From [Phormidium] sp. LEGE 05292 (GTDB lineage: Bacteria > Cyanobacteriota > Cyanobacteriia > Cyanobacteriales > Aerosakkonemataceae), in assembly GCF_015207735.1 (NCBI RefSeq), contig NZ_JADEWG010000003.1, positions 1 through 64,000 of the forward strand: a stretch of 64,000 bases of DNA. The letters are read 5' to 3'. The notes beneath the pieces were generated by a model. That model saw only the letters and a program-made list of their open reading frames with translations, did no database searches and was not told where the DNA came from. Both the position numbers and the translations under genes were made by a program. Position 1 is the stretch's first letter, and each line of letters opens with the position of its first letter. This document shows positions 1-64,000 of the stretch, one piece after another.

Positions 1-27
1 CAAGGAGACAAGGGGACAAGGGGAAAG
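1..27. repeat. GGGACAAG-type short tandem repeat
   Basis: The window opens inside a run of the 7-9 bp unit GACAAGG / GGGACAAG. The same unit recurs near 3062-3145, 31150-31178, 35967-36012 and 63964-64000, always between genes. It matches the general class of short tandemly repeated repetitive sequences known in filamentous cyanobacteria. No coding role is seen. Confidence 0.7.
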
Positions 28-158
28 ATGATTTTTCCGTTGTTTGCATTATCTCTCCTTCACAAATCAATTTCTCCGTTGAAAATGAATTAGCCCTGCC
101 ATCTCCCCACCCTCTGCCCTTACTGCTGAGTTGTTTCGCTGCTGTGGGCGATCGCAAT

Positions 159-416
159 TTATCCAGTTGGTTGATTTGGAGACTCATTGTTTAGGTTAGC
201 TACAACTGAATCAAATTGCTTTTTTTGCTTTTCTTTATCATCACTATTGGGTGAGGGTAGCCAGTATCCTAATACACCTGTTAAACCTCCCCAGTATATA
301 GCTGTATTTGGGTTATCTTTTGCATCAGCAGTGCATAGTTTGAATATACATAAACCAATCACGATCGTACTAAAAAATACTTGTACACCAAATCTCCAAG
401 ATTCAAAGTTTTTCAT
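159..416 (-). CDS. Small two-helix membrane protein, hypothetical
   Basis: The 85-residue product is unrecognised. Residues about 11-31 (VFFSTIVIGLCIFKL) form a hydrophobic segment, and a second, weaker one follows at about 40-54 (YWGGLTGVLGYWL). The C-terminal 30 residues are charged and then Asn/Pro-rich. This suggests a small membrane-anchored protein with a polar tail. The start is an ATG. An intrinsic terminator for the upstream minus-strand gene sits at 482-515, so this gene probably has its own promoter. The opposite strand is also open here, but that frame looks like a shadow. Reality as a gene is likely but not certain. Confidence 0.5.
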   Translation of the reverse strand: MKNFESWRFGVQVFFSTIVIGLCIFKLCTADAKDNPNTAIYWGGLTGVLGYWLPSPNSDDKEKQKKQFDSVVANLNNESPNQPTG

Positions 417-481
417 AGTAGTATACCAAGAAACAACATTAGTGTTTTCGTCTATTAATCACTATTAAAGTCTATGCTTCT

Positions 482-515
482 AAAAAAATATAAGTACCTT
501 TAAGGGTACTTATAT
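482..515 (-). terminator. Intrinsic terminator downstream of the DUF3611 gene
   Basis: A perfect 11 bp stem (488-498 pairing with 505-515) encloses a 6-base loop. On the minus strand it is followed directly by a run of seven T residues (complement of 482-488). It lies about 118 bp after the minus-strand gene ending at 633 and before the one starting at 416, as expected for a Rho-independent terminator. Confidence 0.7.
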
Positions 516-632
516 GCTCCAAGATTGATACTGAACTTTCTGTTAATAACTTTAGTTACTACTTGTGAAACTCTTAAATTTCAAGGGTTTTCCCTATGTC
601 TCTGCTGCCTCAATGATTAATGTATATGGATT

Positions 633-1214
633 TTAGCGGCTGATGCGATCGATCAACCAAAGCGCCACAATAATTCCGGCAAAATGTCCAGCAATCGTAT
701 TAATATTTGCTTGTACTGCCAAAATATCTAAAGAACTAATTAGGCGAGAAGGATCGGCGTAGATAGCTGTTTGGACTTGGGAAATTGACTTGGCTGCCAA
801 AGAACCAACGATCGCCCAAGCACCCAAAATAGTTAGTAACATTCCCACTAAATTAATTATTAACCCCATACGAAGGATCGGGATAGTTTCTGCTTTCCGA
901 GGTCGCATACTGGGATTAGATGATTGCAATTGTCTGCCAATGCGAACATAACGGAAACCCATGTAAACACCGATACCCAAACTGACGATTCCGCAGATTG
1001 CCAAAAACACCCCAAAACTAGTTCCTGGATTGCCACTGTTGGCATTATTGGTGTTAGGTGAACGACTGAAAACAATAAACAACAGCAACACGACTATAGA
1101 AATTACACCTAGTACTAACTGAAGCCAGAAACTAGTCCAGCCTGCAATGCGGAAACTCCCGGCTATTTGGCGAATAGCCGCTGGAACTGATGAGGAATCT
1201 GATTTATTTGCCAT
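633..1214 (-). CDS. DUF3611 family membrane protein
   Basis: The product (about 193 residues) has four predicted transmembrane helices: near 28-51, 65-92, 112-141 and 172-191. It resembles the DUF3611 family, found in cyanobacteria and plastids and of unknown function. A basic, Arg-rich loop (RYVRIGRQL) follows helix 2. The open frame extends to a TTG at 1223, but the ATG at 1214 (MANKSDSS) is the more plausible start. The gene stands alone between a long upstream spacer and the terminator at 482-515. The family assignment is from memory of the sequence pattern; no function is proposed. Confidence 0.75.
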   Translation of the reverse strand: MANKSDSSSVPAAIRQIAGSFRIAGWTSFWLQLVLGVISIVVLLLFIVFSRSPNTNNANSGNPGTSFGVFLAICGIVSLGIGVYMGFRYVRIGRQLQSSNPSMRPRKAETIPILRMGLIINLVGMLLTILGAWAIVGSLAAKSISQVQTAIYADPSRLISSLDILAVQANINTIAGHFAGIIVALWLIDRISR

Positions 1215-1223
1215 ACGGATCAA

Positions 1224-2041
1224 CCTGTTAGCTAATTTAAGATAGAGAAAAATTGCTGGTATGTGAACTTTGCTTTCTATACGATCGTCAGATCATTTTA
1301 GTATTCTCCGATTCAGCTAGAGTAAGTCAACCAAATAAAGTGTCCTGGAAACAACTATTTTGATCGCAGTTTATGCCATTTAAGTACCCAACCAGCTTAG
1401 GTCGGCAGTTATTGGCTCGCGGTAGTTTGGCTCTTACCTTAGTAGGTAGTTTGGCACTTTACCACCAAAGTGTCTTGACTGATAGGGTAGTCTTAGAGTA
1501 TTGACACTGGCGAGTCGATCGTACTCATCATCTCATTGCCAGCAAAAATCTGCCCTATGAAAATAAAATTTTCTTTAGCAAAACTGATGGTATTGATAGA
1601 GAAGAAAAAGGAGAAAAGATGCGCCTTTGTTGGCTAAAATTTTTTAGGAACAATAAAAATTAAGAGTTTTCAGTGCTTCTGTTACACCTAGCTTGTAATT
1701 GACCGCTAATAGTTCATGTTACTTTGTTTTTCTTGGTTAAAAGGAATCTGTTCCGGGCTTTTTTGATGGGCCATGAAACTCTCAAGCACAAACAAAGCAA
1801 AAATATTTTCTGAATCTGGTGATCAGACGAAGATTTGACTGTCTAGAATTGATTGTAATATTAACCAGTCTCCCATCAGAAAAAATACAATCTCATCGTC
1901 ATTGATGCTGATACTGATGAGTCATATTAGTCCTGATTGAATCAAGACTAGCTAGCTGTTCTGATGATCGAGAGATCGGGTTCGTGTTCAGCGTTATGCG
2001 AATCAAGCAAGAAACAATGGAGTGTTAAGCAGGTTATGCAA
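1224..2041. other. Long spacer upstream of the PadR gene
   Basis: No convincing gene is seen in about 800 bp. A 43-codon frame at 1373-1504 (+) encodes a basic then hydrophobic peptide (MPFKYPTSLGRQLLARGSLA...) but has no recognisable ribosome binding site or homologue, so it is not called. The spacer is AT-rich with short direct and inverted repeats near 1420-1460. It may hold the promoters of the flanking divergent genes. Confidence 0.4.
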
Positions 2042-2446
2042 ATGAAATTTGACGACATTTACCAGTTTTTCGATAATCCTCCCCCGATATATCTGACCAA
2101 GGAGTTAGCGGTTTGTTATGTACTTTCTGTCTTAGCACGGGGAGAATCCTACGGAACAGAACTAATTCAGTTAATTGAAACGGAATACCCGGCTTATCGT
2201 CTTTCCGATACAGTGCTCTACAGTGCTTTAAAGTTTCTGGAAGAGGAACAGGCGATTAGTGGTTACTGGAAGAAGGTAGAAGGGCGGGGTCGTCCCCGGA
2301 GGATGTACCGCATTAAACCGGATTGGCGAGAACAGGCGCAGAATTTAGCTGGTCTTTGGCATGATTATGCGACTAAAAATTTCCAACCTGGTGAATCTTT
2401 GATTAACAATCGGGAAGCTGTTAAGGAGGTTTCAGAGAGAACGTAA
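2042..2446 (+). CDS. PadR-family transcriptional regulator
   Basis: The core is a PadR winged helix: the ELAVCYVLSVL helix, then GESYGTELIQ, then SDTVLYSALKFLEEE as recognition region, and a wing containing the Gly/Arg-rich GRGRPRRMY. The wing motif is characteristic of PadR proteins. The start at 2042 (MKFDDIYQFF) is chosen because an AGG lies 8 bases upstream and the residues encoded before it do not look conserved; an ATG at 1964 is also in frame. The CCB-like gene follows 43 bp downstream on the same strand. The circadian regulator Pex of Synechococcus is a PadR protein, but orthology is not claimed. The ligand is unknown. Confidence 0.85.
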   Translation: MKFDDIYQFFDNPPPIYLTKELAVCYVLSVLARGESYGTELIQLIETEYPAYRLSDTVLYSALKFLEEEQAISGYWKKVEGRGRPRRMYRIKPDWREQAQNLAGLWHDYATKNFQPGESLINNREAVKEVSERT

Positions 2447-2489
2447 ATTTATGTAAAGTTAAAGATACTTCTCTGATTCAATTTCCAGC

Positions 2490-3026
2490 ATGAGTACGAC
2501 GATTCTTTCTTCAACTTTGCTGCTTACGGTACTGTTAGCGATCGGGCTATTCTTCTTTATCAGGGCTTCTGTGAAGAATAGGACACAAGTAATTCAATTG
2601 ATGTCAACAGAGCCAACTGATTCGCTTTTAGCCCAATTGCAGCAGCATTTCACGCAGAGATCCTATAAGGTCGTCGCTTTAGATGCCACTCAAAACCAAG
2701 TAACTTTTGCCGGATTCGTGCGTCCAAGTTGGTTTTTAGCAGTTTTTTTGACCTTTTTGGCGGCGATAGGAATTCTTTGCTTGGTTTTGGTGTTGTCGTT
2801 TCTGTTTCCCCAGATAGGGTTGCTGTTTTTAGCTCTGGAACTGTTTTCACCTGCCGCAGGCATCTTTTACTGGCAAAAAGCTGGTCGTCAAGAGCAGGTT
2901 TCGCTGAAGTTTGAGAATGCAGCGGCAGAAAGTACCCAAGAAACACAGAATTTGATTACTGTAACTGGGCATCGAGATGAATTGTCGGTTTTGCGAGAGA
3001 CTTTAGGCTGGCAACAAGTTTCATAA
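2490..3026 (+). CDS. CCB2/CCB4-like cofactor assembly of complex C subunit B
   Basis: The 178-residue protein has a membrane anchor at residues 5-24, a short soluble stretch, and a hairpin of two hydrophobic helices at about 80-125. A C-terminal soluble segment ends in a conserved-looking DELSVLRETLGW. This layout fits the CCB2/CCB4 family. In chloroplasts these proteins attach haem ci to cytochrome b6 of the b6f complex; the cyanobacterial homologues are inferred to do the same in the thylakoid membrane. The gene lies 43 bp after the PadR gene on the same strand and may be cotranscribed. The family call rests on pattern recognition only. Confidence 0.7.
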   Translation: MSTTILSSTLLLTVLLAIGLFFFIRASVKNRTQVIQLMSTEPTDSLLAQLQQHFTQRSYKVVALDATQNQVTFAGFVRPSWFLAVFLTFLAAIGILCLVLVLSFLFPQIGLLFLALELFSPAAGIFYWQKAGRQEQVSLKFENAAAESTQETQNLITVTGHRDELSVLRETLGWQQVS

Positions 3027-3061
3027 ATGCCGAGTACACAAAGGCAGAGGGTAGAGAGATG

Positions 3062-3145
3062 GGGAGACAAGGTGACAAGGTGACAAGGTGACAAGGGGAC
3101 AAGGGGACAAGGGGACAAGGGGACAAGGTGACAAGGTGACAAGGA
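3062..3145. repeat. GACAAGG tandem repeat array
   Basis: About ten imperfect copies of an 8-base unit (GTGACAAG / GGGACAAG) follow the CCB-like gene. The internal change from GTGACAAG to GGGACAAG and back suggests expansion by slippage. A pyrimidine-rich tract of repeated CTCCTCTA units follows at 3170-3209. It belongs to the same family as the arrays at the window edges. Confidence 0.85.
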
Positions 3146-3219
3146 AAATTAAATTTTACCTTTCCCCTCTGCTCCTCTACTCCTCTGCTCCTCTACTCCT
3201 CTACTCCTCCTATATGTTT

Positions 3220-3251
3220 AACCCCATTCAAGCTGAGGTTTGAATGGGGTT
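3220..3251. terminator. Perfect 12 bp hairpin, possible bidirectional terminator
   Basis: Bases 3220-3231 and 3240-3251 are exact inverted repeats (AACCCCATTCAA) around an 8-base loop. It lies between the plus-strand gene ending at 3026 and minus-strand frames starting at 3268. There is no long T run on either side, so termination is plausible rather than shown. Confidence 0.55.
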
Positions 3252-3267
3252 GATTTAATATTCTTAT

Positions 3268-3456
3268 CTAGCTGATTCGTGACCATTCTAATGTGCTTGA
3301 ATTCGCCACGAAAATCTTTCTGAGTTTTGTTTTTCCATCGCCCCTTGAAATCTCAATCTCTGCCTTGGGGTATGGGGTACCGGGCTGTTCTATGGGTTTG
3401 TGAAAACCGTTGTTAACCCTGCTGATGAACTCCATACCCTGACACCTGATTACCAT
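3268..3456 (-). CDS. Possible small protein, hypothetical
   Basis: This 62-codon frame has an ATG start and lies 86 bp downstream of the DUF3155 gene on the same strand. The 12 bp hairpin at 3220-3251 lies 16 bp after its stop. The product is polar and basic with no recognisable motif. Position before a hairpin supports a transcript; coding is uncertain. Confidence 0.3.
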   Translation of the reverse strand: MVIRCQGMEFISRVNNGFHKPIEQPGTPYPKAEIEISRGDGKTKLRKIFVANSSTLEWSRIS

Positions 3457-3542
3457 TGAGTTAATCCTGGTTTAGCAAGGTGTAAATAGCAGAATTGAGA
3501 GGAAAATTTTGGTTCTTTCCCACCATTTTTCTATTTATCTGT

Positions 3543-3860
3543 TCAGACTGACACTGTGACGAGTTGGGGTTTTTCGTTTGGGTGTTCTAATTCCCGCAAG
3601 CTAGGGAACAGAAAATGGTTTTCTTCCACGTACTGCGCCCCAAATAAACCTTTTTCTGCCCAGAAGTACCGATCTGTAGTATGCTCGTTACGCTTCACTA
3701 GCAGCAATGCGGGTGGTGAAATTCCTTCGGCTTGAATAAATTTTCGTGCCGCCGTTACAGGTTTTTCTTGCCCACTTTCAATGCTATATTGAGGCACGTG
3801 CTCAAGAATCCTCCGGCCTTCTTGGCGACGACGACTTTTGCGCTTCCGTCTCCTTGCCAA
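3543..3860 (-). CDS. DUF3155 domain protein
   Basis: The 105-residue protein starts with a very basic segment (MARRRKRKSRRRQEGRRI), followed by a compact globular region ending ELEHPNEKPQLVTVSV. This is the pattern of the cyanobacterial DUF3155 family, whose function is unknown; the basic head suggests nucleic-acid or ribosome contact (inference). The start codon is TTG at 3858-3860. It is preceded by a good ribosome binding site (GGAGG, 8 bases upstream), and the translated N-terminus begins where the family normally begins. The gene is transcribed away from the histidine kinase at 4292. Confidence 0.8.
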   Translation of the reverse strand: MARRRKRKSRRRQEGRRILEHVPQYSIESGQEKPVTAARKFIQAEGISPPALLLVKRNEHTTDRYFWAEKGLFGAQYVEENHFLFPSLRELEHPNEKPQLVTVSV

Positions 3861-4291
3861 GCTGTCTACCTCCTCTTTAAGGGAATAATTGTAATGATAT
3901 TTACAAAACCGTCGAAAGTATATCGGCTTGAGTAAAAAAAATCAAGTTTTATTAACTCTTTGATACAAAACTTTCAGCGAATCTAGTGGATAATGGAAAA
4001 TTTTGATGAAGAGGAACTGAAAGGGTAGAATAATCAGACGATTTGTGGTACGGGGCTGGGGGATAAACAGTCTGTGGAGGGAAGTTTGCGGCTGGAAATG
4101 CTAGAGATGATGGTTGAAAAGTCATAATTAATTTTATGTGAAGTGAAAAAAAGTTGCGTTTGTGGCATGATGATTGCCTAAACTGGATATACTCAATCTC
4201 TTCACACCTGATGCCCGAAACAAACTGGTTATGGTTTAGTTAGGGCAGTTTAGTTAGGCAAACTATTATTGATTTTATAGGCTGATCTGCT
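3861..4291. other. Divergent promoter spacer
   Basis: This 430 bp spacer separates the divergent DUF3155 and histidine kinase genes. It contains no convincing gene. A near-duplicate GGTTTAGTTAGGGCAG / GCAGTTTAGTTAGGCA lies at about 4230-4260, just before the kinase. No known regulator site was recognised. Confidence 0.4.
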
Positions 4292-5644
4292 ATGTTGATG
4301 CCTGCCAGTTCAGAATTCGTAACTCTTTGTCAAGCGCAGGTTGATTTGTTGACGCAATCTTTGGGTGCAGCGTTGAGTGTGGTGTATGTGACGGAAGAGG
4401 TGGGGGAGAAGGAGACTAAGTTAATTCCGATCGTTGCTTACCCGGAGGCTGGGGTAATGAGGGAGGAAAAACGATCGCTAAGTTTGTTACCAACTGAACT
4501 GCAAGGAATGAATCCTAAACGCCGTTTACCTGCGGCTGTGGGTAAGGATGGGTTGATGTTGGATCAGTGGGCGAGGGATGAGGGAAAGGGTAATTTTCTG
4601 TCGCAACAAAGACAGATTGTTTTCCCTCTCATACATGAGGAGGTGGTGATGGGTTTGTTGGTGACTAGTAGGGGAGATAGGGCGTGGAATGAGTCGGAGA
4701 GGAGTCAAATTGAGGAGATTGCTCAAACGATCGCGATCGCTTGTATTTTAGACCAACGTTCGCAATGGTTGGAGCAAAGATTTAGCGAACAACAACGTTT
4801 GCAAGCTCAACAAAATGATTTGTTACATAATCTTTTACATCAGTTACGAAATCCTTTGACGGCGTTAAGGACTTTTGGGAAACTGCTGGTGAAAAGGTTG
4901 GGTTTGGATGAGAAAAATCGGGAGTTTGCGAATAATATTTTACGGGAGAGCGATCGCATTGAAGATTTGTTGCAACAGTTCGATCGGGTGATTGATTTAA
5001 CTGATGATGTCAATGAAGCCCCAGCGGATGGGTTTTTAGATAATTTGTTGACGATTTCTCCGGTTGAATCGAAGGTGGAAACAGAAAAGGCGAAAAATGT
5101 TAAGCAACCTTTGCTGTTGTTACCGGAGTCGGGGTTGATGGAAATTCCGAGTTTGTCAGCTTGTTCTTTGGTGAAGGTTTTAGATTCGGTTTTGGCGGCG
5201 GCTTTTGCGATCGCACAGGAGCGAAATTTAACTTTTAAAGCGGAAATTCCTAATAGTTTACCAGTTATAAAATGTGATAGTAAGGCTTTAACAGAAGTTT
5301 TGAGTAATATTATAGATAATGCTTTGAAATATACGCCTTCAGGCGGCAAGGTTTTTGTAGAAATTAAACGGAAAAATACGGGTGATGGTAAGTTTTTGGG
5401 TGTGGCGGTAAGTGATAATGGGCTAGGTATTCCTAAGCAAGATTTAGAGCATTTGTTTGAAAGGGGTTTTCGGGGTGTGAAGGAAAAGACGGAGATTCCG
5501 GGGACGGGTTTGGGTTTGGCGATCGCAAAAGAATTAGTCCAACAAATGCAGGGAGAAATTGAAGTTTTTAGTCCAGCTAAACATCCAGAAATCAAGAAAT
5601 TAGGAACTACTTTTATTGTCTGGTTGCCAGAGTTTAGCGAATAA
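4292..5644 (+). CDS. GAF-domain sensor histidine kinase
   Basis: The 450-residue cytoplasmic kinase has a GAF-like sensor region at residues about 5-155 and a short coiled linker rich in Gln. The dimerisation/phosphoacceptor helix is near 178-215, with His183 in LLHQLRNPLTAL. A HATPase domain spans about 325-448, with an N box (NIIDNALKYTP), a G1 box (VSDNGLGIP) and a G2 box (GTGLGLAIAKELV). There is no transmembrane segment, so the signal is probably intracellular. No cognate response regulator is adjacent; the nearest is at 10866. The gene runs toward a minus-strand gene, with a large hairpin between them at 5708-5759. The ligand is unknown. Confidence 0.9.
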   Translation: MLMPASSEFVTLCQAQVDLLTQSLGAALSVVYVTEEVGEKETKLIPIVAYPEAGVMREEKRSLSLLPTELQGMNPKRRLPAAVGKDGLMLDQWARDEGKGNFLSQQRQIVFPLIHEEVVMGLLVTSRGDRAWNESERSQIEEIAQTIAIACILDQRSQWLEQRFSEQQRLQAQQNDLLHNLLHQLRNPLTALRTFGKLLVKRLGLDEKNREFANNILRESDRIEDLLQQFDRVIDLTDDVNEAPADGFLDNLLTISPVESKVETEKAKNVKQPLLLLPESGLMEIPSLSACSLVKVLDSVLAAAFAIAQERNLTFKAEIPNSLPVIKCDSKALTEVLSNIIDNALKYTPSGGKVFVEIKRKNTGDGKFLGVAVSDNGLGIPKQDLEHLFERGFRGVKEKTEIPGTGLGLAIAKELVQQMQGEIEVFSPAKHPEIKKLGTTFIVWLPEFSE

Positions 5645-5707
5645 CAAATGGTTCGTTGCGATCGCTTCAGTGCTTTTATTCAGAATTTAACGAATAGATG
5701 ATGGTTC

Positions 5708-5759
5708 GTTGTGAACACTTCAGTGTTCTTATCTCTGAGAACACTGAAGTGTTCACAAC
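5708..5759. terminator. 22 bp perfect hairpin between convergent genes
   Basis: Bases 5708-5729 and 5738-5759 form a perfect 22 bp inverted repeat with an 8-base loop. Internally it repeats GAACACTTCAGTGTTC, itself a palindrome. A related degenerate copy (GGTTCGTTGCGATCGCTTCAGTGCTTTTATTCAG) lies just upstream at 5649-5682. It lies between convergent genes and may stop transcription from both, but it also belongs to a mobile-looking repeat family (compare the TTCGTAGTAGCGACTTCAG repeats at 45166). Confidence 0.7.
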
Positions 5760-5775
5760 AGACAAGTTTAATGTG

Positions 5776-6468
5776 TTATTTTAGGACTAAATCAGAGTTT
5801 AGAGTTAGGGTAAAATCTGTATTAGGAAATATTGTAATAATTGTGGCTTTTTCTTGATTGCGAAATGAGCCAATTAATGCCTCTGAAGAACCGAAGCCAG
5901 AATTTAATAATACTTGTTGGGAAGTGACAAGTGGGTTTCCTGACATAGCTGTAAAAGCCGCAGCTGCTGCTGTACCTAAAGCAGAATTTTGCACAATTTT
6001 GTCAAGTCTTTGATTTTTAGAAATTTCGGAAATTCTATTAATAATTCTCGAACTAGCACTAATTTCAATTCTTTGACCATCCGATAAAACTAACGCTTTG
6101 GCAACAAATTGAGCAGTTTGCTGGTCTTGCATTGTTATTAGTTCGCCAACGATTTGACTACCCGCAGGAATTAAGGAATTGGCATTAAAAGAAGAGACAT
6201 TTCTCGGTAAAGTTAATGTCAAAGGAATTGGCGCTGGTTCATTAGGGGAAACTAAAATTTTCTTCGCTACAGCGTATCTGACAGAGAGTGTTGTTCCCGC
6301 CGGGATTCTTACTGCGATTTGTCTGCGGGGAGTTTCTTCTTGCTCTTGGTTAGTATTAGTTTGGGCGAAGTTAGGAGATGGACAAACTAAAAATATAGAC
6401 GCAGCTAAATTAATTGTTAAGGCAATTAATAAAGATTTTTTTGTTTTAGTAAAATTGGGCTTATACAT
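5776..6468 (-). CDS. Secreted protein, paralogue of the 7344-8093 product
   Basis: The 230-residue product begins with a signal peptide (basic KTKK, then a hydrophobic stretch ending CPSPNFAQ). It shares an ordered set of motifs with the product at 7344-8093: an IPAGTTLSVRY strand, K-ILVSPNE, a LIPAGSQIVGEL segment, a Q-FVAKALVLSDGQR segment, an Ala/Gly-rich region, and a C-terminal D-TLTLNSDL. The IPAGT/V-G-L pattern recalls the beta-barrel of TrbI/VirB10-like proteins, but that link is weak. An envelope or periplasmic role is inferred. It sits 34 bp downstream of the cyclic-nucleotide-binding gene, probably in the same minus-strand unit. Confidence 0.7.
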   Translation of the reverse strand: MYKPNFTKTKKSLLIALTINLAASIFLVCPSPNFAQTNTNQEQEETPRRQIAVRIPAGTTLSVRYAVAKKILVSPNEPAPIPLTLTLPRNVSSFNANSLIPAGSQIVGELITMQDQQTAQFVAKALVLSDGQRIEISASSRIINRISEISKNQRLDKIVQNSALGTAAAAAFTAMSGNPLVTSQQVLLNSGFGSSEALIGSFRNQEKATIITIFPNTDFTLTLNSDLVLK

Positions 6469-6502
6469 AAACTACTCACGATAGAATTGTTGCTCATGAT
6501 TT

Positions 6503-7057
6503 TCAGGGATTTTTAAGTTGAGATTCGTTGGTTCTAAGTCTTCTAATTATCCAATCAAATCTAGTTCTAGCGAGGCTAATGTTGTCTAAAAGATAGGGTG
6601 GCAATTGTTCTAATTTTACTTCTTCTGCTTCTGCCTTACCGTAACCTAATTGACTAACTAAATCGCGCATTCTCAGAGAAAGTAAAATTGCTAATGAACG
6701 GTAAAAACGGGAAGCAAAACTAATATCAAATTGCAATTTTTTAGCTAATTCTCTACGAGGAATGGACAAAACTAAAGAATTGTTTAAAGAAGTAACTGTG
6801 GCTGATGGGGGACGAAAATCGATAAAAGACATTTCTCCCACAACTTCACCGCTTGTAAGTGTAGCAATTTCTTTACCACCAAGGGCGGAAATAGAAACTG
6901 TTAAGGTTCCTTCTAAAAGAATATAGATGGCATCAACGGGTTTCCCTTCTTCAATGAGTACTGTATTAGGTGTAATGTTTTGCCATTTACTGGTTTGAAT
7001 TATCCAGTCAACGTCGTCATCGCTGAGTTCTCCCAATATTAAAAAGACTTTTTGCAT
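6503..7057 (-). CDS. Cyclic nucleotide-binding (Crp-type) domain protein without HTH
   Basis: The 184-residue protein has a cNMP-binding beta-roll at about 10-120. The turn motif GEVVGEMSFIDFRPPSATV corresponds to the phosphate-binding cassette (GE...RxxTV), with Pro-Pro-Ser-Ala in place of the usual Arg-Ser-Ala. So the canonical phosphate-binding Arg is shifted or missing. The C-terminal part is helical, with no helix-turn-helix, so it is probably not itself a transcription factor. It is encoded between two secreted paralogues and may regulate or report on the same process. Whether it binds cAMP is uncertain because of the altered cassette. Confidence 0.8.
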   Translation of the reverse strand: MQKVFLILGELSDDDVDWIIQTSKWQNITPNTVLIEEGKPVDAIYILLEGTLTVSISALGGKEIATLTSGEVVGEMSFIDFRPPSATVTSLNNSLVLSIPRRELAKKLQFDISFASRFYRSLAILLSLRMRDLVSQLGYGKAEAEEVKLEQLPPYLLDNISLARTRFDWIIRRLRTNESQLKNP

Positions 7058-7281
7058 AAATAAATTCCTGGTACACTGCTAAAAGGATAGTTAAATAATT
7101 TATGAAGCTTAATTAAGCAATTCAAAATCAAGAAATTGGAAGATAGCAACCCTTTTGGCAATTAGCTTAATGCAATTTATCAGCGCGATCGCTATATTAT
7201 TAGCGATCTATTGCGATACAGATCATCCACAGGCGATGCTGTATTGTACAAGTTTTCCAGTTTTATAGGTAAAGTGTCAAT

Positions 7282-7327
7282 AAAAAAACGATCGCTATTA
7301 CAAATTGTAGAGCGATCGCCTTTTTTT
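7282..7327. terminator. Bidirectional terminator built from HIP1 halves
   Basis: An 8 bp stem (7289-7296, CGATCGCT, with 7311-7318) encloses a 14-base loop and is flanked by seven A residues on the left and seven T residues on the right. It therefore reads as an intrinsic terminator on both strands. It lies 17 bp after the end of the minus-strand gene at 7344. Use of a HIP1-like sequence as the stem is notable. Confidence 0.7.
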
Positions 7328-7343
7328 GGAGAAACCTGAGCAT

Positions 7344-8093
7344 TTAGATGCCTCTGTTGTACCCTGGATTAGAATTTGGGTTACTGTAACCGGGGTCGCT
7401 ATAACCCGAACTGTAACCAGGGGCACGTCCAAAGGAATTAACGGTTAAATCGGAGTTTAATCTAAGGTCGAGGTCGCTGTCGGGATCGATGACTACAACT
7501 CTATTGGATCTGTTGCGTCCTCCCAAGAGTAACCCGCCTACGGTACCTACGCCTGTACCTGCGAGAACTTCTAATGCGTCAATACGACGATCGCCTGTAA
7601 CTCCAGCGATTAAAGCGCCAGCAGCAGAACCAACAGCTGCACCTGCTAAGAGACTGGTAAGGTTTGTACCTTTGCGAACTTCTTCTGTTCTGGTGATTAC
7701 GTCGGAGGAGGCGTTGATCGATCGGCGTTCTCCACCAGGTAAAATTAAATCTCTAGCTACAAATTGAGAACCACCACTTGCGGGTCGTAATTGTCCCGAA
7801 ACTTGACTTCTAGCGGGAATTAGGATTTCGCCGTCACGAGAAACCACATCGCGATCGACAGTCAGAGTTAAATTAGTAGTTTCGTTAGGAGAAACCACAA
7901 TTTTTTCTGCTGAATCATATCTAACTTGAATCGCAGTTCCCGAAGGGATTCTGTAATTACCTCTTTGACTAATTGAATCTCGATATTGTGCTGAAGCGGG
8001 AGAAGCAATTAAAATTGGTGCGATCGCAGAAGCACTCATTCCCAAAGCAACAATTAGCGCTGTTGTTGATTTCCAGTTGCGAATTTTAAACAT
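7344..8093 (-). CDS. Secreted glycine-rich-tailed protein, paralogue of 5776-6468
   Basis: The 249-residue product has a Sec signal peptide (residues 1-35, hydrophobic core then ASPASAQ). The mature part carries the same motif series as the neighbouring paralogue: IPSGTAIQVRYDSAEKIVVSPNET, LIPARSQVSGQL, SQFVARDLILPGGERR, and a C-terminal DLDLRLNSDLTVN. A central Gly/Ala-rich hydrophobic patch (about 145-205, with GSAAGALIAGV and GTVGGLLLGG) looks like a glycine-zipper segment that could insert in a membrane. The tail is a Ser/Gly/Tyr/Pro repeat. An outer-envelope role is inferred; the family is unnamed to me. Confidence 0.75.
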   Translation of the reverse strand: MFKIRNWKSTTALIVALGMSASAIAPILIASPASAQYRDSISQRGNYRIPSGTAIQVRYDSAEKIVVSPNETTNLTLTVDRDVVSRDGEILIPARSQVSGQLRPASGGSQFVARDLILPGGERRSINASSDVITRTEEVRKGTNLTSLLAGAAVGSAAGALIAGVTGDRRIDALEVLAGTGVGTVGGLLLGGRNRSNRVVVIDPDSDLDLRLNSDLTVNSFGRAPGYSSGYSDPGYSNPNSNPGYNRGI

Positions 8094-8375
8094 TACTTAG
8101 CACCCTCCTGGGGTTTTTCTGTTGAATTTTATGACGCTGGTTTAAAAGGTTTGTTTCCCATATTGTTTATATTTATTGTCAGATATTTTGTAATTACCTT
8201 TTTCTAGGCTAACAACGTTAATAATGAGGTTCATCAACCGTTTGGGGTAAGACTATTTATAGATATTTTTTGTTTGTGCTGGGAGGTGTTCGGGAAAATA
8301 TTTAAGACGTGGAATTGAACATTTTGTTCCTGGTAATTTTGGGTAATGGTTTTTAATTGATGAGCATGAGAATTA

Positions 8376-10724
8376 CTAAAGATGGAATTTCGGCAATAAC
8401 AAACTCTCCTCTATTTCCTGTCTTACTTGCCGATTTACATAACAATCGCTATGCAAACAATCTACCAACAATTTATTGGCATCATAATATTGCTGAAGCA
8501 ATTTTTGCTGCTGTTTGTTAAATAGCCAACTGTGACCGATATTGCGATACTCGACCATTAATAATTTTAATTTTTCGATCCAGGTTTGGCTGTTATTCTC
8601 CCACCATTGCCTGAATTTCCAACCGTCAGCATCAATGTCGGGAAATTGGTTTTTCAGTTCTTGCAAAGCTTTTCCTAGTTTAGGATCTAGTATATTGGCG
8701 CGTTCGCAGACTAGGAAAAATGCGCCTTTAAAAGGATATGGAGAATTAGTAGGGAAATCGATTTTCAAAGTTCGATCGCACGCGAGAGTAAGCAGATCGT
8801 CAAGACCTAGATCGAGGGTGTGGATATTGCCAAGAGCTAGTAGAATGAAAAGACGACGATCGAGAAGGCTAATTAGTTCCCGATCGCAATAATCAAGTGC
8901 ATTTCGCTGCGAATAGCGATCGCATCCCAACTGAAAATAAAAAGCGCGTACAGCAGCAGATTTATAGGGAACTTCTACAGAAGCAGATTTCTCTTTTACC
9001 CAGAGCAAAAATTGTTGCAATTTTTCATCATTTGCGACTAATTCATTTACCTGTTGTTTCATTAATTGCAATAGATAATCTGCTGGCTGTAACATTCCTA
9101 CAGCTAGCATAAATACTTCTCGCCAACGGTGTTCCGTAATGTGATTAACTAGATTTTGTGAAGCAATTTCTAATGCTTTAGGCCCAGAACTATTGACAAT
9201 TTTTCGGGCTGTAAAATATTCCTGAAATGTCAGATGAGAAAAAGAGTAAATTCCTCTGGCTCTTTCTACCAGTAAACCATGTTGTGCTTCGATCGATTTC
9301 AACACGGCTTCGCTATCTAATTGTAAAAGTTTTGGATCGGTTTCTGCATCGGGTAAATTGCAAATAAAATCGGTAATGTAAGATTCGATTGTCTGTTGTT
9401 TAAAAAAGTAATCCTTGTGCTCGAATGTAGTTAAAGCTATTTGGCTGAGTAAATCTTTCTTGCGCTGAACCGATAGTTTTTTGTAAACTTCGTCTCGACG
9501 AATAATTCCCCTTTTAGCATCCCATTTTCTTAATAAAGTAGCGATGCCTTGCTTGTATAATTCGGCGCGATTGGAAGGGAAATCACCTGCATCTTCAAAT
9601 TCTAATAATAATAGCGTCAACAATAAAGGATTGGTTGCTAATTCTCTAATAGATGGATTTGATTGTAACTGTTGTAAACATCTTTCGGCGGTACTTCCTG
9701 CTATTTCTAGTTCACTAGTACAAAATTCCGAGTTTTCTTTTACTTGAAACCACTTGGTTACAAATGACTTAATCTGGCTCTGATTAAAGTCGGTGATTTC
9801 TACTTCGGTGAATTTTTCAAAAGTATATTCCTGTCCGGCAATCCGACAAGTGATGACAAATTTGTTTTGATAGTATTCAGACGAAAAATCTTGTATTTCT
9901 TTGATTACTCGATTAGCATCTTCTTCTCTGATTTCATCTAAGCCATCGAGCAAAATCAAGCCTCTGCCCTCTTTTAATATTTCGATAATTTCGTCGATCT
10001 TCACGTTACAATTAGATAACAGATGGGCAATAAATTCTAGGTGATTTGTTTCATTTCTGGCTTCAGCAAAGTCTCTTAAAGTGATAAAAACAGGTAATAA
10101 ATTTGTAAAAATTTTGCCATAGCTGCATTGGATGGCAAGATATTTTAAAAATGTGGTTTTACCAGAGCCCGGTTTTCCTAAAATCATCAGTTTTGGATAA
10201 CGTTCAACTGCTTTTAGACCAGGGACTCTTTCTTTAATAATTCTACTTAGTCCAAAGCGATCGAAATTTTCTGATTCCGGGTCAAAACCTTCTAGTAAAT
10301 TGGCTATTGTTAACCGCCTACTGCCAGTGATTTGTTCCAAAATATTAACGTTGGTGTAGATATCTGTTAAGCCGATCGGTTGCGTCATATCTAAAACTCT
10401 GATTGTGCCGCAACGCTGTTGAATAATTGGTTGTATTTTGGCTCGAATATTTTGAACAAGGCTATCTATATTGATGCTGGTGTAATTAGGTTTTTGCTCC
10501 GGCTGCCATGCAACAATATCCTGTAAATCTAACTCTAGAAAATCGCATATATTCAGGAATATTTGACTTTCTACAGGCTGACCTCGGAAAAATTTCCAAA
10601 TTGGCTGCCGAGATTTACAATTTACCTCATTAGCTAGTTGTTGTTGGGTCAATCCGGTGCGGTTGAAAGCCTTTTTTGCTTCTTGAATTCCTTGTTCGGA
10701 TGCTTGGAGCGATCGCTTACTCAT
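8376..10724 (-). CDS. HTH-NACHT NTPase (copy 1)
   Basis: This 782-residue STAND NTPase has a helix-turn-helix at about residues 15-65 (GLTQQQLANEVNCKSRQPIWKFF) and a conserved linker (RCGTIRVLDMTQPIGLTDIY). The NACHT domain has Walker A GKPGSGKT at 183-190 and Walker B LILLDGLDEI. A helical C-terminus ends NKLLVDCLHSDCYVNRQVRQEIEE. HTH-NACHT proteins of this type are common in cyanobacteria, and some bacterial NACHT proteins protect against phage; a defence role is therefore inferred. The frame is open to 11222, but the ATG at 10724 is chosen: the upstream part overlaps a response regulator and looks non-coding. The gene is a paralogue of the one at 11532-13796. Confidence 0.9.
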   Translation of the reverse strand: MSKRSLQASEQGIQEAKKAFNRTGLTQQQLANEVNCKSRQPIWKFFRGQPVESQIFLNICDFLELDLQDIVAWQPEQKPNYTSINIDSLVQNIRAKIQPIIQQRCGTIRVLDMTQPIGLTDIYTNVNILEQITGSRRLTIANLLEGFDPESENFDRFGLSRIIKERVPGLKAVERYPKLMILGKPGSGKTTFLKYLAIQCSYGKIFTNLLPVFITLRDFAEARNETNHLEFIAHLLSNCNVKIDEIIEILKEGRGLILLDGLDEIREEDANRVIKEIQDFSSEYYQNKFVITCRIAGQEYTFEKFTEVEITDFNQSQIKSFVTKWFQVKENSEFCTSELEIAGSTAERCLQQLQSNPSIRELATNPLLLTLLLLEFEDAGDFPSNRAELYKQGIATLLRKWDAKRGIIRRDEVYKKLSVQRKKDLLSQIALTTFEHKDYFFKQQTIESYITDFICNLPDAETDPKLLQLDSEAVLKSIEAQHGLLVERARGIYSFSHLTFQEYFTARKIVNSSGPKALEIASQNLVNHITEHRWREVFMLAVGMLQPADYLLQLMKQQVNELVANDEKLQQFLLWVKEKSASVEVPYKSAAVRAFYFQLGCDRYSQRNALDYCDRELISLLDRRLFILLALGNIHTLDLGLDDLLTLACDRTLKIDFPTNSPYPFKGAFFLVCERANILDPKLGKALQELKNQFPDIDADGWKFRQWWENNSQTWIEKLKLLMVEYRNIGHSWLFNKQQQKLLQQYYDANKLLVDCLHSDCYVNRQVRQEIEESLLLPKFHL

Positions 10725-10780
10725 TTTCAGTATATATTTCACTAAACTTTTGTAAATTTTGCTTGCGAATTCATCTAAGC

Positions 10781-10834
10781 CAAACATTACGCAAACATTA
10801 CACAAACACCTGTTTGTAATACTGGTGTTGTTTG
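10781..10834. promoter_or_regulatory. CAAACA repeat cluster, candidate operator
   Basis: Three direct repeats of an 11 bp unit start at 10781, 10792 and 10803 (CAAACATTACG, CAAACATTACA, CAAACACCTGT), so they share one face of the helix. The third overlaps a 16 bp palindrome (10802-10817, ACAAACA-CC-TGTTTGT). Another TGTTTG half-site lies at 10829-10834. The cluster fills the 141 bp spacer between the divergent NACHT copy 1 and response regulator genes. The HTH domain of the NACHT protein is one possible ligand (inference). Confidence 0.55.
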
Positions 10835-10865
10835 GATTTGGAACAATTCTATCGAGGAATTTGTT

Positions 10866-11267
10866 ATGGCAACCGTTCTGATTGTAGAAGATGAGTCGAT
10901 GATCGTTAAAGTGTTCTCTAAGATTCTCACTAAGGCAGGGGGCTTCATGGTACGCCACACTGAAAATGTGGAAGAGGTAATCCAAATTGCCCAGTCTGGG
11001 GAAGCCGATTTGATTATAATGGATGTTTCTTTGAAGAACAGCTGGTATGAAGGACAAATTATTAATGGTTTGAAAATAACTCAAATGCTGAAAGCTGACT
11101 CGAAAGCGGCTAAAGTACCCGTAATTTTGGTGACAGCTAGCTGCTATGCGGGCGAACATGAAAACTTTCTGAAAATAAGCGGTGCAGATGGCTACATTGC
11201 TAAACCAGTTGTGGATTATCAAGACTTTTTGGATCAGATTCGAGCGATGATACTAAACAGAGGATAA
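10866..11267 (+). CDS. Single-domain response regulator (CheY-like)
   Basis: The 133-residue protein is one receiver domain. It keeps the acidic pair Asp9/Glu10, the phosphoacceptor Asp53 (LIIMDVSL), Thr90 and Lys113 (GYIAKP). There is no output domain, so it acts by protein contact or phosphotransfer. A short insertion follows Asp53 (KNSWYEGQIINGLK). GAGG lies 10 bases before the ATG. It is divergent from NACHT copy 1, with the CAAACA cluster between them. No kinase is adjacent. Whether it belongs functionally with the NACHT genes is unknown. Confidence 0.9.
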   Translation: MATVLIVEDESMIVKVFSKILTKAGGFMVRHTENVEEVIQIAQSGEADLIIMDVSLKNSWYEGQIINGLKITQMLKADSKAAKVPVILVTASCYAGEHENFLKISGADGYIAKPVVDYQDFLDQIRAMILNRG

Positions 11268-11438
11268 ATTATTGATTTGAGCGGCAATATCATGCTAACC
11301 GATGATACAACAACTGCGATCGCACTCTCTCCATTTCCCAATTTTCTGAGTTTACAGAGGCTTTAAAGCTGACAGCAAAGGAGTTGGAAGAAGTGCGATC
11401 GATCGGTCGAATTTGATTCTAATAATTTATTCAATGTA

Positions 11439-11456
11439 ATTCACGATTTTGTGAAT
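11439..11456. repeat. ATTCAC-GATTTT-GTGAAT inverted repeat
   Basis: A 6 bp inverted repeat with a 6-base spacer. A close relative lies at 13900-13917, sharing ATTCACGATTTTG. The two bracket NACHT copy 2, one about 75 bp after its stop and one about 105 bp before its start. Confidence 0.45.
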
Positions 11457-11531
11457 AACGAATTTCACCCACAAATGACTGGAGAAATGGTGAATTAAGC
11501 GAAATTTTTAGTAACTTATTCGCTAAATTTG

Positions 11532-13796
11532 TTAAAAATTTGGTTTGGAATATTTTTCTATTTCGCAGATGGGTAATAGTAACGTATCTTCGATGTATTG
11601 TCGGACTTCTCGGCTGACGTAGCAATCGCTGTTTAGACAATCTATTAATAATTTATTAGCATAGGAATATTGATTTAGTAATATTTCCTGATTTCCGCTT
11701 AGCTGCCAATCATGACCGATATTTCGGTGTTTTATCATTATTGGTTTTAATTTATTAATAAACGAGATTTTTTCATAATTGTAGGGCTTAAGGGGCTTAG
11801 GCAATTCGGCTATTAGTTCTGATAGTGCTTGCTTCAAATCTTCGTCATTCCTATTAACAAGGTTATAAGCACGAGTAAGTTGAAACTGCCCAGAAGGAGT
11901 ATGTTCTCCAACTGTAGCAAGCTCTAGGTCAAGAGCAAGCTCACTAGCACTGCGAAAAGCTCTTTCTAGACCATAAACACGAGAAACATCAAATGAAAGA
12001 TTAGCTTCAAGAGCATTAATAATTATTTCATACTGAGAACGGTTTAGACTACTTAATCTGCGATCAATTCGGAATAGGTAAAAAGCTCTAATAGATGCTA
12101 ATTTATAAGGAAGATTAACTGAAATAGACTTCTCACAAGCCCATTTTAATAATTGTTGTATTTCCTTTTCATTATTTATAGTTTTATCAGACTGCTCTTT
12201 CATTAATAGCAATAAACTGTCAGCACTTGGCGACATCCCGACTGCTAACAAAAAAACTTCTTGCCAACGTTTTTCCATCATCTGGCTAACCAAATTTTTT
12301 AATGCTATTTCTGATGACTGCTGAACAGTAATAAACTCTCTAGCAGTGAAATACTCATGAAATGTCAAATGAGAAAACGAATAAATTCCTTTAGCTCTTT
12401 CTACTAATAATCCATGTTGGGCTTCAATTGACTTCAAAACTCTTTCACTGTCCAGTTGCAACACTTCAGGATCTGTGCTGGCATCGGGTAAATTGCGTAT
12501 ATATTTTATAATATGTTGTTCAGCCACTCTCTGTTTAAAGAAATAATCAGAACTTTCAAATGTATTTAAAGCAACTTTACTGAATAAATCTTCCTTACGT
12601 TGAACTGATAGCTTTTTGTAGACTTGATCGCGGTATATTCCTCGTTTAGCATCCCATTTCTTCAGTAAAGCATCAATTCCTTCTTTGTAAAGTTCTGAAC
12701 GATTTGCGGGAAAATCTCCTGATTCCTCAAAGACTAAACAAAGTAATGTCAGAAGTAAAGGATTTGTTGCCAATTCATAAATTCGCTGATTTTCTTGAAG
12801 GCGGTACAGGAAATTCTCTGGCTTTACAGCTTGATTTTTAAACCAGTTATTTGCAAAGGTAGCAATTTGTTGCTCATCAAAATCAGCTACTTCTACTTCA
12901 GAAAATTTCTCAAAGCTATATTCCTTTGCTGCAATACGACAAGTCATGACAAAGCGATTGTCACGAAACTGGTCAGAAAAATCTCGAATCTCTTTTAAAA
13001 CTCGTTGGTTGTCCTCTTCCCTAACTTCATCTAATCCATCGAGTAAGACTAATCCCTTGTTATGTTGAAATATTTCAACAACGTGATTGCCTGTAACCTG
13101 GCAAGTAGATAATTGCTGGCTGATGTATTCTAGTAAATTTGGTTTATCCTTAGCTTCAGCAAAATCTTTGAGAGTGATAAAAATCGGTACTAGTTCAGTC
13201 TTAAATTTACCCTCTACAGACTGTATTGCTAAGTATTTTAAAAAGGTTGTTTTACCTGCACCAGGTTTTCCCAAAATCATTAATTTAGGATACTTTTCGA
13301 CTGCTTCTAGTCCTGGGACTCGCTTTTCTGAGATTCTGCCAAGTCCGAAGCGATCAAATTCTTCAAAGTTACATTCTTGGAATAATTCAGTAATTTCTTT
13401 GCGTGTGCGCCCGGTAATTTTTTCTAAAATATTGACGTTGGTGTAAATGTCATTTAATCCAATGGGTTGATTCATATCCAATACGCGCATTGTTCCGCAG
13501 CGTTCTTGGATGAGGGGTTTTATTTTTTGACGTACTTCTTGGACTAGGGAATCTATATCTGTTACTTCTACTTCATTATCTTGGTAAGCAACATCTTGAG
13601 CATTCAAACCTAGAATTTCACAAATACCACAAAATATTTCAGAATCAACAGCTTTCCCATTAAAAAACTTTGAAACTGGCTGACGGCTACATTTAAGTCT
13701 TGCTATTAACTTTGTCTGGTTCAGTCCTTTTGTAGTTAAAGCTTGTTTTGCCAATAAAATAGCTTTTGGAGATAGCTGAAGTGAACGTCCTGTCAT
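11532..13796 (-). CDS. HTH-NACHT NTPase (copy 2)
   Basis: This 754-residue paralogue of the 8376-10724 product has the same order of parts. It has an N-terminal HTH (KGLNQTKLIARLKCSRQPVSKFF), the linker RCGTMRVLDMNQPIGLNDIY, and a NACHT domain with Walker A GKPGAGKT at 176-183 and Walker B LVLLDGLDEV. Next come a winged-helix-like region (GIYSFSHLTFHEYFTAR) and a C-terminal helical part ending LLIDCLNSDCYVSREVRQYIEDTLLLP. The most divergent part is the sensor-like segment between about 560 and 690, as expected if the two copies recognise different triggers. The ATG at 13796 is preferred over an in-frame TTG at 13802. A phage-defence role is inferred from family knowledge. Confidence 0.9.
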   Translation of the reverse strand: MTGRSLQLSPKAILLAKQALTTKGLNQTKLIARLKCSRQPVSKFFNGKAVDSEIFCGICEILGLNAQDVAYQDNEVEVTDIDSLVQEVRQKIKPLIQERCGTMRVLDMNQPIGLNDIYTNVNILEKITGRTRKEITELFQECNFEEFDRFGLGRISEKRVPGLEAVEKYPKLMILGKPGAGKTTFLKYLAIQSVEGKFKTELVPIFITLKDFAEAKDKPNLLEYISQQLSTCQVTGNHVVEIFQHNKGLVLLDGLDEVREEDNQRVLKEIRDFSDQFRDNRFVMTCRIAAKEYSFEKFSEVEVADFDEQQIATFANNWFKNQAVKPENFLYRLQENQRIYELATNPLLLTLLCLVFEESGDFPANRSELYKEGIDALLKKWDAKRGIYRDQVYKKLSVQRKEDLFSKVALNTFESSDYFFKQRVAEQHIIKYIRNLPDASTDPEVLQLDSERVLKSIEAQHGLLVERAKGIYSFSHLTFHEYFTAREFITVQQSSEIALKNLVSQMMEKRWQEVFLLAVGMSPSADSLLLLMKEQSDKTINNEKEIQQLLKWACEKSISVNLPYKLASIRAFYLFRIDRRLSSLNRSQYEIIINALEANLSFDVSRVYGLERAFRSASELALDLELATVGEHTPSGQFQLTRAYNLVNRNDEDLKQALSELIAELPKPLKPYNYEKISFINKLKPIMIKHRNIGHDWQLSGNQEILLNQYSYANKLLIDCLNSDCYVSREVRQYIEDTLLLPICEIEKYSKPNF

Positions 13797-13899
13797 ATTC
13801 AAGTGAAAATACTTTTACCTATTTTACTGACTCCCGCTAATAACTGTTCTCTAACTCATTCAAACTTATACAAAGTCATACATTCAACAAGCCCATCTC

Positions 13900-13925
13900 A
13901 TTCACGATTTTGGTGAACCTATAAG
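13900..13925 (+). promoter_or_regulatory. Promoter with overlapping inverted repeat, microprotein
   Basis: The inverted repeat TTCAC(13901-13905)...GTGAA(13913-13917) is followed at once by TATAAG (13920-13925), a good -10 hexamer. The ATG of the 49-residue frame lies 22 bp further on. An inverted repeat between -35 and -10 is a usual operator position for repression. The binding protein is unknown; the HTH of the divergent NACHT gene is a candidate. Confidence 0.45.
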
Positions 13926-13947
13926 AGTCGTGATTGGTAAAGCTTGT

Positions 13948-14097
13948 ATGGACACTATCTCAATAGTTATACTCACTGCTTTCATTACTTGGGTAATAGA
14001 ACGTTCTGCGGATGCTTGCTGCAAACTTATAAGTAATAAGTGGCGCAAAGGTCGCAAAGCTAAAAACTTGAAACCATCTAAGGAACGTGACGAATAG
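13948..14097 (+). CDS. 49-residue membrane microprotein
   Basis: This short frame encodes one hydrophobic helix (residues 3-18, TISIVILTAFITWVIE), a Cys-Cys pair (ADACCKL), and a strongly basic tail (KWRKGRKAKNLKPSKERDE). The layout is that of a single-pass small membrane protein. It has a candidate -10 box upstream and a strong intrinsic terminator 21 bp after the stop, so it looks like a complete monocistronic unit. It is divergent from NACHT copy 2. Small hydrophobic proteins with basic tails include type I toxins and membrane effectors; which, if any, applies here is unknown. Confidence 0.55.
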   Translation: MDTISIVILTAFITWVIERSADACCKLISNKWRKGRKAKNLKPSKERDE

Positions 14098-14117
14098 AAT
14101 TCGTAGCTAGACAGACG

Positions 14118-14140
14118 AAACCCGCCTGCGCGGGTTTTTT
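14118..14140 (+). terminator. Strong intrinsic terminator
   Basis: An 8 bp GC-rich stem (14118-14125, AAACCCGC, with 14130-14137) and a 4-base loop run into a T tract (14135-14140, then GTTTG). It is the clearest Rho-independent terminator in the window and marks the end of the microprotein transcript. Confidence 0.85.
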
Positions 14141-14188
14141 GTTTGTTTTTTAAATTTTGGACTGGTAGGCTTTGTCTAATTGTTTAAA

Positions 14189-14397
14189 GTAGGGGCGAAG
14201 CATTTGGGCGATAAATTTTGCAACTCACAAAAAATTCTTGTACCCAAATGCTTCGCCCTCCCCCGCAGATGATCTGTATTTACAATCTTTCGCTAAGACA
14301 GGGCGAAGCATTCGGATATTCATATTTTGGTTGAGTTGCTTAAATTGTCGCCCGAATGCTATAGCGCTATCGCGCATGGCTTCGCTAACGCCCCTAC
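14189..14397. repeat. Nested palindromic repeat element (GGGCGAAGCATT family)
   Basis: The outer ends are inverted (GTAGGGGCG at 14189-14197, CGCCCCTAC at 14389-14397). Inside, a perfect 16 bp pair (14193-14208 with 14243-14258) and a second, shorter pair (14307-14315 with 14352-14360, AGCATTCGG) make two hairpins. There is no coding capacity. It looks like a non-autonomous MITE-like repeat of the type frequent in filamentous cyanobacteria. Confidence 0.7.
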
Positions 14398-14520
14398 AAA
14401 ATTTCTGTCCGATACGCTATTTTACATTTGCCAAAAGTTTGTGGAGTCGATCGCACTCACCCCACCCAATTTAATATAGTAAAGTGCCTCATATTCTCCC
14501 CAAACTACCAACTAACACCC

Positions 14521-14793
14521 ATGAGACAAACCGAAATCTTACAAGCACTCAAACAACTAAGCAACTCAGAACGCCTTACCATTGCTACAGTTGCTTTGCA
14601 GATGGCGCGGGAAGATTGGAAAACTCTCACTCCAGCAGAAAAAGAGCAACAACTTGCTATCTCAGCCCAACTAGCAGTATTAGATTATTTAAAAGATGAA
14701 GAACTAACTGCTTTCACTGCTCTGGATGGAGAAGACTTTTATGATTATACAGATGAAGATTTAGCCAATCTAGATTCCCATGCAAAGAAGTGA
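14521..14793 (+). CDS. MazE-like antitoxin partner (putative)
   Basis: The 90-residue acidic protein has a helical N-terminus (RQTEILQALKQLSNSERLTIATVALQMARED) and an acidic tail (DGEDFYDYTDEDLANLD). Its 3' end overlaps the MazF-type toxin gene by 14 bases, the usual arrangement of a toxin-antitoxin pair. The acidic tail would suit wrapping a basic RNase. It does not show a clear AbrB or ribbon-helix-helix signature, so the antitoxin call rests mainly on context. The ATG at 14521 is preferred over the frame's earlier start at 14428. Confidence 0.75.
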   Translation: MRQTEILQALKQLSNSERLTIATVALQMAREDWKTLTPAEKEQQLAISAQLAVLDYLKDEELTAFTALDGEDFYDYTDEDLANLDSHAKK

Positions 14794-15121
14794 AGTTTGG
14801 CTAGTTAATCTAGCGCCTACCGTAGGAGCAGAAATCAGCAAAACTCGTCCTGCTGTTATCGTTAGTAAAGATACAGTGGGAATTTTGCGACTTAAAGTAA
14901 TTGTTCCTATCACAGATTGGAAAGATGATTTTGCAACTAGAGTCTGGATGGTGCGACTTGAACCTAACGCAGAAAATAATCTCACAAAAACCTCAGCAGC
15001 AGATGCTTTTCAAGTCCGTTCCATCTCCCAACAAAGATTTGTTCGTCAGATAGGAACCATTCCCGAAACAACTATGGAAGAAATTAACGCCGCCTTAGCT
15101 ACTGTTCTAAATATCAAGTAA
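14780..15121 (+). CDS. MazF/PemK-type endoribonuclease toxin
   Basis: The 113-residue protein has the PemK/MazF beta-barrel pattern: RSEVWLVNLAPTVGAEISKTRPAVIVS at the N-terminus (the catalytic Arg region is EISKTRP), then VIVPITDW, and a later conserved FQVRSISQQRF. MazF toxins cleave mRNA and arrest growth until the antitoxin neutralises them. It is translated from an overlapping start with the upstream antitoxin gene. The length is normal and no damage is seen, so the pair is probably functional. Confidence 0.92.
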   Translation: MQRSEVWLVNLAPTVGAEISKTRPAVIVSKDTVGILRLKVIVPITDWKDDFATRVWMVRLEPNAENNLTKTSAADAFQVRSISQQRFVRQIGTIPETTMEEINAALATVLNIK

Positions 15122-15155
15122 TAACTCAAATTACTAGTTACATAGATTGTTGGTT

Positions 15156-15240
15156 AGATCCCCCCTAACCCCCCTTATCAAGGGGGGAACCGGATTCAAA
15201 ATTCAAAGTCCCCCTTGGTAAGGGGGATAATGGGGGATCT
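15156..15240. repeat. AGATCCCCC palindromic repeat element
   Basis: An 85 bp element has inverted ends (AGATCCCCC at 15156-15164, GGGGGATCT at 15232-15240). Two inner hairpins are made of CCCCCCTTA/AAGGGGGG and CCCCCTT/AAGGGGG. The same building blocks occur inside the helicase gene at 22420-22695. Confidence 0.8.
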
Positions 15241-15355
15241 AAAACGTCTGGGCTAATAACTAGCAACTTACGTTAATAGTTTTACAATTTAACTATGCAA
15301 AAGTGCAAATGTACTGGTATTAATAAAGAAAGAAAGGTACGGCGAAACAGCCTGC

Positions 15356-18300
15356 ATGATTCCTCTACAACTCTCATTAACAAACTTCCTCAGCTATCGT
15401 AAAGCAACCCTGGATTTTCGGGGATTGCATACTGCTTGCATTTGTGGCGCAAATGGGGCGGGAAAATCTTCCCTTTTAGAAGCTATCACTTGGGCGATTT
15501 GGGGCGAAAGTCGGGCGGCGACTGAAGATGATGTCATCCACTCTGGCGCGGATGAGGTTCATGTGATTTTCGTTTTTGAACATCAACAAGCAGTTTATCG
15601 CGTTTTACGATCGCGTCGCCGAGGCGGAGGCGCAACTTTAGAATTTCAGGTAGAAACCCCTACAGGTTATCGCGCTTTAACCGAACGGGGAATGCGTTCA
15701 ACTCAGCAATTAATTTCCGAACACCTGAAATTAGATTACGATACTTTTATTAATTCCGCTTATTTGCGTCAAGGTCGAGCCGATGAATTCATGCTCAGAA
15801 AACCCACTGAACGCAAACAAATTTTAGCAGATTTGTTGAAGCTAAGTCAATATGAAGAATTAGCCGAAAAAGCCAAAGATTTATCCCGTCAATTTAAAGG
15901 ACAAGCGGATCAAATTCAGCAGGATTTAGACAGAATTAAAATTCAGTTACAACAGCGAGATGTCATTGCTCAAGAACAAGCGATCGTAGAAGCCCAGATC
16001 AACACTCTCCAACAAGCCCAAGCTGCTGATAATCAAGAATTGCAAAGGTTACAAGCTCTACAACATCAGCGCCAAACTTGGGAACAACAACTAACTTGGC
16101 AACAACAACAATATCAGAATCTTCGGGGAGATATTGAACGACTCCAGCAAGATTTGGCGAGTAGTCAACAGCAACAACAAGAGTTAGAAAATCTCCTGAG
16201 TCAGGAAGCAGAAATTACTGCTGGTTATGCTCATTTTCAAAACTTGCAATCTCAAGAAGAAGCATTAGCCGGAAAATTTCAATCCCATCAAAAAGCAGTT
16301 GAACAAAAGCGCAAGTTACAAGAACAACAAACTGGGGTAATTAACGAGTTAAATCTGCAATTGCGTCAGATACAAACTCAGTTACAAGAGTTAGATAAAC
16401 AGGAACAACAAAACCAACAAATTTTAAATCAAACAGGCGAAGTTGAAGCAGCTTTAGCGAAGTTACAACAGGCGCGAATTCGCTTAAATCAATTGGATGA
16501 ATTGCAATTGCAAGTTAGTCCTTTGTTGCAGCGTCGTCAACAGTTGCAAAACCAGATCGATCGCACTCATGCTAAACTCAGCGCCAGGTTAGAGGAAATC
16601 TCCGCTTCCGCTTACCAATTGCAAGCACAGCAGCAACGTCAACCAAAATTGCAACAAGCAGTCATGGAAGTGGCGACGCAAATCGATCAGTTGGAGAAAA
16701 AGCGAGTTTACCAACAGCGCGTGCAGGAGAAAGGTTTAGAAAGACGCAGCTTTATGGAGCGTCTGCAAGAAAATCAGAGGGTATGTGAGCAAAAAATCGG
16801 AGAATTGCAGCAAAAAATCGATATGTTGCAAAATCCCGATGCAATTTGCCCTTTGTGCGATCGCCCCCTTGACGAACACCACTGGGATAGAGTCGTTCAA
16901 AAAACCCAAAACGAACACCAGGAAATTCAACAGGAGTTTTGGGTAATTCGAGAGCAATTAGCAGTCTGCGAGCGAGAAATCCAGGTACTTCGGGGTGAAT
17001 ATCGCCAATTATCCCAAGAATTAGCACCTTATGATAATTTACGAGAACAAAGGGGAGAATTGCAAGCCCAACTTCAGGCGACAGGCGATGTACAACAACG
17101 TTTGCAACAAATGAGAGCGGAAGTTGAGCATTTAGAGCGATCGCTAGCCACTGGAAATTATGCCACAGAAGTCCAGCAAGAACTGCGCCAACTAGAGCAA
17201 GAGTTACAAAACTTGAGCTACGATGAGAAAAACCACGCTTTAGCCCGAAATGAAGTCGAAAGATGGCGTTGGGCGGAAATTAAGCAGGATCGAATCAAAG
17301 AAGCGCAACGTCGTCAAACCCAAATTAGCAGCAGAAGACCTGAACTACAAGCCCAAATCGCCGAAATTCAAAGCCAAATTGAGCAACAACAAACAGATTC
17401 CGAATTATCGCGTCAAATTGCCGCTATTAACCAGAAAATCGCCGAAATAGATTACAAAGAAAGCGAGTACAACTCTGTAAGAACTGCGGTGCGTCAAGCA
17501 CGTAATTGGGAAATGCGCTATCAACAATTGATTGCGGCGCAACAACAATATCCGCAAATTCGCCAACGCTGTCAAGAGTTAGCGGGAGTGTTGGAAGTGC
17601 GATCGCAAGACGTAGAAACTGCTAACCTACAAATTACTAATATCATCAAACAATTAGAGCAAATTCCCAACACATTTAATGAAATTCAAACCATAGAACA
17701 GCAGATGCAATGGCGAAAACTGCAATTAGAAGAACAGTTGCGTCAAATGGGAAGTTTGCAACAACAATTACAGCATTTGGAAAGACTAAATCAAGAATAT
17801 CAAATTCAAACTTCCCAATTAACCAAAGCAAAACGTCAATATAAAGTCTATAACTCTTTAACAGAAGCTTTTGGTAAAAAAGGTATTCAAGCTTACATGA
17901 TTGAGAACATTTTACCACAATTAGAAGCCGAAACAAACTCTTTATTAGCAAGACTTACAGGGAATCAATTGCACGTTCAATTCGTCACTCAAAGAGCCGG
18001 AAAAAGCGGTAGAACATCAAGTAAAAAAGATGTGAAAATGATTGATACCCTGGATATTTTGATTGCAGATGCGCGGGGTACTCGTGCTTACGAAACTTAT
18101 TCCGGTGGCGAAGCATTTCGGATTAACTTTTCGATTCGTTTAGCATTAGCAAGACTACTAGCACAACGCGCAGGAACAGCTTTACAAATGCTGATTGTAG
18201 ACGAAGGTTTTGGAACACAAGATCAGGAAGGTTGCGATCGCCTAATTGCGGCGATAAATGCGATCGCCAACGACTTCGCCTGCATCCTCACCGTCACCCA

Positions 18301-18385
18301 CATGCCATACTTCAAAGAAGCCTTCCAAGCGCGAATTGAAGTCAACAAAACACCCAACGGTTCCCAATTAAGGTTATCTATGTAG
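15356..18385 (+). CDS. sbcC: SbcC/Rad50-type exonuclease subunit
   Basis: The 1009-residue SMC-like ATPase has an N-terminal half-domain with Walker A GANGAGKSS (31-39). A long, Gln-rich antiparallel coiled coil (about 175-880) is folded at a zinc hook CPLCDRPL (Cys498, Cys501). The C-terminal half has the signature YSGGE (915-919) and Walker B MLIVDEGF (945-952). With SbcD (Mre11) it opens DNA hairpins and processes double-strand ends; no sbcD is in the window. Processing of palindromes is relevant given the repeat-rich surroundings, but that link is speculative. The start at 15356 gives the expected N-terminus MIPLQLSLTNFLSYR. Confidence 0.95.
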   Translation: MIPLQLSLTNFLSYRKATLDFRGLHTACICGANGAGKSSLLEAITWAIWGESRAATEDDVIHSGADEVHVIFVFEHQQAVYRVLRSRRRGGGATLEFQVETPTGYRALTERGMRSTQQLISEHLKLDYDTFINSAYLRQGRADEFMLRKPTERKQILADLLKLSQYEELAEKAKDLSRQFKGQADQIQQDLDRIKIQLQQRDVIAQEQAIVEAQINTLQQAQAADNQELQRLQALQHQRQTWEQQLTWQQQQYQNLRGDIERLQQDLASSQQQQQELENLLSQEAEITAGYAHFQNLQSQEEALAGKFQSHQKAVEQKRKLQEQQTGVINELNLQLRQIQTQLQELDKQEQQNQQILNQTGEVEAALAKLQQARIRLNQLDELQLQVSPLLQRRQQLQNQIDRTHAKLSARLEEISASAYQLQAQQQRQPKLQQAVMEVATQIDQLEKKRVYQQRVQEKGLERRSFMERLQENQRVCEQKIGELQQKIDMLQNPDAICPLCDRPLDEHHWDRVVQKTQNEHQEIQQEFWVIREQLAVCEREIQVLRGEYRQLSQELAPYDNLREQRGELQAQLQATGDVQQRLQQMRAEVEHLERSLATGNYATEVQQELRQLEQELQNLSYDEKNHALARNEVERWRWAEIKQDRIKEAQRRQTQISSRRPELQAQIAEIQSQIEQQQTDSELSRQIAAINQKIAEIDYKESEYNSVRTAVRQARNWEMRYQQLIAAQQQYPQIRQRCQELAGVLEVRSQDVETANLQITNIIKQLEQIPNTFNEIQTIEQQMQWRKLQLEEQLRQMGSLQQQLQHLERLNQEYQIQTSQLTKAKRQYKVYNSLTEAFGKKGIQAYMIENILPQLEAETNSLLARLTGNQLHVQFVTQRAGKSGRTSSKKDVKMIDTLDILIADARGTRAYETYSGGEAFRINFSIRLALARLLAQRAGTALQMLIVDEGFGTQDQEGCDRLIAAINAIANDFACILTVTHMPYFKEAFQARIEVNKTPNGSQLRLSM

Positions 18386-18419
18386 ATTTCCGAAAAGTTG
18401 TGATACAATGATTAATTGT

Positions 18420-18491
18420 GCCGATATAGCTCAGTGGTAGAGTAGCTGATTCGTAATCAGTTGGTCGTGGGTTCAAATCCCACTATCGGCT
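18420..18491 (+). tRNA. tRNA-Thr (CGT anticodon)
   Basis: The 72-base cloverleaf has a 7 bp acceptor stem (GCCGATA with TATCGGC, discriminator T), D arm GCTCAGTGGTAGAGTAGC, anticodon stem GCTGA/TCAGT with loop TTCGTAA (anticodon CGT, reading ACG), and T arm GTGGGTTCAAATCCCAC. CCA is not encoded. It lies 35 bp after sbcC and just before an accessory stretch. Confidence 0.95.
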
Positions 18492-18601
18492 TAGTAAAAT
18501 CAAGGGTTTCAGCCATTCACCTTTTTACCTGTTACCCATTATTACCTAAGATTCACCTAAAATATCCACTAGCTAAGACAGTTGCTTTAAAGAGGTAAAT
18601 T

Positions 18602-18862
18602 ATGGCAACATTCACCATCGAAAACCTACCCGATGACTTAATAGCACAATTGCAACAACTTGCCAGCCAAAACAATCAAACAATCAATGAGCAAATCATC
18701 AACCTATTAAAACAAGCAGTACAAAAACCCCAACCTCCCCTAAAATTTCTCATCTCTCCCGAAACAGATCCCACCTGGGAAGAACGCCGCAAAGCTGTCC
18801 CTAAACTGCAAGCAGAAATCGACCAAAGACTAGAACAACGCCGTGCTTCTAATGTTGAATAG
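18602..18862 (+). CDS. Ribbon-helix-helix antitoxin (FitA/VapB type)
   Basis: The 86-residue protein starts with a ribbon-helix-helix fold: strand ATFTIENLPDDL, then two helices (IAQLQQLASQNNQ and INEQIINLLKQAV). A disordered, charged toxin-binding tail follows, containing DPTWEERRKAVPKLQAEIDQRLEQRR. It binds its own promoter and neutralises a PIN toxin. It lies 38 bp before the PIN-domain frame, which is interrupted by a stop codon. So the antitoxin may persist without an active partner. Confidence 0.85.
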   Translation: MATFTIENLPDDLIAQLQQLASQNNQTINEQIINLLKQAVQKPQPPLKFLISPETDPTWEERRKAVPKLQAEIDQRLEQRRASNVE

Positions 18863-18900
18863 CTTGATAGCACTGCTTTACTCAGAGAGGATCGAGATAG

Positions 18901-19353
18901 ATGACAACGCCCTTACGATGCGTTATTGATGCGAGTGTGGGAATTAAGCGATTTGTACCCGATCCTTTAACCCCAAAAGTTTATCAACTGTTCGCCCACC
19001 TCGCTATTGGGCAAACATAATTCTTCATCCCAGATCTGTTTTATATTGAAATCGCAAATATCTTTTGGAAATATGTTCGCGCCGGACTTTACGCTGCTGC
19101 GGATGTTCCAGCAGACTTAGCTACCCTAAAAACTTTCCCTCTACAACTTGTTTCTATGGCTGAGTTAATGGAAGAAGCCGTTAATATCGCTATAGTTTAC
19201 GGAATTTCTGCTTATGATGCGTCTTATGTTGCGCTTTCTCACCGAGTCAGTGCCCCTTTACTCACATTAGATCAAAGATTAGTAAATACTCTCACCAATG
19301 CACCTTATAACGTGCAGTTATTTACCAACTTTTCTGTTCCACCTTTGCCTTAA
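18901..19353 (+). pseudogene. VapC-like PIN toxin gene interrupted by an in-frame stop
   Basis: The reading frame from the ATG at 18901 encodes a PIN start (CVIDASVGIKRF) but meets TAA at 19018-19020, after codon 39. Without any frame change it continues as FFIPDLFYIEIANIFWKYVR, AYDASYVALSH and TLDQRL to the normal end at 19353. The acidic PIN residues (DAS, E in YIEIAN, D in YDASY, D in TLDQRL) are all present across the two pieces. One base substitution therefore explains the defect. PIN toxins are RNases. A sequencing error or stop-codon readthrough are alternatives. A shorter product from an internal start would lack the first catalytic Asp. Confidence 0.88.
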
Positions 19354-19414
19354 AATAATGCACAAACAAATCCTGATTATTAACCGATCGCGTTTTACCT
19401 TTGAATGAAAATGA

Positions 19415-19447
19415 GCGATACGCGCTACGCGCACACTTCGTGAACGC
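19415..19447. repeat. 33 bp dispersed repeat, copy 1
   Basis: The reverse complement of this stretch matches 39020-39052 with about three mismatches, centred on GCGCGTAGCGCGTATCGC. The core is partly palindromic. It is part of the family of short GCGTAGCGC-type intergenic repeats common in cyanobacteria. Confidence 0.7.
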
Positions 19448-19477
19448 ACTCCAAAAATTAACTAAAGTTGAGAAGGA

Positions 19478-19733
19478 GCGATCGCACTCCGAAAATTAGC
19501 TAAAGTTTAGAGAGCGATCGCTTTTTGCCTTTGAGTGAAAATGAGCGATCGCACTCCCAAAATTATCTAAAGTTGAGAGAGCGATCGCACTTCGATAATA
19601 AGTTGAAGTTAACAGAGAGCGATCGCTTTTTACCTTTGAGTGAAAATCAGCGATCGCACTCCCAAAATTATCTAAAGTTGAGAAGGAGCGATCGCACTTC
19701 TATAATAAGTTGAAGTTAAAAGAGAGCGATCGC
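19478..19733. repeat. HIP1-rich tandem repeat array
   Basis: Eight exact GCGATCGC octamers start at 19478, 19514, 19545, 19581, 19619, 19650, 19688 and 19726. The block between them repeats with a 105-107 bp period (19514 to 19619 to 19726): CTTTTTGCCTTTGAGTGAAAATGAG, ACTCCCAAAATTATC, then ATAATAAGTTGAAGTTAA. About two full units plus a partial upstream copy are seen. The short open frame through it is a by-product of the repeats. Confidence 0.9.
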
Positions 19734-19837
19734 TTTTTTCCTGGAAGTGGAAATGGGCATTACATTTTTAGAAGTGTTATATTAAAAGGAAAGTGTCTTA
19801 CCTCACTTGCAAATACTATTAAATTATTGAGGTCAAA

Positions 19838-20236
19838 ATGTTTGGTTATTCAAAAGAGCTAGAAGCAAACATTAAACGAGGAGATCATATATCTAATGAG
19901 CTTGCAAAGCATAAAGCTCAAGAAGAATACGACAAATCAGCTAGTGGAGTTTTTGAAAGATTGCAGTTGTGGATTGAAAAGGAAAAAAGTCAACTAGAAG
20001 CTGATGAACAGCTACAGGTAGTTTACTACAATCGGGCAGGAAACCCCATTTATTTAAATCAAATAAATTACTATAATCCTCAAATGATTATACTGCGTGG
20101 AGAAGATACCGAAGGAAATAGTCATCGGCTTATAATGAATATGAACTTGGTTGAGCTAGATCTAATTCGGCTAAAGATTAAAGGGGAAAACAAGAAGCAA
20201 ATAAAATTAGGATTTGCGATTGAAAATATTAAATAG
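19838..20236 (+). CDS. Hypothetical protein encoded with the zinc ribbon-helicase gene
   Basis: The 132-residue protein is unrecognised. Residues 1-60 are charged and probably helical (KELEANIKRGDHISNELAKHKAQEEYD...WIEKEKSQLEAD). Residues 65-125 look like a small beta-rich domain (QVVYYNRAGNPIYLNQINYYN, MIILRGEDTEGNSHRLIMNMNLVELDLIRLKI). It ends 14 bp before the 1381-residue fusion gene, so the two are probably one operon and may act together. The ATG at 19838 has GAGG 9 bp upstream. Confidence 0.75.
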   Translation: MFGYSKELEANIKRGDHISNELAKHKAQEEYDKSASGVFERLQLWIEKEKSQLEADEQLQVVYYNRAGNPIYLNQINYYNPQMIILRGEDTEGNSHRLIMNMNLVELDLIRLKIKGENKKQIKLGFAIENIK

Positions 20237-20250
20237 CACGAATCTATGTA

Positions 20251-23200
20251 ATGCAAAACTCTAGAAAAGATCCACTGTCAATTACTCATCCCCAATTAGC
20301 TACTCAATGGCATCAAGAAAAAAACGGAACTCTTACTCCAAGTCAGGTGCTAGCAGGATCAGAGAAAAAAGCTTGGTGGATATGTCCTAATAATTCTAGC
20401 CACGAGTGGGAAGCTGTTATTAATAGTAGAGTTAGAGGGAATGGATGTCCATTTTGTAGTGGGCATAAAGCTTCGATTGTAAACTCACTTGCCAGTCTTT
20501 ATCCCGAAATAGTTAAGCAATGGCATCCCACAAGAAACGGAACACTTACACCAGATCAGGTAACAGCATATTCCAATCAAAAAGTCTGGTGGAAATGCCC
20601 TAATTGTTCCGATCATGAATGGGAGGTGTCACCAGCAAGCAGAACATCCAAAAGAACAACGGGATGTCCCTTCTGTAGTAGTCGAAAAGTCTCAATCTCA
20701 AACTCTCTAACTAGTCTTTATCCTGAAATAGCTAAACAATGGCACTCTACAAAGAATGGAACTCTCACACCCAATCAGGTATCGAGTGGTTCACACAATA
20801 AAGTGTGGTGGAAATGTGCTATTGGTATTGACCACGAGTGGGAAACTTCTATTGCTAATAGAGTACAAGGAAAAGGTTGTCCGTTTTGCGCTGGTCAAAA
20901 AGTCTCTGTCACCAACTCACTAGCCACTCTTTGCCCAGAATTGGCTAAACAGTGGCATCCAGAAAAAAACGGGACACTCACACCATCTCAGGTTACAACA
21001 GGCTCAACTAAAAAAGTGTGGTGGGTGTGTACAAAATACTTGAATCATGAGTGGGAAGCTAGTATTGGGCATAGAGTCAGTGGTAGAGGATGCCCTTTTT
21101 GTAGCGGTCGAAAACCTTCAACTACTAACTCCTTAGCAAGTCTTTACCCTGAAATAGCTGCACAATGGCATCCAACGCGAAACGGGGAACTTACACCACA
21201 CCAAGTTGTAGCAGGTTCACATCAAAAAGTTTGGTGGATATGTCCCAAAAGTTCTGATCATGAGTGGGAAGCATCGATTGGAAACAAAGTTAAGGGTAGG
21301 GGGTGTCCTTTTTGTGCTGGACAAAAGCCTTCAGTAACTAACTCTTTAGCAAGTCTTTATCCTGAAATAGCTGCACAATGGCATCCTATAAAAAATGGAT
21401 CATTGACTCCAGATCTAGTTATGCCAGGTTCAGAAAAGAAAGCTTGGTGGAAATGTCCCATCAATCCTACTCACGAATGGCAAGCTAGCATTTACAGCAG
21501 AGCTAACGGCGGTGCAGGATGTCCTGCGTGTAACAATGGGTGGACAGTGGGAGCCATACGTGGATTTGTAGCTTCATTAATTAACTATCTCAACACTTTT
21601 ACACCTGCTGAACTTTATCTCCTCTTTCAACAAAGCGGACTCCTACAAACTCAAGGCAAAGGAAAAGGCTTTGTAAAAGCTCTCGTTACTGGACGCTTTC
21701 CAATAGAAGAACTTGAAAAGTTTGTCAAAGGTGAACCATCGCTAGCAGACGAATTCCACCAAGATAAAAACCTAACACTCGAAGCACTCGAAACCAACAA
21801 CAATAACCACAACCCAGAAACCCAAAAACCAACCACAGAAGACCAAATTGACCAAACAATCGACCCATCCGACGAACAAGACGACCTAAACCTTCCCATC
21901 GTCCAAACAAAACAAGTCCTCAAATCCTTAGATCATCACATCGTATCCTCAGCCGATGCAGAAGCCGTCGAATTTCTCATCGCCTCTGCAAAAGCCAAAA
22001 TTTGGAAACACACCTTTCAAGAAGAAACCACAGCCATCACCCAAGCCGAAACATACACAGGCGACAGCTACGCCCAACGAGTCAAAAGCGAATTCCTAGA
22101 CGAATATCACCGCGCCAAAAACCTCCAAATCCCCACAGGATACGCCTTCCAAATCAACGGCAAACCAGCAGAACCAAACCTGATGCAACGACTCATAGCC
22201 GTTCGAGTCCGCGACAACAAACGAGTCGGAAATTGGTCAGGAACAGGTGCAGGCAAAACCCTCTCCGCAGTCCTCGCCAGTCGCGTCATCAACGCCCAAC
22301 TCACCCTAATCTGCTGTCCCAATAGCGTCGTCGAAGGTTGGAAAAACGCCATCCTCGACATATTCCCAGAAAGCCAAATCGCCACCAAAACCTTCACACC
22401 CAACTGGCAAAACAGATCCCCCCTAGCCCCCCTTAACAAGGGGGGAACTCCAACCACTCCCCCTAATACAACTCAACCCAACCAAGAAAAAACTCTAACA
22501 ACTCCCCCCTTAGTAAGGGGGGCTGGGGGGGATCTTTCCCCTAATACAACTCAACCCAACCAAGAAAAAACTCTAACAACTCCCCCCTTAGTAAGGGGGG
22601 CTGGGGGGGATCTTTCCCCTAATACAACTCAACCCAACCAAGAAAAAACTCCAACCACTCCCCCCTTACTAAGGGGGGTTGGGGGGGATCTTCCCCGCTA
22701 CCTCATCCTCAACTACGAAAAATTCCAACAACCCGAATCCCCCGACTGGGTGCGTACCCTAATCGAAAGCGAACAAATCGACTTCATCGTAATCGACGAA
22801 ATACACTACACCAAACAGCGTCAAGTTGAGGATATGTCCCGACGCAAAGAACTGATCGGTGCCCTCATCGCCAGCGCCAACGAACAAAACCCCAACTTGC
22901 ACATTATCGGAATGTCCGCCACCCCAGTCATCAACAACCTACAAGAAGGCAAAAGTTTAGTCGAAATGGTGACAGGAGTCGCCCACAACGAACTCGACAT
23001 CCGCCCCACAATACCCAACTGCATGAAACTGCATCAGCGACTCGTCACTCTGGGCATTCGCTGGATGCCAGAATATAACCTGGAATACGAACAAATCGAA
23101 ATCCCTGTTGACTGCGGCGACTACATCGACCAAATTCGCGCCCTTGGTAAAAACGGCACCCCACTAGAACTAGAAAAAATCCTCACCCACGCCCGTTTAC

Positions 23201-24396
23201 CCGTAATTCGCCAACAAATCCAACCAAAAACCCTGATTTACACCCATTACATCCAAGGAATCGACAGTTTACTGAAAAATGCCCTAGAAGCAGATGGTTG
23301 GCGAGTCGGATTCTACACAGGCGAAGACAAATCCGGTTTACCAGGATTCCTCAAAGGCGAAATTGACGTACTCATTGGTTCCAGCGCCATTGGTACAGGA
23401 GTAGATGGTTTACAGCACGTCTGCAACCAGCTAATTATCAACGTCCTACCCTGGACTCATGCCGAATTTGAACAACTCAAAGGACGCATCTACCGCCAAG
23501 GACAAGTCAACAATAAAGTAAAAATGGTCATTCCCCTGACCTTTGCCACAGTTAACGGTCAACATTGGTCATGGTGCGAATCTAAAATGCAGCGTCTTCG
23601 CTTCAAAAAATCGATCGCAGATGCAGCCGTTGACGGCGTAGTTCCTGAAGGACATTTACGCACCCCCGCCCAAGCCTACCAAGATGTGATAAGTTGGCTA
23701 GAACGCCTCGAATCTGGCGAACTCCAAATCATCACCCGCCCCAAAATCATTATCCCAATTCCAGAGATCGATCCCACAGATGTGCAGCGAAGATTGCAAC
23801 GTTACGGCGACTTCTCCCAAATGAACCGTCTCTGGAATCAAACTCACAGCGCCAAAACTCACCAACGCCTGCAAGAAAATCCCGAAGAATGGGCGCAATA
23901 TCACACATTATATCAAGAATCTCGAAAAGATTGGGCGATTATTCCCTACGAAGAAATGATTCGTTGGTGTCAACAACGTAGCGGTTATGTTATCGGTGAT
24001 TTTGGTTGCGGTGAAGCCAAACTTGCCGAAGCAATTTCCGACAGACATACAGTTTACAGCTTCGATCATATCGCTATTAATAATAATGTAATTGCCTGCG
24101 ATATGTCTCACGTTCCCCTCAACGATGAAGAACTTGATGTAGCGATTTTCTCCCTTTCCCTAATGGGTTGCAACTTCACCGACTACCTAAGAGAAGCACG
24201 TCGTACACTTAAACTCGATGGTCAATTGCATATTATCGAAGCAACTTCCAGATTTGGTGATATTAATCAATTCTGCACTGATTTAGAAGCTTTAGGATTT
24301 GCCATTATTAGCCTTGAAGATATGTGGAAATTTACCCATATCACGGCTAGGAAAACTTACCGAAAACCACAAGCTGGAGTGGAATTGAAGTTTTAG
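20251..24396 (+). CDS. Zinc-ribbon array / SNF2-like helicase / Rrp8-like methyltransferase fusion
   Basis: The 1381-residue protein has three parts. Residues about 13-430 hold six DUF4379-type zinc-ribbon repeats (pattern QWH-ptkNG-LTP-qV, WWkCP...HEW, then GCPFC; Cys66/69 first, Cys424/427 last). Residues about 640-1170 are a superfamily 2 helicase with Walker A GTGAGKT (664-670), DEIH (849-852), GMSATP and a motif VI region LKGRIYRQGQ. Residues about 1190-1375 are an Rrp8-like SAM methyltransferase, with DFGCGEAKL (about 1250-1258), DMSHVPL (1284-1290) and FSLSLMG. Rrp8 methylates adenosine N1 of rRNA in eukaryotes; the substrate here is unknown. A 26-residue tandem repeat interrupts the helicase at about 724-815. 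It probably acts on foreign or structured nucleic acid (inference). Confidence 0.85.
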   Translation: MQNSRKDPLSITHPQLATQWHQEKNGTLTPSQVLAGSEKKAWWICPNNSSHEWEAVINSRVRGNGCPFCSGHKASIVNSLASLYPEIVKQWHPTRNGTLTPDQVTAYSNQKVWWKCPNCSDHEWEVSPASRTSKRTTGCPFCSSRKVSISNSLTSLYPEIAKQWHSTKNGTLTPNQVSSGSHNKVWWKCAIGIDHEWETSIANRVQGKGCPFCAGQKVSVTNSLATLCPELAKQWHPEKNGTLTPSQVTTGSTKKVWWVCTKYLNHEWEASIGHRVSGRGCPFCSGRKPSTTNSLASLYPEIAAQWHPTRNGELTPHQVVAGSHQKVWWICPKSSDHEWEASIGNKVKGRGCPFCAGQKPSVTNSLASLYPEIAAQWHPIKNGSLTPDLVMPGSEKKAWWKCPINPTHEWQASIYSRANGGAGCPACNNGWTVGAIRGFVASLINYLNTFTPAELYLLFQQSGLLQTQGKGKGFVKALVTGRFPIEELEKFVKGEPSLADEFHQDKNLTLEALETNNNNHNPETQKPTTEDQIDQTIDPSDEQDDLNLPIVQTKQVLKSLDHHIVSSADAEAVEFLIASAKAKIWKHTFQEETTAITQAETYTGDSYAQRVKSEFLDEYHRAKNLQIPTGYAFQINGKPAEPNLMQRLIAVRVRDNKRVGNWSGTGAGKTLSAVLASRVINAQLTLICCPNSVVEGWKNAILDIFPESQIATKTFTPNWQNRSPLAPLNKGGTPTTPPNTTQPNQEKTLTTPPLVRGAGGDLSPNTTQPNQEKTLTTPPLVRGAGGDLSPNTTQPNQEKTPTTPPLLRGVGGDLPRYLILNYEKFQQPESPDWVRTLIESEQIDFIVIDEIHYTKQRQVEDMSRRKELIGALIASANEQNPNLHIIGMSATPVINNLQEGKSLVEMVTGVAHNELDIRPTIPNCMKLHQRLVTLGIRWMPEYNLEYEQIEIPVDCGDYIDQIRALGKNGTPLELEKILTHARLPVIRQQIQPKTLIYTHYIQGIDSLLKNALEADGWRVGFYTGEDKSGLPGFLKGEIDVLIGSSAIGTGVDGLQHVCNQLIINVLPWTHAEFEQLKGRIYRQGQVNNKVKMVIPLTFATVNGQHWSWCESKMQRLRFKKSIADAAVDGVVPEGHLRTPAQAYQDVISWLERLESGELQIITRPKIIIPIPEIDPTDVQRRLQRYGDFSQMNRLWNQTHSAKTHQRLQENPEEWAQYHTLYQESRKDWAIIPYEEMIRWCQQRSGYVIGDFGCGEAKLAEAISDRHTVYSFDHIAINNNVIACDMSHVPLNDEELDVAIFSLSLMGCNFTDYLREARRTLKLDGQLHIIEATSRFGDINQFCTDLEALGFAIISLEDMWKFTHITARKTYRKPQAGVELKF
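22420..22695. repeat. In-frame 78 bp tandem repeats inside the helicase gene
   Basis: TAATACAACTCAACCC recurs at 22464, 22542 and 22620, a 78 bp period equal to 26 codons. Each unit ends with a CCCCCCTTAGTAAGGGGGG-type palindrome and GGGGGGATCT, the same blocks as the intergenic element at 15156-15240. A partial unit (AGATCCCCCCTAGCCCCCC, then AACAAGGGGGG) starts the block. Translation is an open Pro/Thr/Gly-rich linker without stops. Confidence 0.92.
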
Positions 24397-24436
24397 GAAA
24401 AATCCGATCGCACCCATCCCCCATCACCCCTAAAAT

Positions 24437-25309
24437 TCAAACAGAAATCTTCTTCTTCAAATCCTCATCACTTGGCCCTAATTTTGTCACATCATAATTA
24501 TTAGCAGGATAAGAACGAGAAGGTCGATCGACAAATAAACCAGACCTAGTGCGTGCAGGTAAATAACTCAGCACCCAAGCGCGTGCGTGCAAACAAAATT
24601 CGATAAACTTTTTCACCGCAACTGGAGGCGCTTCTAATTCAAAAGCTTTTAGCGATCGATCGTCTAAAATACAACGAAATACTAACTCAACCAACCCTCT
24701 AGGAACCAGGGGAAACCAACTAGAAATTAAGCCAACAAACAAATGATACAGTTCTTTAGTGGCAGGAGAATTATAAACAAATTTATCCTCATATTCCTGC
24801 TTAAAACGTGCCATTTCTGCTAAAGAATCAGGCAAATCTTTAATATTCATTCGTTTAGCAATCTCTAGCCAAAAGTTCAGCCATGCAAAGCGTTCTTTTT
24901 CTGACATTCTTCGCCAGCCAAAGCGATCGTTCCAATAAATAGGTTCTAAAATTAAAGCAGCAGTAATATAAATAAAATCTTGATTATTGATCCGAAAATG
25001 ACCATGAATATAGTTCATTCGTTCAATGCAGGCACGACCTTGTTCACTATCATAGCCATGCTTAATCATCTCAAATAGCAAAATTGCAGTATCATCATAA
25101 CGCCTCTGAGTGTGTGCCTGAGCATAACCCCGCTTTGCTACTAAACCAGCCATTCTCGGACTAGCAAAAGCCCTAACAAATGCCAATTCAATGTAACTTC
25201 GCTGAAAGTCCCAAGGGAACTCATAACTTACCATAATTTTGACAATTTCTGAATGATCCTTAACTGGATCTAATTGCTCTATTTTATTGAGATTATCATA
25301 ACGCCCCAT
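24437..25309 (-). CDS. Oxygenase MpaB-type (DUF2236) protein
   Basis: The 290-residue helical protein resembles the MpaB/rubber-oxygenase (DUF2236) family: an early FPWDFQRSYIELAFVRAFASPRMA, then RRYDDTAILLFEMIKHG, a MNYIHGHFRI segment whose His may help bind haem, and YITAALILEPIYWNDRFGWR. Members are haem b enzymes that cleave or oxidise isoprenoid or related lipids; some are uncharacterised. The C-terminus is basic (PARTRSGLFVDRPSRSYP). The gene is convergent with the 1381-residue fusion, with 40 bp between stops. The substrate is unknown. Confidence 0.8.
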   Translation of the reverse strand: MGRYDNLNKIEQLDPVKDHSEIVKIMVSYEFPWDFQRSYIELAFVRAFASPRMAGLVAKRGYAQAHTQRRYDDTAILLFEMIKHGYDSEQGRACIERMNYIHGHFRINNQDFIYITAALILEPIYWNDRFGWRRMSEKERFAWLNFWLEIAKRMNIKDLPDSLAEMARFKQEYEDKFVYNSPATKELYHLFVGLISSWFPLVPRGLVELVFRCILDDRSLKAFELEAPPVAVKKFIEFCLHARAWVLSYLPARTRSGLFVDRPSRSYPANNYDVTKLGPSDEDLKKKISV

Positions 25310-25372
25310 TTTCTATTCCTCGTGTTAAATACTTTTTTAATAAAAGCTTTCAACCAAGATATTTACCCTGTA

Positions 25373-25942
25373 CTAAACAAAAAACTTCGACACAACACAA
25401 CTAAAAACAGGCAACAAAGGCGAAGTTAATTCATCATCATTCATCAAAGTCGCCACTAACACCAACCGCGCATTTTCTCTGCGATAAACCTCAACTTTTT
25501 TCAGCCGCCAATCAGCAATCCAATACTCTTCAACACCCCGCGTAGAATAAAGTTTCAATTTCGCTTCTCTATCTCGTCTTACATTCTCATTACCCGCAGA
25601 TAAAACCTCAACTACTAACTCAGGCGCACCCGTCAAATGTCCCGCTTCATCTAATAGTAAATCTAACCTTTCATTACTCGCCCAAACTACATCAGGAATC
25701 ACATCATCTGACTCACCAAAAAGCACCCCAGCAGTGATACTTGCTTCTCCTAAACCACTTGATTCCGACCAACTATCAAGTTCTCGAAAAAATTTACCAC
25801 AAGTACGTTGATGTTTCCAGTGAGGCGCTCTCGTCATAAACAAATCTCCATCTACAACTTCGTAGCGCGTACCCTCATTTTCCGGTAAAAGCTCTATATC
25901 TGCGGTAGTCCAACGCACTCCCGGAGTTTTCGCATAACTCAT
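25373..25942 (-). CDS. Uma2 family (DUF820) PD-(D/E)xK-fold protein
   Basis: The 189-residue protein has the Uma2 layout: WTTADIELLPENEGTRYEVVDGDLFMTRAP at the N-terminus, the acidic motif DVIPDVVWAS, then LVVEVLSAGNENVRRDREAKLKLYSTRGVEEYWIADW. The Asp (IPD), Glu (VVE) and following Lys (KLKLY) are the restriction-fold residues. Cyanobacteria carry many copies of this family, and the biological role is not established. The gene lies 63 bp after MpaB in the opposite order on the same strand. Confidence 0.93.
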   Translation of the reverse strand: MSYAKTPGVRWTTADIELLPENEGTRYEVVDGDLFMTRAPHWKHQRTCGKFFRELDSWSESSGLGEASITAGVLFGESDDVIPDVVWASNERLDLLLDEAGHLTGAPELVVEVLSAGNENVRRDREAKLKLYSTRGVEEYWIADWRLKKVEVYRRENARLVLVATLMNDDELTSPLLPVFSCVVSKFFV

Positions 25943-25987
25943 GGCAGAACTCCTTTTCAGTGGTACTAATATAAGTTTAATAAAAAA

Positions 25988-26317
25988 CTAAGAGATATTT
26001 TCCGAAATCCAAGCCAAATAAGGAGCATATCCCGCAACCAAAGGTAAAGCAATAATTTCGGGAACTTCGTAGGAATGTAAATCTTTAACCTTCGCCGCTA
26101 AACTCTCAAACTTCGCCAACTCAGTCTTAATTAAAAGTTGCCATTCTTCCTCTTTATACAACTCACTTTGCCAAGTGTAAATTGATTTAATTGGCACTAA
26201 ACTAACACAAGCAGCGAGTTTAGACTCTACTAAACTTTGGGCTATCTCTTCTGCTTCAGCTTGAGAAGGTGCAGTCACTAAAACTACACAATATTGAATT
26301 TCGGAACTCTTATTCAT
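25988..26317 (-). CDS. cutA: Divalent-cation tolerance protein CutA
   Basis: The 109-residue protein matches CutA1: VVLVTAPSQAEAEEIAQSLVESKLAACVSLVPIKSIYTWQSELYKEEEW, then HSYEVPEIIALPL and a final YLAWI. CutA forms a very stable trimer and binds metals such as copper; its cell role is unclear. The start overlaps the upstream pentapeptide gene by 8 bases (ATGAATAA), so translation is probably coupled. Confidence 0.96.
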   Translation of the reverse strand: MNKSSEIQYCVVLVTAPSQAEAEEIAQSLVESKLAACVSLVPIKSIYTWQSELYKEEEWQLLIKTELAKFESLAAKVKDLHSYEVPEIIALPLVAGYAPYLAWISENIS

Positions 26318-27215
26318 TACCTACAACTGTTACTGCTTCCACTCCAAAATGTAGCGCAGTTTTGGGTACAGTGAAATAGAAGTTAGTTTTTTTTTGCGGT
26401 GCGATCGCATTTTTGGGCCTAGTATCTTTAATATCAGCACCTATCAGTGTTGCTTCCGATAAATCAGCATCCCTTAAATCAGCTTGATTCAACCTCGCCC
26501 AGTTTAAATTCGCTTTTTCTAAACAAGCTCCAGCTAAATTTGCTCCCGTTAAATCTGCTCCCCCTAAATTTGCGTTCCGCAAAATTGCTGTACTTAAATC
26601 TGTACCAATTAAATTTGCCCCTTCTAAATTTGCCCCGATTAATTTAGCACCACTTAAATTAATACTTGACAAATCTACTCCACTTAAATCTACACCATTC
26701 AAAAATGCCTTACTTAAATTAATCCCACTTAAAGAAGAACCATAAAGCATCGCCCCAATTAATCTTGCAGCTTCCAAATTCGCCCAATTTAAATTAGCGC
26801 CACTGAGATTCGAGCCTCGTAAATTAATTCCTTGCAAATTAGCACCACAAAGATTTGCACCCCACATATTTACCGATCGAAAATTAGCACCCTTCAAATT
26901 AGCACCACTCAACTTTGCCCCTGGTAGCTTAGACTTTACCAAAAAAGCACCACTCAATACAGCTTTAGTTAAATCAGCATCAACTAACTTCGCTTCACCC
27001 AATTTAGCAAACTTCAAATTTGCCCAATTTAACAAAGCACCACTCAAATCTGATTTATGCAGCAAAGCATGAGCCAGATTCGCTCCCCTTAAATTTGCCC
27101 TCGATAAATTTATCCCTATTAAATTAGCTTTCGTCAAATCAGTTCCGCTCAAATCCACTCCAGCAAAATTTCTTTTTCCTTGTTCATAAAGCTCTAATAA
27201 AGTAGTAACTTCCAT
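26310..27215 (-). CDS. Pentapeptide repeat protein
   Basis: The 301-residue product consists, from about residue 15 to 255, of tandem A(N/D)LxG-type pentapeptides (for example GANLKGANFRSVNMWGANL). These form a right-handed quadrilateral beta-helix. A 45-residue non-repeat tail follows (DTRPKNAIAPQKKTNFYFTVP...). No other domain is seen. Some members mimic DNA or act as scaffolds, but function cannot be read from the repeats. Its stop overlaps the cutA start. Confidence 0.93.
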   Translation of the reverse strand: MEVTTLLELYEQGKRNFAGVDLSGTDLTKANLIGINLSRANLRGANLAHALLHKSDLSGALLNWANLKFAKLGEAKLVDADLTKAVLSGAFLVKSKLPGAKLSGANLKGANFRSVNMWGANLCGANLQGINLRGSNLSGANLNWANLEAARLIGAMLYGSSLSGINLSKAFLNGVDLSGVDLSSINLSGAKLIGANLEGANLIGTDLSTAILRNANLGGADLTGANLAGACLEKANLNWARLNQADLRDADLSEATLIGADIKDTRPKNAIAPQKKTNFYFTVPKTALHFGVEAVTVVGNE

Positions 27216-27756
27216 AATGATTTTGCCCCTTTCTCTTTAGCTATTGAAATGATTTAAAATTCAGGATTACCAAAAAAAGTTATAACTAATTACACCAATT
27301 AATAGAGCATTTAACAGGGAAACCGTAAATTACAGCAAGAAGGCAGAACAAGTGAATGAAATAAAGCTTGTACAGTCAGATGCCTTTTAAAATTGATTGG
27401 TTATGTCTGCCGCACTGCATTACTTTTTTAGTATTAAAGATGCCTGACACAGATACAACTTAGCTTTATCCAAAAATAAAAAGACAAAACTAATATAATT
27501 TTTAACTTGCTATTAATTACAAATTTTACTCTTTAATTTTTGCTTTGTTATACCTAAAAATAAATAGTGTTACAAATATTTTCAAAATTTCATTTATAGT
27601 AATCACCAAAATGTAACGAATATTATTAATTGCTAAAAAGAATGCTTTTATTTTCTTGCCTTTTGTCCTCTACACTTATGCTAAAATCAAAGCTGCCTTG
27701 AGCGCGAACCAAAATTACCCAAAGCAGCTAAATTTCAGACAAACTCTGTTTTGAGT
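27216..27756. other. AT-rich spacer without a gene
   Basis: About 540 bp with no open frame of interest and strong AT bias. Short T runs and TAATATAA-like boxes are frequent. It precedes the pentapeptide gene (minus strand) and follows the HTH gene. No repeat element or RNA gene was recognised. Confidence 0.4.
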
Positions 27757-28722
27757 TTAATTTGACGACAAAGAATAAACTTGACCATCTATTAGTAAGC
27801 GGGTAATTCCCTTCGCTTTCAAATAATGGCTAGCTTTTTGCAGCATTCTACCATCGGGAACCTTAATCACCCGTTGATTCCGGTTAGAAAAACGTCTAGC
27901 GATGCGATGATTATCAAACACAGGCAGAGTTCTTTGTTGAATTTCGTCTTTAGGAATTTGACCCAAATCACCAAAATCCCTTAAAGGTCGTGTAATTAAT
28001 TCTGCTGCCCGGTCTACCACCAAGTAACATGGTCTAGGGAAAGAAGCTTCCGAGAGAGGTAAAACCTGAATCAAAGTGCCTATCTGCACTCTTCTTCTTG
28101 GAGTGAGAAATGCTTCATCATTGTCATCATCGTCATCATCTAAATCTTCATCGTCTAAATCTTCATCATCTTCATCTTCCAAATCTTCTTCGCCATCGAG
28201 CAAATCTTCGCCCAACATTTCCCCAATAGTGCTGACATCAGCATCGTATGCTTCATCAAGCAGTTCATCATTTGTCTCTGCTGCTAGCGTATCTTCCTCG
28301 AATTTTGCTTGTGGAGGAGCAGGTTCTTTTGTCAATTCTTCTACTTCATTCACAGGTGACGCAACAGCAGAAGAACGCTTTCTAGAGCGTCTGGCAGAAC
28401 TTACCTCTAATTCTGGGAAGACTTCTGGTTCTTTTTCTTTAACAACCTTTTTTGGTTGAGATACCAATGGTTTGGGTTTTTCTGGTTCTGGTTCTTCTAT
28501 TATTTCCGGTTCAGCGACATCAGCAACATTTTGTCCGCGAGACGATCGCTTTTGCTGAATCAAAACTTCATATTCATCAGGCAACAAAGTGCTTTTCAGC
28601 AACCGACTAATTGTAGAGTGACTAACACCATACCGCACAGCCAGAGTAGAAGTTGTCTCCTCCGGGTTGTAATACAGTTTAAGAATTTCCGACTTATCTT
28701 TTTCAGTTAATTTTTTAGCCAT
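27757..28722 (-). CDS. HTH protein with long acidic linker
   Basis: The 321-residue protein has a transposase-like helix-turn-helix at about 5-45 (DKSEILKLYYNPEETTSTLAVRYGVSHSTISRLL). A low-complexity Pro/Glu/Lys region follows, then an acidic run (about 175-205, mostly Asp and Glu). A C-terminal globular domain (about 210-320) contains VQIGTLIQVLPLSEASFPRPCYLVVD and GRMLQKASHYLKAKGITRLLIDGQ. The HTH resembles IS630/Tc1-type resolvase-like domains, but the rest is not a transposase. It is probably a DNA-binding regulator. It lies 14 bp before the membrane protein gene start side on the same strand. Confidence 0.75.
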   Translation of the reverse strand: MAKKLTEKDKSEILKLYYNPEETTSTLAVRYGVSHSTISRLLKSTLLPDEYEVLIQQKRSSRGQNVADVAEPEIIEEPEPEKPKPLVSQPKKVVKEKEPEVFPELEVSSARRSRKRSSAVASPVNEVEELTKEPAPPQAKFEEDTLAAETNDELLDEAYDADVSTIGEMLGEDLLDGEEDLEDEDDEDLDDEDLDDDDDDNDEAFLTPRRRVQIGTLIQVLPLSEASFPRPCYLVVDRAAELITRPLRDFGDLGQIPKDEIQQRTLPVFDNHRIARRFSNRNQRVIKVPDGRMLQKASHYLKAKGITRLLIDGQVYSLSSN

Positions 28723-28736
28723 TATACTTTACTTCC

Positions 28737-29831
28737 CTAACCCCTTTTACGCGCCCCAGAACGCCGAGAACGGCTTGATGTCGATGTGTCATACTCTAAG
28801 GCAGCGCCAATTGCAAACAACACTCCACTGAACACCCAAAAAACCTCTGGCAGAGAACCACTTTGATAATCTGGCTGTTTTTCTGCCCATTTAAACCACA
28901 TATCTGCAATGTACAGACATAAAGCTGCTGCCGCAATCATCCGCCAAGACTGAGAAAAACGTCCTCCCCAGAAAGCTAATAGTAGCATTGTGGCGATGAT
29001 TAATAAGAGAACATCTGCCACTACATAAAATAGACCTACTGGCGTAGCGAAAGGTTTAAGTTGTTCATCGATCGCGACAATCCAAGGTGGTACTGATGTA
29101 GTTGCTTCTGTAGCTGCTGGTGTCACAGTAGGCTTAGCAACTGGTTTTGGTGATGCAGCTGGCGTGACTGTGGCAGGTGTGGCAGTTGGTTTAACCTCTG
29201 GGGTTTTGGCAGCTGGGGGTTTGGCAGCGGGTGGTGCAACTGCGGGCGAAGGAGAAGCTTGAGCAACCAAAGCGACGTTATTGCTAGAAGGTAAGATAGC
29301 AGCTTGAGCAGCTGAGCCTCCCAAGGTAGTCACCCAATAAGCTAAGGCTATACCAATAGCTGCGATCCCCACTACAATTGCCCATTGCCATTTCTCCAAG
29401 TTCAACCTGCGAGATATTACTGCCTGAATCATGCCCCAAGCCAGAGCAATATAAGTACCGATGAAAAACAAATCTCCTAAAGAAACATCAGGCTCAAGTT
29501 TCCAAACTAATTCCCAAAAACCAAATAAAAAGTTGCCCAAAAAATAGAACAGCATCCCCAAACCAATTCCCAGCCAGACTTGACGACCGCTGACAATTTG
29601 AGGACTGCGCCAGTTTCTAAAGCAGAGTATGGCTGCAAATAAGTAAGCCACCTGTTCAAAAATATAAGTGCCGATTAAATACCATTTCGGACGCTCCTCC
29701 CCTGGTGGTGTAATACTAAACAGTAAAAAGAACAACAGCGCCAGAACAGCCCAAACAATGCCAGCGATGACGATCGTTTTCACTGAAAACAGGGGTTTAG
29801 GACTAGACGATTTATCCGAAATGTTGCTCAT
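28737..29831 (-). CDS. Polytopic membrane protein with Ala/Pro-rich loop, hypothetical
   Basis: The 364-residue protein has about eight hydrophobic helices: near 20-42, 55-70, 86-106, 120-140, 148-168, and, after the insertion, 262-285, 298-312 and 328-342. A loop at about 188-245 is made of Ala, Pro, Thr and Lys repeats (APPAAKPPAAKTPEVKPTATP), probably extramembrane. The C-terminus is basic (SRSRRSGARKRG). The helix pattern is like the sensory membrane halves of some cyanobacterial signalling proteins, but no catalytic domain is attached. It lies 14 bp upstream of the HTH gene and is likely cotranscribed with it. Confidence 0.65.
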   Translation of the reverse strand: MSNISDKSSSPKPLFSVKTIVIAGIVWAVLALLFFLLFSITPPGEERPKWYLIGTYIFEQVAYLFAAILCFRNWRSPQIVSGRQVWLGIGLGMLFYFLGNFLFGFWELVWKLEPDVSLGDLFFIGTYIALAWGMIQAVISRRLNLEKWQWAIVVGIAAIGIALAYWVTTLGGSAAQAAILPSSNNVALVAQASPSPAVAPPAAKPPAAKTPEVKPTATPATVTPAASPKPVAKPTVTPAATEATTSVPPWIVAIDEQLKPFATPVGLFYVVADVLLLIIATMLLLAFWGGRFSQSWRMIAAAALCLYIADMWFKWAEKQPDYQSGSLPEVFWVFSGVLFAIGAALEYDTSTSSRSRRSGARKRG

Positions 29832-29972
29832 AGCGGTTCACAAAATAGCTGGGAGATGGAAAGCACAACCTGAATCAACTTTGAGAGTATTGCACTCAAC
29901 AGATTACTACTAAACAGCACATTGATTAATGCCCACATAAGCCATAGTAACTTTGATGGCGCATTTCATCAG

Positions 29973-30635
29973 CTATTGCCACAAATTACCGACAACCGGA
30001 GTTTGATTCAGCCAACTGACAAACAGACTGCGCTCAGGAGGTTGCAAGTCCTCTAGGGCATCGATAGCACGGCTAACAAAACTAGTATTCCCAAAACATT
30101 CTTTACCAAGACGATGCAATTCTCGCAAGAGGGTAATTAAATGATGTTCTTCCCAAGCGGGGAGTTGGTTAGTACTCAACGGATCGATTGACAGCAAGTG
30201 ATTTACTGCTGCTGCTGAATCAGTCTGGGGAAAGCGCCACTGCTGAAAAACCTCAATGAGATTCTTTTCAAATAATCCTGCTTGCTTGTTACCTAAAATA
30301 TCCTCAATGTCTATACTTACCGCTTGGAGCAGCAAAAGACAAGCTTGAGTAAGGGTCGTCGTTTTAGCATCACCAGCACCATCTGTGCCTAGTTGATCTA
30401 GGCGAATTTTGCCCCAAACACTGAATCTTTCCGTTTCTTCCAATAACACACAGGCTTTGCCTCGGTTATCTGTTAGATCTCGCCAAAAGGCTTTAGCTTC
30501 TTCCTCTTGATTGGCTCTAAAGACGCTAATGAGGCGAAAGGTTTGCCCTTGGTAATTCAGAATCGGAATTGGCTGATCCCGTTTGGGGTGCTGAATGCTA
30601 GTTATTTCAACATCCTGCCGTTTCAAAATAAACAT
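29973..30635 (-). CDS. Npun_F0813-like cyanobacterial protein
   Basis: The 220-residue soluble protein starts MFILKRQDVEITSIQHPKRDQPIPILNYQG and has the segments EEEAKAFWRDLTDNRGKACVLLEE and ERFSVWGKIRLDQL. This pattern matches the cyanobacterial Npun_F0813 family as I remember it. The function is unknown. There is no signal peptide or membrane segment. The C-terminal half is helical and contains Leu/Gln-rich stretches. The gene appears monocistronic. Confidence 0.65.
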   Translation of the reverse strand: MFILKRQDVEITSIQHPKRDQPIPILNYQGQTFRLISVFRANQEEEAKAFWRDLTDNRGKACVLLEETERFSVWGKIRLDQLGTDGAGDAKTTTLTQACLLLLQAVSIDIEDILGNKQAGLFEKNLIEVFQQWRFPQTDSAAAVNHLLSIDPLSTNQLPAWEEHHLITLLRELHRLGKECFGNTSFVSRAIDALEDLQPPERSLFVSWLNQTPVVGNLWQ

Positions 30636-31041
30636 GACACTGGCAATTGACTCCTGTCAGAACCGGGGGTGCAGCAAGTGAGAACCTTAACCTCCCAGAG
30701 ACTAGCTTTAAATGCAGAATGCTGGTGTTACAGGTGCGGCTACTGCTGGCGATCGCAACTTACACACTATCCTATCTAACACTTTTTGGTGCCATAGATA
30801 GATAGATTCTTGCGCCTTTCCCCCTCAAAACCAGAAGAAGTGCAAGTATCCTTGCCTCTAGTTCTCGGATCTTTAATTCTTACTTGCTTTGTGATGACAG
30901 TCTAGATGATTTTGACTATCTGTTGCTTATTATGCCCAATAACTCTGTTTACCCTGCTAAGCTGCTCCGAATTTTAGTTAAATTTTCGGTTCGACCAGAC
31001 AAATACCAAGAATTTTTGATAATATAAGCAAGCGTATACTT
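30636..31041. other. Spacer between the Npun_F0813-like gene and tRNA-Arg
   Basis: About 400 bp without a supportable gene. It contains an ATAGATAGATAGAT microsatellite (about 30795-30808). It probably carries promoters for the minus-strand gene and for tRNA-Arg. No other RNA was recognised. Confidence 0.35.
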
Positions 31042-31115
31042 GGGCGCGTAACTCAGCTGGATAGAGTAGCAGCCTTCTAAGCTGCGAGTCACAGGTTCGA
31101 GTCCTGTCGCGCCCG
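31042..31115 (+). tRNA. tRNA-Arg (TCT anticodon)
   Basis: The 74-base cloverleaf has acceptor stem GGGCGCG with CGCGCCC (discriminator G), D arm ACTCAGCTGGATAGAGT, anticodon stem GCAGC/GCTGC with loop CTTCTAA (anticodon TCT, reading AGA), and T arm ACAGGTTCGAGTCCTGT. CCA is not encoded. Confidence 0.96.
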
Positions 31116-31149
31116 TTGTCTATCAGGTGCAAAGTCTTTGCTTAAGACT

Positions 31150-31178
31150 AACAAGGGGACTTTTGGGACAAGGGGACT
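31150..31178. repeat. GGGACAAG short repeat, degenerate
   Basis: Two copies of ACAAGGGGAC separated by a TTTTGG spacer, just after tRNA-Arg. It is a minor member of the same family as at 3062-3145. Confidence 0.5.
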
Positions 31179-31223
31179 GTTGAGAATTTTTAACTTTTGT
31201 CTTCTGCTTTCTACCTTTCCCTG

Positions 31224-31706
31224 TTAATCTCCGTTAAACCAAGCAGTAATGGCTAAAGCTAGTCCATCGGCAGCATCATCGGGTTTAGGAATATAATCTA
31301 AATTCAATTCCCTAGCTACTGCTTGTTGGACATCAAATTTATCTGCATTTCCCATTCCGGTTAATGCTTGTTTAACTTGTGCGGGAGTGAATTCAACTAT
31401 GGGTAATTTATGTTGCGCTAATACTAAAGTTAGTACACCTCTGGCTTGGGCAACTGCGATCGTATTTGCCATGCGATAAAAAAATAATTTTTCGATCGCT
31501 ACTAAATCTGGTTCTAACTGTTCAATAATTGTATTCAAATCTTCATAAATTGTGCAGAGTCTTTCGCCAATCGGAGCCTTAGCCGAAGTTTTAATTACCC
31601 CAAAATCTACTAATTTTACAGGTATTTGCAGCATTTTTTCACAAACAATTACCCCAAATCCTACTACGGCTAATCCCGGATCTAATCCTAAAATTCTCTG
31701 CTGCAT
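31224..31706 (-). CDS. ruvC: Holliday junction resolvase RuvC
   Basis: The 160-residue protein has the RuvC RNase H-like fold: [16 protein letters not shown] (catalytic Asp9), [21 protein letters not shown] (catalytic Glu), [18 protein letters not shown], and [13 protein letters not shown] (catalytic acidic residues). RuvC cuts four-way junctions during recombination repair with RuvAB. The length is normal. No ruvA or ruvB is in the window, as usual for cyanobacteria, where these genes are dispersed. Confidence 0.96.
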
Positions 31707-32006
31707 ACAAAATTTTATCCTAGTTTTAAATAAATCAACAAAAATTTTATATGATAATTAGTAAAATCATGAAATACTATATGCTAAATCCTGTATCTTC
31801 CGAGATATAACTAAGGAAATTGTTGAATAGGGTGGCAACCTGCCGAAATTGTATAGGGGTTGACAGTTGCTTAATAGGTGACTTTTCTGGTACAAGTACC
31901 TAGACAAATATATTGGAGACCCGAAATATTTCTATTTCAGAGTGAAAGATTTTTACTATACACTCCTCTGACATACCTTTCCTAATTCCTTATTTCTGAA
32001 TCAGTC
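31707..32006. other. Divergent spacer between ruvC and yvcK
   Basis: A 300 bp divergent promoter region. A short GGGTGGCAACCTGCC stretch (about 31831-31845) could form a small hairpin in the yvcK leader. A TTGACA (about 31860) resembles a -35 box. No known riboswitch class was recognised. Confidence 0.35.
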
Positions 32007-33410
32007 ATGTCAATCGGTTTATTCAAACAAGCACTGCTTTTCCTGTCGAATGAATCCCGCAGTCGTACACCTGAGCGGTTTAACAGGCAATTTAACAGGT
32101 GGTTTAAATGGTTGGCTCCGGGTTTGTTGGTGAAACGCTGGTTATTAATTAGTGTTGGCGGTGTTTTACTAACAACTTTGGGTTTGGCGATTTGGGTAAA
32201 GCTGACTCCTATTAACCGTTTGATTCAGCTAGTTAACGATGTTTTAGAGAAGATTACCACGATCGTTCCTAATTATATTAGTGGGCCATTGGTGATTGCT
32301 GGCGGTTTGTTGTTGATTTTTTGGGGACATACTCGCAGTTTAAATTCGATTACGGAAGTCCTGAAGCCGAGTGGAGATGAAGAACTAATTGATGTGTTGC
32401 TTACCCACCGGAAGCTCAATCGTGGGCCAAAAATTGTGGCGATTGGTGGTGGTACGGGACTTTCAACTTTGTTACGAGGTTTAAAGGCTTACAGCGCAAA
32501 TATTACTGCCATTGTCACGGTAGCTGATGATGGCGGTTCTTCGGGACGTTTACGGCGCGAAATCGGGGTTTTACCCCCTGGCGATATTCGCAACTGCTTA
32601 ACTGCTTTGGCAGATGAGGAGAAGTTGTTAACGGAACTGTTTCGCTATCGTTTCAGTGCTGGGGATGGTTTGGTGGGGCATAGTTTTGGTAATTTGTTCC
32701 TCACGGCGATGAGTGAAGTTACGGGAGATTTGGAGCGTGCGATCGCAGCGAGTTCTAAAGTATTAGCAGTACGAGGTAGAGTTTTACCTGCTACACTTTC
32801 TGATGTTTGTTTGTGGGCAGAGTTAGAAGATGGACGGCGTGTGGAGGGCGAGTCTCATATTACCGAAGCAATGGGTAAAATAGTCAAAATTGGCTGTATT
32901 CCTGCAAATCCTCCAGCTTTACCTAAAGCTGTCCAGGCAATCAAAGAAGCTGATTATATTATTATTGGCCCTGGCAGTCTTTATACCAGCATTATTCCTA
33001 ATTTATTAGTACCAGAAATTGCGGACGCGATCGCGCAACGAAAAGTTCCCCGCATCTATGTTTGTAATATGATGACTCAGCCAGGAGAAACTCAAGGTTA
33101 CACTGTTGCCGATCATATTAAAGCGATCGATAAAGCTTGTGGTAAACGACTATTTAATGCTGTATTAGTCCAGCGCAAAGTTCCTTCAGCAAAAGCTTTA
33201 ATTCGCTATGCCCAAGAGGATTCTCACCCAGTTTACTTAGATAGAGAAGCTGTCAATTTATTAGGTCGGCGGATTGTTTTATCTAACATTATGTATGAAG
33301 ATGAAAAAACTGGTTTAATTCGCCATGATTCAGCACGACTAGCTAGGGTTTTACTCCGTTGGTACAGCCGTGCTCAATCAGAATCAATCATGGGATTGCA
33401 TAAGTTATGA
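32007..33410 (+). CDS. yvcK: YvcK/CofD-like gluconeogenesis factor
   Basis: The 467-residue protein has two N-terminal membrane segments (about 44-65 and 92-108), then a CofD/YvcK Rossmann-like domain from about 138: [47 protein letters not shown], and [15 protein letters not shown]. YvcK-type proteins bind UDP-sugars and affect carbon flux and cell shape in Bacillus; the membrane anchor is a feature of the cyanobacterial form. The gene overlaps tsaE by 4 bases (ATGA). Confidence 0.92.
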
Positions 33411-33868
33411 CCTTTAAATTACAGGAAGTTTTGCTAGCAAATGCCCAAGAAACTGATCGGCTAGGAATTAAATTAGGGCGCAATCTACCTGCTGGTACGG
33501 TAATTCTATTGTCAGGTGATTTAGGTGCTGGCAAAACTACTTTAGTGCAAGGCATCGGTGCAGGTTTAGGAATTTCCGATCCCATAGTTAGTCCTACTTT
33601 TACTTTAATTAATGAGTATCACGAAGGACGTTTGCCTCTGTACCATTTTGATTTATATCGTTTGTCACCCAAAGAAGTAGAAGCATTAAATTTGGAAAAC
33701 TATTGGGAAGGAGTCGAGTTTACTTTAGGAATTGTGGCAATTGAATGGGCGGAAAAACTGACTTATATGCCGGACAATTACCTGCAAATTCAATTGCTTT
33801 ATACTTCTAACGAGCAACGTTTGGCTAAACTGATGTCTATGGGAGAGTTAAGGTTAGATTTGAGCTAA
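33407..33868 (+). CDS. tsaE: TsaE, tRNA t6A synthesis ATPase
   Basis: The 153-residue P-loop protein has Walker [11 protein letters not shown], the switch region [16 protein letters not shown], and [11 protein letters not shown]. This is the TsaE pattern. TsaE drives turnover of the TsaBD complex that makes N6-threonylcarbamoyladenosine at tRNA position 37. It is translationally coupled to yvcK by an ATGA overlap. Its stop directly abuts the stop of the convergent pyrC (no bases between). Confidence 0.96.
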
Positions 33869-35200
33869 CTAAGCATCAAATCTTAAGACTTTACCCCTGA
33901 TTTCTGTAAATAGCTTTCCTCTTTCATAAACTACATTTCCTCCGACAATAGTTATAACAGGCCATCCAGTTAATTGCCAACCTTCAAAGGGACTCCAACC
34001 GCATTTTGTTTGTAATTCTTCGCGCAAAACAGGGCGGTAATTATCTAAGTCTACCAACACTAAATCGGCATCGTAACCAGGAGCGATCGCACCTTTATTA
34101 GGAATCTTATAAGCTTTAGCAACCGCCGTAGACATCCAGTTAGCAACTTGGGCGATTGTACATTTTCCCTGCATCGCTTGAGTTAACATTACTGGCAAGG
34201 AAGTTTCTACCCCAGGCATCCCTGATGGCGTATTTGGGTAGCCTTTGGCCTTTTCTTCTAAAGTGTGAGGCGCATGATCTGTAGCGATAAAATCAATCAC
34301 ACCATCGAGTAAAGCTTGCCAGAGAATTTCGTTGTCTTTTGGCGATCGTAAAGGTGGATTCATCTGCGCCAAAGTGCCAATTTTCTGATAAGCTTCTGTA
34401 TTAAGGACTAAATGTTGTGGGGTAACTTCCGCTGTTACCCAACTCGGTTTATCTTCACGCAACAATTGGGCTTCATCCCCAGTGGAAAGATGCAGAATAT
34501 GTAACCGTCTTTGGTACTTTTTAGAAAGTTTTAAAGCCAACTGAGTCGCTAACAGCGCCGCTTGGTTATCTTGAATTTGAGAATGGATAGCAGGATCAGT
34601 TATACCAGCAAACTCTTGTTTTCTTTGGTTGATTCTAGCCTGGTCTTCCGCATGAACCGCAATTAATCGTTTGCCGTGAGCAAAAATAGCTTCTAAAGCG
34701 GTTTCTGCGTCTACTAATAACTGACCGTGCATTGACCCCATAAAAATTTTAATCCCTGGAGTCGGGTTAGCGGTTAACAAATCTGGTAAATTCTCGGCTG
34801 TCGCCCCAATGAAAAAGCCATAATTGACTAAGCATTTCTTGGCGGCGCGTTGCAGTTTATCATCTAACGTTGCCTGAGTCGTGGTTAAAGGGCGAGTGTT
34901 GGGCATTTCCAGAAACGAAGTTACCCCACCTTTAGCACAAGCACAGCTAGCCGTAAATAAATCTTCTTTGTATTCTAGTCCTGGTTCGCGGAAGTGTACT
35001 TGCGGGTCGATCACCCCTGGCAACAAAGTCAAACCAGCCGCGTCGATGATCTTAACGGTAGTTTCATCTATATTGGTGCTAAGATCCGATGCAACCTGGG
35101 CAATTTGTCCATCTGAGATTGTTACATCTCCCACCAGAAACTCGCCAGTAGGTAAAAGTATTCTGGCTTGTCGAATTAATAGGTTAGTAGCAGAAGACAT
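33869..35200 (-). CDS. pyrC: Dihydroorotase
   Basis: The 443-residue amidohydrolase forms dihydroorotate in pyrimidine synthesis. Motifs: DPQVHFREPG (65-74; the first metal His is Gln67, with His69 and Arg71 kept), FLEMPNTRPLTT, a K in the GIKIFMGS segment, HILHLST and ATDHAPHT. A Gln in the first HxH position is also seen in other bacterial dihydroorotases of this type, so it is probably active with an altered metal site, though AllB-like hydantoinase activity cannot be excluded. A second, more degenerate paralogue is at 36094. Confidence 0.88.
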   Translation of the reverse strand: MSSATNLLIRQARILLPTGEFLVGDVTISDGQIAQVASDLSTNIDETTVKIIDAAGLTLLPGVIDPQVHFREPGLEYKEDLFTASCACAKGGVTSFLEMPNTRPLTTTQATLDDKLQRAAKKCLVNYGFFIGATAENLPDLLTANPTPGIKIFMGSMHGQLLVDAETALEAIFAHGKRLIAVHAEDQARINQRKQEFAGITDPAIHSQIQDNQAALLATQLALKLSKKYQRRLHILHLSTGDEAQLLREDKPSWVTAEVTPQHLVLNTEAYQKIGTLAQMNPPLRSPKDNEILWQALLDGVIDFIATDHAPHTLEEKAKGYPNTPSGMPGVETSLPVMLTQAMQGKCTIAQVANWMSTAVAKAYKIPNKGAIAPGYDADLVLVDLDNYRPVLREELQTKCGWSPFEGWQLTGWPVITIVGGNVVYERGKLFTEIRGKVLRFDA

Positions 35201-35330
35201 GGCAAGAATTAAATTAAAGTAGATGTAGAAGGTAAAACTTTGCAGAGCAGTATACTCTGAGAGTATATCTGACTAAAGCTCAATTGAGCTAAAACTATTT
35301 CTCCCTGTTCGTTTAATTGATTAAATATCT

Positions 35331-35960
35331 ATGCCTGAAATTCAGAATCAAAATCCTGAAAAAAATCTGCAACAAAAATATGACAATGCCTGGTTAGAGG
35401 TATTAAAGACCATTTTACTAAGTGGTATTTTAGCTATTGGGATTCGTACTGTTGTTGCTGAAGCCCGTTATATTCCTTCGGGCTCAATGTTAGAAACTCT
35501 ACAAATTAACGATCGCTTAATTGTTGATAAGCTAAGTTATAATTTTAGCAATCCTCAGCGTGGTGATATTGTTGTTTTCAACCCGACTCAAGCCCTAGAA
35601 AAGCAAAATTTTCATGATGCGTTTATTAAACGAGTAATCGGTTTACCTGGTGAAAAGGTAGAACTAAAAAATGGCAAAGTATACATTAATGGTAAGGTTT
35701 TACAAGAAAAATACACCAATGGACAACCAACAAGTACAGATGTTTGTCCTATGGGAGAACCACCTTTTTTGGCAAAACCAGTAGTTGTACCTCCTAATTC
35801 TTATTTGGTTTTGGGTGATAACCGGAGGAATAGTTATGATGGTCGTTGCTGGGGTTTAGTGCCAAGAGATCGGATTATTGGTAAAGCTTCAGTGCGTTTT
35901 TGGCCTTTAAATCATGTCGGGGCGATCGATCAAGAACCTCTCTACCCAACGACGAAGTAA
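35331..35960 (+). CDS. lepB: Signal peptidase I
   Basis: The 209-residue protein has one transmembrane helix (about 25-43). It has the catalytic Ser in PSGSMLETL (Ser52) and the general-base Lys in FIKRVIGLPGE (Lys100), then VPPNSYLVLGDNRRNSYDGRCWG. It removes signal peptides from exported proteins at the thylakoid or plasma membrane. It is divergent from pyrC with 130 bp between. Cyanobacteria usually have two lepB genes; which one this is cannot be told. Confidence 0.95.
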   Translation: MPEIQNQNPEKNLQQKYDNAWLEVLKTILLSGILAIGIRTVVAEARYIPSGSMLETLQINDRLIVDKLSYNFSNPQRGDIVVFNPTQALEKQNFHDAFIKRVIGLPGEKVELKNGKVYINGKVLQEKYTNGQPTSTDVCPMGEPPFLAKPVVVPPNSYLVLGDNRRNSYDGRCWGLVPRDRIIGKASVRFWPLNHVGAIDQEPLYPTTK

Positions 35961-35966
35961 GGCAGA

Positions 35967-36012
35967 GGAACAAGGGGACAAGGAGACAAGGGGACAAGGG
36001 GACAAGGAGAAG
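35967..36012. repeat. GGGACAAGG tandem repeat
   Basis: Five copies of a GGGACAA/GGAGACAA unit directly after lepB, followed by a short AACTCAAAACTCAAAACTCAAAA repeat at about 36044-36068. Same family as at 3062-3145. Confidence 0.8.
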
Positions 36013-36093
36013 TTTATTAACTTAACATTGTCTCCCTAATTCAAAACTCAAAACTCAAAACTCAAAACTTTCCCCTGCCTTCTGCCTTCAAAA

Positions 36094-37332
36094 TTAACAC
36101 CAAGTTTGTACAATTCTTCCGGTTAATTCTTTGCCTAACCAAGGGGTATTTGCAGAGAGGGAACAAAGATTATTAATGTTTACTTGCCAGGTTTCTTGGG
36201 GTGAAAAAAGAGTTAATTCAGCGGGGGAACCTGGGTTAATTGTAGGGGGAGTTTGCTGTAAACATTCTGCTGGGCGAGTGCTCAAAAGTCGCCACAGTTC
36301 TAAAGGGGAAAATTCGCCAGTTGCTACTAAGTTTTGCCAGAGTAAGGGTAAAGCTAATTCTAAACCAATTGCACCGGGAGGCGCTTCTGAAAAAGCGACG
36401 GTTTTTTCTTCATAAGTGTAGGGAGTGTGATCGATCGCGATCGCATCAATTATCCCCTGCTTGATTCCCCGTCGCAAGGCTAAACGGTCATTTGGCGTAC
36501 CTAAAGGCGGTTCTAATCTTAATGATGGGTGGTAACTTGCGATCGCTTCTGTATCTAATAATAAGTGCATCCAAGTTGTACTGGCGGTAATGGGCAAACC
36601 GCGCGATCGAGCATCCTCAATCAGTTGTACACTACGAGCAGTAGAAACCCGCATAATGTGGACAGGGGTACCCACAGCGGCGACAACTTCCAGCAAAGCA
36701 GCGAGGGCGGAAGTTTCTCCGATCGCAGGGTTTCCCGATAGTCCAAAACGAATGGAATCAGCACCTTCTCGCATTACGCCATTGCCTACTAATTCGGGGT
36801 AAGATGCCCATAGTGCGATCGGTTTACCTAAAGGCTGAAGATATTCCAAAACTCTTCGCAGCAAAGCCAAATTGACAATAGGTTTGCCATCCGCAAAACC
36901 TACCACTCCCGCATCTGCTAATTCTGCCATTTCCGTCATTTGTTGACCTTGAACACCTTGAGTTATTGCGCCCCAAGGAATAAGTCGGGGAGAATTTTTT
37001 TGCAGTTTTGCGACAGCGGCGGGGTTATCTATTGGGGGCGAGGTATTAGGGAGAATGGCGAGGCGAGTAAAACCTCCAGAAATAGCAGCTTTTTGTAATG
37101 ATTCTAAAGTTTCCCGTTCTTCAAATCCAGGTTCGCCGGAATGACTGTAAAGGTCTACTAAACCTGGGCCTAAAATTAAATCATGACAATTCCGCATTTG
37201 GATATCAGACGGAAACTCATAAATCTGATTTTCGACAGCTTTAATGTAACCATCGATAATTAAAACATCAGCTGTTTTATCTGTCCCGGAAACTGGGTCT
37301 AGTATTCTTACTTGTTGGAGTAATTCATTCAT
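36094..37332 (-). CDS. Dihydroorotase-like protein, probably non-catalytic
   Basis: The 412-residue protein has the amidohydrolase scaffold but lacks key ligands. The HxH motif reads DLYSHSGEPG (60-69): the first His is Tyr62, His64 is kept, and the substrate Arg is Gly66. The paired His of the fourth strand is in TTWMHLLL, where the first is Met. The last motif is AIDHTPYTYEEK, with Tyr for His. Non-catalytic dihydroorotase homologues support aspartate transcarbamoylase assembly in some bacteria, so such a role is plausible here. It is usually annotated simply as dihydroorotase. The ATG at 37332 follows a repeat element. Confidence 0.8.
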   Translation of the reverse strand: MNELLQQVRILDPVSGTDKTADVLIIDGYIKAVENQIYEFPSDIQMRNCHDLILGPGLVDLYSHSGEPGFEERETLESLQKAAISGGFTRLAILPNTSPPIDNPAAVAKLQKNSPRLIPWGAITQGVQGQQMTEMAELADAGVVGFADGKPIVNLALLRRVLEYLQPLGKPIALWASYPELVGNGVMREGADSIRFGLSGNPAIGETSALAALLEVVAAVGTPVHIMRVSTARSVQLIEDARSRGLPITASTTWMHLLLDTEAIASYHPSLRLEPPLGTPNDRLALRRGIKQGIIDAIAIDHTPYTYEEKTVAFSEAPPGAIGLELALPLLWQNLVATGEFSPLELWRLLSTRPAECLQQTPPTINPGSPAELTLFSPQETWQVNINNLCSLSANTPWLGKELTGRIVQTWC

Positions 37333-37348
37333 TTGTCATTAGTTATTT

Positions 37349-37485
37349 GTCATTTATTATTAGACTTCTTGCAAAAGTTCAGAAATCTAGGTTTTTTTAA
37401 CCACAGATATCCACAGATAAACACAGATGAACACAGATAAATACAGAGATTGTCTATTTTTGCAAGAAGTCTAATGATAAATGAC
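37349..37485. repeat. MITE-like element with 28 bp inverted ends
   Basis: The ends, 37349-37376 and 37458-37485, are inverted repeats with one mismatch (core ATTAGACTTCTTGCAAAA). The interior holds five units of a 10 bp repeat (CCACAGATAT, CCACAGATAA, ACACAGATGA, ACACAGATAA, ATACAGAGAT). It has no coding capacity. Confidence 0.85.
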
Positions 37486-37535
37486 TAATATCCTTTAGCC
37501 TTTTTCCCTTTCGTTACTTCTGCCTTCTGCCTTCT

Positions 37536-38975
37536 CTACAATGCGCCAGCTGCGGTTTTATCTAAAACACCACCACCTAAGTGAGAGGTGATATTCATTG
37601 ATTGCAGGACTGGTAAAGCGTTTATACCATCAGGATAATCGATGACGGTGACAGCACCATTGCCTTGTTTAAAGTTCCAGAAATTTTCTGGGCCTAAGTT
37701 GAATAAATGGGCGAGAATGGCTTTATTAATCGCATCATGAGCAACAACTAAAATTGTTTTTGGTTGTTGGCTGTATTTTACTACTATAGATTGCCAAGCT
37801 ACGATCGCTCTATCCCACACTTGTTGTAAATTCTCTCCTTCTGGCATTTGCACAGTTTCCGGCGCATTCTGCCATTGTTTCAACAAACCAGGATAACCTT
37901 CTTCAATCTCGCTTTCGTACTTACCTTCCCAAAGTCCGTGACTAATTTCTTGTAAATCAGGAAGTAATTCTAACTCTACTTTTGGGTGATATTTCAAGAT
38001 AATTTCGGCTGTTTCTTTTGGACGCAACATTGGGCTAGTAATAGCCAAATTAATTTCTATATTTTTCAGAAATTCTGCGGCTGCTTTTGATTGTTCTCTA
38101 CCATTATCGTTCAAAGGAACATCAATTTGACCTTGGAATTTTTTCTGACGATTCCAATCAGTTTCCCCATGTCTGACTAATAATAACCGAGGGCCTTTGT
38201 GATTAGGTCGCGGTTTAGGTAAACTTTCTCCTAAATGACTAATCACATTCATGGATTCTATTTGTACCTGTTGAACTCCTTTGCTATTTCCTTCTGTTGC
38301 ATCAAAGGAGAAATTATCAGGGAAATTCAAAACGCTAACACCACAATTCGACTGTTGAATTGAATGATAGGAAGCTGGGGGAATACCTGTTGCTGTACAA
38401 ATTAAAGAGCGATTAATCCCATTGTGCGCCACAATCATAATTGTTTGTCCTTGATGGCGCGGTAATATTTCTTGCCAAAATAACTTGGCTTGGTCAAATA
38501 AGGCTAGTACCGGGAAATATTCTTCTGTTTCACCTGTTTCTGTTGGTACTAGCATTCGCAATTCATGAGGGCGATGCTTCCAACATTTATAATCTTCGGG
38601 AAACTTTTCCTTTACCTCTTCCTTTAACATTCCTTGCCAAAGAGGTAGGTGAATTTCCATCAGATTCTCTTTGACTTCTACTGAAGTTAGATCTAAGGTT
38701 TCTAAACAGGAAAAAATAGTTAATGCTGTTTCTTTTGCACGTTGTAAAGGACTACTATAAATTGCAGCAAATTTTAGTCCTTTGAGGGCGCTAGCAACTT
38801 GAACGGCAGTAGCACGGCCTTCTTCCGTTAGAATAGACGCATCTAAGCGACCTTGGATTCTTTGTTCTTTGTTGTAGCTGCTTTGCCCGTGACGGACAAG
38901 GATAACGCGAGTTGACAGAGTTTTATCCTCCACAAAGGTTTTCGGTGAGGGAGCGGCAGAGCATAATTGTGCCAA
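37536..38975 (-). CDS. Two-domain histidine phosphatase
   Basis: The 479-residue protein contains two phosphoglycerate-mutase-like domains. Domain 1 (about 22-215) has VILVRHGQSSYN and SSPLQRAKET. Domain 2 (about 262-450) has LLLVRHGETDWN, SPMLRPKETAE and AHDAINKAIL. Both have the RHG catalytic His; domain 1 ends in AHNGINRSLI. Members dephosphorylate sugar or sugar-acid phosphates; some are called 2-carboxyarabinitol-1-phosphatase in photosynthetic organisms, but substrate specificity is unproven here. The first start in frame is a TTG (38975); a GTG just upstream of the first domain is an alternative. Confidence 0.85.
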   Translation of the reverse strand: MAQLCSAAPSPKTFVEDKTLSTRVILVRHGQSSYNKEQRIQGRLDASILTEEGRATAVQVASALKGLKFAAIYSSPLQRAKETALTIFSCLETLDLTSVEVKENLMEIHLPLWQGMLKEEVKEKFPEDYKCWKHRPHELRMLVPTETGETEEYFPVLALFDQAKLFWQEILPRHQGQTIMIVAHNGINRSLICTATGIPPASYHSIQQSNCGVSVLNFPDNFSFDATEGNSKGVQQVQIESMNVISHLGESLPKPRPNHKGPRLLLVRHGETDWNRQKKFQGQIDVPLNDNGREQSKAAAEFLKNIEINLAITSPMLRPKETAEIILKYHPKVELELLPDLQEISHGLWEGKYESEIEEGYPGLLKQWQNAPETVQMPEGENLQQVWDRAIVAWQSIVVKYSQQPKTILVVAHDAINKAILAHLFNLGPENFWNFKQGNGAVTVIDYPDGINALPVLQSMNITSHLGGGVLDKTAAGAL

Positions 38976-39019
38976 GATGATTTTACCTTATGGTTGGACA
39001 TTTCGATGCTGTTGTTTGT

Positions 39020-39052
39020 GCGTTCCCGAAGTTTGCGCGTAGCGCGTATCGC
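39020..39052. repeat. 33 bp dispersed repeat, copy 2
   Basis: Matches the reverse complement of 19415-19447 with about three mismatches around GCGCGTAGCGCGTATCGC. It lies in the divergent spacer upstream of the CPBP protease gene. Confidence 0.7.
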
Positions 39053-39229
39053 CCTTCCAAATTTCCAAAATTAGTGATTAAGGCGATAAAAGTACCCAAT
39101 AACAACATATTTTAATTGCTAAAATGTACTGGGCAAATTATCGTAGTTGAGAAAATGGGTAATCGATATAATTGCAGATAATGTACAACAAATAAGCTTT
39201 AATGGTAAAGGTAAATTGCGGAGAATTAA

Positions 39230-40756
39230 ATGACGCTCAAAAGGTTAATTTTAGGGTTGCTAACGGTTTTTTTAGTTGTGTTTTTCATTGGCCCATCTTT
39301 GTTAGGGAGTTGGCAACAGCCACAAATTCAAAGCCGTTTGGAACTCTACCAAACTAATTTACTGTTGCACGCAACCGAATGGCAAGGAGAACCAGGAGAG
39401 GAAGCAAATAGTAAATCTTTGCAAGATGCTTTAATTGGTACAGAACCTTTGAAAAATGCTCAAAAGCAATATCAAGAAGCGCGAGAACAAGCAGAGACTA
39501 ATTTAGCAAAAGCTAAGGCACAAGCGGAAGTTTTACCAGCTAAAACAGAACAACTAGAAACAACGATTACCCAATTAGAAGATTTCATCAATCAAGCAGA
39601 TTTACGGTTGGGAATTTTACAAGCTAAACAAGGAGAAAGGAAAACTGCTGTTGAGACTTGGCAATCAGTAATTCAAAGATTAGAAGCGAAAAATTCTAAT
39701 TCTCAATCTTTGAAAATTACTGAGGTTTTGCTGGGTTTGTGGAGTAATCCACCGCAGATTTTACCTAATTCTGAAGCGACAATCAAAAAATCTTTAGATG
39801 GCTGGTTTCGCGATCGAGCTTTATCCAAGTTGTACTATTTACAACAAAGAGAAGAGGCTTTAGCTGAATTAGTAGCGGCTGAACAAGAAATGGCTGAACA
39901 AGCTGTTTTAAAATTGGCAATTGTGGGCGCTGTACCGACACTAGGGTTGTTAATAGGCGTAGGATTGTTACTTTTCTTGCTAATTCAAAGAGCAATTAAA
40001 GGTAAAGATTCTCTATTGGCGCAAAATGGAGATTTAACTTGGTCAACACCTTGGGATGGGGAAATTATTTTACAGGTGTTTGTCGCTGGCTTTTTTCTGA
40101 TGCAAATTTTGGTGTCTATTCTGGTGTTACCAATAACCGTAAAACTGTTAAATTTTGACACCGCAAATTTTGATTTACGGTCTAAGGCTCTTTTAGTTTT
40201 TGTTAATTATCTCCTAGTAGCTGCTGCTGCTTTGTTGGTTTTGTATGTATCCATCAAACCTTTCTTACCTTTACCTGAAGGATGGTTTCGGTTTAAACTG
40301 TTAGATAAGTGGTTACTTTGGGGATTTGGTGGCTATTTGGCAGCTTTGCCTTTGGTGATTTTAATTTCCTTAATTAACCAAAGAATTTGGCAGGGACAAG
40401 GAGGCAGTAATCCCCTGTTATCTTTAGCATTGGAAGCAAAAGATTTGGTAGCTTTGGCAATATTTTTTGTCACTGCGGCGATCGCAGCCCCGATATTTGA
40501 AGAGATCCTATTTCGAGGATTTTTGTTGCCTTCTTTAACTCGTTATTTACCAGTTTGGGGCGCAATTATTGCTAGTAGTTTACTGTTTGCGATCGCGCAT
40601 CTGAGCCTTTCCGAAGTTCTGCCATTAACAATTTTAGGCATTGTATTAGGTGTAGTGTATAGTCGATCGCGCAATCTCTTGGCACCAATTTTTCTCCACA
40701 GTCTTTGGAATAGCGGTACTCTGATTAGTTTGTTTATTTTAGGTGGGGGTATGTAA
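39230..40756 (+). CDS. CPBP-family intramembrane metalloprotease
   Basis: The 508-residue protein has an N-terminal membrane helix (about 5-22) and a helical extracytoplasmic region (about 70-210, rich in Gln/Glu). Then come about seven transmembrane helices with the CPBP (Abi/CAAX-type) motifs: EEILFRGFLL (Glu-Glu and Arg), LLFAIAHLSL and HSLWNSGTL (catalytic-site His and Asn). Family members cleave prenylated or small membrane substrates, or provide self-immunity to bacteriocins; the substrate here is unknown. Confidence 0.9.
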   Translation: MTLKRLILGLLTVFLVVFFIGPSLLGSWQQPQIQSRLELYQTNLLLHATEWQGEPGEEANSKSLQDALIGTEPLKNAQKQYQEAREQAETNLAKAKAQAEVLPAKTEQLETTITQLEDFINQADLRLGILQAKQGERKTAVETWQSVIQRLEAKNSNSQSLKITEVLLGLWSNPPQILPNSEATIKKSLDGWFRDRALSKLYYLQQREEALAELVAAEQEMAEQAVLKLAIVGAVPTLGLLIGVGLLLFLLIQRAIKGKDSLLAQNGDLTWSTPWDGEIILQVFVAGFFLMQILVSILVLPITVKLLNFDTANFDLRSKALLVFVNYLLVAAAALLVLYVSIKPFLPLPEGWFRFKLLDKWLLWGFGGYLAALPLVILISLINQRIWQGQGGSNPLLSLALEAKDLVALAIFFVTAAIAAPIFEEILFRGFLLPSLTRYLPVWGAIIASSLLFAIAHLSLSEVLPLTILGIVLGVVYSRSRNLLAPIFLHSLWNSGTLISLFILGGGM

Positions 40757-40888
40757 AAAAGCAAACATATCAACATCTTGGTAGATTAAAAAAGTTGTTG
40801 ATTTACAACCAATTAGTCTGCCTTTCGCCTAACCTCAAAATAGGTAAACTATTGAAGCGCGTAGGTGTCACAGTAAATTATAAAGTCT

Positions 40889-43297
40889 ATGCAAGTGAAG
40901 AGCGAATTAGCGATCGCCAACTCTGACTCGAAATCAGAAACAATTACCCTGGATGTGACAGGGATGAAATGTGCTGGATGCGTCAAAGCTGTAGAAAATC
41001 AGCTGACACAACATCCAGACGTAATTTCTGCCTGTGTCAACCTGATTACCGAGGTGGCAGTTTGCGAGGTAAAATCCGGTAAAGTTGAACCATACACTTT
41101 AGCCGCTAAGTTGACAGATGCAGGTTTCCCCAGTCAACCGAGAACTTCGGAAAATCAGCTAACCAGTAGTAATTATGTTACTCCAGCCGAACGCCACCGT
41201 CAGGCAATAAAATCTTCAATTCGGCAACTGATAATAGCAGCAATTTTGATATTTCTCTCAGGGATTGGTCATTTTACCCGACATTCCCTAATTCCAGGCG
41301 AACATTCGACAATTCTCACTTCATTTTGGTTTCACTGGGGACTAGCTACCGCTACCTTATTAGGGCCGGGTCGTTCTATTTTAGTAGATGGGTGGCGCGG
41401 ACTGCGGCATAATTCCCCCAACATGAATACTTTAGTGGGTTTGGGGGCTTTTACCGCTTATACTGCGAGTACGATCGCGCTACTGTTTCCCCAACTAGGT
41501 TGGGAATGCTTTTTTGATGAACCAGTAATGCTGTTAGGCTTTATCTTGTTGGGAAGAACCCTAGAACAACAAGCTAGAGTCAAAGCTGCCTCTGCCTTTG
41601 AAGCCTTAGTTTCCCTACAACCTCGGATGGCACGTTTAATTGCCGATCCTAGTGTGGCAGCATTCGGGCAAAATAGCGTGGAAATTCCCGCCGATCAGGT
41701 GCGTGTGGGAGAATTTTTACAGGTATTGCCAGGAGAAAAGATTCCTGTCGATGGCGAAGTGGTAGAAGGAAAAACAACGGTAAACGAGTCAATGCTTACC
41801 GGAGAAGCCATACCTGTGAGTAAGAAAAAAGGAGATGCTGTCGCTGCGGGGACTTTGAATCAAAGTGGAGCGATCGCCATTCGAGCCACCCGTACAGGTA
41901 AGGATACCACCTTAGCGCAAATAGTTAGCTTAGTTGAAACTGCCCAAATTCGCAAAGCACCAGTACAAAGATTAGCCGATACCGTAGCCGGGTACTTCAC
42001 CTACGGCGTAATCACCATAGCTACACTGACCTTTTTATTTTGGTACTTTGCCGGAACTCGGATTTGGCCTGATGTTTTAGTTAATGGAGCCATGAGTCAT
42101 GGTACACATCATTTAACACATCAGTTATCACCATTACTGTTGAGTTTAAAATTAGCGATCGCAGTTTTAGTCGTCGCTTGTCCCTGTTCCTTGGGACTAG
42201 CCACCCCAACCGCCATTTTAGTCGGTACTGGCATCGGTGCAGAACAGGGATTACTGATTAAAGGAGGAGATGTTTTAGAACGAGTATCTGCATTAGATAC
42301 GGTAGTTTTCGACAAAACAGGCACCCTCACCAGTGGTTATCCTACCCTTACCGACTGTATTCCCAGCCAAGATTTAGAATCAAACTCGCCTTTAGCTAAA
42401 TTTTCCCTCCTCCAACTCGCCGCAGCCGCCGAAAGTGGTAGCCGCCATCCTTTAGGTTCCGCCATTAACCAAGCTGCTACTCAAGCTGGTTTATTCATTC
42501 CCGCTGCGGAAGACTTTTATACTGAACCTGGACAAGGTGTATCAGCAAGAGTAGAACAGCAGTTAGTGTTAGTCGGAACAGAAACCTGGCTGCAACAGCA
42601 TGGTGTAACGATCGATCCGAGTCTGACTGAAAAAGCCAGCATTCTAGGAAATGCGGGAAAAACTATCGTTTATGTGGCAGCTGGTAATTGTTTGTTCGGG
42701 TTAATTGCTTTTACCGACTCGGTGAGACCTGATGCGGCTAAAGCAGTGGAGGCTTTGAGACAGCTAGGATTGCGAGTTATGATGCTGACAGGAGATCGGC
42801 AAAAAGCAGCTTTAGTAGTTGCCGAAAAATTGGGAATTGACGCGGTAGATATTTTAGCGCAAGTGCAACCAGATGGCAAAGCGCAGACTGTGGCTGCTCT
42901 CCAAAGTCAAGGTCATCGAGTAGCTATGATTGGTGATGGGATTAATGATGCACCAGCTTTAGCTCAAGCAGATGTGGGTATTGCCATGCACGCCGGAACA
43001 GATGTTGCGATCGAAAGTGCTCAAATTATTTTAATGCGCGATGCCGTCATGGATATTGTGGCATCGATTCAACTTTCCCGTGCCACTTTCAACAAAATCC
43101 GCCAAAATTTATTTTGGGCACTTGCTTACAACATTTTGGGAATTCCCTTAGCGGCGGGTATTTTGTTACCCAACTTTGGGGTAGTCCTCAATCCGGCTGC
43201 TGCTGGTGCCATGATGGCTTTTAGTTCTGTTAGCGTAGTCACTAACTCATTGCTGTTACGTCGCTTACCTCGAAGTCAACAAAAGCCTAACGATTAA
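40889..43297 (+). CDS. Copper-type heavy-metal P-type ATPase (CtaA/PacS class)
   Basis: The 802-residue P1B ATPase has one N-terminal metal-binding domain (GMKCAGCVKAVENQL), eight helices, TGEAIP in the actuator domain, the CPC metal motif (VACPCSLGLATP), the phosphorylation site DKTGTLT, and GDGINDAPALAQADV. The CPC motif indicates Cu(I). Cyanobacteria have CtaA (plasma membrane) and PacS (thylakoid) that supply copper to plastocyanin and oxidase. The MKCAGC form of the metal motif and the length favour CtaA, but this is not certain. A His-rich loop (HGTHHLTH) lies before helix 6. Confidence 0.93.
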   Translation: MQVKSELAIANSDSKSETITLDVTGMKCAGCVKAVENQLTQHPDVISACVNLITEVAVCEVKSGKVEPYTLAAKLTDAGFPSQPRTSENQLTSSNYVTPAERHRQAIKSSIRQLIIAAILIFLSGIGHFTRHSLIPGEHSTILTSFWFHWGLATATLLGPGRSILVDGWRGLRHNSPNMNTLVGLGAFTAYTASTIALLFPQLGWECFFDEPVMLLGFILLGRTLEQQARVKAASAFEALVSLQPRMARLIADPSVAAFGQNSVEIPADQVRVGEFLQVLPGEKIPVDGEVVEGKTTVNESMLTGEAIPVSKKKGDAVAAGTLNQSGAIAIRATRTGKDTTLAQIVSLVETAQIRKAPVQRLADTVAGYFTYGVITIATLTFLFWYFAGTRIWPDVLVNGAMSHGTHHLTHQLSPLLLSLKLAIAVLVVACPCSLGLATPTAILVGTGIGAEQGLLIKGGDVLERVSALDTVVFDKTGTLTSGYPTLTDCIPSQDLESNSPLAKFSLLQLAAAAESGSRHPLGSAINQAATQAGLFIPAAEDFYTEPGQGVSARVEQQLVLVGTETWLQQHGVTIDPSLTEKASILGNAGKTIVYVAAGNCLFGLIAFTDSVRPDAAKAVEALRQLGLRVMMLTGDRQKAALVVAEKLGIDAVDILAQVQPDGKAQTVAALQSQGHRVAMIGDGINDAPALAQADVGIAMHAGTDVAIESAQIILMRDAVMDIVASIQLSRATFNKIRQNLFWALAYNILGIPLAAGILLPNFGVVLNPAAAGAMMAFSSVSVVTNSLLLRRLPRSQQKPND

Positions 43298-43458
43298 CTA
43301 ATAGCAGAAACCATCAAAGTAAAAAGGGTCAAACTCCCAGAAAATTTACAGTTTTTGCGCTTTTTACTTTTGTCTTTGACTGAAACTGATTTAGTTAATT
43401 GATTAGGACATTAAAGTGGATGATTGTTTTATAAACTCGTTGCAGGAAAGGTTTTTCA

Positions 43459-43875
43459 ATGGCAAAATCAAACGGTAAATACCTTTTAATGGTGGAAGAT
43501 GATAAGGGGCGTAAAGAGTTTATCCTCACTAAGCCTGCTTATTCGATCGGTCGAGATCCAGAGTGTAATATTCGGTTATACTCCCAGTTCGTTTCTCGTC
43601 GTCATGCCACTTTAGTTCAGTTACCCAACAAAGATGGCAGTTATTACTACAGGATTATGGATGGAGATGCCACAGGTAAAGCTAGTGCCAATGGTTTGAT
43701 TATTAATGGTCGGAGAACAGCTGCTCACGATCTCAAAGATGAAGATGAGGTGGTCTTCGGTCCAGGTGTAAAAGCGACTTATTATCAGTTGAAGCCAGAC
43801 ACTACTGTACCCACAGGACCGCTTGAAGACCCTTATGACATTACGTTGATTAATCCTGCTAGTTTTGATGAATGA
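43459..43875 (+). CDS. FHA-domain protein
   Basis: The 138-residue protein is essentially one forkhead-associated domain: YSIGRDPECNIRLYSQFVSRRHATL (the GR, S and RRH residues contact phosphothreonine), followed by SANGLIINGRRTAAHDLKDEDEVVFG. It binds phosphothreonine peptides and thereby links Ser/Thr kinases to partners. A kinase of that type is encoded nearby (46616-52093), but no direct link is shown. There is no catalytic domain. Confidence 0.93.
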   Translation: MAKSNGKYLLMVEDDKGRKEFILTKPAYSIGRDPECNIRLYSQFVSRRHATLVQLPNKDGSYYYRIMDGDATGKASANGLIINGRRTAAHDLKDEDEVVFGPGVKATYYQLKPDTTVPTGPLEDPYDITLINPASFDE

Positions 43876-43929
43876 TGCCGATCGATTCCATTGGATAAAC
43901 TTATATAAAGTGTCCAAAAGCTTAGGTAG

Positions 43930-44277
43930 CTATCCAGCTACAGGTTCAGTTATTTGCCAACTGCGATAGCCAACAAGTGCCTGACTTACCAACTGAAACA
44001 TTTGATAGCAGTGGTTATCAACTTGCAACGGTAATTCTTCGTTTTTGACCACCAAAGTCATTTTAGTTTCTTTCTCAGTTGAAGTAGTGCGGTCAATCAG
44101 GATTTCAACGCTGGCAAGCTTGGAAAACGAAACTTTACCAGGCGTTTCCCTGGCCATAATATATTCCCCTGTGTTGTAGGTGATTTCTAATGGACAGGAT
44201 TTTAAAACTTCTACCACCAATTCACCAATGCGTGGGAAGGGAAGGCCAACTGTATAGGAGCTAGTGTAACGAGCCAT
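43930..44277 (-). CDS. Hypothetical cyanobacterial protein
   Basis: The 115-residue soluble protein is unrecognised. It looks beta-rich (VGLPFPRIGELVVEVLKSCPLEITYNTGEYIMARE, ASVEILIDRT, KMTLVVKNEELPLQVDN) with a final helix (CYQMFQLVSQALVGYRSW). The start at 44277 is preferred to the ATG at 44280 because GGAGG lies 4 bases before it. It is convergent with the FHA gene (55 bp apart) and divergent from tmk. Confidence 0.6.
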   Translation of the reverse strand: MARYTSSYTVGLPFPRIGELVVEVLKSCPLEITYNTGEYIMARETPGKVSFSKLASVEILIDRTTSTEKETKMTLVVKNEELPLQVDNHCYQMFQLVSQALVGYRSWQITEPVAG

Positions 44278-44395
44278 CATTCCTCCGGCTTTTGTTCTAA
44301 GACCCTCTTATAATACCTAACCTTTGCGGAGATCAAAGATATGTTTTGACTCTCTTTTGCCAAGATTGTTATTTTGCTAGGACTGTCTTTAAATT

Positions 44396-45148
44396 ATGTT
44401 CACATTCAGCAATTTGGGTCAAGGAAATCAGCAGGAGATGGCAAAAGTTTCCCAGTTTTCACGGGGTAATTCTGGGCAGTCTGGCAAATTGATTGTCTTT
44501 GAAGGAGTAGAGGGTTGTGGTAAAACTACTCAGTTGCTGCGTTTACGTGATTGGTTAACCGAAAGTGGTTGGGTGCAATTTCTTAGAGAGCAGATTCAGG
44601 CTGAACCAGTAATGGTAACGCGGGAACCGGGTGGGACAAATTTGGGTTTGGAGTTGCGGCGATTGTTGCTAGAACGAGGTAAAGAAACGACGATTCAGGA
44701 GAGAGCGGAATTGTTGTTGTATGCTGCGGATAGAACTCAGCACGTTGAGGAGTTGTTAAAGCCGAATTTGCTTAAGGGTGTGGTGATTTTATGCGATCGC
44801 TTTACCGATTCTACGATCGCCTATCAAGGTTATGGTCGCGGACTTAATCAATCCTTAATTTCTCAGCTTAACAATATAGCTACAAATGGTTTAGAAAGCG
44901 ACTTAACTGTTTGGCTAGATCTTGATGTCGAAATTGGTTTAGCACGCAAGCGCAAACAAGGGGAAATCACCTTAATGGAAGAAGCTGATTTAGCTTTTCA
45001 CCACCGAGTACAACAAGGTTTCACCGAATTAGCAAAAGCTCATCCCCAGCGAATCGTCAAGATAGATGCCAACCAAAATCAAGAATTAATAGCTGAACAA
45101 ATCCAAAAGATTGTAAATGAAAGATTAACTCAATGGTACAACCCTTAA
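44396..45148 (+). CDS. tmk: Thymidylate kinase
   Basis: The 250-residue P-loop kinase phosphorylates dTMP to dTDP. It has the P-loop FEGVEGCGKTT, the DRX-type LCDRFTDSTIAYQGYGRGL, the TREPGGTNLG motif, and a LID region RKRKQGE. The conserved core starts near residue 30. The first 28 residues are extra and may be an unprocessed extension or an early start (an ATG at 44438 is an alternative). It is upstream of holB on the same strand, separated by a repeat array. Confidence 0.94.
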   Translation: MFTFSNLGQGNQQEMAKVSQFSRGNSGQSGKLIVFEGVEGCGKTTQLLRLRDWLTESGWVQFLREQIQAEPVMVTREPGGTNLGLELRRLLLERGKETTIQERAELLLYAADRTQHVEELLKPNLLKGVVILCDRFTDSTIAYQGYGRGLNQSLISQLNNIATNGLESDLTVWLDLDVEIGLARKRKQGEITLMEEADLAFHHRVQQGFTELAKAHPQRIVKIDANQNQELIAEQIQKIVNERLTQWYNP

Positions 45149-45165
45149 ATATTACATTTTATAAT

Positions 45166-45395
45166 TAAGTTCGTAGTAGCGACTTCAGTCGTTCCTCGCC
45201 TGAATAACAGGACTAAAGTCCTCACAACGAACCAAATTTATTACATTAAGTTCGTAGTAGCGACTTCAGTCGTTCCTCGCCTGAATAACAGGACTAAAGT
45301 CCTCACAACGAACCAAATTTATTACATTAAGCTCGTAGTAGCGACTTCAGTCGTTCCTTACCGCAATAACAGGACTAAAGTCCTCACAACGAACC
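45166..45395. repeat. 81 bp tandem repeat, three copies
   Basis: Three copies start at 45166, 45247 and 45328, each with GTTCGTAGTAGCGACTTCAG followed by TCGTTCCTCGCCTGAATAACAGGACTAAAGTCCTCACAACGAAC (split here for length). Each copy has the inverted pair GACTTCAGTC/GACTAAAGTC and TTCGT/ACGAA ends, so it folds as a hairpin. The third copy has drifted most. It lies between tmk and holB. Confidence 0.9.
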
Positions 45396-45421
45396 TGGTT
45401 TTTTACGAGTGATTTATTTGA

Positions 45422-46390
45422 ATGGAATTTTTTCAACAAGTTATTGGTCAAGAAAAAGCAGTAGAATTCCTCAAACAAGCAGTAGCCAAAAACCGCATTG
45501 CTCCCGCTTATTTATTTGCTGGTTCTGATGGCATTGGACGCAGTTTAACAGCTAGTTGTTTTATTGAATTAATATTTTCCAATTCCCTACCTCCAGACAA
45601 AAGAGACGAAAAGAGTAAGGCAATCAAAAAACGGATTCAATTAAAAAATCACCCCGATTTACTTTGGGTAGAACCCACTTATTTACATAATGGTGTCAGA
45701 ATTTCCGCAGCAGAAGCAGCTGAAAAAGGGGTGAAACGCAAAGCACCACCCCAAATTCGCTTAGAACAAATCCGCGAAGTTTCCCAATTTTTAGGTCGTC
45801 CACCTTTAGAAGCATCCCGCAGTTTTGTCGTCATAGAACAAGCCGAAAGTATGGCTGAAGCCGCCGCAAATGGGTTATTAAAAACTTTAGAAGAACCGGG
45901 AAAAGCCACAATAATTTTAATTGCTCCAGCAGTTGAGTCTTTGTTACCCACTTTAATTTCCCGGTGTCAAAGAATCCCTTTTTCTCGCTTAAATTTAGCA
46001 GCGATGGAACAGGTATTAACTGCAACCGGAAACCAGGAAATTTTACAACATCCAGAAGTTTTAGCTTTAGCAGCAGGAAGTCCGGGAGAAGCAATTTTTG
46101 CTTGGCAACAACTACAAGCGATTCCCGAAGAGTTGTTAAATAAAATCAGACAAGTACCGCAAACTTTGCGCCAAGCATTAGATTTAGCCAGAGAAATTGA
46201 TAAAAACTTAGATACAGAAGCACAACTTTGGTTAGCAGATTATTTACAACAATATTATTGGCAGAGATTTTTTCAACGAGGGATGATTGAAAAGTTAGAA
46301 AGAGCGAAAAAGTTATTGCAAAAATATGCTCAACCCAGGTTAGTTTGGGAAGTAACTTTTATGGAAATGAAAGAATTTTTGGTGGCTTAA
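45422..46390 (+). CDS. holB: DNA polymerase III delta' subunit
   Basis: The 322-residue clamp-loader subunit has an AAA+ core: VIGQEKAVEFLKQAVAKNRIAPAYLFAGSDGIGRSLTA, then SFVVIEQAESMAEAAANGLLKTLEEPG and LISRCQRIPF. The P-loop is degenerate (GIGRS, no Lys-Thr), as in delta' subunits, which do not hydrolyse ATP. The zinc-binding cysteines of the enterobacterial protein are absent. The C-terminal helices follow. It forms part of the replisome clamp loader. Confidence 0.93.
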   Translation: MEFFQQVIGQEKAVEFLKQAVAKNRIAPAYLFAGSDGIGRSLTASCFIELIFSNSLPPDKRDEKSKAIKKRIQLKNHPDLLWVEPTYLHNGVRISAAEAAEKGVKRKAPPQIRLEQIREVSQFLGRPPLEASRSFVVIEQAESMAEAAANGLLKTLEEPGKATIILIAPAVESLLPTLISRCQRIPFSRLNLAAMEQVLTATGNQEILQHPEVLALAAGSPGEAIFAWQQLQAIPEELLNKIRQVPQTLRQALDLAREIDKNLDTEAQLWLADYLQQYYWQRFFQRGMIEKLERAKKLLQKYAQPRLVWEVTFMEMKEFLVA

Positions 46391-46400
46391 AATTTATATG

Positions 46401-46604
46401 CTATCCGTAGGGTGCGTTATAGCAATTCTCTGTAAAATTGCGCTTAATCATTAGCCCCTCCCCGTCTACGGGGAGGGGTTTGGGGTGGGGTTTGATGCAG
46501 CGTATCTTCATAGAGAATTGGTATTACTAACGCACCATTCCATGTGAATTTTATAAGTAAGTGGGATGGTGCGTCACACTGGCATTAACGCACCCTACGT
46601 ATAG
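46401..46604. repeat. Nested MITE-like element (GTAGGGTGCGTTA family)
   Basis: Outer inverted ends (46401-46419 and 46586-46604) share CTAT-CGTAGGGTGCGTTA. An inner pair (CAATTCTCTG / AGAGAATTG) and a GC-rich hairpin (CCCCTCCCCG/CGGGGAGGGG at about 46454-46478) lie inside. There is no coding capacity. It sits between convergent holB and the kinase gene and could also terminate transcription. Confidence 0.85.
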
Positions 46605-46615
46605 TCCTGATACCT

Positions 46616-49600
46616 TTAATTTCCGGTTATTGGAATCTCGACGATAAATTCGGTTCCTTCGTCTGGTGCAGAAAGACAACGCAAACGACCTTTATGTTTT
46701 TCGGTGACTATTTGGTAACTGATGGACAATCCCAAACCAGTACCTTTACCTGCTGGTTTAGTGGTAAAGAAGGGTTTAAATAAACGTTGTTGGATATTGG
46801 GTGTCATACCCGCTCCGTTATCTTTAATCCGAATCACGGCGAAGGATGAGGGATTAAGGGAACAGTCTTCTTGTTTGACTAATTCTGTGGAAATCCAAAT
46901 CTGTTTTTCGCTGACTTTTCTGCTTTCTTCCATTGAGTCGATCGCATTTGCTAACAAATTCATAAATACCTGATTCATTTGTCCGGCGTAGCACTCGACT
47001 AAGGGCAAATCTCCGTATTTTTTCACAATATTAATTGCTTTGAGTTCTCCTTTCCCTTTCAAGCGATGGTTGAGAATAGTTAGCGTGCTATCTATACCTT
47101 CGTGGAGATTAGCAGGTTTAGCACCTACTTCGTCTACCCGTGAGAAGTTGCGTAAAGATTGCATAATATCTCTAATGCGATCGGTTCCCAATTTCATCGA
47201 AGACAGCATTTTCGGCAAGTCTTCCAACAGATATTCCAAATCAATTTCTTCGACTTTATCTGCAATTTCAGCAACAGGATTGGGATAGTGTTCTTGATAA
47301 AGTTCGAGTAGTGCTGCCAAGTCAGAAACGTATTCGTTGGCGTGATGGAGGTTGCCGTTAATGAAGCTAACTGGGTTGTTAACTTCGTGGGCAACACCTG
47401 CTACTAATTGCCCCAAACTGGAGATTTTTTCGGTTTGAATTAATTGAGCTTGAGTTTGTTGGAGTTGGTGCAAAGATTGTGCTAATTGTTCGGCTTTTTC
47501 TCGCTCTCTGGCAGATAATTCTAATAAAGTTGCGTTCTTGGTTTCTAGTTCTTGGGAATAGGTTTGTAAGCTGGAGTAGAGGCGGGCGTTTTCGATCGCG
47601 ATCGAAATTTGGGCGCTCAACAAATTTAATACACGCGATCGTTCGGCAGTAAAAGTACCAACGAGTAGGTTATTTTCTAGGTAAAGAATCCCAGAAAGCT
47701 TTGCTGAATGAAGCAGAGGCAAGCATAAAATCGATTTAGATTGGTTGGCGGCGATGTAAGGATCGGCGGTAAATTTTGAGGTAAGGGCGGCGTTATCTAA
47801 AATCAGGCTTTCTCCGGTTCTTTCTACATAATTAAGGATAGAAATAGGTAAAACTGAAGAATCAGCGATGAGCAATGAATTATGCAAGTTTACTTTAGTA
47901 GATGAACCGCTGAATTCATTGCTTTCAATATTTCCCGAAGCTTCAATTATCCACTCTTCCTGGTGTTTAGTGATAAAGCAACCTTGACGAGCCCCAGCAT
48001 TTTCGATCGCTACTTTTATCAACTTCTCCAACAGGTTGCTGAGGACGATTTCTCCAGACAGGAGAAGAGAAGCTTTCAGCACAGTAGTTAAGTCGAGAAT
48101 TTGAGCACTTTTTGAAGTTGTTGAATTTGTTTGAGTTAGTTCAAGAATATTGGTGGTTTCTGGCTGTAGCGATCGCAAAATTAACTGAGGATATCTCACA
48201 TCCAAATCTTTTACTTTTGCAATAGCGCCCCAACGAATATATTTGTAATAAGCTTCTGTCATGTAGGTTTTGGCTACTTGAGTTTTGCCCAAAACAAGAT
48301 AAAATTCTGCTGCTAGTTCGTTCGCTAACGCTTCTTCTTGGATGTATCCTTGTTCTTTGGCTCCAGCAATAGCGCGATCGTACAATTCCATCGCTTCTAA
48401 AATTTGCCCCAATACTCTGGCTTTTTCTGCCTCAATTAAATCGTATTTATGCTGATAATTAGCTGGGCAATGATCCGCCCAATGTTTCATTTTTTCCTGA
48501 TTGGATTCCACCAAAGCTAAATATTTTTCTTGTTCGCTAGCATCCACTTCTGCATACATTGCTAGCAAAGACAGCGAGTAGTAAAAATTGTGCGTGGCAA
48601 CAGTCATATAACCCATCACGCAACTTAGCTGTTCGGCAGCTAAGAAGGCATTTTCTAAAGCTTCTGCCCGATTTTTTAAGGTGTAAAGCAGAATCAGTTT
48701 AGATAAATAAACAGCAAACAACAACATTCCATTATTCGCTGTTTTCAGTTCTGGCAACCTAACTGATTCATCAAAGTATTTGCCAATTAAACGGTATTTT
48801 TCTAAAGAATTACCCAGCAAATTCTGCACTAGTTGTCCCCAAATTCTGGCATAAGCAATGGCAACTTCTCGTTTCAATTGCAGCAGGAAATCGATGTATT
48901 TGCTTTGCTTTTGTTCCACACTTTCTAAGTGTTCGCCTACCAAAAATAAATAGGTGCAATAGTTCATCGCGCAATAGCTGCCATACTCCAAATCTCCTAT
49001 TTCTAAACCGCTTTGTAAACCTTTAATAAACGGTGCGAGGGTTTCTCTAGCGTGTTCTTTCCAAGGTCTAATAAAGGGATTAAAGGTTGTAAAAACTTTG
49101 GCTTGAAACTCTTTAGCATTGAATTGTTCTAATAACTTAAGTCCCAGTTGACCTGCATGATATCCTCCCTCGATATCTCCCATCGCCGCACACAAAATCA
49201 TGCCGTAAAGTGCATAAGGGTAAGGTGCTAATGTGGAATGTCCGCGATCGAGACAAAGTTGAATCATTGTCAGAATAACTAACAGCATGATTTCTGGCTT
49301 GGCTTGATAAGCCGCTGGCATAATTGCGATCAAAATTCGCATTGCTGCTAAGTCTTCTGGTGCGGTCATTACTGGCAAATTTTCTATCTCTTCCAGTTGA
49401 GGTAATTTGGGAAAAGTTGGTTGAGTGTTGGGAGAAGTGGAGAGAGAAATTCCTAACAAACTGAGAGCTTCAACACCTGTATCGATCGCTTTTAACATCT
49501 GATTTTGAGCTATTTCAAACTGCATTTTTAGCTCGTGAATTTTGATGCGATCGAGTAATGTTTCAGCTTTTTCTAAGGCAATTTCAGCTAGATTAGCAGC

Positions 49601-52093
49601 GCGATCGAAATTGGCGTTCAAAAATTCAGCTTCTACAGTTTCCACAGACAGAGATAGCGTTAAGCGATATTGATTTTCCCAGCTATCTTGTTTTAGCAGT
49701 TGTAAACCTCGATTCAAATATTTAACTGCCGCTTCGTAAGCAGTAGCAACTTTGGCTTTTTTTCCGGCAATTAAGTTGAGATTTGCTAATTCCTGTTTCT
49801 CCGATTCACAGGTAATTAAATCAACGCCAATATTTAACTGATTGACGATATCAAAAATGTTTTCTTCTAGTAAGGCTTTATTAGTTTTCTCCAAAAGCAA
49901 CTGACCGATTTTCAGGTGCGTTGTTTGTTTGTCTGCTTCTGGAATTAGGGAGTAGGAAGCTTGCTGGACGCGATCGTGCAAAAACTTGTATCCAATTTTC
50001 ACATCTTCCAAATTTAGCCAATTTATCGGCTGTTCTTTGTCCACAAATAGGGGGATTTTATAAGCCTGACTCAAGGGCAAAACTAATCCCGACTGAAGCG
50101 CCTCCCACAAATCATCAGCAGTAGTTAATAAAGATTGCTCATTAACGATCGCCAAATTTTCTAAACTAAATGTATTGCCGATACAAGCTGCTAATTTGAG
50201 TGCTTTTTGCGTTGGAACAGACAGTTTTTGAATATTTCTGGCTACCAATTCAACCACATTATAATCGGTTATTCCAATGGCTTGAATTTTCTCAATATCC
50301 CATAGCCAGCGCCCTTCATGAAAATCAAAAGTTATCAGTTTTTCTGCGTACAGGGTTTTAAACAGTTGCGTTAAAAAGAAAGGATTTCCCCCAGTTTTAT
50401 TAAACAGTAACTCTGCCAATCCAAATACTCGATTTTTCGGAGTTATTGAATTGTCTAAATCGGGAATTTCTTTTAACGTATCGGCTATTAGTAAGGTGAC
50501 ATTGGCAAAATTCAACGGACAAAGGACGATATTACTAACTTTTGCTCCGGCTTTTTCCACTTCCTCCAACGTCAATATTAAAGGATGCGTCGGACTAACT
50601 TCGTTATCGCGATATGCCCCAATTACTAACAAATATTGACTGTCAGGATCGGTGGTCAGCAATTGAATAAGTTTCAAAGAAGCTGCATCTGCCCACTGCA
50701 AATCATCTAAAAATACCACCAGCGGATGTTCTTGAGTGGCGAACGTACTTAAGAATTGTTTAAACACCCGATTGAAGCGATTTTGCGATTCGGTTGGCCC
50801 TAGTTGTGGTACTTCTGGTTGTTTGCCAATAATGAATTCTACTTCAGGAATTACGTCAATAATTACTCGTCCGTTTTCACCTAATGCTGTTTCTAGTTTT
50901 TCTTTCCAAATGATAATTTCTTGAGCATTTTCGGCGAACATTTGCCGCAGTAATTCTCCGAATGCTTGGGCGATCGCAGCATAAGGAATATTCCGTTTGA
51001 ATTGGTCGAATTTGCCAGCGATAAAATATCCCCTCGCGCCAACAATTGGTTTGTGAACTTCATTAACAACTGAAGTTTTCCCAATTCCCGAATAACCGGA
51101 AACGAGCATTATTTCGCTGGCACTCGCAGCAACTCTGGCGAAGGCATCCATGAGAGTTGCCACTTCATTTTCGCGTCCGTAAAGTTTTTGCGGAATTAGA
51201 AATTGCCCGGATTTATCTAATCTACCAGGGACAAAGTTTTCAATTTTACCTGTACTTTGGAATTGATTTAAACATTCTTCTAAATCTGATTTCAATCCCC
51301 AGGCACTTTGATATCTATCTTCGGCATTTTTAGCTAATAATTTCATGACGATCGCTGCCACTGCTTCTGGTACTTCCGACAAGCAACAAACCGATCCTTG
51401 ACATGGTGGTGCGGGAATTTTAGCGATATGACAGTGTACCAATTCCATCGGATCGGTCGAATTAAAGGGGAGAGTTCCTGTCAGCATTTCATAGAAAGTA
51501 ACGCCGAGGGAATAAAAATCCGTGCGATAGTCGATCGATCTATTCATTCTGCCAGTTTGTTCTGGCGACATATAGGCGAGAGTGCCTTCTAATAAGTTGA
51601 GATTGCTAATCGTCGGGTTTTCTTTATCCAACAGTGAAGAGATACTAAAATCGATCAGTTTGATTTCACAAGATTCAGGATCGATCAGGATATTATGCGG
51701 TTTAATATCTTTGTGGATAATGTGGTTTTCGTGCAGTTCTCCCAGCGTTTGGGCGAGATCGATCGCAATTTTCAGAAAATCGATTAAAGTATTTGTTTGG
51801 CTAGAGATAAAATCTTTGAGCGTTATGCCGGGAAAATCTTCTAGCACCAGAGCTAAACTGTGCTGATAGTCCTTTAATTCATAAGGTTGAATTACTCCTG
51901 CAAGATGGAGGGGCTGCATAATTTTATATTCGTGTCGCAGGCGAGTAATTTCTTCTAAAGTGGGATATTCAGACCTGAGAGTTTTGACGATAACTGAGGT
52001 TTTGTCTGTTTCTCGCTGACCTCGATAAATTACTGTTTTCCCTCCAGAATGAACGGTTTCGAGGAGTTGGTAGCCAGGTAATTTTACTGTCAT
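46616..52093 (-). CDS. Trifunctional Ser/Thr kinase / AAA-type ATPase / sensor histidine kinase
   Basis: The 1825-residue protein has four blocks. A eukaryotic-type Ser/Thr kinase (about 5-270) carries HKDIKPHNILID and an IDFSISS in place of DFG. A predictor/STAND-like ATPase (about 300-620) has Walker A VSGYSGIGKTS and a VVFLDDLQWAD Walker B. A long TPR-like helical region and a GAF domain (about 1375-1530) follow. A histidine kinase ends it, with His in LVAGVAHEVNNPVSFI and HATPase G boxes (KDNGAGMTP, GKGTGLGLSI). This architecture is widespread in filamentous cyanobacteria. The trigger is unknown, and no response regulator is adjacent. Confidence 0.95.
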   Translation of the reverse strand: MTVKLPGYQLLETVHSGGKTVIYRGQRETDKTSVIVKTLRSEYPTLEEITRLRHEYKIMQPLHLAGVIQPYELKDYQHSLALVLEDFPGITLKDFISSQTNTLIDFLKIAIDLAQTLGELHENHIIHKDIKPHNILIDPESCEIKLIDFSISSLLDKENPTISNLNLLEGTLAYMSPEQTGRMNRSIDYRTDFYSLGVTFYEMLTGTLPFNSTDPMELVHCHIAKIPAPPCQGSVCCLSEVPEAVAAIVMKLLAKNAEDRYQSAWGLKSDLEECLNQFQSTGKIENFVPGRLDKSGQFLIPQKLYGRENEVATLMDAFARVAASASEIMLVSGYSGIGKTSVVNEVHKPIVGARGYFIAGKFDQFKRNIPYAAIAQAFGELLRQMFAENAQEIIIWKEKLETALGENGRVIIDVIPEVEFIIGKQPEVPQLGPTESQNRFNRVFKQFLSTFATQEHPLVVFLDDLQWADAASLKLIQLLTTDPDSQYLLVIGAYRDNEVSPTHPLILTLEEVEKAGAKVSNIVLCPLNFANVTLLIADTLKEIPDLDNSITPKNRVFGLAELLFNKTGGNPFFLTQLFKTLYAEKLITFDFHEGRWLWDIEKIQAIGITDYNVVELVARNIQKLSVPTQKALKLAACIGNTFSLENLAIVNEQSLLTTADDLWEALQSGLVLPLSQAYKIPLFVDKEQPINWLNLEDVKIGYKFLHDRVQQASYSLIPEADKQTTHLKIGQLLLEKTNKALLEENIFDIVNQLNIGVDLITCESEKQELANLNLIAGKKAKVATAYEAAVKYLNRGLQLLKQDSWENQYRLTLSLSVETVEAEFLNANFDRAANLAEIALEKAETLLDRIKIHELKMQFEIAQNQMLKAIDTGVEALSLLGISLSTSPNTQPTFPKLPQLEEIENLPVMTAPEDLAAMRILIAIMPAAYQAKPEIMLLVILTMIQLCLDRGHSTLAPYPYALYGMILCAAMGDIEGGYHAGQLGLKLLEQFNAKEFQAKVFTTFNPFIRPWKEHARETLAPFIKGLQSGLEIGDLEYGSYCAMNYCTYLFLVGEHLESVEQKQSKYIDFLLQLKREVAIAYARIWGQLVQNLLGNSLEKYRLIGKYFDESVRLPELKTANNGMLLFAVYLSKLILLYTLKNRAEALENAFLAAEQLSCVMGYMTVATHNFYYSLSLLAMYAEVDASEQEKYLALVESNQEKMKHWADHCPANYQHKYDLIEAEKARVLGQILEAMELYDRAIAGAKEQGYIQEEALANELAAEFYLVLGKTQVAKTYMTEAYYKYIRWGAIAKVKDLDVRYPQLILRSLQPETTNILELTQTNSTTSKSAQILDLTTVLKASLLLSGEIVLSNLLEKLIKVAIENAGARQGCFITKHQEEWIIEASGNIESNEFSGSSTKVNLHNSLLIADSSVLPISILNYVERTGESLILDNAALTSKFTADPYIAANQSKSILCLPLLHSAKLSGILYLENNLLVGTFTAERSRVLNLLSAQISIAIENARLYSSLQTYSQELETKNATLLELSAREREKAEQLAQSLHQLQQTQAQLIQTEKISSLGQLVAGVAHEVNNPVSFINGNLHHANEYVSDLAALLELYQEHYPNPVAEIADKVEEIDLEYLLEDLPKMLSSMKLGTDRIRDIMQSLRNFSRVDEVGAKPANLHEGIDSTLTILNHRLKGKGELKAINIVKKYGDLPLVECYAGQMNQVFMNLLANAIDSMEESRKVSEKQIWISTELVKQEDCSLNPSSFAVIRIKDNGAGMTPNIQQRLFKPFFTTKPAGKGTGLGLSISYQIVTEKHKGRLRCLSAPDEGTEFIVEIPITGN

Positions 52094-52925
52094 AGTCTTT
52101 TACTTTTGGGTTGTGAGGAGTGAATAGATAATTAAATTTGGGATAACGGAAACAACAGACTCAGCATAAAAATTGTGTGGAAAACGGCTACTGATTTATT
52201 ATTCCGAAAAACCTTATATTGGCGTTAGTAAAGATATTCAAAGTTAAAAACAAAATAGGTTATTTCAGATTTTGGCAACCGTGTAATTACGTAAATTCAC
52301 TGCTAAAAAGCCTTTCTTTTCAGAGGGAAAAATTATTATTTGAAAATCGCTAATTAAGAGATAAATTCATGATAGTAGGCAGTTGAAGGCGAAGTATAAC
52401 TTGTTAATAAACTCATAATAATTAAGTTTTTATAGATCTCTATACAGAAGTTAATTATTTTAATAATTTTTGCTGGTATATATATAGTATGATAAAGTTT
52501 GGTTTCTTTTTGCGTTTTAAAAGATAGGTTTTCTAGTCAGTGAGAACAGCTTCCTATAATTCGACATTTGCTTGATGAAAGTCCTAGTTTAAAACCTATT
52601 TCTCGAATTTCTATAAAAAGGCGATCGAGGTGAGGTAAATTTAGCGATGAGAGAAAGTTCTATTAACTACAAAGCTTTTCCTGATCAATGTCCTGACTGT
52701 TTGGAACAGGTATTAGGTTTAAACTTTTTTCCTAGTGAGGCATTTGACAAAGAAAATGGTATATTTTAACTCTCAGGCGTTAAATTTAAGTAATAAAGTC
52801 TGTTTGATTGGTATTTTGTGAAAAACCTATATACCAAGAAATACGGTTGATTTTCTTAACTGAAAAGACTGATTCTAGTAATTGGATGAGTATACTAACT
52901 TATTTAAGTTCTGAGGTAATAGGTA
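52094..52925. other. AT-rich divergent spacer
   Basis: About 830 bp upstream of the kinase (minus) and the nuclease-ParA gene (plus). It is markedly AT-rich. Its only candidate gene is the 40-codon frame at 52647-52769. A TATATATAGTATGATAAAG stretch (about 52479-52497) looks promoter-like. No repeat family was recognised. Confidence 0.4.
52647..52769 (+). CDS. Possible 40-residue CxxC peptide
   Basis: A short frame (MRESSINYKAFPDQCPDCLE...) with a CPDC pair, a GAGGT about 16 bases upstream of the ATG, and a stop 157 bp before the nuclease-ParA gene on the same strand. The single CxxC cannot make a full zinc site unless it dimerises. There is no homologue known to me. Low certainty. Confidence 0.25.
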   Translation: MRESSINYKAFPDQCPDCLEQVLGLNFFPSEAFDKENGIF

Positions 52926-54281
52926 ATGCCGCTAACAAATTGGAGTGATATTTTAGACAAAATTCTTCCTGATGAATGCGTAGAGCAAGTCATTTGTAAT
53001 CAATTTGTAGAACCTCTTCTGGAAGCTCTAGGCTTTAATGCACAAGAGCGCCGTCCGCAGTTCAAGACAGGTAATGGTGCAGACAAAGTAGATTTTGCAG
53101 TTCGCTACAACAAGGATAGCGATATTTTTTCTAAGTCTCAGATTAATCCTTATTTACTTGTTGAAGTAAAAGCAAGAGCGACTGGTGCTGGTAATAAAAT
53201 AAACTTAGCAGAAGGTACACCTCAATATTTAGCCGCTAGACAGCAAATTAAAAAGTACCTACTTGCACCTAAATGTCAAACAGCCCAATGGGGGATTATT
53301 ACTAATGGAGTTCATATTCAACTATTTCGGAGACATGGTAGGATTGTAATCCCTGCAACTAATAATGAAATAATTAAAAAAGATAATATTACAGATATTG
53401 TTACACAAATTAAAAATTTGATTGAGAATCCGCCAAAAGCCTTAACTATTTCTGTATATAATAATAAAGGTGGAGTTGGAAAGACAACTACTACTATCAA
53501 TTTAGCGGCTATACTAAAGAAGCAACAAAAAAAAGTTCTTCTAGTCGATTTCGACTCTCAGAGAGATTTAACTAAAAGCCTCAAATTAGAAGTTGGAAGT
53601 GTTAGTTTATTCGATTGTCTTACAGATAAAAATTTAGATGTACGTAGAAGCATTGTTCCTTTCAGCCCTATTGGAAAAAAAGGTAAGCCAGTACATCTTT
53701 TTGATGTAATTCCATCTGATATTAGAATGGAACAATTAACAGATAATAATGTTACTGCAACAATTCAAAAAGGTTCAGCGAGATTACGAGATCTGCTCAA
53801 GAATTTTGTTTATGATTATGATTATATAATCATCGATTGTCCTACACAATGGATATTTTTTAGTCAAAGTAGTATTTATGCTTCTGATGTAGTTCTTATT
53901 CCTACTAAACATAATGGTTCAACATCGTTATATAATGCAGCCAGAGTAATTAAAGACTTTATTCCTGAAGTTAAGAAAGCTAGAAATGATGGAGGGCCAA
54001 TGGCACTGTCCATATTCTTTAATGGGGAGAAGATAACCGATCCTCAACTCAAAGTAACTAATGCAGAAATTGAAAAAATTATTAAAGAATATGGCATAAA
54101 CCTTTTGCCCTACTACTGGCCTAAAGCTACACCGGGAAATGTGGATAAAACTATTTTTAGTATTCCCAGTTATGCAACTGTTGCTAATGCAGCTTTCTCT
54201 CATGTTCCAGCAGTTCTCCTAAACTCTACTGTTGAGCAGCATTATCTTGGTTTTGCTAAGGAGTATTTTTTGTATGGGTAA
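52926..54281 (+). CDS. PD-(D/E)xK nuclease-like domain fused to ParA ATPase
   Basis: The 451-residue protein has an N-terminal domain (1-165) resembling the HsdR N-terminal/PD-(D/E)xK fold: KVDFAV (Asp56) followed by LLVEVKA (Glu80, Lys82) and WGIITNGVHIQLFR. A ParA/MinD-type ATPase follows (about 172-445), with deviant Walker A KGGVGKTT (181-188), VLLVDFDSQRDLT, and YIIIDCPTQW as Walker B-like motif. ParA normally moves plasmids or chromosomes; the fused nuclease-like domain is unusual. The downstream ParB-like gene overlaps its stop by 8 bases. Active-site residues look intact. The role is unknown; anti-plasmid or anti-phage activity, or partition, are options. Confidence 0.85.
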   Translation: MPLTNWSDILDKILPDECVEQVICNQFVEPLLEALGFNAQERRPQFKTGNGADKVDFAVRYNKDSDIFSKSQINPYLLVEVKARATGAGNKINLAEGTPQYLAARQQIKKYLLAPKCQTAQWGIITNGVHIQLFRRHGRIVIPATNNEIIKKDNITDIVTQIKNLIENPPKALTISVYNNKGGVGKTTTTINLAAILKKQQKKVLLVDFDSQRDLTKSLKLEVGSVSLFDCLTDKNLDVRRSIVPFSPIGKKGKPVHLFDVIPSDIRMEQLTDNNVTATIQKGSARLRDLLKNFVYDYDYIIIDCPTQWIFFSQSSIYASDVVLIPTKHNGSTSLYNAARVIKDFIPEVKKARNDGGPMALSIFFNGEKITDPQLKVTNAEIEKIIKEYGINLLPYYWPKATPGNVDKTIFSIPSYATVANAAFSHVPAVLLNSTVEQHYLGFAKEYFLYG

Positions 54282-55074
54282 GTTTGATGATATAGGTAAG
54301 TTAATGTACTTGCCTCTAGAGGAAATTAAAACTGATGGACAATCCTATGAGTCAGATTTTATTATTTCCGCAGCAGCAGAAGCGGTTTTACAAGCGGGCG
54401 GACGTAATTGGATTCCTATAATTGTTAAAGAAATAAGTGACAACAACTACTTGGTAGTTAGTAATTATTTTATTTACGCAGTTGCTCAAAAAGCGGAGTT
54501 AGAGAGAGTTTGGTGTATTGTAATTGAATCAGATGAAAAAAGCATCGAACAGGCTAAAATTCTGGCAAGGGAAACTATTCCTAAAGTCAACTTATCTGTA
54601 GCTACAAGAGAAACTATATTAGCTGCATTGAGATATTTAATTTCCGAACCTGGTAGTGCTTTGAAAGGAGTAGATCCTGTTATTGCAGCAAATAAAATAT
54701 CAGAAGCTAAAAGGGAAACGTGGTCAAACTTTAACCCTATTACGACCTTAAGGTGTGGAATTACTAAGGGCAAAAAGTTAGATGCACTTTCTAAAGTCTT
54801 CTTTCTTTCACAGCCAAAACCGTCTGAACCACCTCCACCAGCACCAGAAATTATCAGTATAAAACGTGCATCGAGAGATGAGATTTTTAGCCATTTGAGC
54901 TATTTATCTAAATATAAAATTGGTGGGTTTGAAGCGATCGATCCTGACCAAGCAGCAGATGTAATCTTTACGGCAAGTAAAAGTAAGTGGAAAAGCTTAA
55001 ATCCTATTTCTAAACTGGAATGCGGAATTGATACTGCTAAAATCAAGACACTAAAAACTGTGTTTAGCCTCTAA
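54274..55074 (+). CDS. ParB-like partner of the nuclease-ParA fusion
   Basis: The 266-residue protein starts with a ParB/sulfiredoxin-like segment (LPLEEIKTDGQSYESDF, then NWIPIIVKEISDNNYLVVSNYFIYAVAQKA and VWCIVIE), as in ParB nuclease-fold domains that read a cofactor. It ends with two similar modules, about 118-180 (ATRETILAALRYLIS...GVDPVIAANKISEAKR-TWSNFNPITTLRCGI) and about 205-266 (SRDEIFSHLSYLS...AIDPDQAADVIFTASKSKWKSLNPISKLECGI), joined by a Pro-rich hinge. The start (ATGGGTAA) overlaps the ParA stop, implying coupled translation. No helix-turn-helix of a normal ParB is seen. The cognate DNA site is unknown. Confidence 0.75.
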   Translation: MGKFDDIGKLMYLPLEEIKTDGQSYESDFIISAAAEAVLQAGGRNWIPIIVKEISDNNYLVVSNYFIYAVAQKAELERVWCIVIESDEKSIEQAKILARETIPKVNLSVATRETILAALRYLISEPGSALKGVDPVIAANKISEAKRETWSNFNPITTLRCGITKGKKLDALSKVFFLSQPKPSEPPPPAPEIISIKRASRDEIFSHLSYLSKYKIGGFEAIDPDQAADVIFTASKSKWKSLNPISKLECGIDTAKIKTLKTVFSL

Positions 55075-55088
55075 AAGATAAGGTATCA

Positions 55089-55970
55089 ATGATTGCTAAA
55101 AAATATTGGTTATTAGTTAGTTTTTCGATCGCACTAATCACCACCCCATTCCTGATAACAGAAAGAGTACAGCATGAACTCGCCACTGCCCAAACTTCCC
55201 CCACCACAGCTAATTTACCCAAACAACCATTTTTGCCCATACCAGGCTGGTTAGGGTTAGCCACAGTTGCAGGCGGGGGAAGGCAACAATACCCCTGGTC
55301 GCCTTCGCACCCAAACGGGCAAGCAGTCATTGTTTCTGATACCGAAGCTTGGGCGAAAGTAAAGGCAGGAACTCCTCTGGTAGCCGTTGCACCAAATTTT
55401 AAACAAAAAGTAACATTCCTGCGTTCTTCCGAGGAACGCTACGGCTGCGATGGCATTCCCACCTCAATGGCAGCTTTTTCTGCACCCAGACGACCTCCCG
55501 AAGGCCCTATCTGGCTGTTACCAGAACGAGAAGCTCAAACAGCTACCGCTATCCCGGTGCAAAAGTTGCCTTTAGCCCAAGTTCCTGCGAATTTGTTACC
55601 TAGACCTTTGCCTAAAAACAGCGAAGTTCGTGCTTGGAAAGCAGGTTCAATTATTATTTTGCAGCGTAAACAAAGTGCTCATAAAGTGAAGATGACTGTC
55701 GCTAACAATTCGCAAGTTATCTTCAGTCAAATCCAAGAAAAATACTTCTTTAATAATGGCGAACCTCGACCACCTCTCAACCTTGCTACTGCTAAAGGTG
55801 AACCAGGAATCTCCGAACCAATAGGTGTATTTCAGTTAAAAGCAAATGTTACTCCAACAATTGTTTTTTGGGTTCCAGGTTACGAAGGAAACGGTTTTAC
55901 AATTCTCGCATCCAATGGTAAAAAAATGAGGGAATATGAAGGTGCAAGTTTGTACTATTGTGCTTATTAA
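55089..55970 (+). CDS. Secreted hypothetical protein
   Basis: The 293-residue protein has an N-terminal hydrophobic segment (about 6-25) that looks like a signal peptide or anchor. The mature part has no recognisable catalytic motif; conserved-looking segments are IPGWLGLATVAGGGRQQYPWSPSHPNGQ, PEGPIWLLPE and PIGVFQLKANVTPTIVFWVPGYEGNGFTIL. Only two Cys occur, far apart. It starts 14 bp after the ParB-like gene but is probably a separate unit; transcriptional linkage is possible. Function unknown. Confidence 0.65.
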   Translation: MIAKKYWLLVSFSIALITTPFLITERVQHELATAQTSPTTANLPKQPFLPIPGWLGLATVAGGGRQQYPWSPSHPNGQAVIVSDTEAWAKVKAGTPLVAVAPNFKQKVTFLRSSEERYGCDGIPTSMAAFSAPRRPPEGPIWLLPEREAQTATAIPVQKLPLAQVPANLLPRPLPKNSEVRAWKAGSIIILQRKQSAHKVKMTVANNSQVIFSQIQEKYFFNNGEPRPPLNLATAKGEPGISEPIGVFQLKANVTPTIVFWVPGYEGNGFTILASNGKKMREYEGASLYYCAY

Positions 55971-56025
55971 AAACCTTCTTTTTCTCTCTTCCTCTTCCCT
56001 TCGCGCTCTTTGCGTCCTTTGCGGT

Positions 56026-57237
56026 TCAATTCTCCTCCAATCCCACCGCCTGAGAAATATTCGACAAACCCCTTTCTTCCAACTTCACCAACAACCCTTG
56101 TAAAATGCGTTTTACCATAAAAGGCCCTTGATAAATCCAACCAGTATAAGTTTGTAACAAACAAGCACCAGCAGTAATTTTTTCCCAAGCATCATCAGCA
56201 GTAAAAATTCCGCCGACACCCATAATTGGCAATTTTCCCTTTGTTTCCTTTCTAATAAAACGGATCACTTCAGTCGATCGCCCTTTCAAAGGCGCACCAC
56301 TAATTCCGCCAGCTTCATCTTTAACTAAATTTCCCGTTTCCCGCAAAATTTGAGTTTTTAAACCCTCACGTTTAATAGTAGTATTAGTAGCAATAATTCC
56401 CGCTAAATTATGAGATAAAGTAACATCTAAAACATCCAAAATTGCATCCCATTCCAAATCGGGTGCAATTTTGACTAGAATTGGCTTATTAGCATTCTGG
56501 TTTTCTTGTTGTAAAGCAGACAAGATAGCACTTAGCATTGGCGCATCTTGGAGAGTTCTTAAACCTGGAGTATTAGGTGAGGAGACATTAACTACAAAGT
56601 AATCGCCCAAATCCTTTAACAGGCGAAAACTACCCAGGTAATCTGCGGCTGCTTCCTCCAATGGTGTTACCTTGGACTTACCGAGATTAACTCCTATGGG
56701 GATAGGTCTAGGTCGCCTTTGTAAAGCTGCGGTGAGTGCGGTTGCCATTGCTGCTGCACCATCGTTATTAAACCCCATACGGTTGAGTGCGGCTTGGTCT
56801 GCCAACAGCCGGAACAAGCGCGGAGTCGGGTTTCCCGGTTGCGGGTGTAGGGTGACAGTACCCAGTTCAGCATAGCCAAAACCAAAGCTTGACCATACAC
56901 CGGATGCCGTTCCGTTCTTGTCAAATCCAGCTGCTAATCCCATAGGGTTCTTAAACACCACAGATTGGGGAATAATAACTGAAGACCCAAAAGTTGGAGA
57001 GGAATTTTCCGATCCTGCCCCTGTGTGATTTTGGTAATCCCAAAGTGTTTGTTCTAGGCGTGCATCTGCGATCGAAAAGTTTTGTTGTAGTTGGTTGAGT
57101 ATCCAGCTATTCAGGGGGCGATCGATATGACAATCCAACCAAGTCGAAATTTGCATAAATTGCTTATGCAAAAATTCTGGATCGGTTTTTAATCCAGAAA
57201 ATACAATGGGGCGTAAAACGTCTTGATATATGTCCAA
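56026..57237 (-). CDS. pyrD: Dihydroorotate dehydrogenase (class 2)
   Basis: The 403-residue flavoprotein oxidises dihydroorotate with quinone as acceptor, at the membrane. Motifs: VFKNPMGLAAGFDKNGTA, FGYAELGTVTLHPQPGNPTPRLFRL, NRMGFNNDG, YFVVNVSSPNTPGLRTLQ (catalytic Ser and ligand Asn), and IMGVGGIFTADDAWEKITAGACLLQTYTG at the FMN site. The N-terminal extension is the class 2 membrane-association region. The start is a TTG (57237), because family members begin MDIY-like and no better ATG is near. It is separated from pyrC by 20 kb. Confidence 0.95.
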   Translation of the reverse strand: MDIYQDVLRPIVFSGLKTDPEFLHKQFMQISTWLDCHIDRPLNSWILNQLQQNFSIADARLEQTLWDYQNHTGAGSENSSPTFGSSVIIPQSVVFKNPMGLAAGFDKNGTASGVWSSFGFGYAELGTVTLHPQPGNPTPRLFRLLADQAALNRMGFNNDGAAAMATALTAALQRRPRPIPIGVNLGKSKVTPLEEAAADYLGSFRLLKDLGDYFVVNVSSPNTPGLRTLQDAPMLSAILSALQQENQNANKPILVKIAPDLEWDAILDVLDVTLSHNLAGIIATNTTIKREGLKTQILRETGNLVKDEAGGISGAPLKGRSTEVIRFIRKETKGKLPIMGVGGIFTADDAWEKITAGACLLQTYTGWIYQGPFMVKRILQGLLVKLEERGLSNISQAVGLEEN

Positions 57238-57597
57238 AGCTATTAAGTAGTAGATACTAAGTGGTAGATGGTAAGTTGATTTTACCTGTTACCTTAGAAA
57301 CTGGGTAGTACTCGGTTGTTGTACCAAGTGGGAAAACATTGGTTAATTAGGGAAAGGAAAAAGGTTTAAAGAGAAAGGTGAAAATTTTTCTTTTTTATTC
57401 CGCTCCTTTAACTTTTTATCTGATAGCACATTTTAGTTAATAAACTAGTGCTATATAGAGTCTCCTACGATACGGCTTTTCTTGAATGCCCGACAGGGCT
57501 ATACGCCACACTACGCGAGCGCTATCCACTACTTTAACTAATTACCTAATTACCAACCCATTATCAACTACCCATTACCCAACGGGAGTGACAGTAA
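57238..57597. other. Spacer upstream of the GAF protein
   Basis: A 360 bp divergent spacer with no gene. It contains a degenerate GCGTAGC-type repeat (about 57489-57526) and CATTACC/CCATTATC short direct repeats. Probable promoter region. Confidence 0.35.
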
Positions 57598-60543
57598 ATG
57601 ACCCAACAACAAAACCGATATTCTGAAGATAAAAAAATTGTTAATTTGGGTCGTGTTCTTCAAATCCTTCGGGAAGAAGAAAACGTTGATGTATTAATTG
57701 AAACCACCCTAAATTACCTCAAGTCAGAATTGCAATACGATTTAATTTGGTTAGGTTTGTACGATCACATAGAACATCGCATTTTGGGTAAAGGTGGAAT
57801 TACCCCAAATGCAGACATTAGCTTTTTGAAGCAAAAGTTTTTCCTCCAACCAGGAGATCTATTAGAACAGGTAGTAATTCAACAAAGACCGATCGGTGTT
57901 CCCGATCTAGGAGACGCAAATCGGGCGGGAGAATGGCGCAAAGCAGCACTTAATTTTAAGATTCGGGGAACGTTAATTTTTCCGATTCGCCATCGCGATC
58001 GCTGTTTTGGTGTAGTATTGTTGGGATTATTAGGCTGGGGAATTTCGCCGCAAGCAGAAGAAAAGGCGCAATTATCTGTACTTTTAGGCACGCTAGCAGC
58101 TTCATTAAATCAGATTGAAATTAACTGGAATCACCATCGGATGAAGCGTCCTGATGAACCTTTGCTGGCAATAATGCAAAAATTGCCTTCTTTGCCGACA
58201 ATGTTGCAGCGACTAGAAGCGATCGTTGCCGAAACCCATCAATTTGTCAACCCAACTCGCACAAATATTTACTGGTTTGAACCAGATAAACGGTATTTTT
58301 GGCGTTACATGAGTAATCGTTTAGCAGGGATTGCTGGCGATAGTCAACAACCAGCTTCCGGGATAACTGTGCAAGAATCAGGCAGTTTTTATAGTGCAAT
58401 GTTGGGCGATCAAATAGTTGCCATTGGAGAAAGTTTGAGTTCTCTAAAGGCTGATGTTACTAGTAGATTATTGCAGAGAATGGGAGCTAGATCCTTATTA
58501 GCTGCACCAATTCTTTTACAAGATGAACTATTAGGATTTCTATCAGTAGAAGGTAACGATCCGCGAATTTGGAAAGAGGAAGAAAAGAATTACTTGCGCG
58601 GTGCAGCGAGAATAATTGCCTTAGTTTCCCCGATCGAACAAATGGAAACTACGATCAAGCAAACCAAACAAGACCAATTATTATTAGCAGAAATAGCCAA
58701 AGGTATTTATAGCGATGAAGATTGGTATAATTCCTTGAAAGAAGCGAGCGATCGGCTAAAAGAACGCTTTCAATTAGAGCGATTTTTGGTATTACTTTTT
58801 GATAACGACCACAAACAATTTGAAATCTCCTATCAAAATCATCCGGTTAATCGCCGACCTTTAGGTTCTGCTAGCAAACCAGCAAAACGTAACGGCAAAG
58901 AAAGCAGAGTTAGCAATCCCACATCTTCCCCAGACAACCCTTATATATTGCCTCATTTAAGCGATGTAGATTGGAAATTACTAGAACGTAGCTCAGAATC
59001 AGTAGTAATAGAAGACCTAACAACAGACTTAAAGTTACTTTCTTGGAGAGAAGGATTTTTAGAAGCAGGAGTACGAAGTGTTTTAATTTGCAACACCAAC
59101 ATCGGCAAATCACTCAAAGGTTTACTGATGATTACCTGTGAAAGTCCCCGTACCTTTTCTGCGGCAGAAAAAGAAGTTTTTCGGATAGTTAGCCAACAAA
59201 TCGGCTTAATCTTACAACAATGGCAAATCCAAAAACAATCTGCAAGGGAACAAAAAACCTACCAAACATTGCAGTGGGGTTTGACCATGATGCAGCAAAA
59301 CTACCAAAACCTGCAACAGTTGGAAGAAAGTGCCCTAAGAGCTTGTGCTAGTCTGCTAGAAGCGCCTGTAGCCGTCTTAGTTTCTTGGCAACCAGGAGAT
59401 GAAATTGCCAAAGTTACGGCAACAACACCTCCTAGTGCAGAGTTTGCCATTAATACGGAAAAAACTGTTGCAATTTACGCCGATGAATTAATTCAAGAAG
59501 CTTTAAACACCGATGGTTTACTTTATAAAAACATACAACAGTTAACGCCTAATACTAGACAATGGCTGACAGGTTCAGGAGTTGAAGAAATTGTCGTTAT
59601 GGCTTTGCGAACTACACCGGAACATTTCCCCACAGGTGTAGTAGTACTTTGTAATAGTTTAGGTGTTCATTGGCTCGAAAGTGCGTTACCAGCGTTCGGT
59701 TTACTAGTAACACAATTTGCTTGGTTCCGCCGAGAATCTTTTACCGTCAGCAGTTTGCAACAACAACGTCAAGAACTGCAATGCTTAAATTGGTACAAAC
59801 ATCGCGCGATCGAAGATTTTTGCCGTACTGTAGCATCTACTTTAAAGATATTTGTTTCTCTTGCCCCTAAAGAAGCTGCCCAAGAAGTCCGCTATCAACA
59901 GCTTTGTTCTCAGTTAGGCGGTTCTGTGGCGGCGCTTTCCCGAATGCTAGCGAGGGAATTGTGGAATACGGAATCGGTTTTACAATCCCAATCAGAAGAT
60001 CCGATTCGAGTCACCAGTTTATTGCGTCGGAGTTTGGAACGGGTAGATGATTTGATTAAAAGTCGTCGTTTGTGGGCAAAAGTTCATGATGCGGGTGATT
60101 GGCGTTCTGAGGGACAAGGAAAAACTGCTGTCACTTCTGCGGCTTTGTTACTAAAACATGGTTCTACCTTAGTACAGTTAGTAGTTTACGAACTATTGTT
60201 AGCTGCTTGTCAACGTGGCGAAGAAGGCGGCAGAATCGATATTTGGTATCGTCAACTAAGCGCCCAAGATACAGGAATACCTTATCCCCAATGTTTCCAT
60301 TCTGATTATTTTTTGGAGTTGTCGATTACTGATACAGGCAACATCGATCCGCAATTAATTGCTGATTTACAAAAGCAACCAAAAGACGATTTAGCACCTC
60401 ATACTTTGCAGCAACCCCCCGGACTACATATAAGAATTTGTCAGTTACTTATAAGTGCGATCGGAGGTTTTCTCAACCTGTATATTCTTGATGATGGCAG
60501 AATTTTGACTCAGGTGTTAGTGCCGATCGATATCTCAACTTAG
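57598..60543 (+). CDS. Multi-GAF signalling protein with degenerate kinase end
   Basis: The 981-residue cytoplasmic protein has about four GAF-like domains (near 22-165, 185-345, 365-545, and 565-725), recognised by LIWLGLYD, GRTNIYW-type and SLLAAPILLQDELLGFLSVEG patterns. A C-terminal region (about 770-980) is like a histidine kinase end: VYELLLAACQR (N box) and ELSITDTGNIDPQL (G1-like), but no clear phosphoacceptor His or G2 box. It is therefore a sensor with an atypical or inactive kinase end. Neither a chromophore-binding Cys nor a cognate regulator is clearly seen. Confidence 0.85.
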   Translation: MTQQQNRYSEDKKIVNLGRVLQILREEENVDVLIETTLNYLKSELQYDLIWLGLYDHIEHRILGKGGITPNADISFLKQKFFLQPGDLLEQVVIQQRPIGVPDLGDANRAGEWRKAALNFKIRGTLIFPIRHRDRCFGVVLLGLLGWGISPQAEEKAQLSVLLGTLAASLNQIEINWNHHRMKRPDEPLLAIMQKLPSLPTMLQRLEAIVAETHQFVNPTRTNIYWFEPDKRYFWRYMSNRLAGIAGDSQQPASGITVQESGSFYSAMLGDQIVAIGESLSSLKADVTSRLLQRMGARSLLAAPILLQDELLGFLSVEGNDPRIWKEEEKNYLRGAARIIALVSPIEQMETTIKQTKQDQLLLAEIAKGIYSDEDWYNSLKEASDRLKERFQLERFLVLLFDNDHKQFEISYQNHPVNRRPLGSASKPAKRNGKESRVSNPTSSPDNPYILPHLSDVDWKLLERSSESVVIEDLTTDLKLLSWREGFLEAGVRSVLICNTNIGKSLKGLLMITCESPRTFSAAEKEVFRIVSQQIGLILQQWQIQKQSAREQKTYQTLQWGLTMMQQNYQNLQQLEESALRACASLLEAPVAVLVSWQPGDEIAKVTATTPPSAEFAINTEKTVAIYADELIQEALNTDGLLYKNIQQLTPNTRQWLTGSGVEEIVVMALRTTPEHFPTGVVVLCNSLGVHWLESALPAFGLLVTQFAWFRRESFTVSSLQQQRQELQCLNWYKHRAIEDFCRTVASTLKIFVSLAPKEAAQEVRYQQLCSQLGGSVAALSRMLARELWNTESVLQSQSEDPIRVTSLLRRSLERVDDLIKSRRLWAKVHDAGDWRSEGQGKTAVTSAALLLKHGSTLVQLVVYELLLAACQRGEEGGRIDIWYRQLSAQDTGIPYPQCFHSDYFLELSITDTGNIDPQLIADLQKQPKDDLAPHTLQQPPGLHIRICQLLISAIGGFLNLYILDDGRILTQVLVPIDIST

Positions 60544-60659
60544 AAGAAAGGCAGAAGGCAGAAGATAAGAAAGTTTCAAGGGAAATTGGAGTAACCTTTG
60601 TTCTTCTTCCTTCCTTCTGCCCTCTGCCTTCTGCCTTCTGCCTTCTCTTCCGCCTTCCC

Positions 60660-63473
60660 CTAAACCATTTCCGACGCAGTTTCCACCTGCGGTTGTCCTT
60701 GAGGTTGGAATTGGAACAAGGAGTAAACCACATCACGACGAATGGCGGTCATCATTTCCAAGAACATTTCGTAACCTTCACTCTTATACTCAATTAACGG
60801 GTCTTTTTGACCGTAACCGCGCAGTCCCACACTTTCCCGCAATGCGTCCATTGCTTGTAAGTGTTCCCGCCACAGAGTATCAATGCGTTGCAAAATGAAG
60901 AAACGTTCCGCTTCCCGCATTAGTCCCGGTTTAAATTGATCGATTTGCGCTTCTTTGATATCGTAGGCAATTCGCACCTGTTCTGCTAAGAAAGATTTGA
61001 TTTCGCCAACCGACAAATCTTCTAACTGTTCTGGTTGTAAATCAGAAAGCAGGTAGACAAATTCCTTAACTTTGCCAACCACACTCTTGAGATCCCATTC
61101 TTCCGAAGGTAACTCTGGGTTAACGTAAGCATCTACGATGTCTTCCATCGTTTTTTCGGCGTATTTAACTACCTGTTCCTTCAAATCTTGCCCTTCTAAT
61201 ACCCTCCGTCGTTCCGCATAAATTGCCCGACGTTGGTTATTCATTACTTCGTCGTACTCGAATACTTGTTTCCGAATGTCGTAGTAGTAAGTTTCGACTT
61301 TTCTTTGGGCACCTTCTAAGGAACGGGTTAACATTCCCGACTCAATGGGCATATCTTCTTCTACCCGCAAGGCGGTCATTAATCCAGAGACGCGATCGCC
61401 TCCGAAAATCCGCAATAAGTTATCCTCTAAACTAAGGAAGAACTTAGTAGAACCAGGATCGCCTTGTCTTCCCGCCCGTCCCCGCAACTGGTTGTCAATC
61501 CTTCGAGATTCGTGACGTTCTGTACCAATTACGTGCAAACCGCCTAATTGTACTACTTCTTCGTGTTCCCGTTTGGTAAACAGTTCGTATTCTTCTCGAA
61601 TGCGATTATAAACATACCGCAACTTTTGAATTACTCGATCGTCCGTAGGCGCTTTTTCCGAAGCTACCGCCACTTTATCTTCTGCTTCCAATTCTGGCAG
61701 ACTGCGTTCCCCATATTCCTGGGCGGCAAAATCTACTGCTTCTTTCAGTAATTTTTCGGTTTCTTTGCTCAGTTCAGTGGGGAAAATTTGCGGCGAAGCT
61801 TTCCAAGTTTTTACCTTTTTCCCCGGAACAAAACCTACTCCACCACTGCGGTTATGTTCTGCACCTGGTACTTGTAAAGGTGAAAAATCATCGTCTTCTT
61901 CCGGGCTAACAATTCTGGGTAATAAATATTCCCGCAATTTCAGTCTCGCCATATAATCGGCGTTACCACCCAAAATAATATCTGTGCCTCTTCCTGCCAT
62001 GTTAGTGGCGATCGTCACTGCACCTCTACGTCCTGCTTGGGCGATAATTTCCGATTCCCGTTCTACGTTTTCTGGTTTCGCATTTAGCAAATTATGGGGA
62101 ACTTCTTTCTGGCGGAGTAACCTACTGAGTACTTCAGATTTTTCTACACTGGTCGTACCCACTAGTACCGGACGACCAAGTTCGTGCATTTCCGCGCATT
62201 CTTCAGCAATAGCTACCCATTTCCCATTTTCTTTCTTATAAACTACATCAGAGAGATCGGCCCGACCTGTGGGACGGTTAGTAGGGATAATGCTAACTTC
62301 CAGTTTGTAAATCTTTTCAAATTCTGCTTCTTCGGTCTTCGCAGTCCCAGTCATTCCCGCCAATTTAGGATAAAGCAGGAACAGGTTTTGATAAGTGATA
62401 GTAGCTAAAGTTTGGGTTTCTGGTTGAATTTCTACCCGTTCTTTTGCTTCGATCGCTTGGTGTAAACCATCACTCCAGCGCCGTCCGGGAAGTACCCTTC
62501 CGGTAAATTCATCAACAATCACTACTTCGTCATTGCGAACTATATAGTTTACGTCTTTAATAAACAGTTCTTTGCCTTTAATTGCATTAAAAACGTAGTG
62601 TGCCCAAGGATCATTGGGGTCGTAAAGGTCTTTAACTCCTAATAATTTTTCTGCTTCCGCAAAACCTTCATCGGATAGGATAACGTTACGAGCTTTTTCA
62701 TCTACTTCATAATGCTCGTCCTTATTCAATCCAGCTGCTACTTCGGAAGCACGGATATATTTTTGACTAGGACGTTCTACTTGACCGGAAATAATTAACG
62801 GAGTCCGGGCTTCGTCAATTAAAATCGAGTCAACTTCGTCAATAATGCAGTAATTAAAGGGACGTTGCACGACTTCTGACATGGCAACTGCCATATTATC
62901 GCGCAGGTAGTCAAAACCAAGTTCGCTGTTAGTACCGTAAGTAATGTCGCAGGCGTAGTTTTTTTGCCGTTCGGGAGGAGACATTCCTTGTTGGATTAAT
63001 CCAACTGTTAAGCCTAAGAAACGATGAATTTGTCCCATCCATTCTGCGTCCCGACGCGCAAGGTAATCGTTAACAGTTACGACGTGAACGCCTTTGCCGG
63101 AAATCGCATTCAGGTAAGAAGGTAGTGTGGCAACTAAGGTTTTTCCTTCACCTGTTTTCATTTCGGCAATTTGTCCGGTGTGCAGGATAATTCCGCCAAG
63201 TAATTGAACATCAAAATGTCGCATTCCCAAGACGCGCCGACCTGCTTCTCGGACGACGGCAAAAGCTTCTGGGAGAATTTCATCAAGTAATTCTTTCTCA
63301 TGTGCCAGGTTTTTGGCAGCTTTGAGTTTTTGTTTAAATTCTGCTGTTTTGCCTCTTAACTCTTGATCTGAAAGTGCTTTGATTTCTTCTTCCAGTAAGT
63401 TTATTTCGGTAATGTAAGGTTGGTATTTTTTTAGCTTACGAGCGTTTGGATCGCCTAGAAGGGTTTTTAACAT
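60660..63473 (-). CDS. secA: Preprotein translocase ATPase SecA
   Basis: The 937-residue motor protein has Walker [18 protein letters not shown]-like [17 protein letters not shown], the conserved [23 protein letters not shown], and [14 protein letters not shown] family insertion occurs around 530-600 ([19 protein letters not shown]...), and the C-terminal zinc-binding tail is absent, as usual for cyanobacteria and chloroplast cpSecA1. It drives protein export through SecYEG at the plasma and thylakoid membranes. The length and start ([16 protein letters not shown]) are normal. Confidence 0.97.
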
Positions 63474-64000
63474 GGCAGTAAATTAAATGTTGTTAGTTGT
63501 TTAGTGCAAATGATTCGGATCTAAAAATTTGTTAGCTTTTACTAATTATTTTTATATGGTAAGTGTTCATCTCTGAAGTGGCTTAAATATTCATTAAATT
63601 TTAGGGGTAATGAGAAAAATATTTGGGCATTAATGAACCAAGAGTAAACGCAAGAATCCATTCTTTTTGCCTTTGACCTTTTAAATGTTGGCTGGACAGA
63701 CTTTGGGACAGTGCCAGTATAGCGTTCAATGGCTAGCAAAAGCTGAGTGGCGATCGCGTTGGCTTAGCCTGTGCGTCAGCACATATCGCTTTCTCCTCAG
63801 CCGCTTCTGACTGGCAAAAATTTAATCTATCTTAATAATATTATCATTTTATGGCAGAAGGTAAGGCATAGGTACTGGGGACTGGGGAATGGGGACTGGG
63901 AAAAGTTTTAAGTTTTGTCAGCGTAGCGGTGCTTAGCACGTTTTGAGTTTTGAGTTAATTCACTTCCCCTTGTCCCCTTGTCACCTTGTCCCCTTGTCCC
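63474..64000. other. Non-coding stretch upstream of secA
   Basis: About 530 bp without a convincing gene. A 65-codon minus-strand frame at 63542-63739 has no supporting features. Short repeats of the GCGTAGCGG-type occur at about 63930, and GGGGACTGGG units at about 63880-63900. The window ends in the GACAAGG repeat family. Confidence 0.4.
63964..64000. repeat. CCCTTGTCCC short tandem repeat, window end
   Basis: Reverse-complement orientation of the GGGACAAG unit, four or more copies, reaching the window edge. Same family as 1-27 and 3062-3145. Confidence 0.75.

Follow-up and report, generated by a model that had tools for sequence, protein, structure and literature searches.

The bNACHT antiphage STAND proteins, including bNACHT25, are described as single polypeptides in which the effector, where it is known, is N-terminal, and the bNACHTs of clade 14 have no discernible effector domain (PMC12169576). 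How bacterial NACHT proteins act when no effector domain is visible in them is puzzling. In the window analysed here, the whole stretch of 64,000 nucleotides of cyanobacterial DNA, the gene of such a protein, NACHT copy 2, is divergent from a gene encoding a membrane microprotein that belongs to a family we call family A (Table 1). NACHT copy 2 has in common with the bNACHTs a central NACHT module and a helical region at the C-terminus, which is NCH2 in this protein and NCH1 in clade 6, and, like the clade 14 bNACHTs, is without a recognised effector domain; unlike the bNACHTs, it has an HTH as its N-terminus and a separate small divergent gene linked to it (PMC12169576). The arrangement also resembles that of fungal NWD2/HET-S, in which the gene of a NACHT-type STAND receptor adjoins the gene of a separate membrane-active death protein (PMC4344463, PMC3321046). 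HET-S, however, signals by a prion-forming domain, for which a single-helix microprotein of 49 amino acids leaves little room. CyanoTRADDas_TM (PF20712), one of the conflict-system parts of cyanobacteria (PMC8195603, PMC7159879), is also a small cyanobacterial membrane protein, and we find it in the same slot at some HTH-NACHT genes; it has about 97 amino acids and two membrane helices, whereas family A has one predicted helix and no PF20712 match. In the literature searched, to which the founding bNACHT paper did not belong, we found no NACHT-linked divergent microprotein. Fst/Ldr-like type I toxins are proteins of about 30-50 amino acids with one hydrophobic helix and a charged C-terminus, and they are controlled by antisense RNA. 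The microprotein likewise combines a short hydrophobic helix with a charged tail, but the gene linked to it encodes an HTH-NACHT protein.

Table 1. Features of the microprotein and NACHT copy 2 locus, in positions of the window
Feature	Positions	Strand	Basis or remark
HTH-NACHT-NCH2 STAND protein (NACHT copy 2), divergent partner, 754 aa	11532..13796	-	Pfam, AF2 model, Foldseek
TAAAATAG, candidate -10 element for NACHT copy 2	13819..13826	-	many intergenic regions of the HTH type have a similar, similarly placed sequence
Three direct repeats ACTCATTC / ACTTATAC / AGTCATAC, proposed HTH operator	13854..13881	+	shuffles and held-out regions; putative binding
TATAAGAGTC block, putative -10 element of the microprotein promoter	13920..13929	+	also found ahead of other members of the family
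Family A membrane microprotein, 49 aa + stop	13948..14097	+	24 homologues, dN/dS, one predicted helix
Dispersed repeat copy with the microprotein stop codon and a terminator-like hairpin	14091..14138	+	matches in related genomes

A family of membrane microproteins

The microprotein gene has an ATG start, a frame of 49 codons (13948-14094) and a TAG stop codon (14095-14097), and encodes the peptide MDTISIVILTAFITWVIERSADACCKLISNKWRKGRKAKNLKPSKERDE. Residues 3-17 are hydrophobic, with a Kyte-Doolittle mean of 2.37 in a 15-residue window, a stretch that is short compared with a full membrane span, and the AlphaFold2 model is a single helix over residues 2-40 (mean pLDDT 77). Profile searches place the peptide in a family of 24 single-helix membrane proteins of roughly 36-78 amino acids, whose start codons are aligned. 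The ORF, its one membrane helix and its basic tail are as an earlier, sequence-only reading of this DNA had described them. That reading had also pointed to a pair of cysteines, which is present as Cys24-Cys25 but is not conserved. The pair is GL in the orthologue of a sister species of the same genus, which is 77% identical over 47 residues with the first 23 identical, and any cysteine occurs in just three of the 24 members. We reject a functional role for the pair since it is unconserved across the family.

Family A has the motif TAxxxWxxE[KR]SAD. W15 and D22 are invariant in the alignment and M1, E18 and L25 nearly so, and on a helical wheel A11, W15, E18, D22 and positions 25 and 29 fall within 80 degrees. 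Close pairs mostly give dN/dS values of 0.06-0.6 (0.84 in one pair), and at the level of sequence the family is under purifying selection. Confident matches in the class and phylum samples were all in the order Cyanobacteriales. Family A had no match in Pfam, NCBIfam or PADLOC, and the microprotein had no viral relatives in IMG/VR and no credible plasmid relatives. The very small size could suggest that the ORF arose by chance on an RNA or leader that is not translated, but the 24 homologues with their aligned start, the invariant residues, the purifying selection and the purine-rich ribosome-binding-like sequences 5' of several family starts make this extremely improbable. Because of the homologues with an aligned start and the low dN/dS, the ORF is, judged by comparison of sequences, a real gene of an unnamed family.

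The NACHT partner and its linkage to family A

NACHT copy 2 matches the Pfam NACHT (2.5e-16) and NCH2 (9.8e-27) families and has both a Walker A (GKPGAGKTT) and a Walker B (LLDGLDE) motif, as expected of a bNACHT STAND protein. In the AlphaFold2 model the N-terminus is a five-helix HTH, and the best Foldseek matches of the model are NLRC4/NOD2; neither Pfam nor the model revealed a recognised effector domain. The gene starts at an ATG at 13796, with 151 bp between the two start codons, in the divergent orientation to the microprotein that had been read from the sequence. In a sample of 148 Cyanobacteriales genomes, 108 have homologues of NACHT copy 2.

In 20 of 23 informative family A loci (the 24 loci minus L091, which is cut by a contig end) the immediate divergent neighbour of the microprotein gene is a NACHT gene, whole or truncated, or what remains of one; among these, the partner at L087 is visible only as an HTH end before the contig end. 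At L092 an HTH of the same kind is followed in the partner by other sequence and pentapeptide repeats, without a NACHT domain. The microproteins at L093 and L096 are orphans without a NACHT partner. At L079 (7243-7802) the NACHT gene is reduced to a C-terminal remnant that abuts a microprotein frame without a start methionine or promoter. The sequence-only reading had proposed that a NACHT sensor and a small membrane effector or inhibitor form a unit; the peptide is indeed conserved near NACHT genes and the linkage supports such a unit, the role of whose small member we infer below.

Partners in the family A loci include HTH-NACHT-NCH2 proteins, a single HTH-NACHT-HEAT protein, at L076, and HTH-less NACHT-HEAT-NCAB1 proteins from the same genome family. 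Since the ends of the NACHT protein vary in this way, the microprotein has been kept while the ends change. The partners in Nostocaceae have neither the HTH nor the intergenic repeats, and control by an HTH is therefore not general. Sensor ends that differ, with or without an HTH, would be expected of partners of a protein that binds the NACHT core, and the W-E-D face of the microprotein is strongly conserved. The microprotein may thus be a membrane anchor, adaptor or inhibitor, with the conserved face binding the NACHT protein and either holding it inactive at the membrane or recruiting it there. We regard this as possible but rather unlikely, as the partner at L092 has the HTH without a NACHT domain.

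An intact peptide is found beside a broken or absent NACHT gene at L088, L089, L090, L093, L095 and L096, although some of the NACHT breaks at these six loci are possibly assembly errors. This suggests that the peptide is not necessarily lethal when left to itself, and it argues against the NACHT protein as a simple antitoxin. A pair resembling a toxin-antitoxin system, with the microprotein as membrane toxin and the HTH-NACHT protein as repressor or antitoxin, would agree with the small hydrophobic helix and charged tail, with the HTH and repeats of the common promoter and with the deletion at L079, which took the start codon and promoter of the microprotein along with the NACHT gene. We consider it unlikely, because the peptide stays intact where the NACHT gene is truncated or missing, and the orphan at L093 retains the TATAAGAGTC block.

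Downstream of the pair, at 15356-18385, lies an SbcC-like gene, which is found after the pair in four further genomes as well (L074, L082, L085 and L086); on gene order, the sbcC flank is a conserved site or defence hotspot. At 14521-15121 a small antitoxin-like ORF precedes a MazF/PemK-like toxin gene. The sister species lacks the MazF/PemK-like gene at the equivalent site, and MazF genes occur near NACHT homologues in L102, L107, L110 and L117. The presence of sbcC downstream of the pair in several loci and of MazF genes nearby in others points to an insertion hotspot and could indicate an unrelated small gene that merely lies in the same genomic hotspot as the NACHT gene. This explanation is very unlikely, because the linkage to NACHT persists at other flanks, for example dnaK, and the divergent orientation is fixed.

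Intergenic repeats, putative promoter and dispersed repeat

The sequence-only reading had placed a -10 box 22 bp upstream of the microprotein, and TATAAG is found there, at 13920-13925, 22 nt 5' of the ATG; no -35 element for the microprotein was found by consensus scan. The TATAAGAGTC block is single copy within the 64-kb window and recurs in several family loci, and a similar block precedes the microprotein in many, not all, of the HTH-type loci. Between the divergent starts the window has three direct repeats, compared with 0.22 in shuffles. Direct repeats of the AACTCATAC/AAGTCATAC type, with a spacing of predominantly 8-12 bp, are found in the intergenic region of most HTH-type loci. The motif was picked by eye on these HTH-type loci and then applied to 106 held-out upstream regions, of which 10 have at least two copies 35-135 bp from the NACHT start (shuffle mean 0.6, maximum 5); the reverse strand of the held-out regions gave none. 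The same repeats lie between the starts at three loci with an HNH gene (L182, L208 and L210) that were outside the set used to choose the motif. The HTH of the NACHT protein may bind these intergenic repeats.

About 20 nt past the microprotein stop there is a hairpin (14117-14138; MFE -20.2 kcal/mol, z -4.4). The gene had been credited with a strong terminator of its own; the hairpin is there, but it is part of a repeat that is dispersed among filamentous cyanobacteria, has matches in 16 of 40 related genomes and supplies the microprotein's stop codon too, and a dedicated microprotein terminator is rejected on this ground. The strain's own genome has only four exact copies of the repeat core, and one exact core sits after another NACHT-linked small membrane gene, on contig C157. 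The repeat holds a CCCGCCTGCGCGGG palindrome and is at times tandem in relatives, and its TAG can serve as the stop codon of the preceding gene. A search of 13500-14700 against Rfam gave no known RNA at or above a gathering score. The NACHT gene on C157 (L002; also L134 and L026), another one of this genome, has an N-terminus of the HTH-less type and a divergent 78-aa membrane protein, after which a copy of this terminator repeat lies; the sister species has both this protein and the repeat.

Exchange of the small-gene slot

When the upstream regions of 109 NACHT copy 2 homologues were compared with exemplar proteins, a small divergent partner could be recognised in 35: family A in two, the further membrane family B in eight, C-type membrane proteins in six, D in one, E in two, HNH in five, receiver in seven (that at L189 by a weak match) and CyanoTRADDas_TM-like in four. 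The exemplars come partly from the same loci, and the screen is therefore to be read as a count rather than as a test. No partner was recognised for about two thirds of these 109 genes. Universal pairing is rejected, as most HTH-NACHT genes, above all those of the RTRQ-type clade, are without a recognised small partner. Under a fixed rule, small hydrophobic divergent ORFs were found at 14 of 107 NACHT genes versus 3 of 135 control genes.

In a tree of the NACHT N-terminus, read without support values, A, B and C partners are intermixed in the clade of the window and HNH partners are found elsewhere. Homology is probable between families A and B (hhalign 91%) and was not established between A and C (hhalign 16%). 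The HNH partner, a 70-aa protein (Pfam HNH 7.9e-11), is divergent from HTH-NACHT genes at L113, L182, L203, L208 and L210. A 133-aa stand-alone receiver (10866-11267) is head-to-head with a second HTH-NACHT-NCH2 gene of the window, NACHT copy 1 (locus 8376-11267), and the pairing of an HTH-NACHT gene with a stand-alone receiver is also found at L115-L118 and L122. Beside some HTH-NACHT genes the same divergent slot is filled by CyanoTRADDas proteins with two TM helices.

A probable separate effector

As a conserved family sits at NACHT genes and its slot is exchanged, the microprotein is probably a separate effector. The exchange, together with the lack of an effector domain in the NACHT protein, suggests a sensor-regulator with an interchangeable small effector. 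We prefer an effector over an inhibitor because the slot also holds HNH nucleases and other small proteins: where one lineage has an HNH nuclease and others have membrane helices, an effector slot is the best explanation, and a swap with an HNH nuclease or a receiver would be hard to explain for an anchor. Our preferred reading is accordingly a sensor-regulator firing a small effector, in this case a membrane-active helix. We give a probability of about 0.5 to a two-gene STAND unit for defence or cell death in which the microprotein acts as the small, separately encoded effector and the HTH-NACHT-NCH2 protein as sensor and switch. This role is drawn from the exchange and from the anatomy of the protein, and that of an anchor or inhibitor is possible.

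Starting from what is observed, a gene family linked to NACHT genes, common intergenic repeats and a slot exchanged even for an HNH nuclease, we suggest how an effector could work. The HTH-NACHT-NCH2 protein would sense a trigger, its NACHT domain would oligomerise with ATP, and its N-terminal Cro/C1-type HTH would bind the repeats of the divergent promoter as an operator. Once activated, the NACHT protein would raise expression of the microprotein, contact it directly, or both. The microprotein would then enter the membrane as a single helix, whose Ala-Trp-Glu-Asp face is conserved, oligomerise and impair the membrane, and the infected cell would be stopped, so that the purpose of the unit would be anti-phage.

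We speculate, more tentatively, that the NLR-like HTH-NACHT protein may be both sensor and transcription factor and may fire an interchangeable small effector, be it a membrane microprotein, an HNH nuclease, a receiver or a 2-TM protein, from a common repeat-controlled divergent promoter, with cassette-like exchange taking place outside the sensor polypeptide. If some NACHT proteins without a visible effector domain act through a tiny, separately encoded protein that annotation is prone to miss, the class would gain an effector, and the wiring, from HTH and repeats through the divergent promoter to a microprotein or nuclease, would be testable and would parallel fungal NWD2/HET-S.
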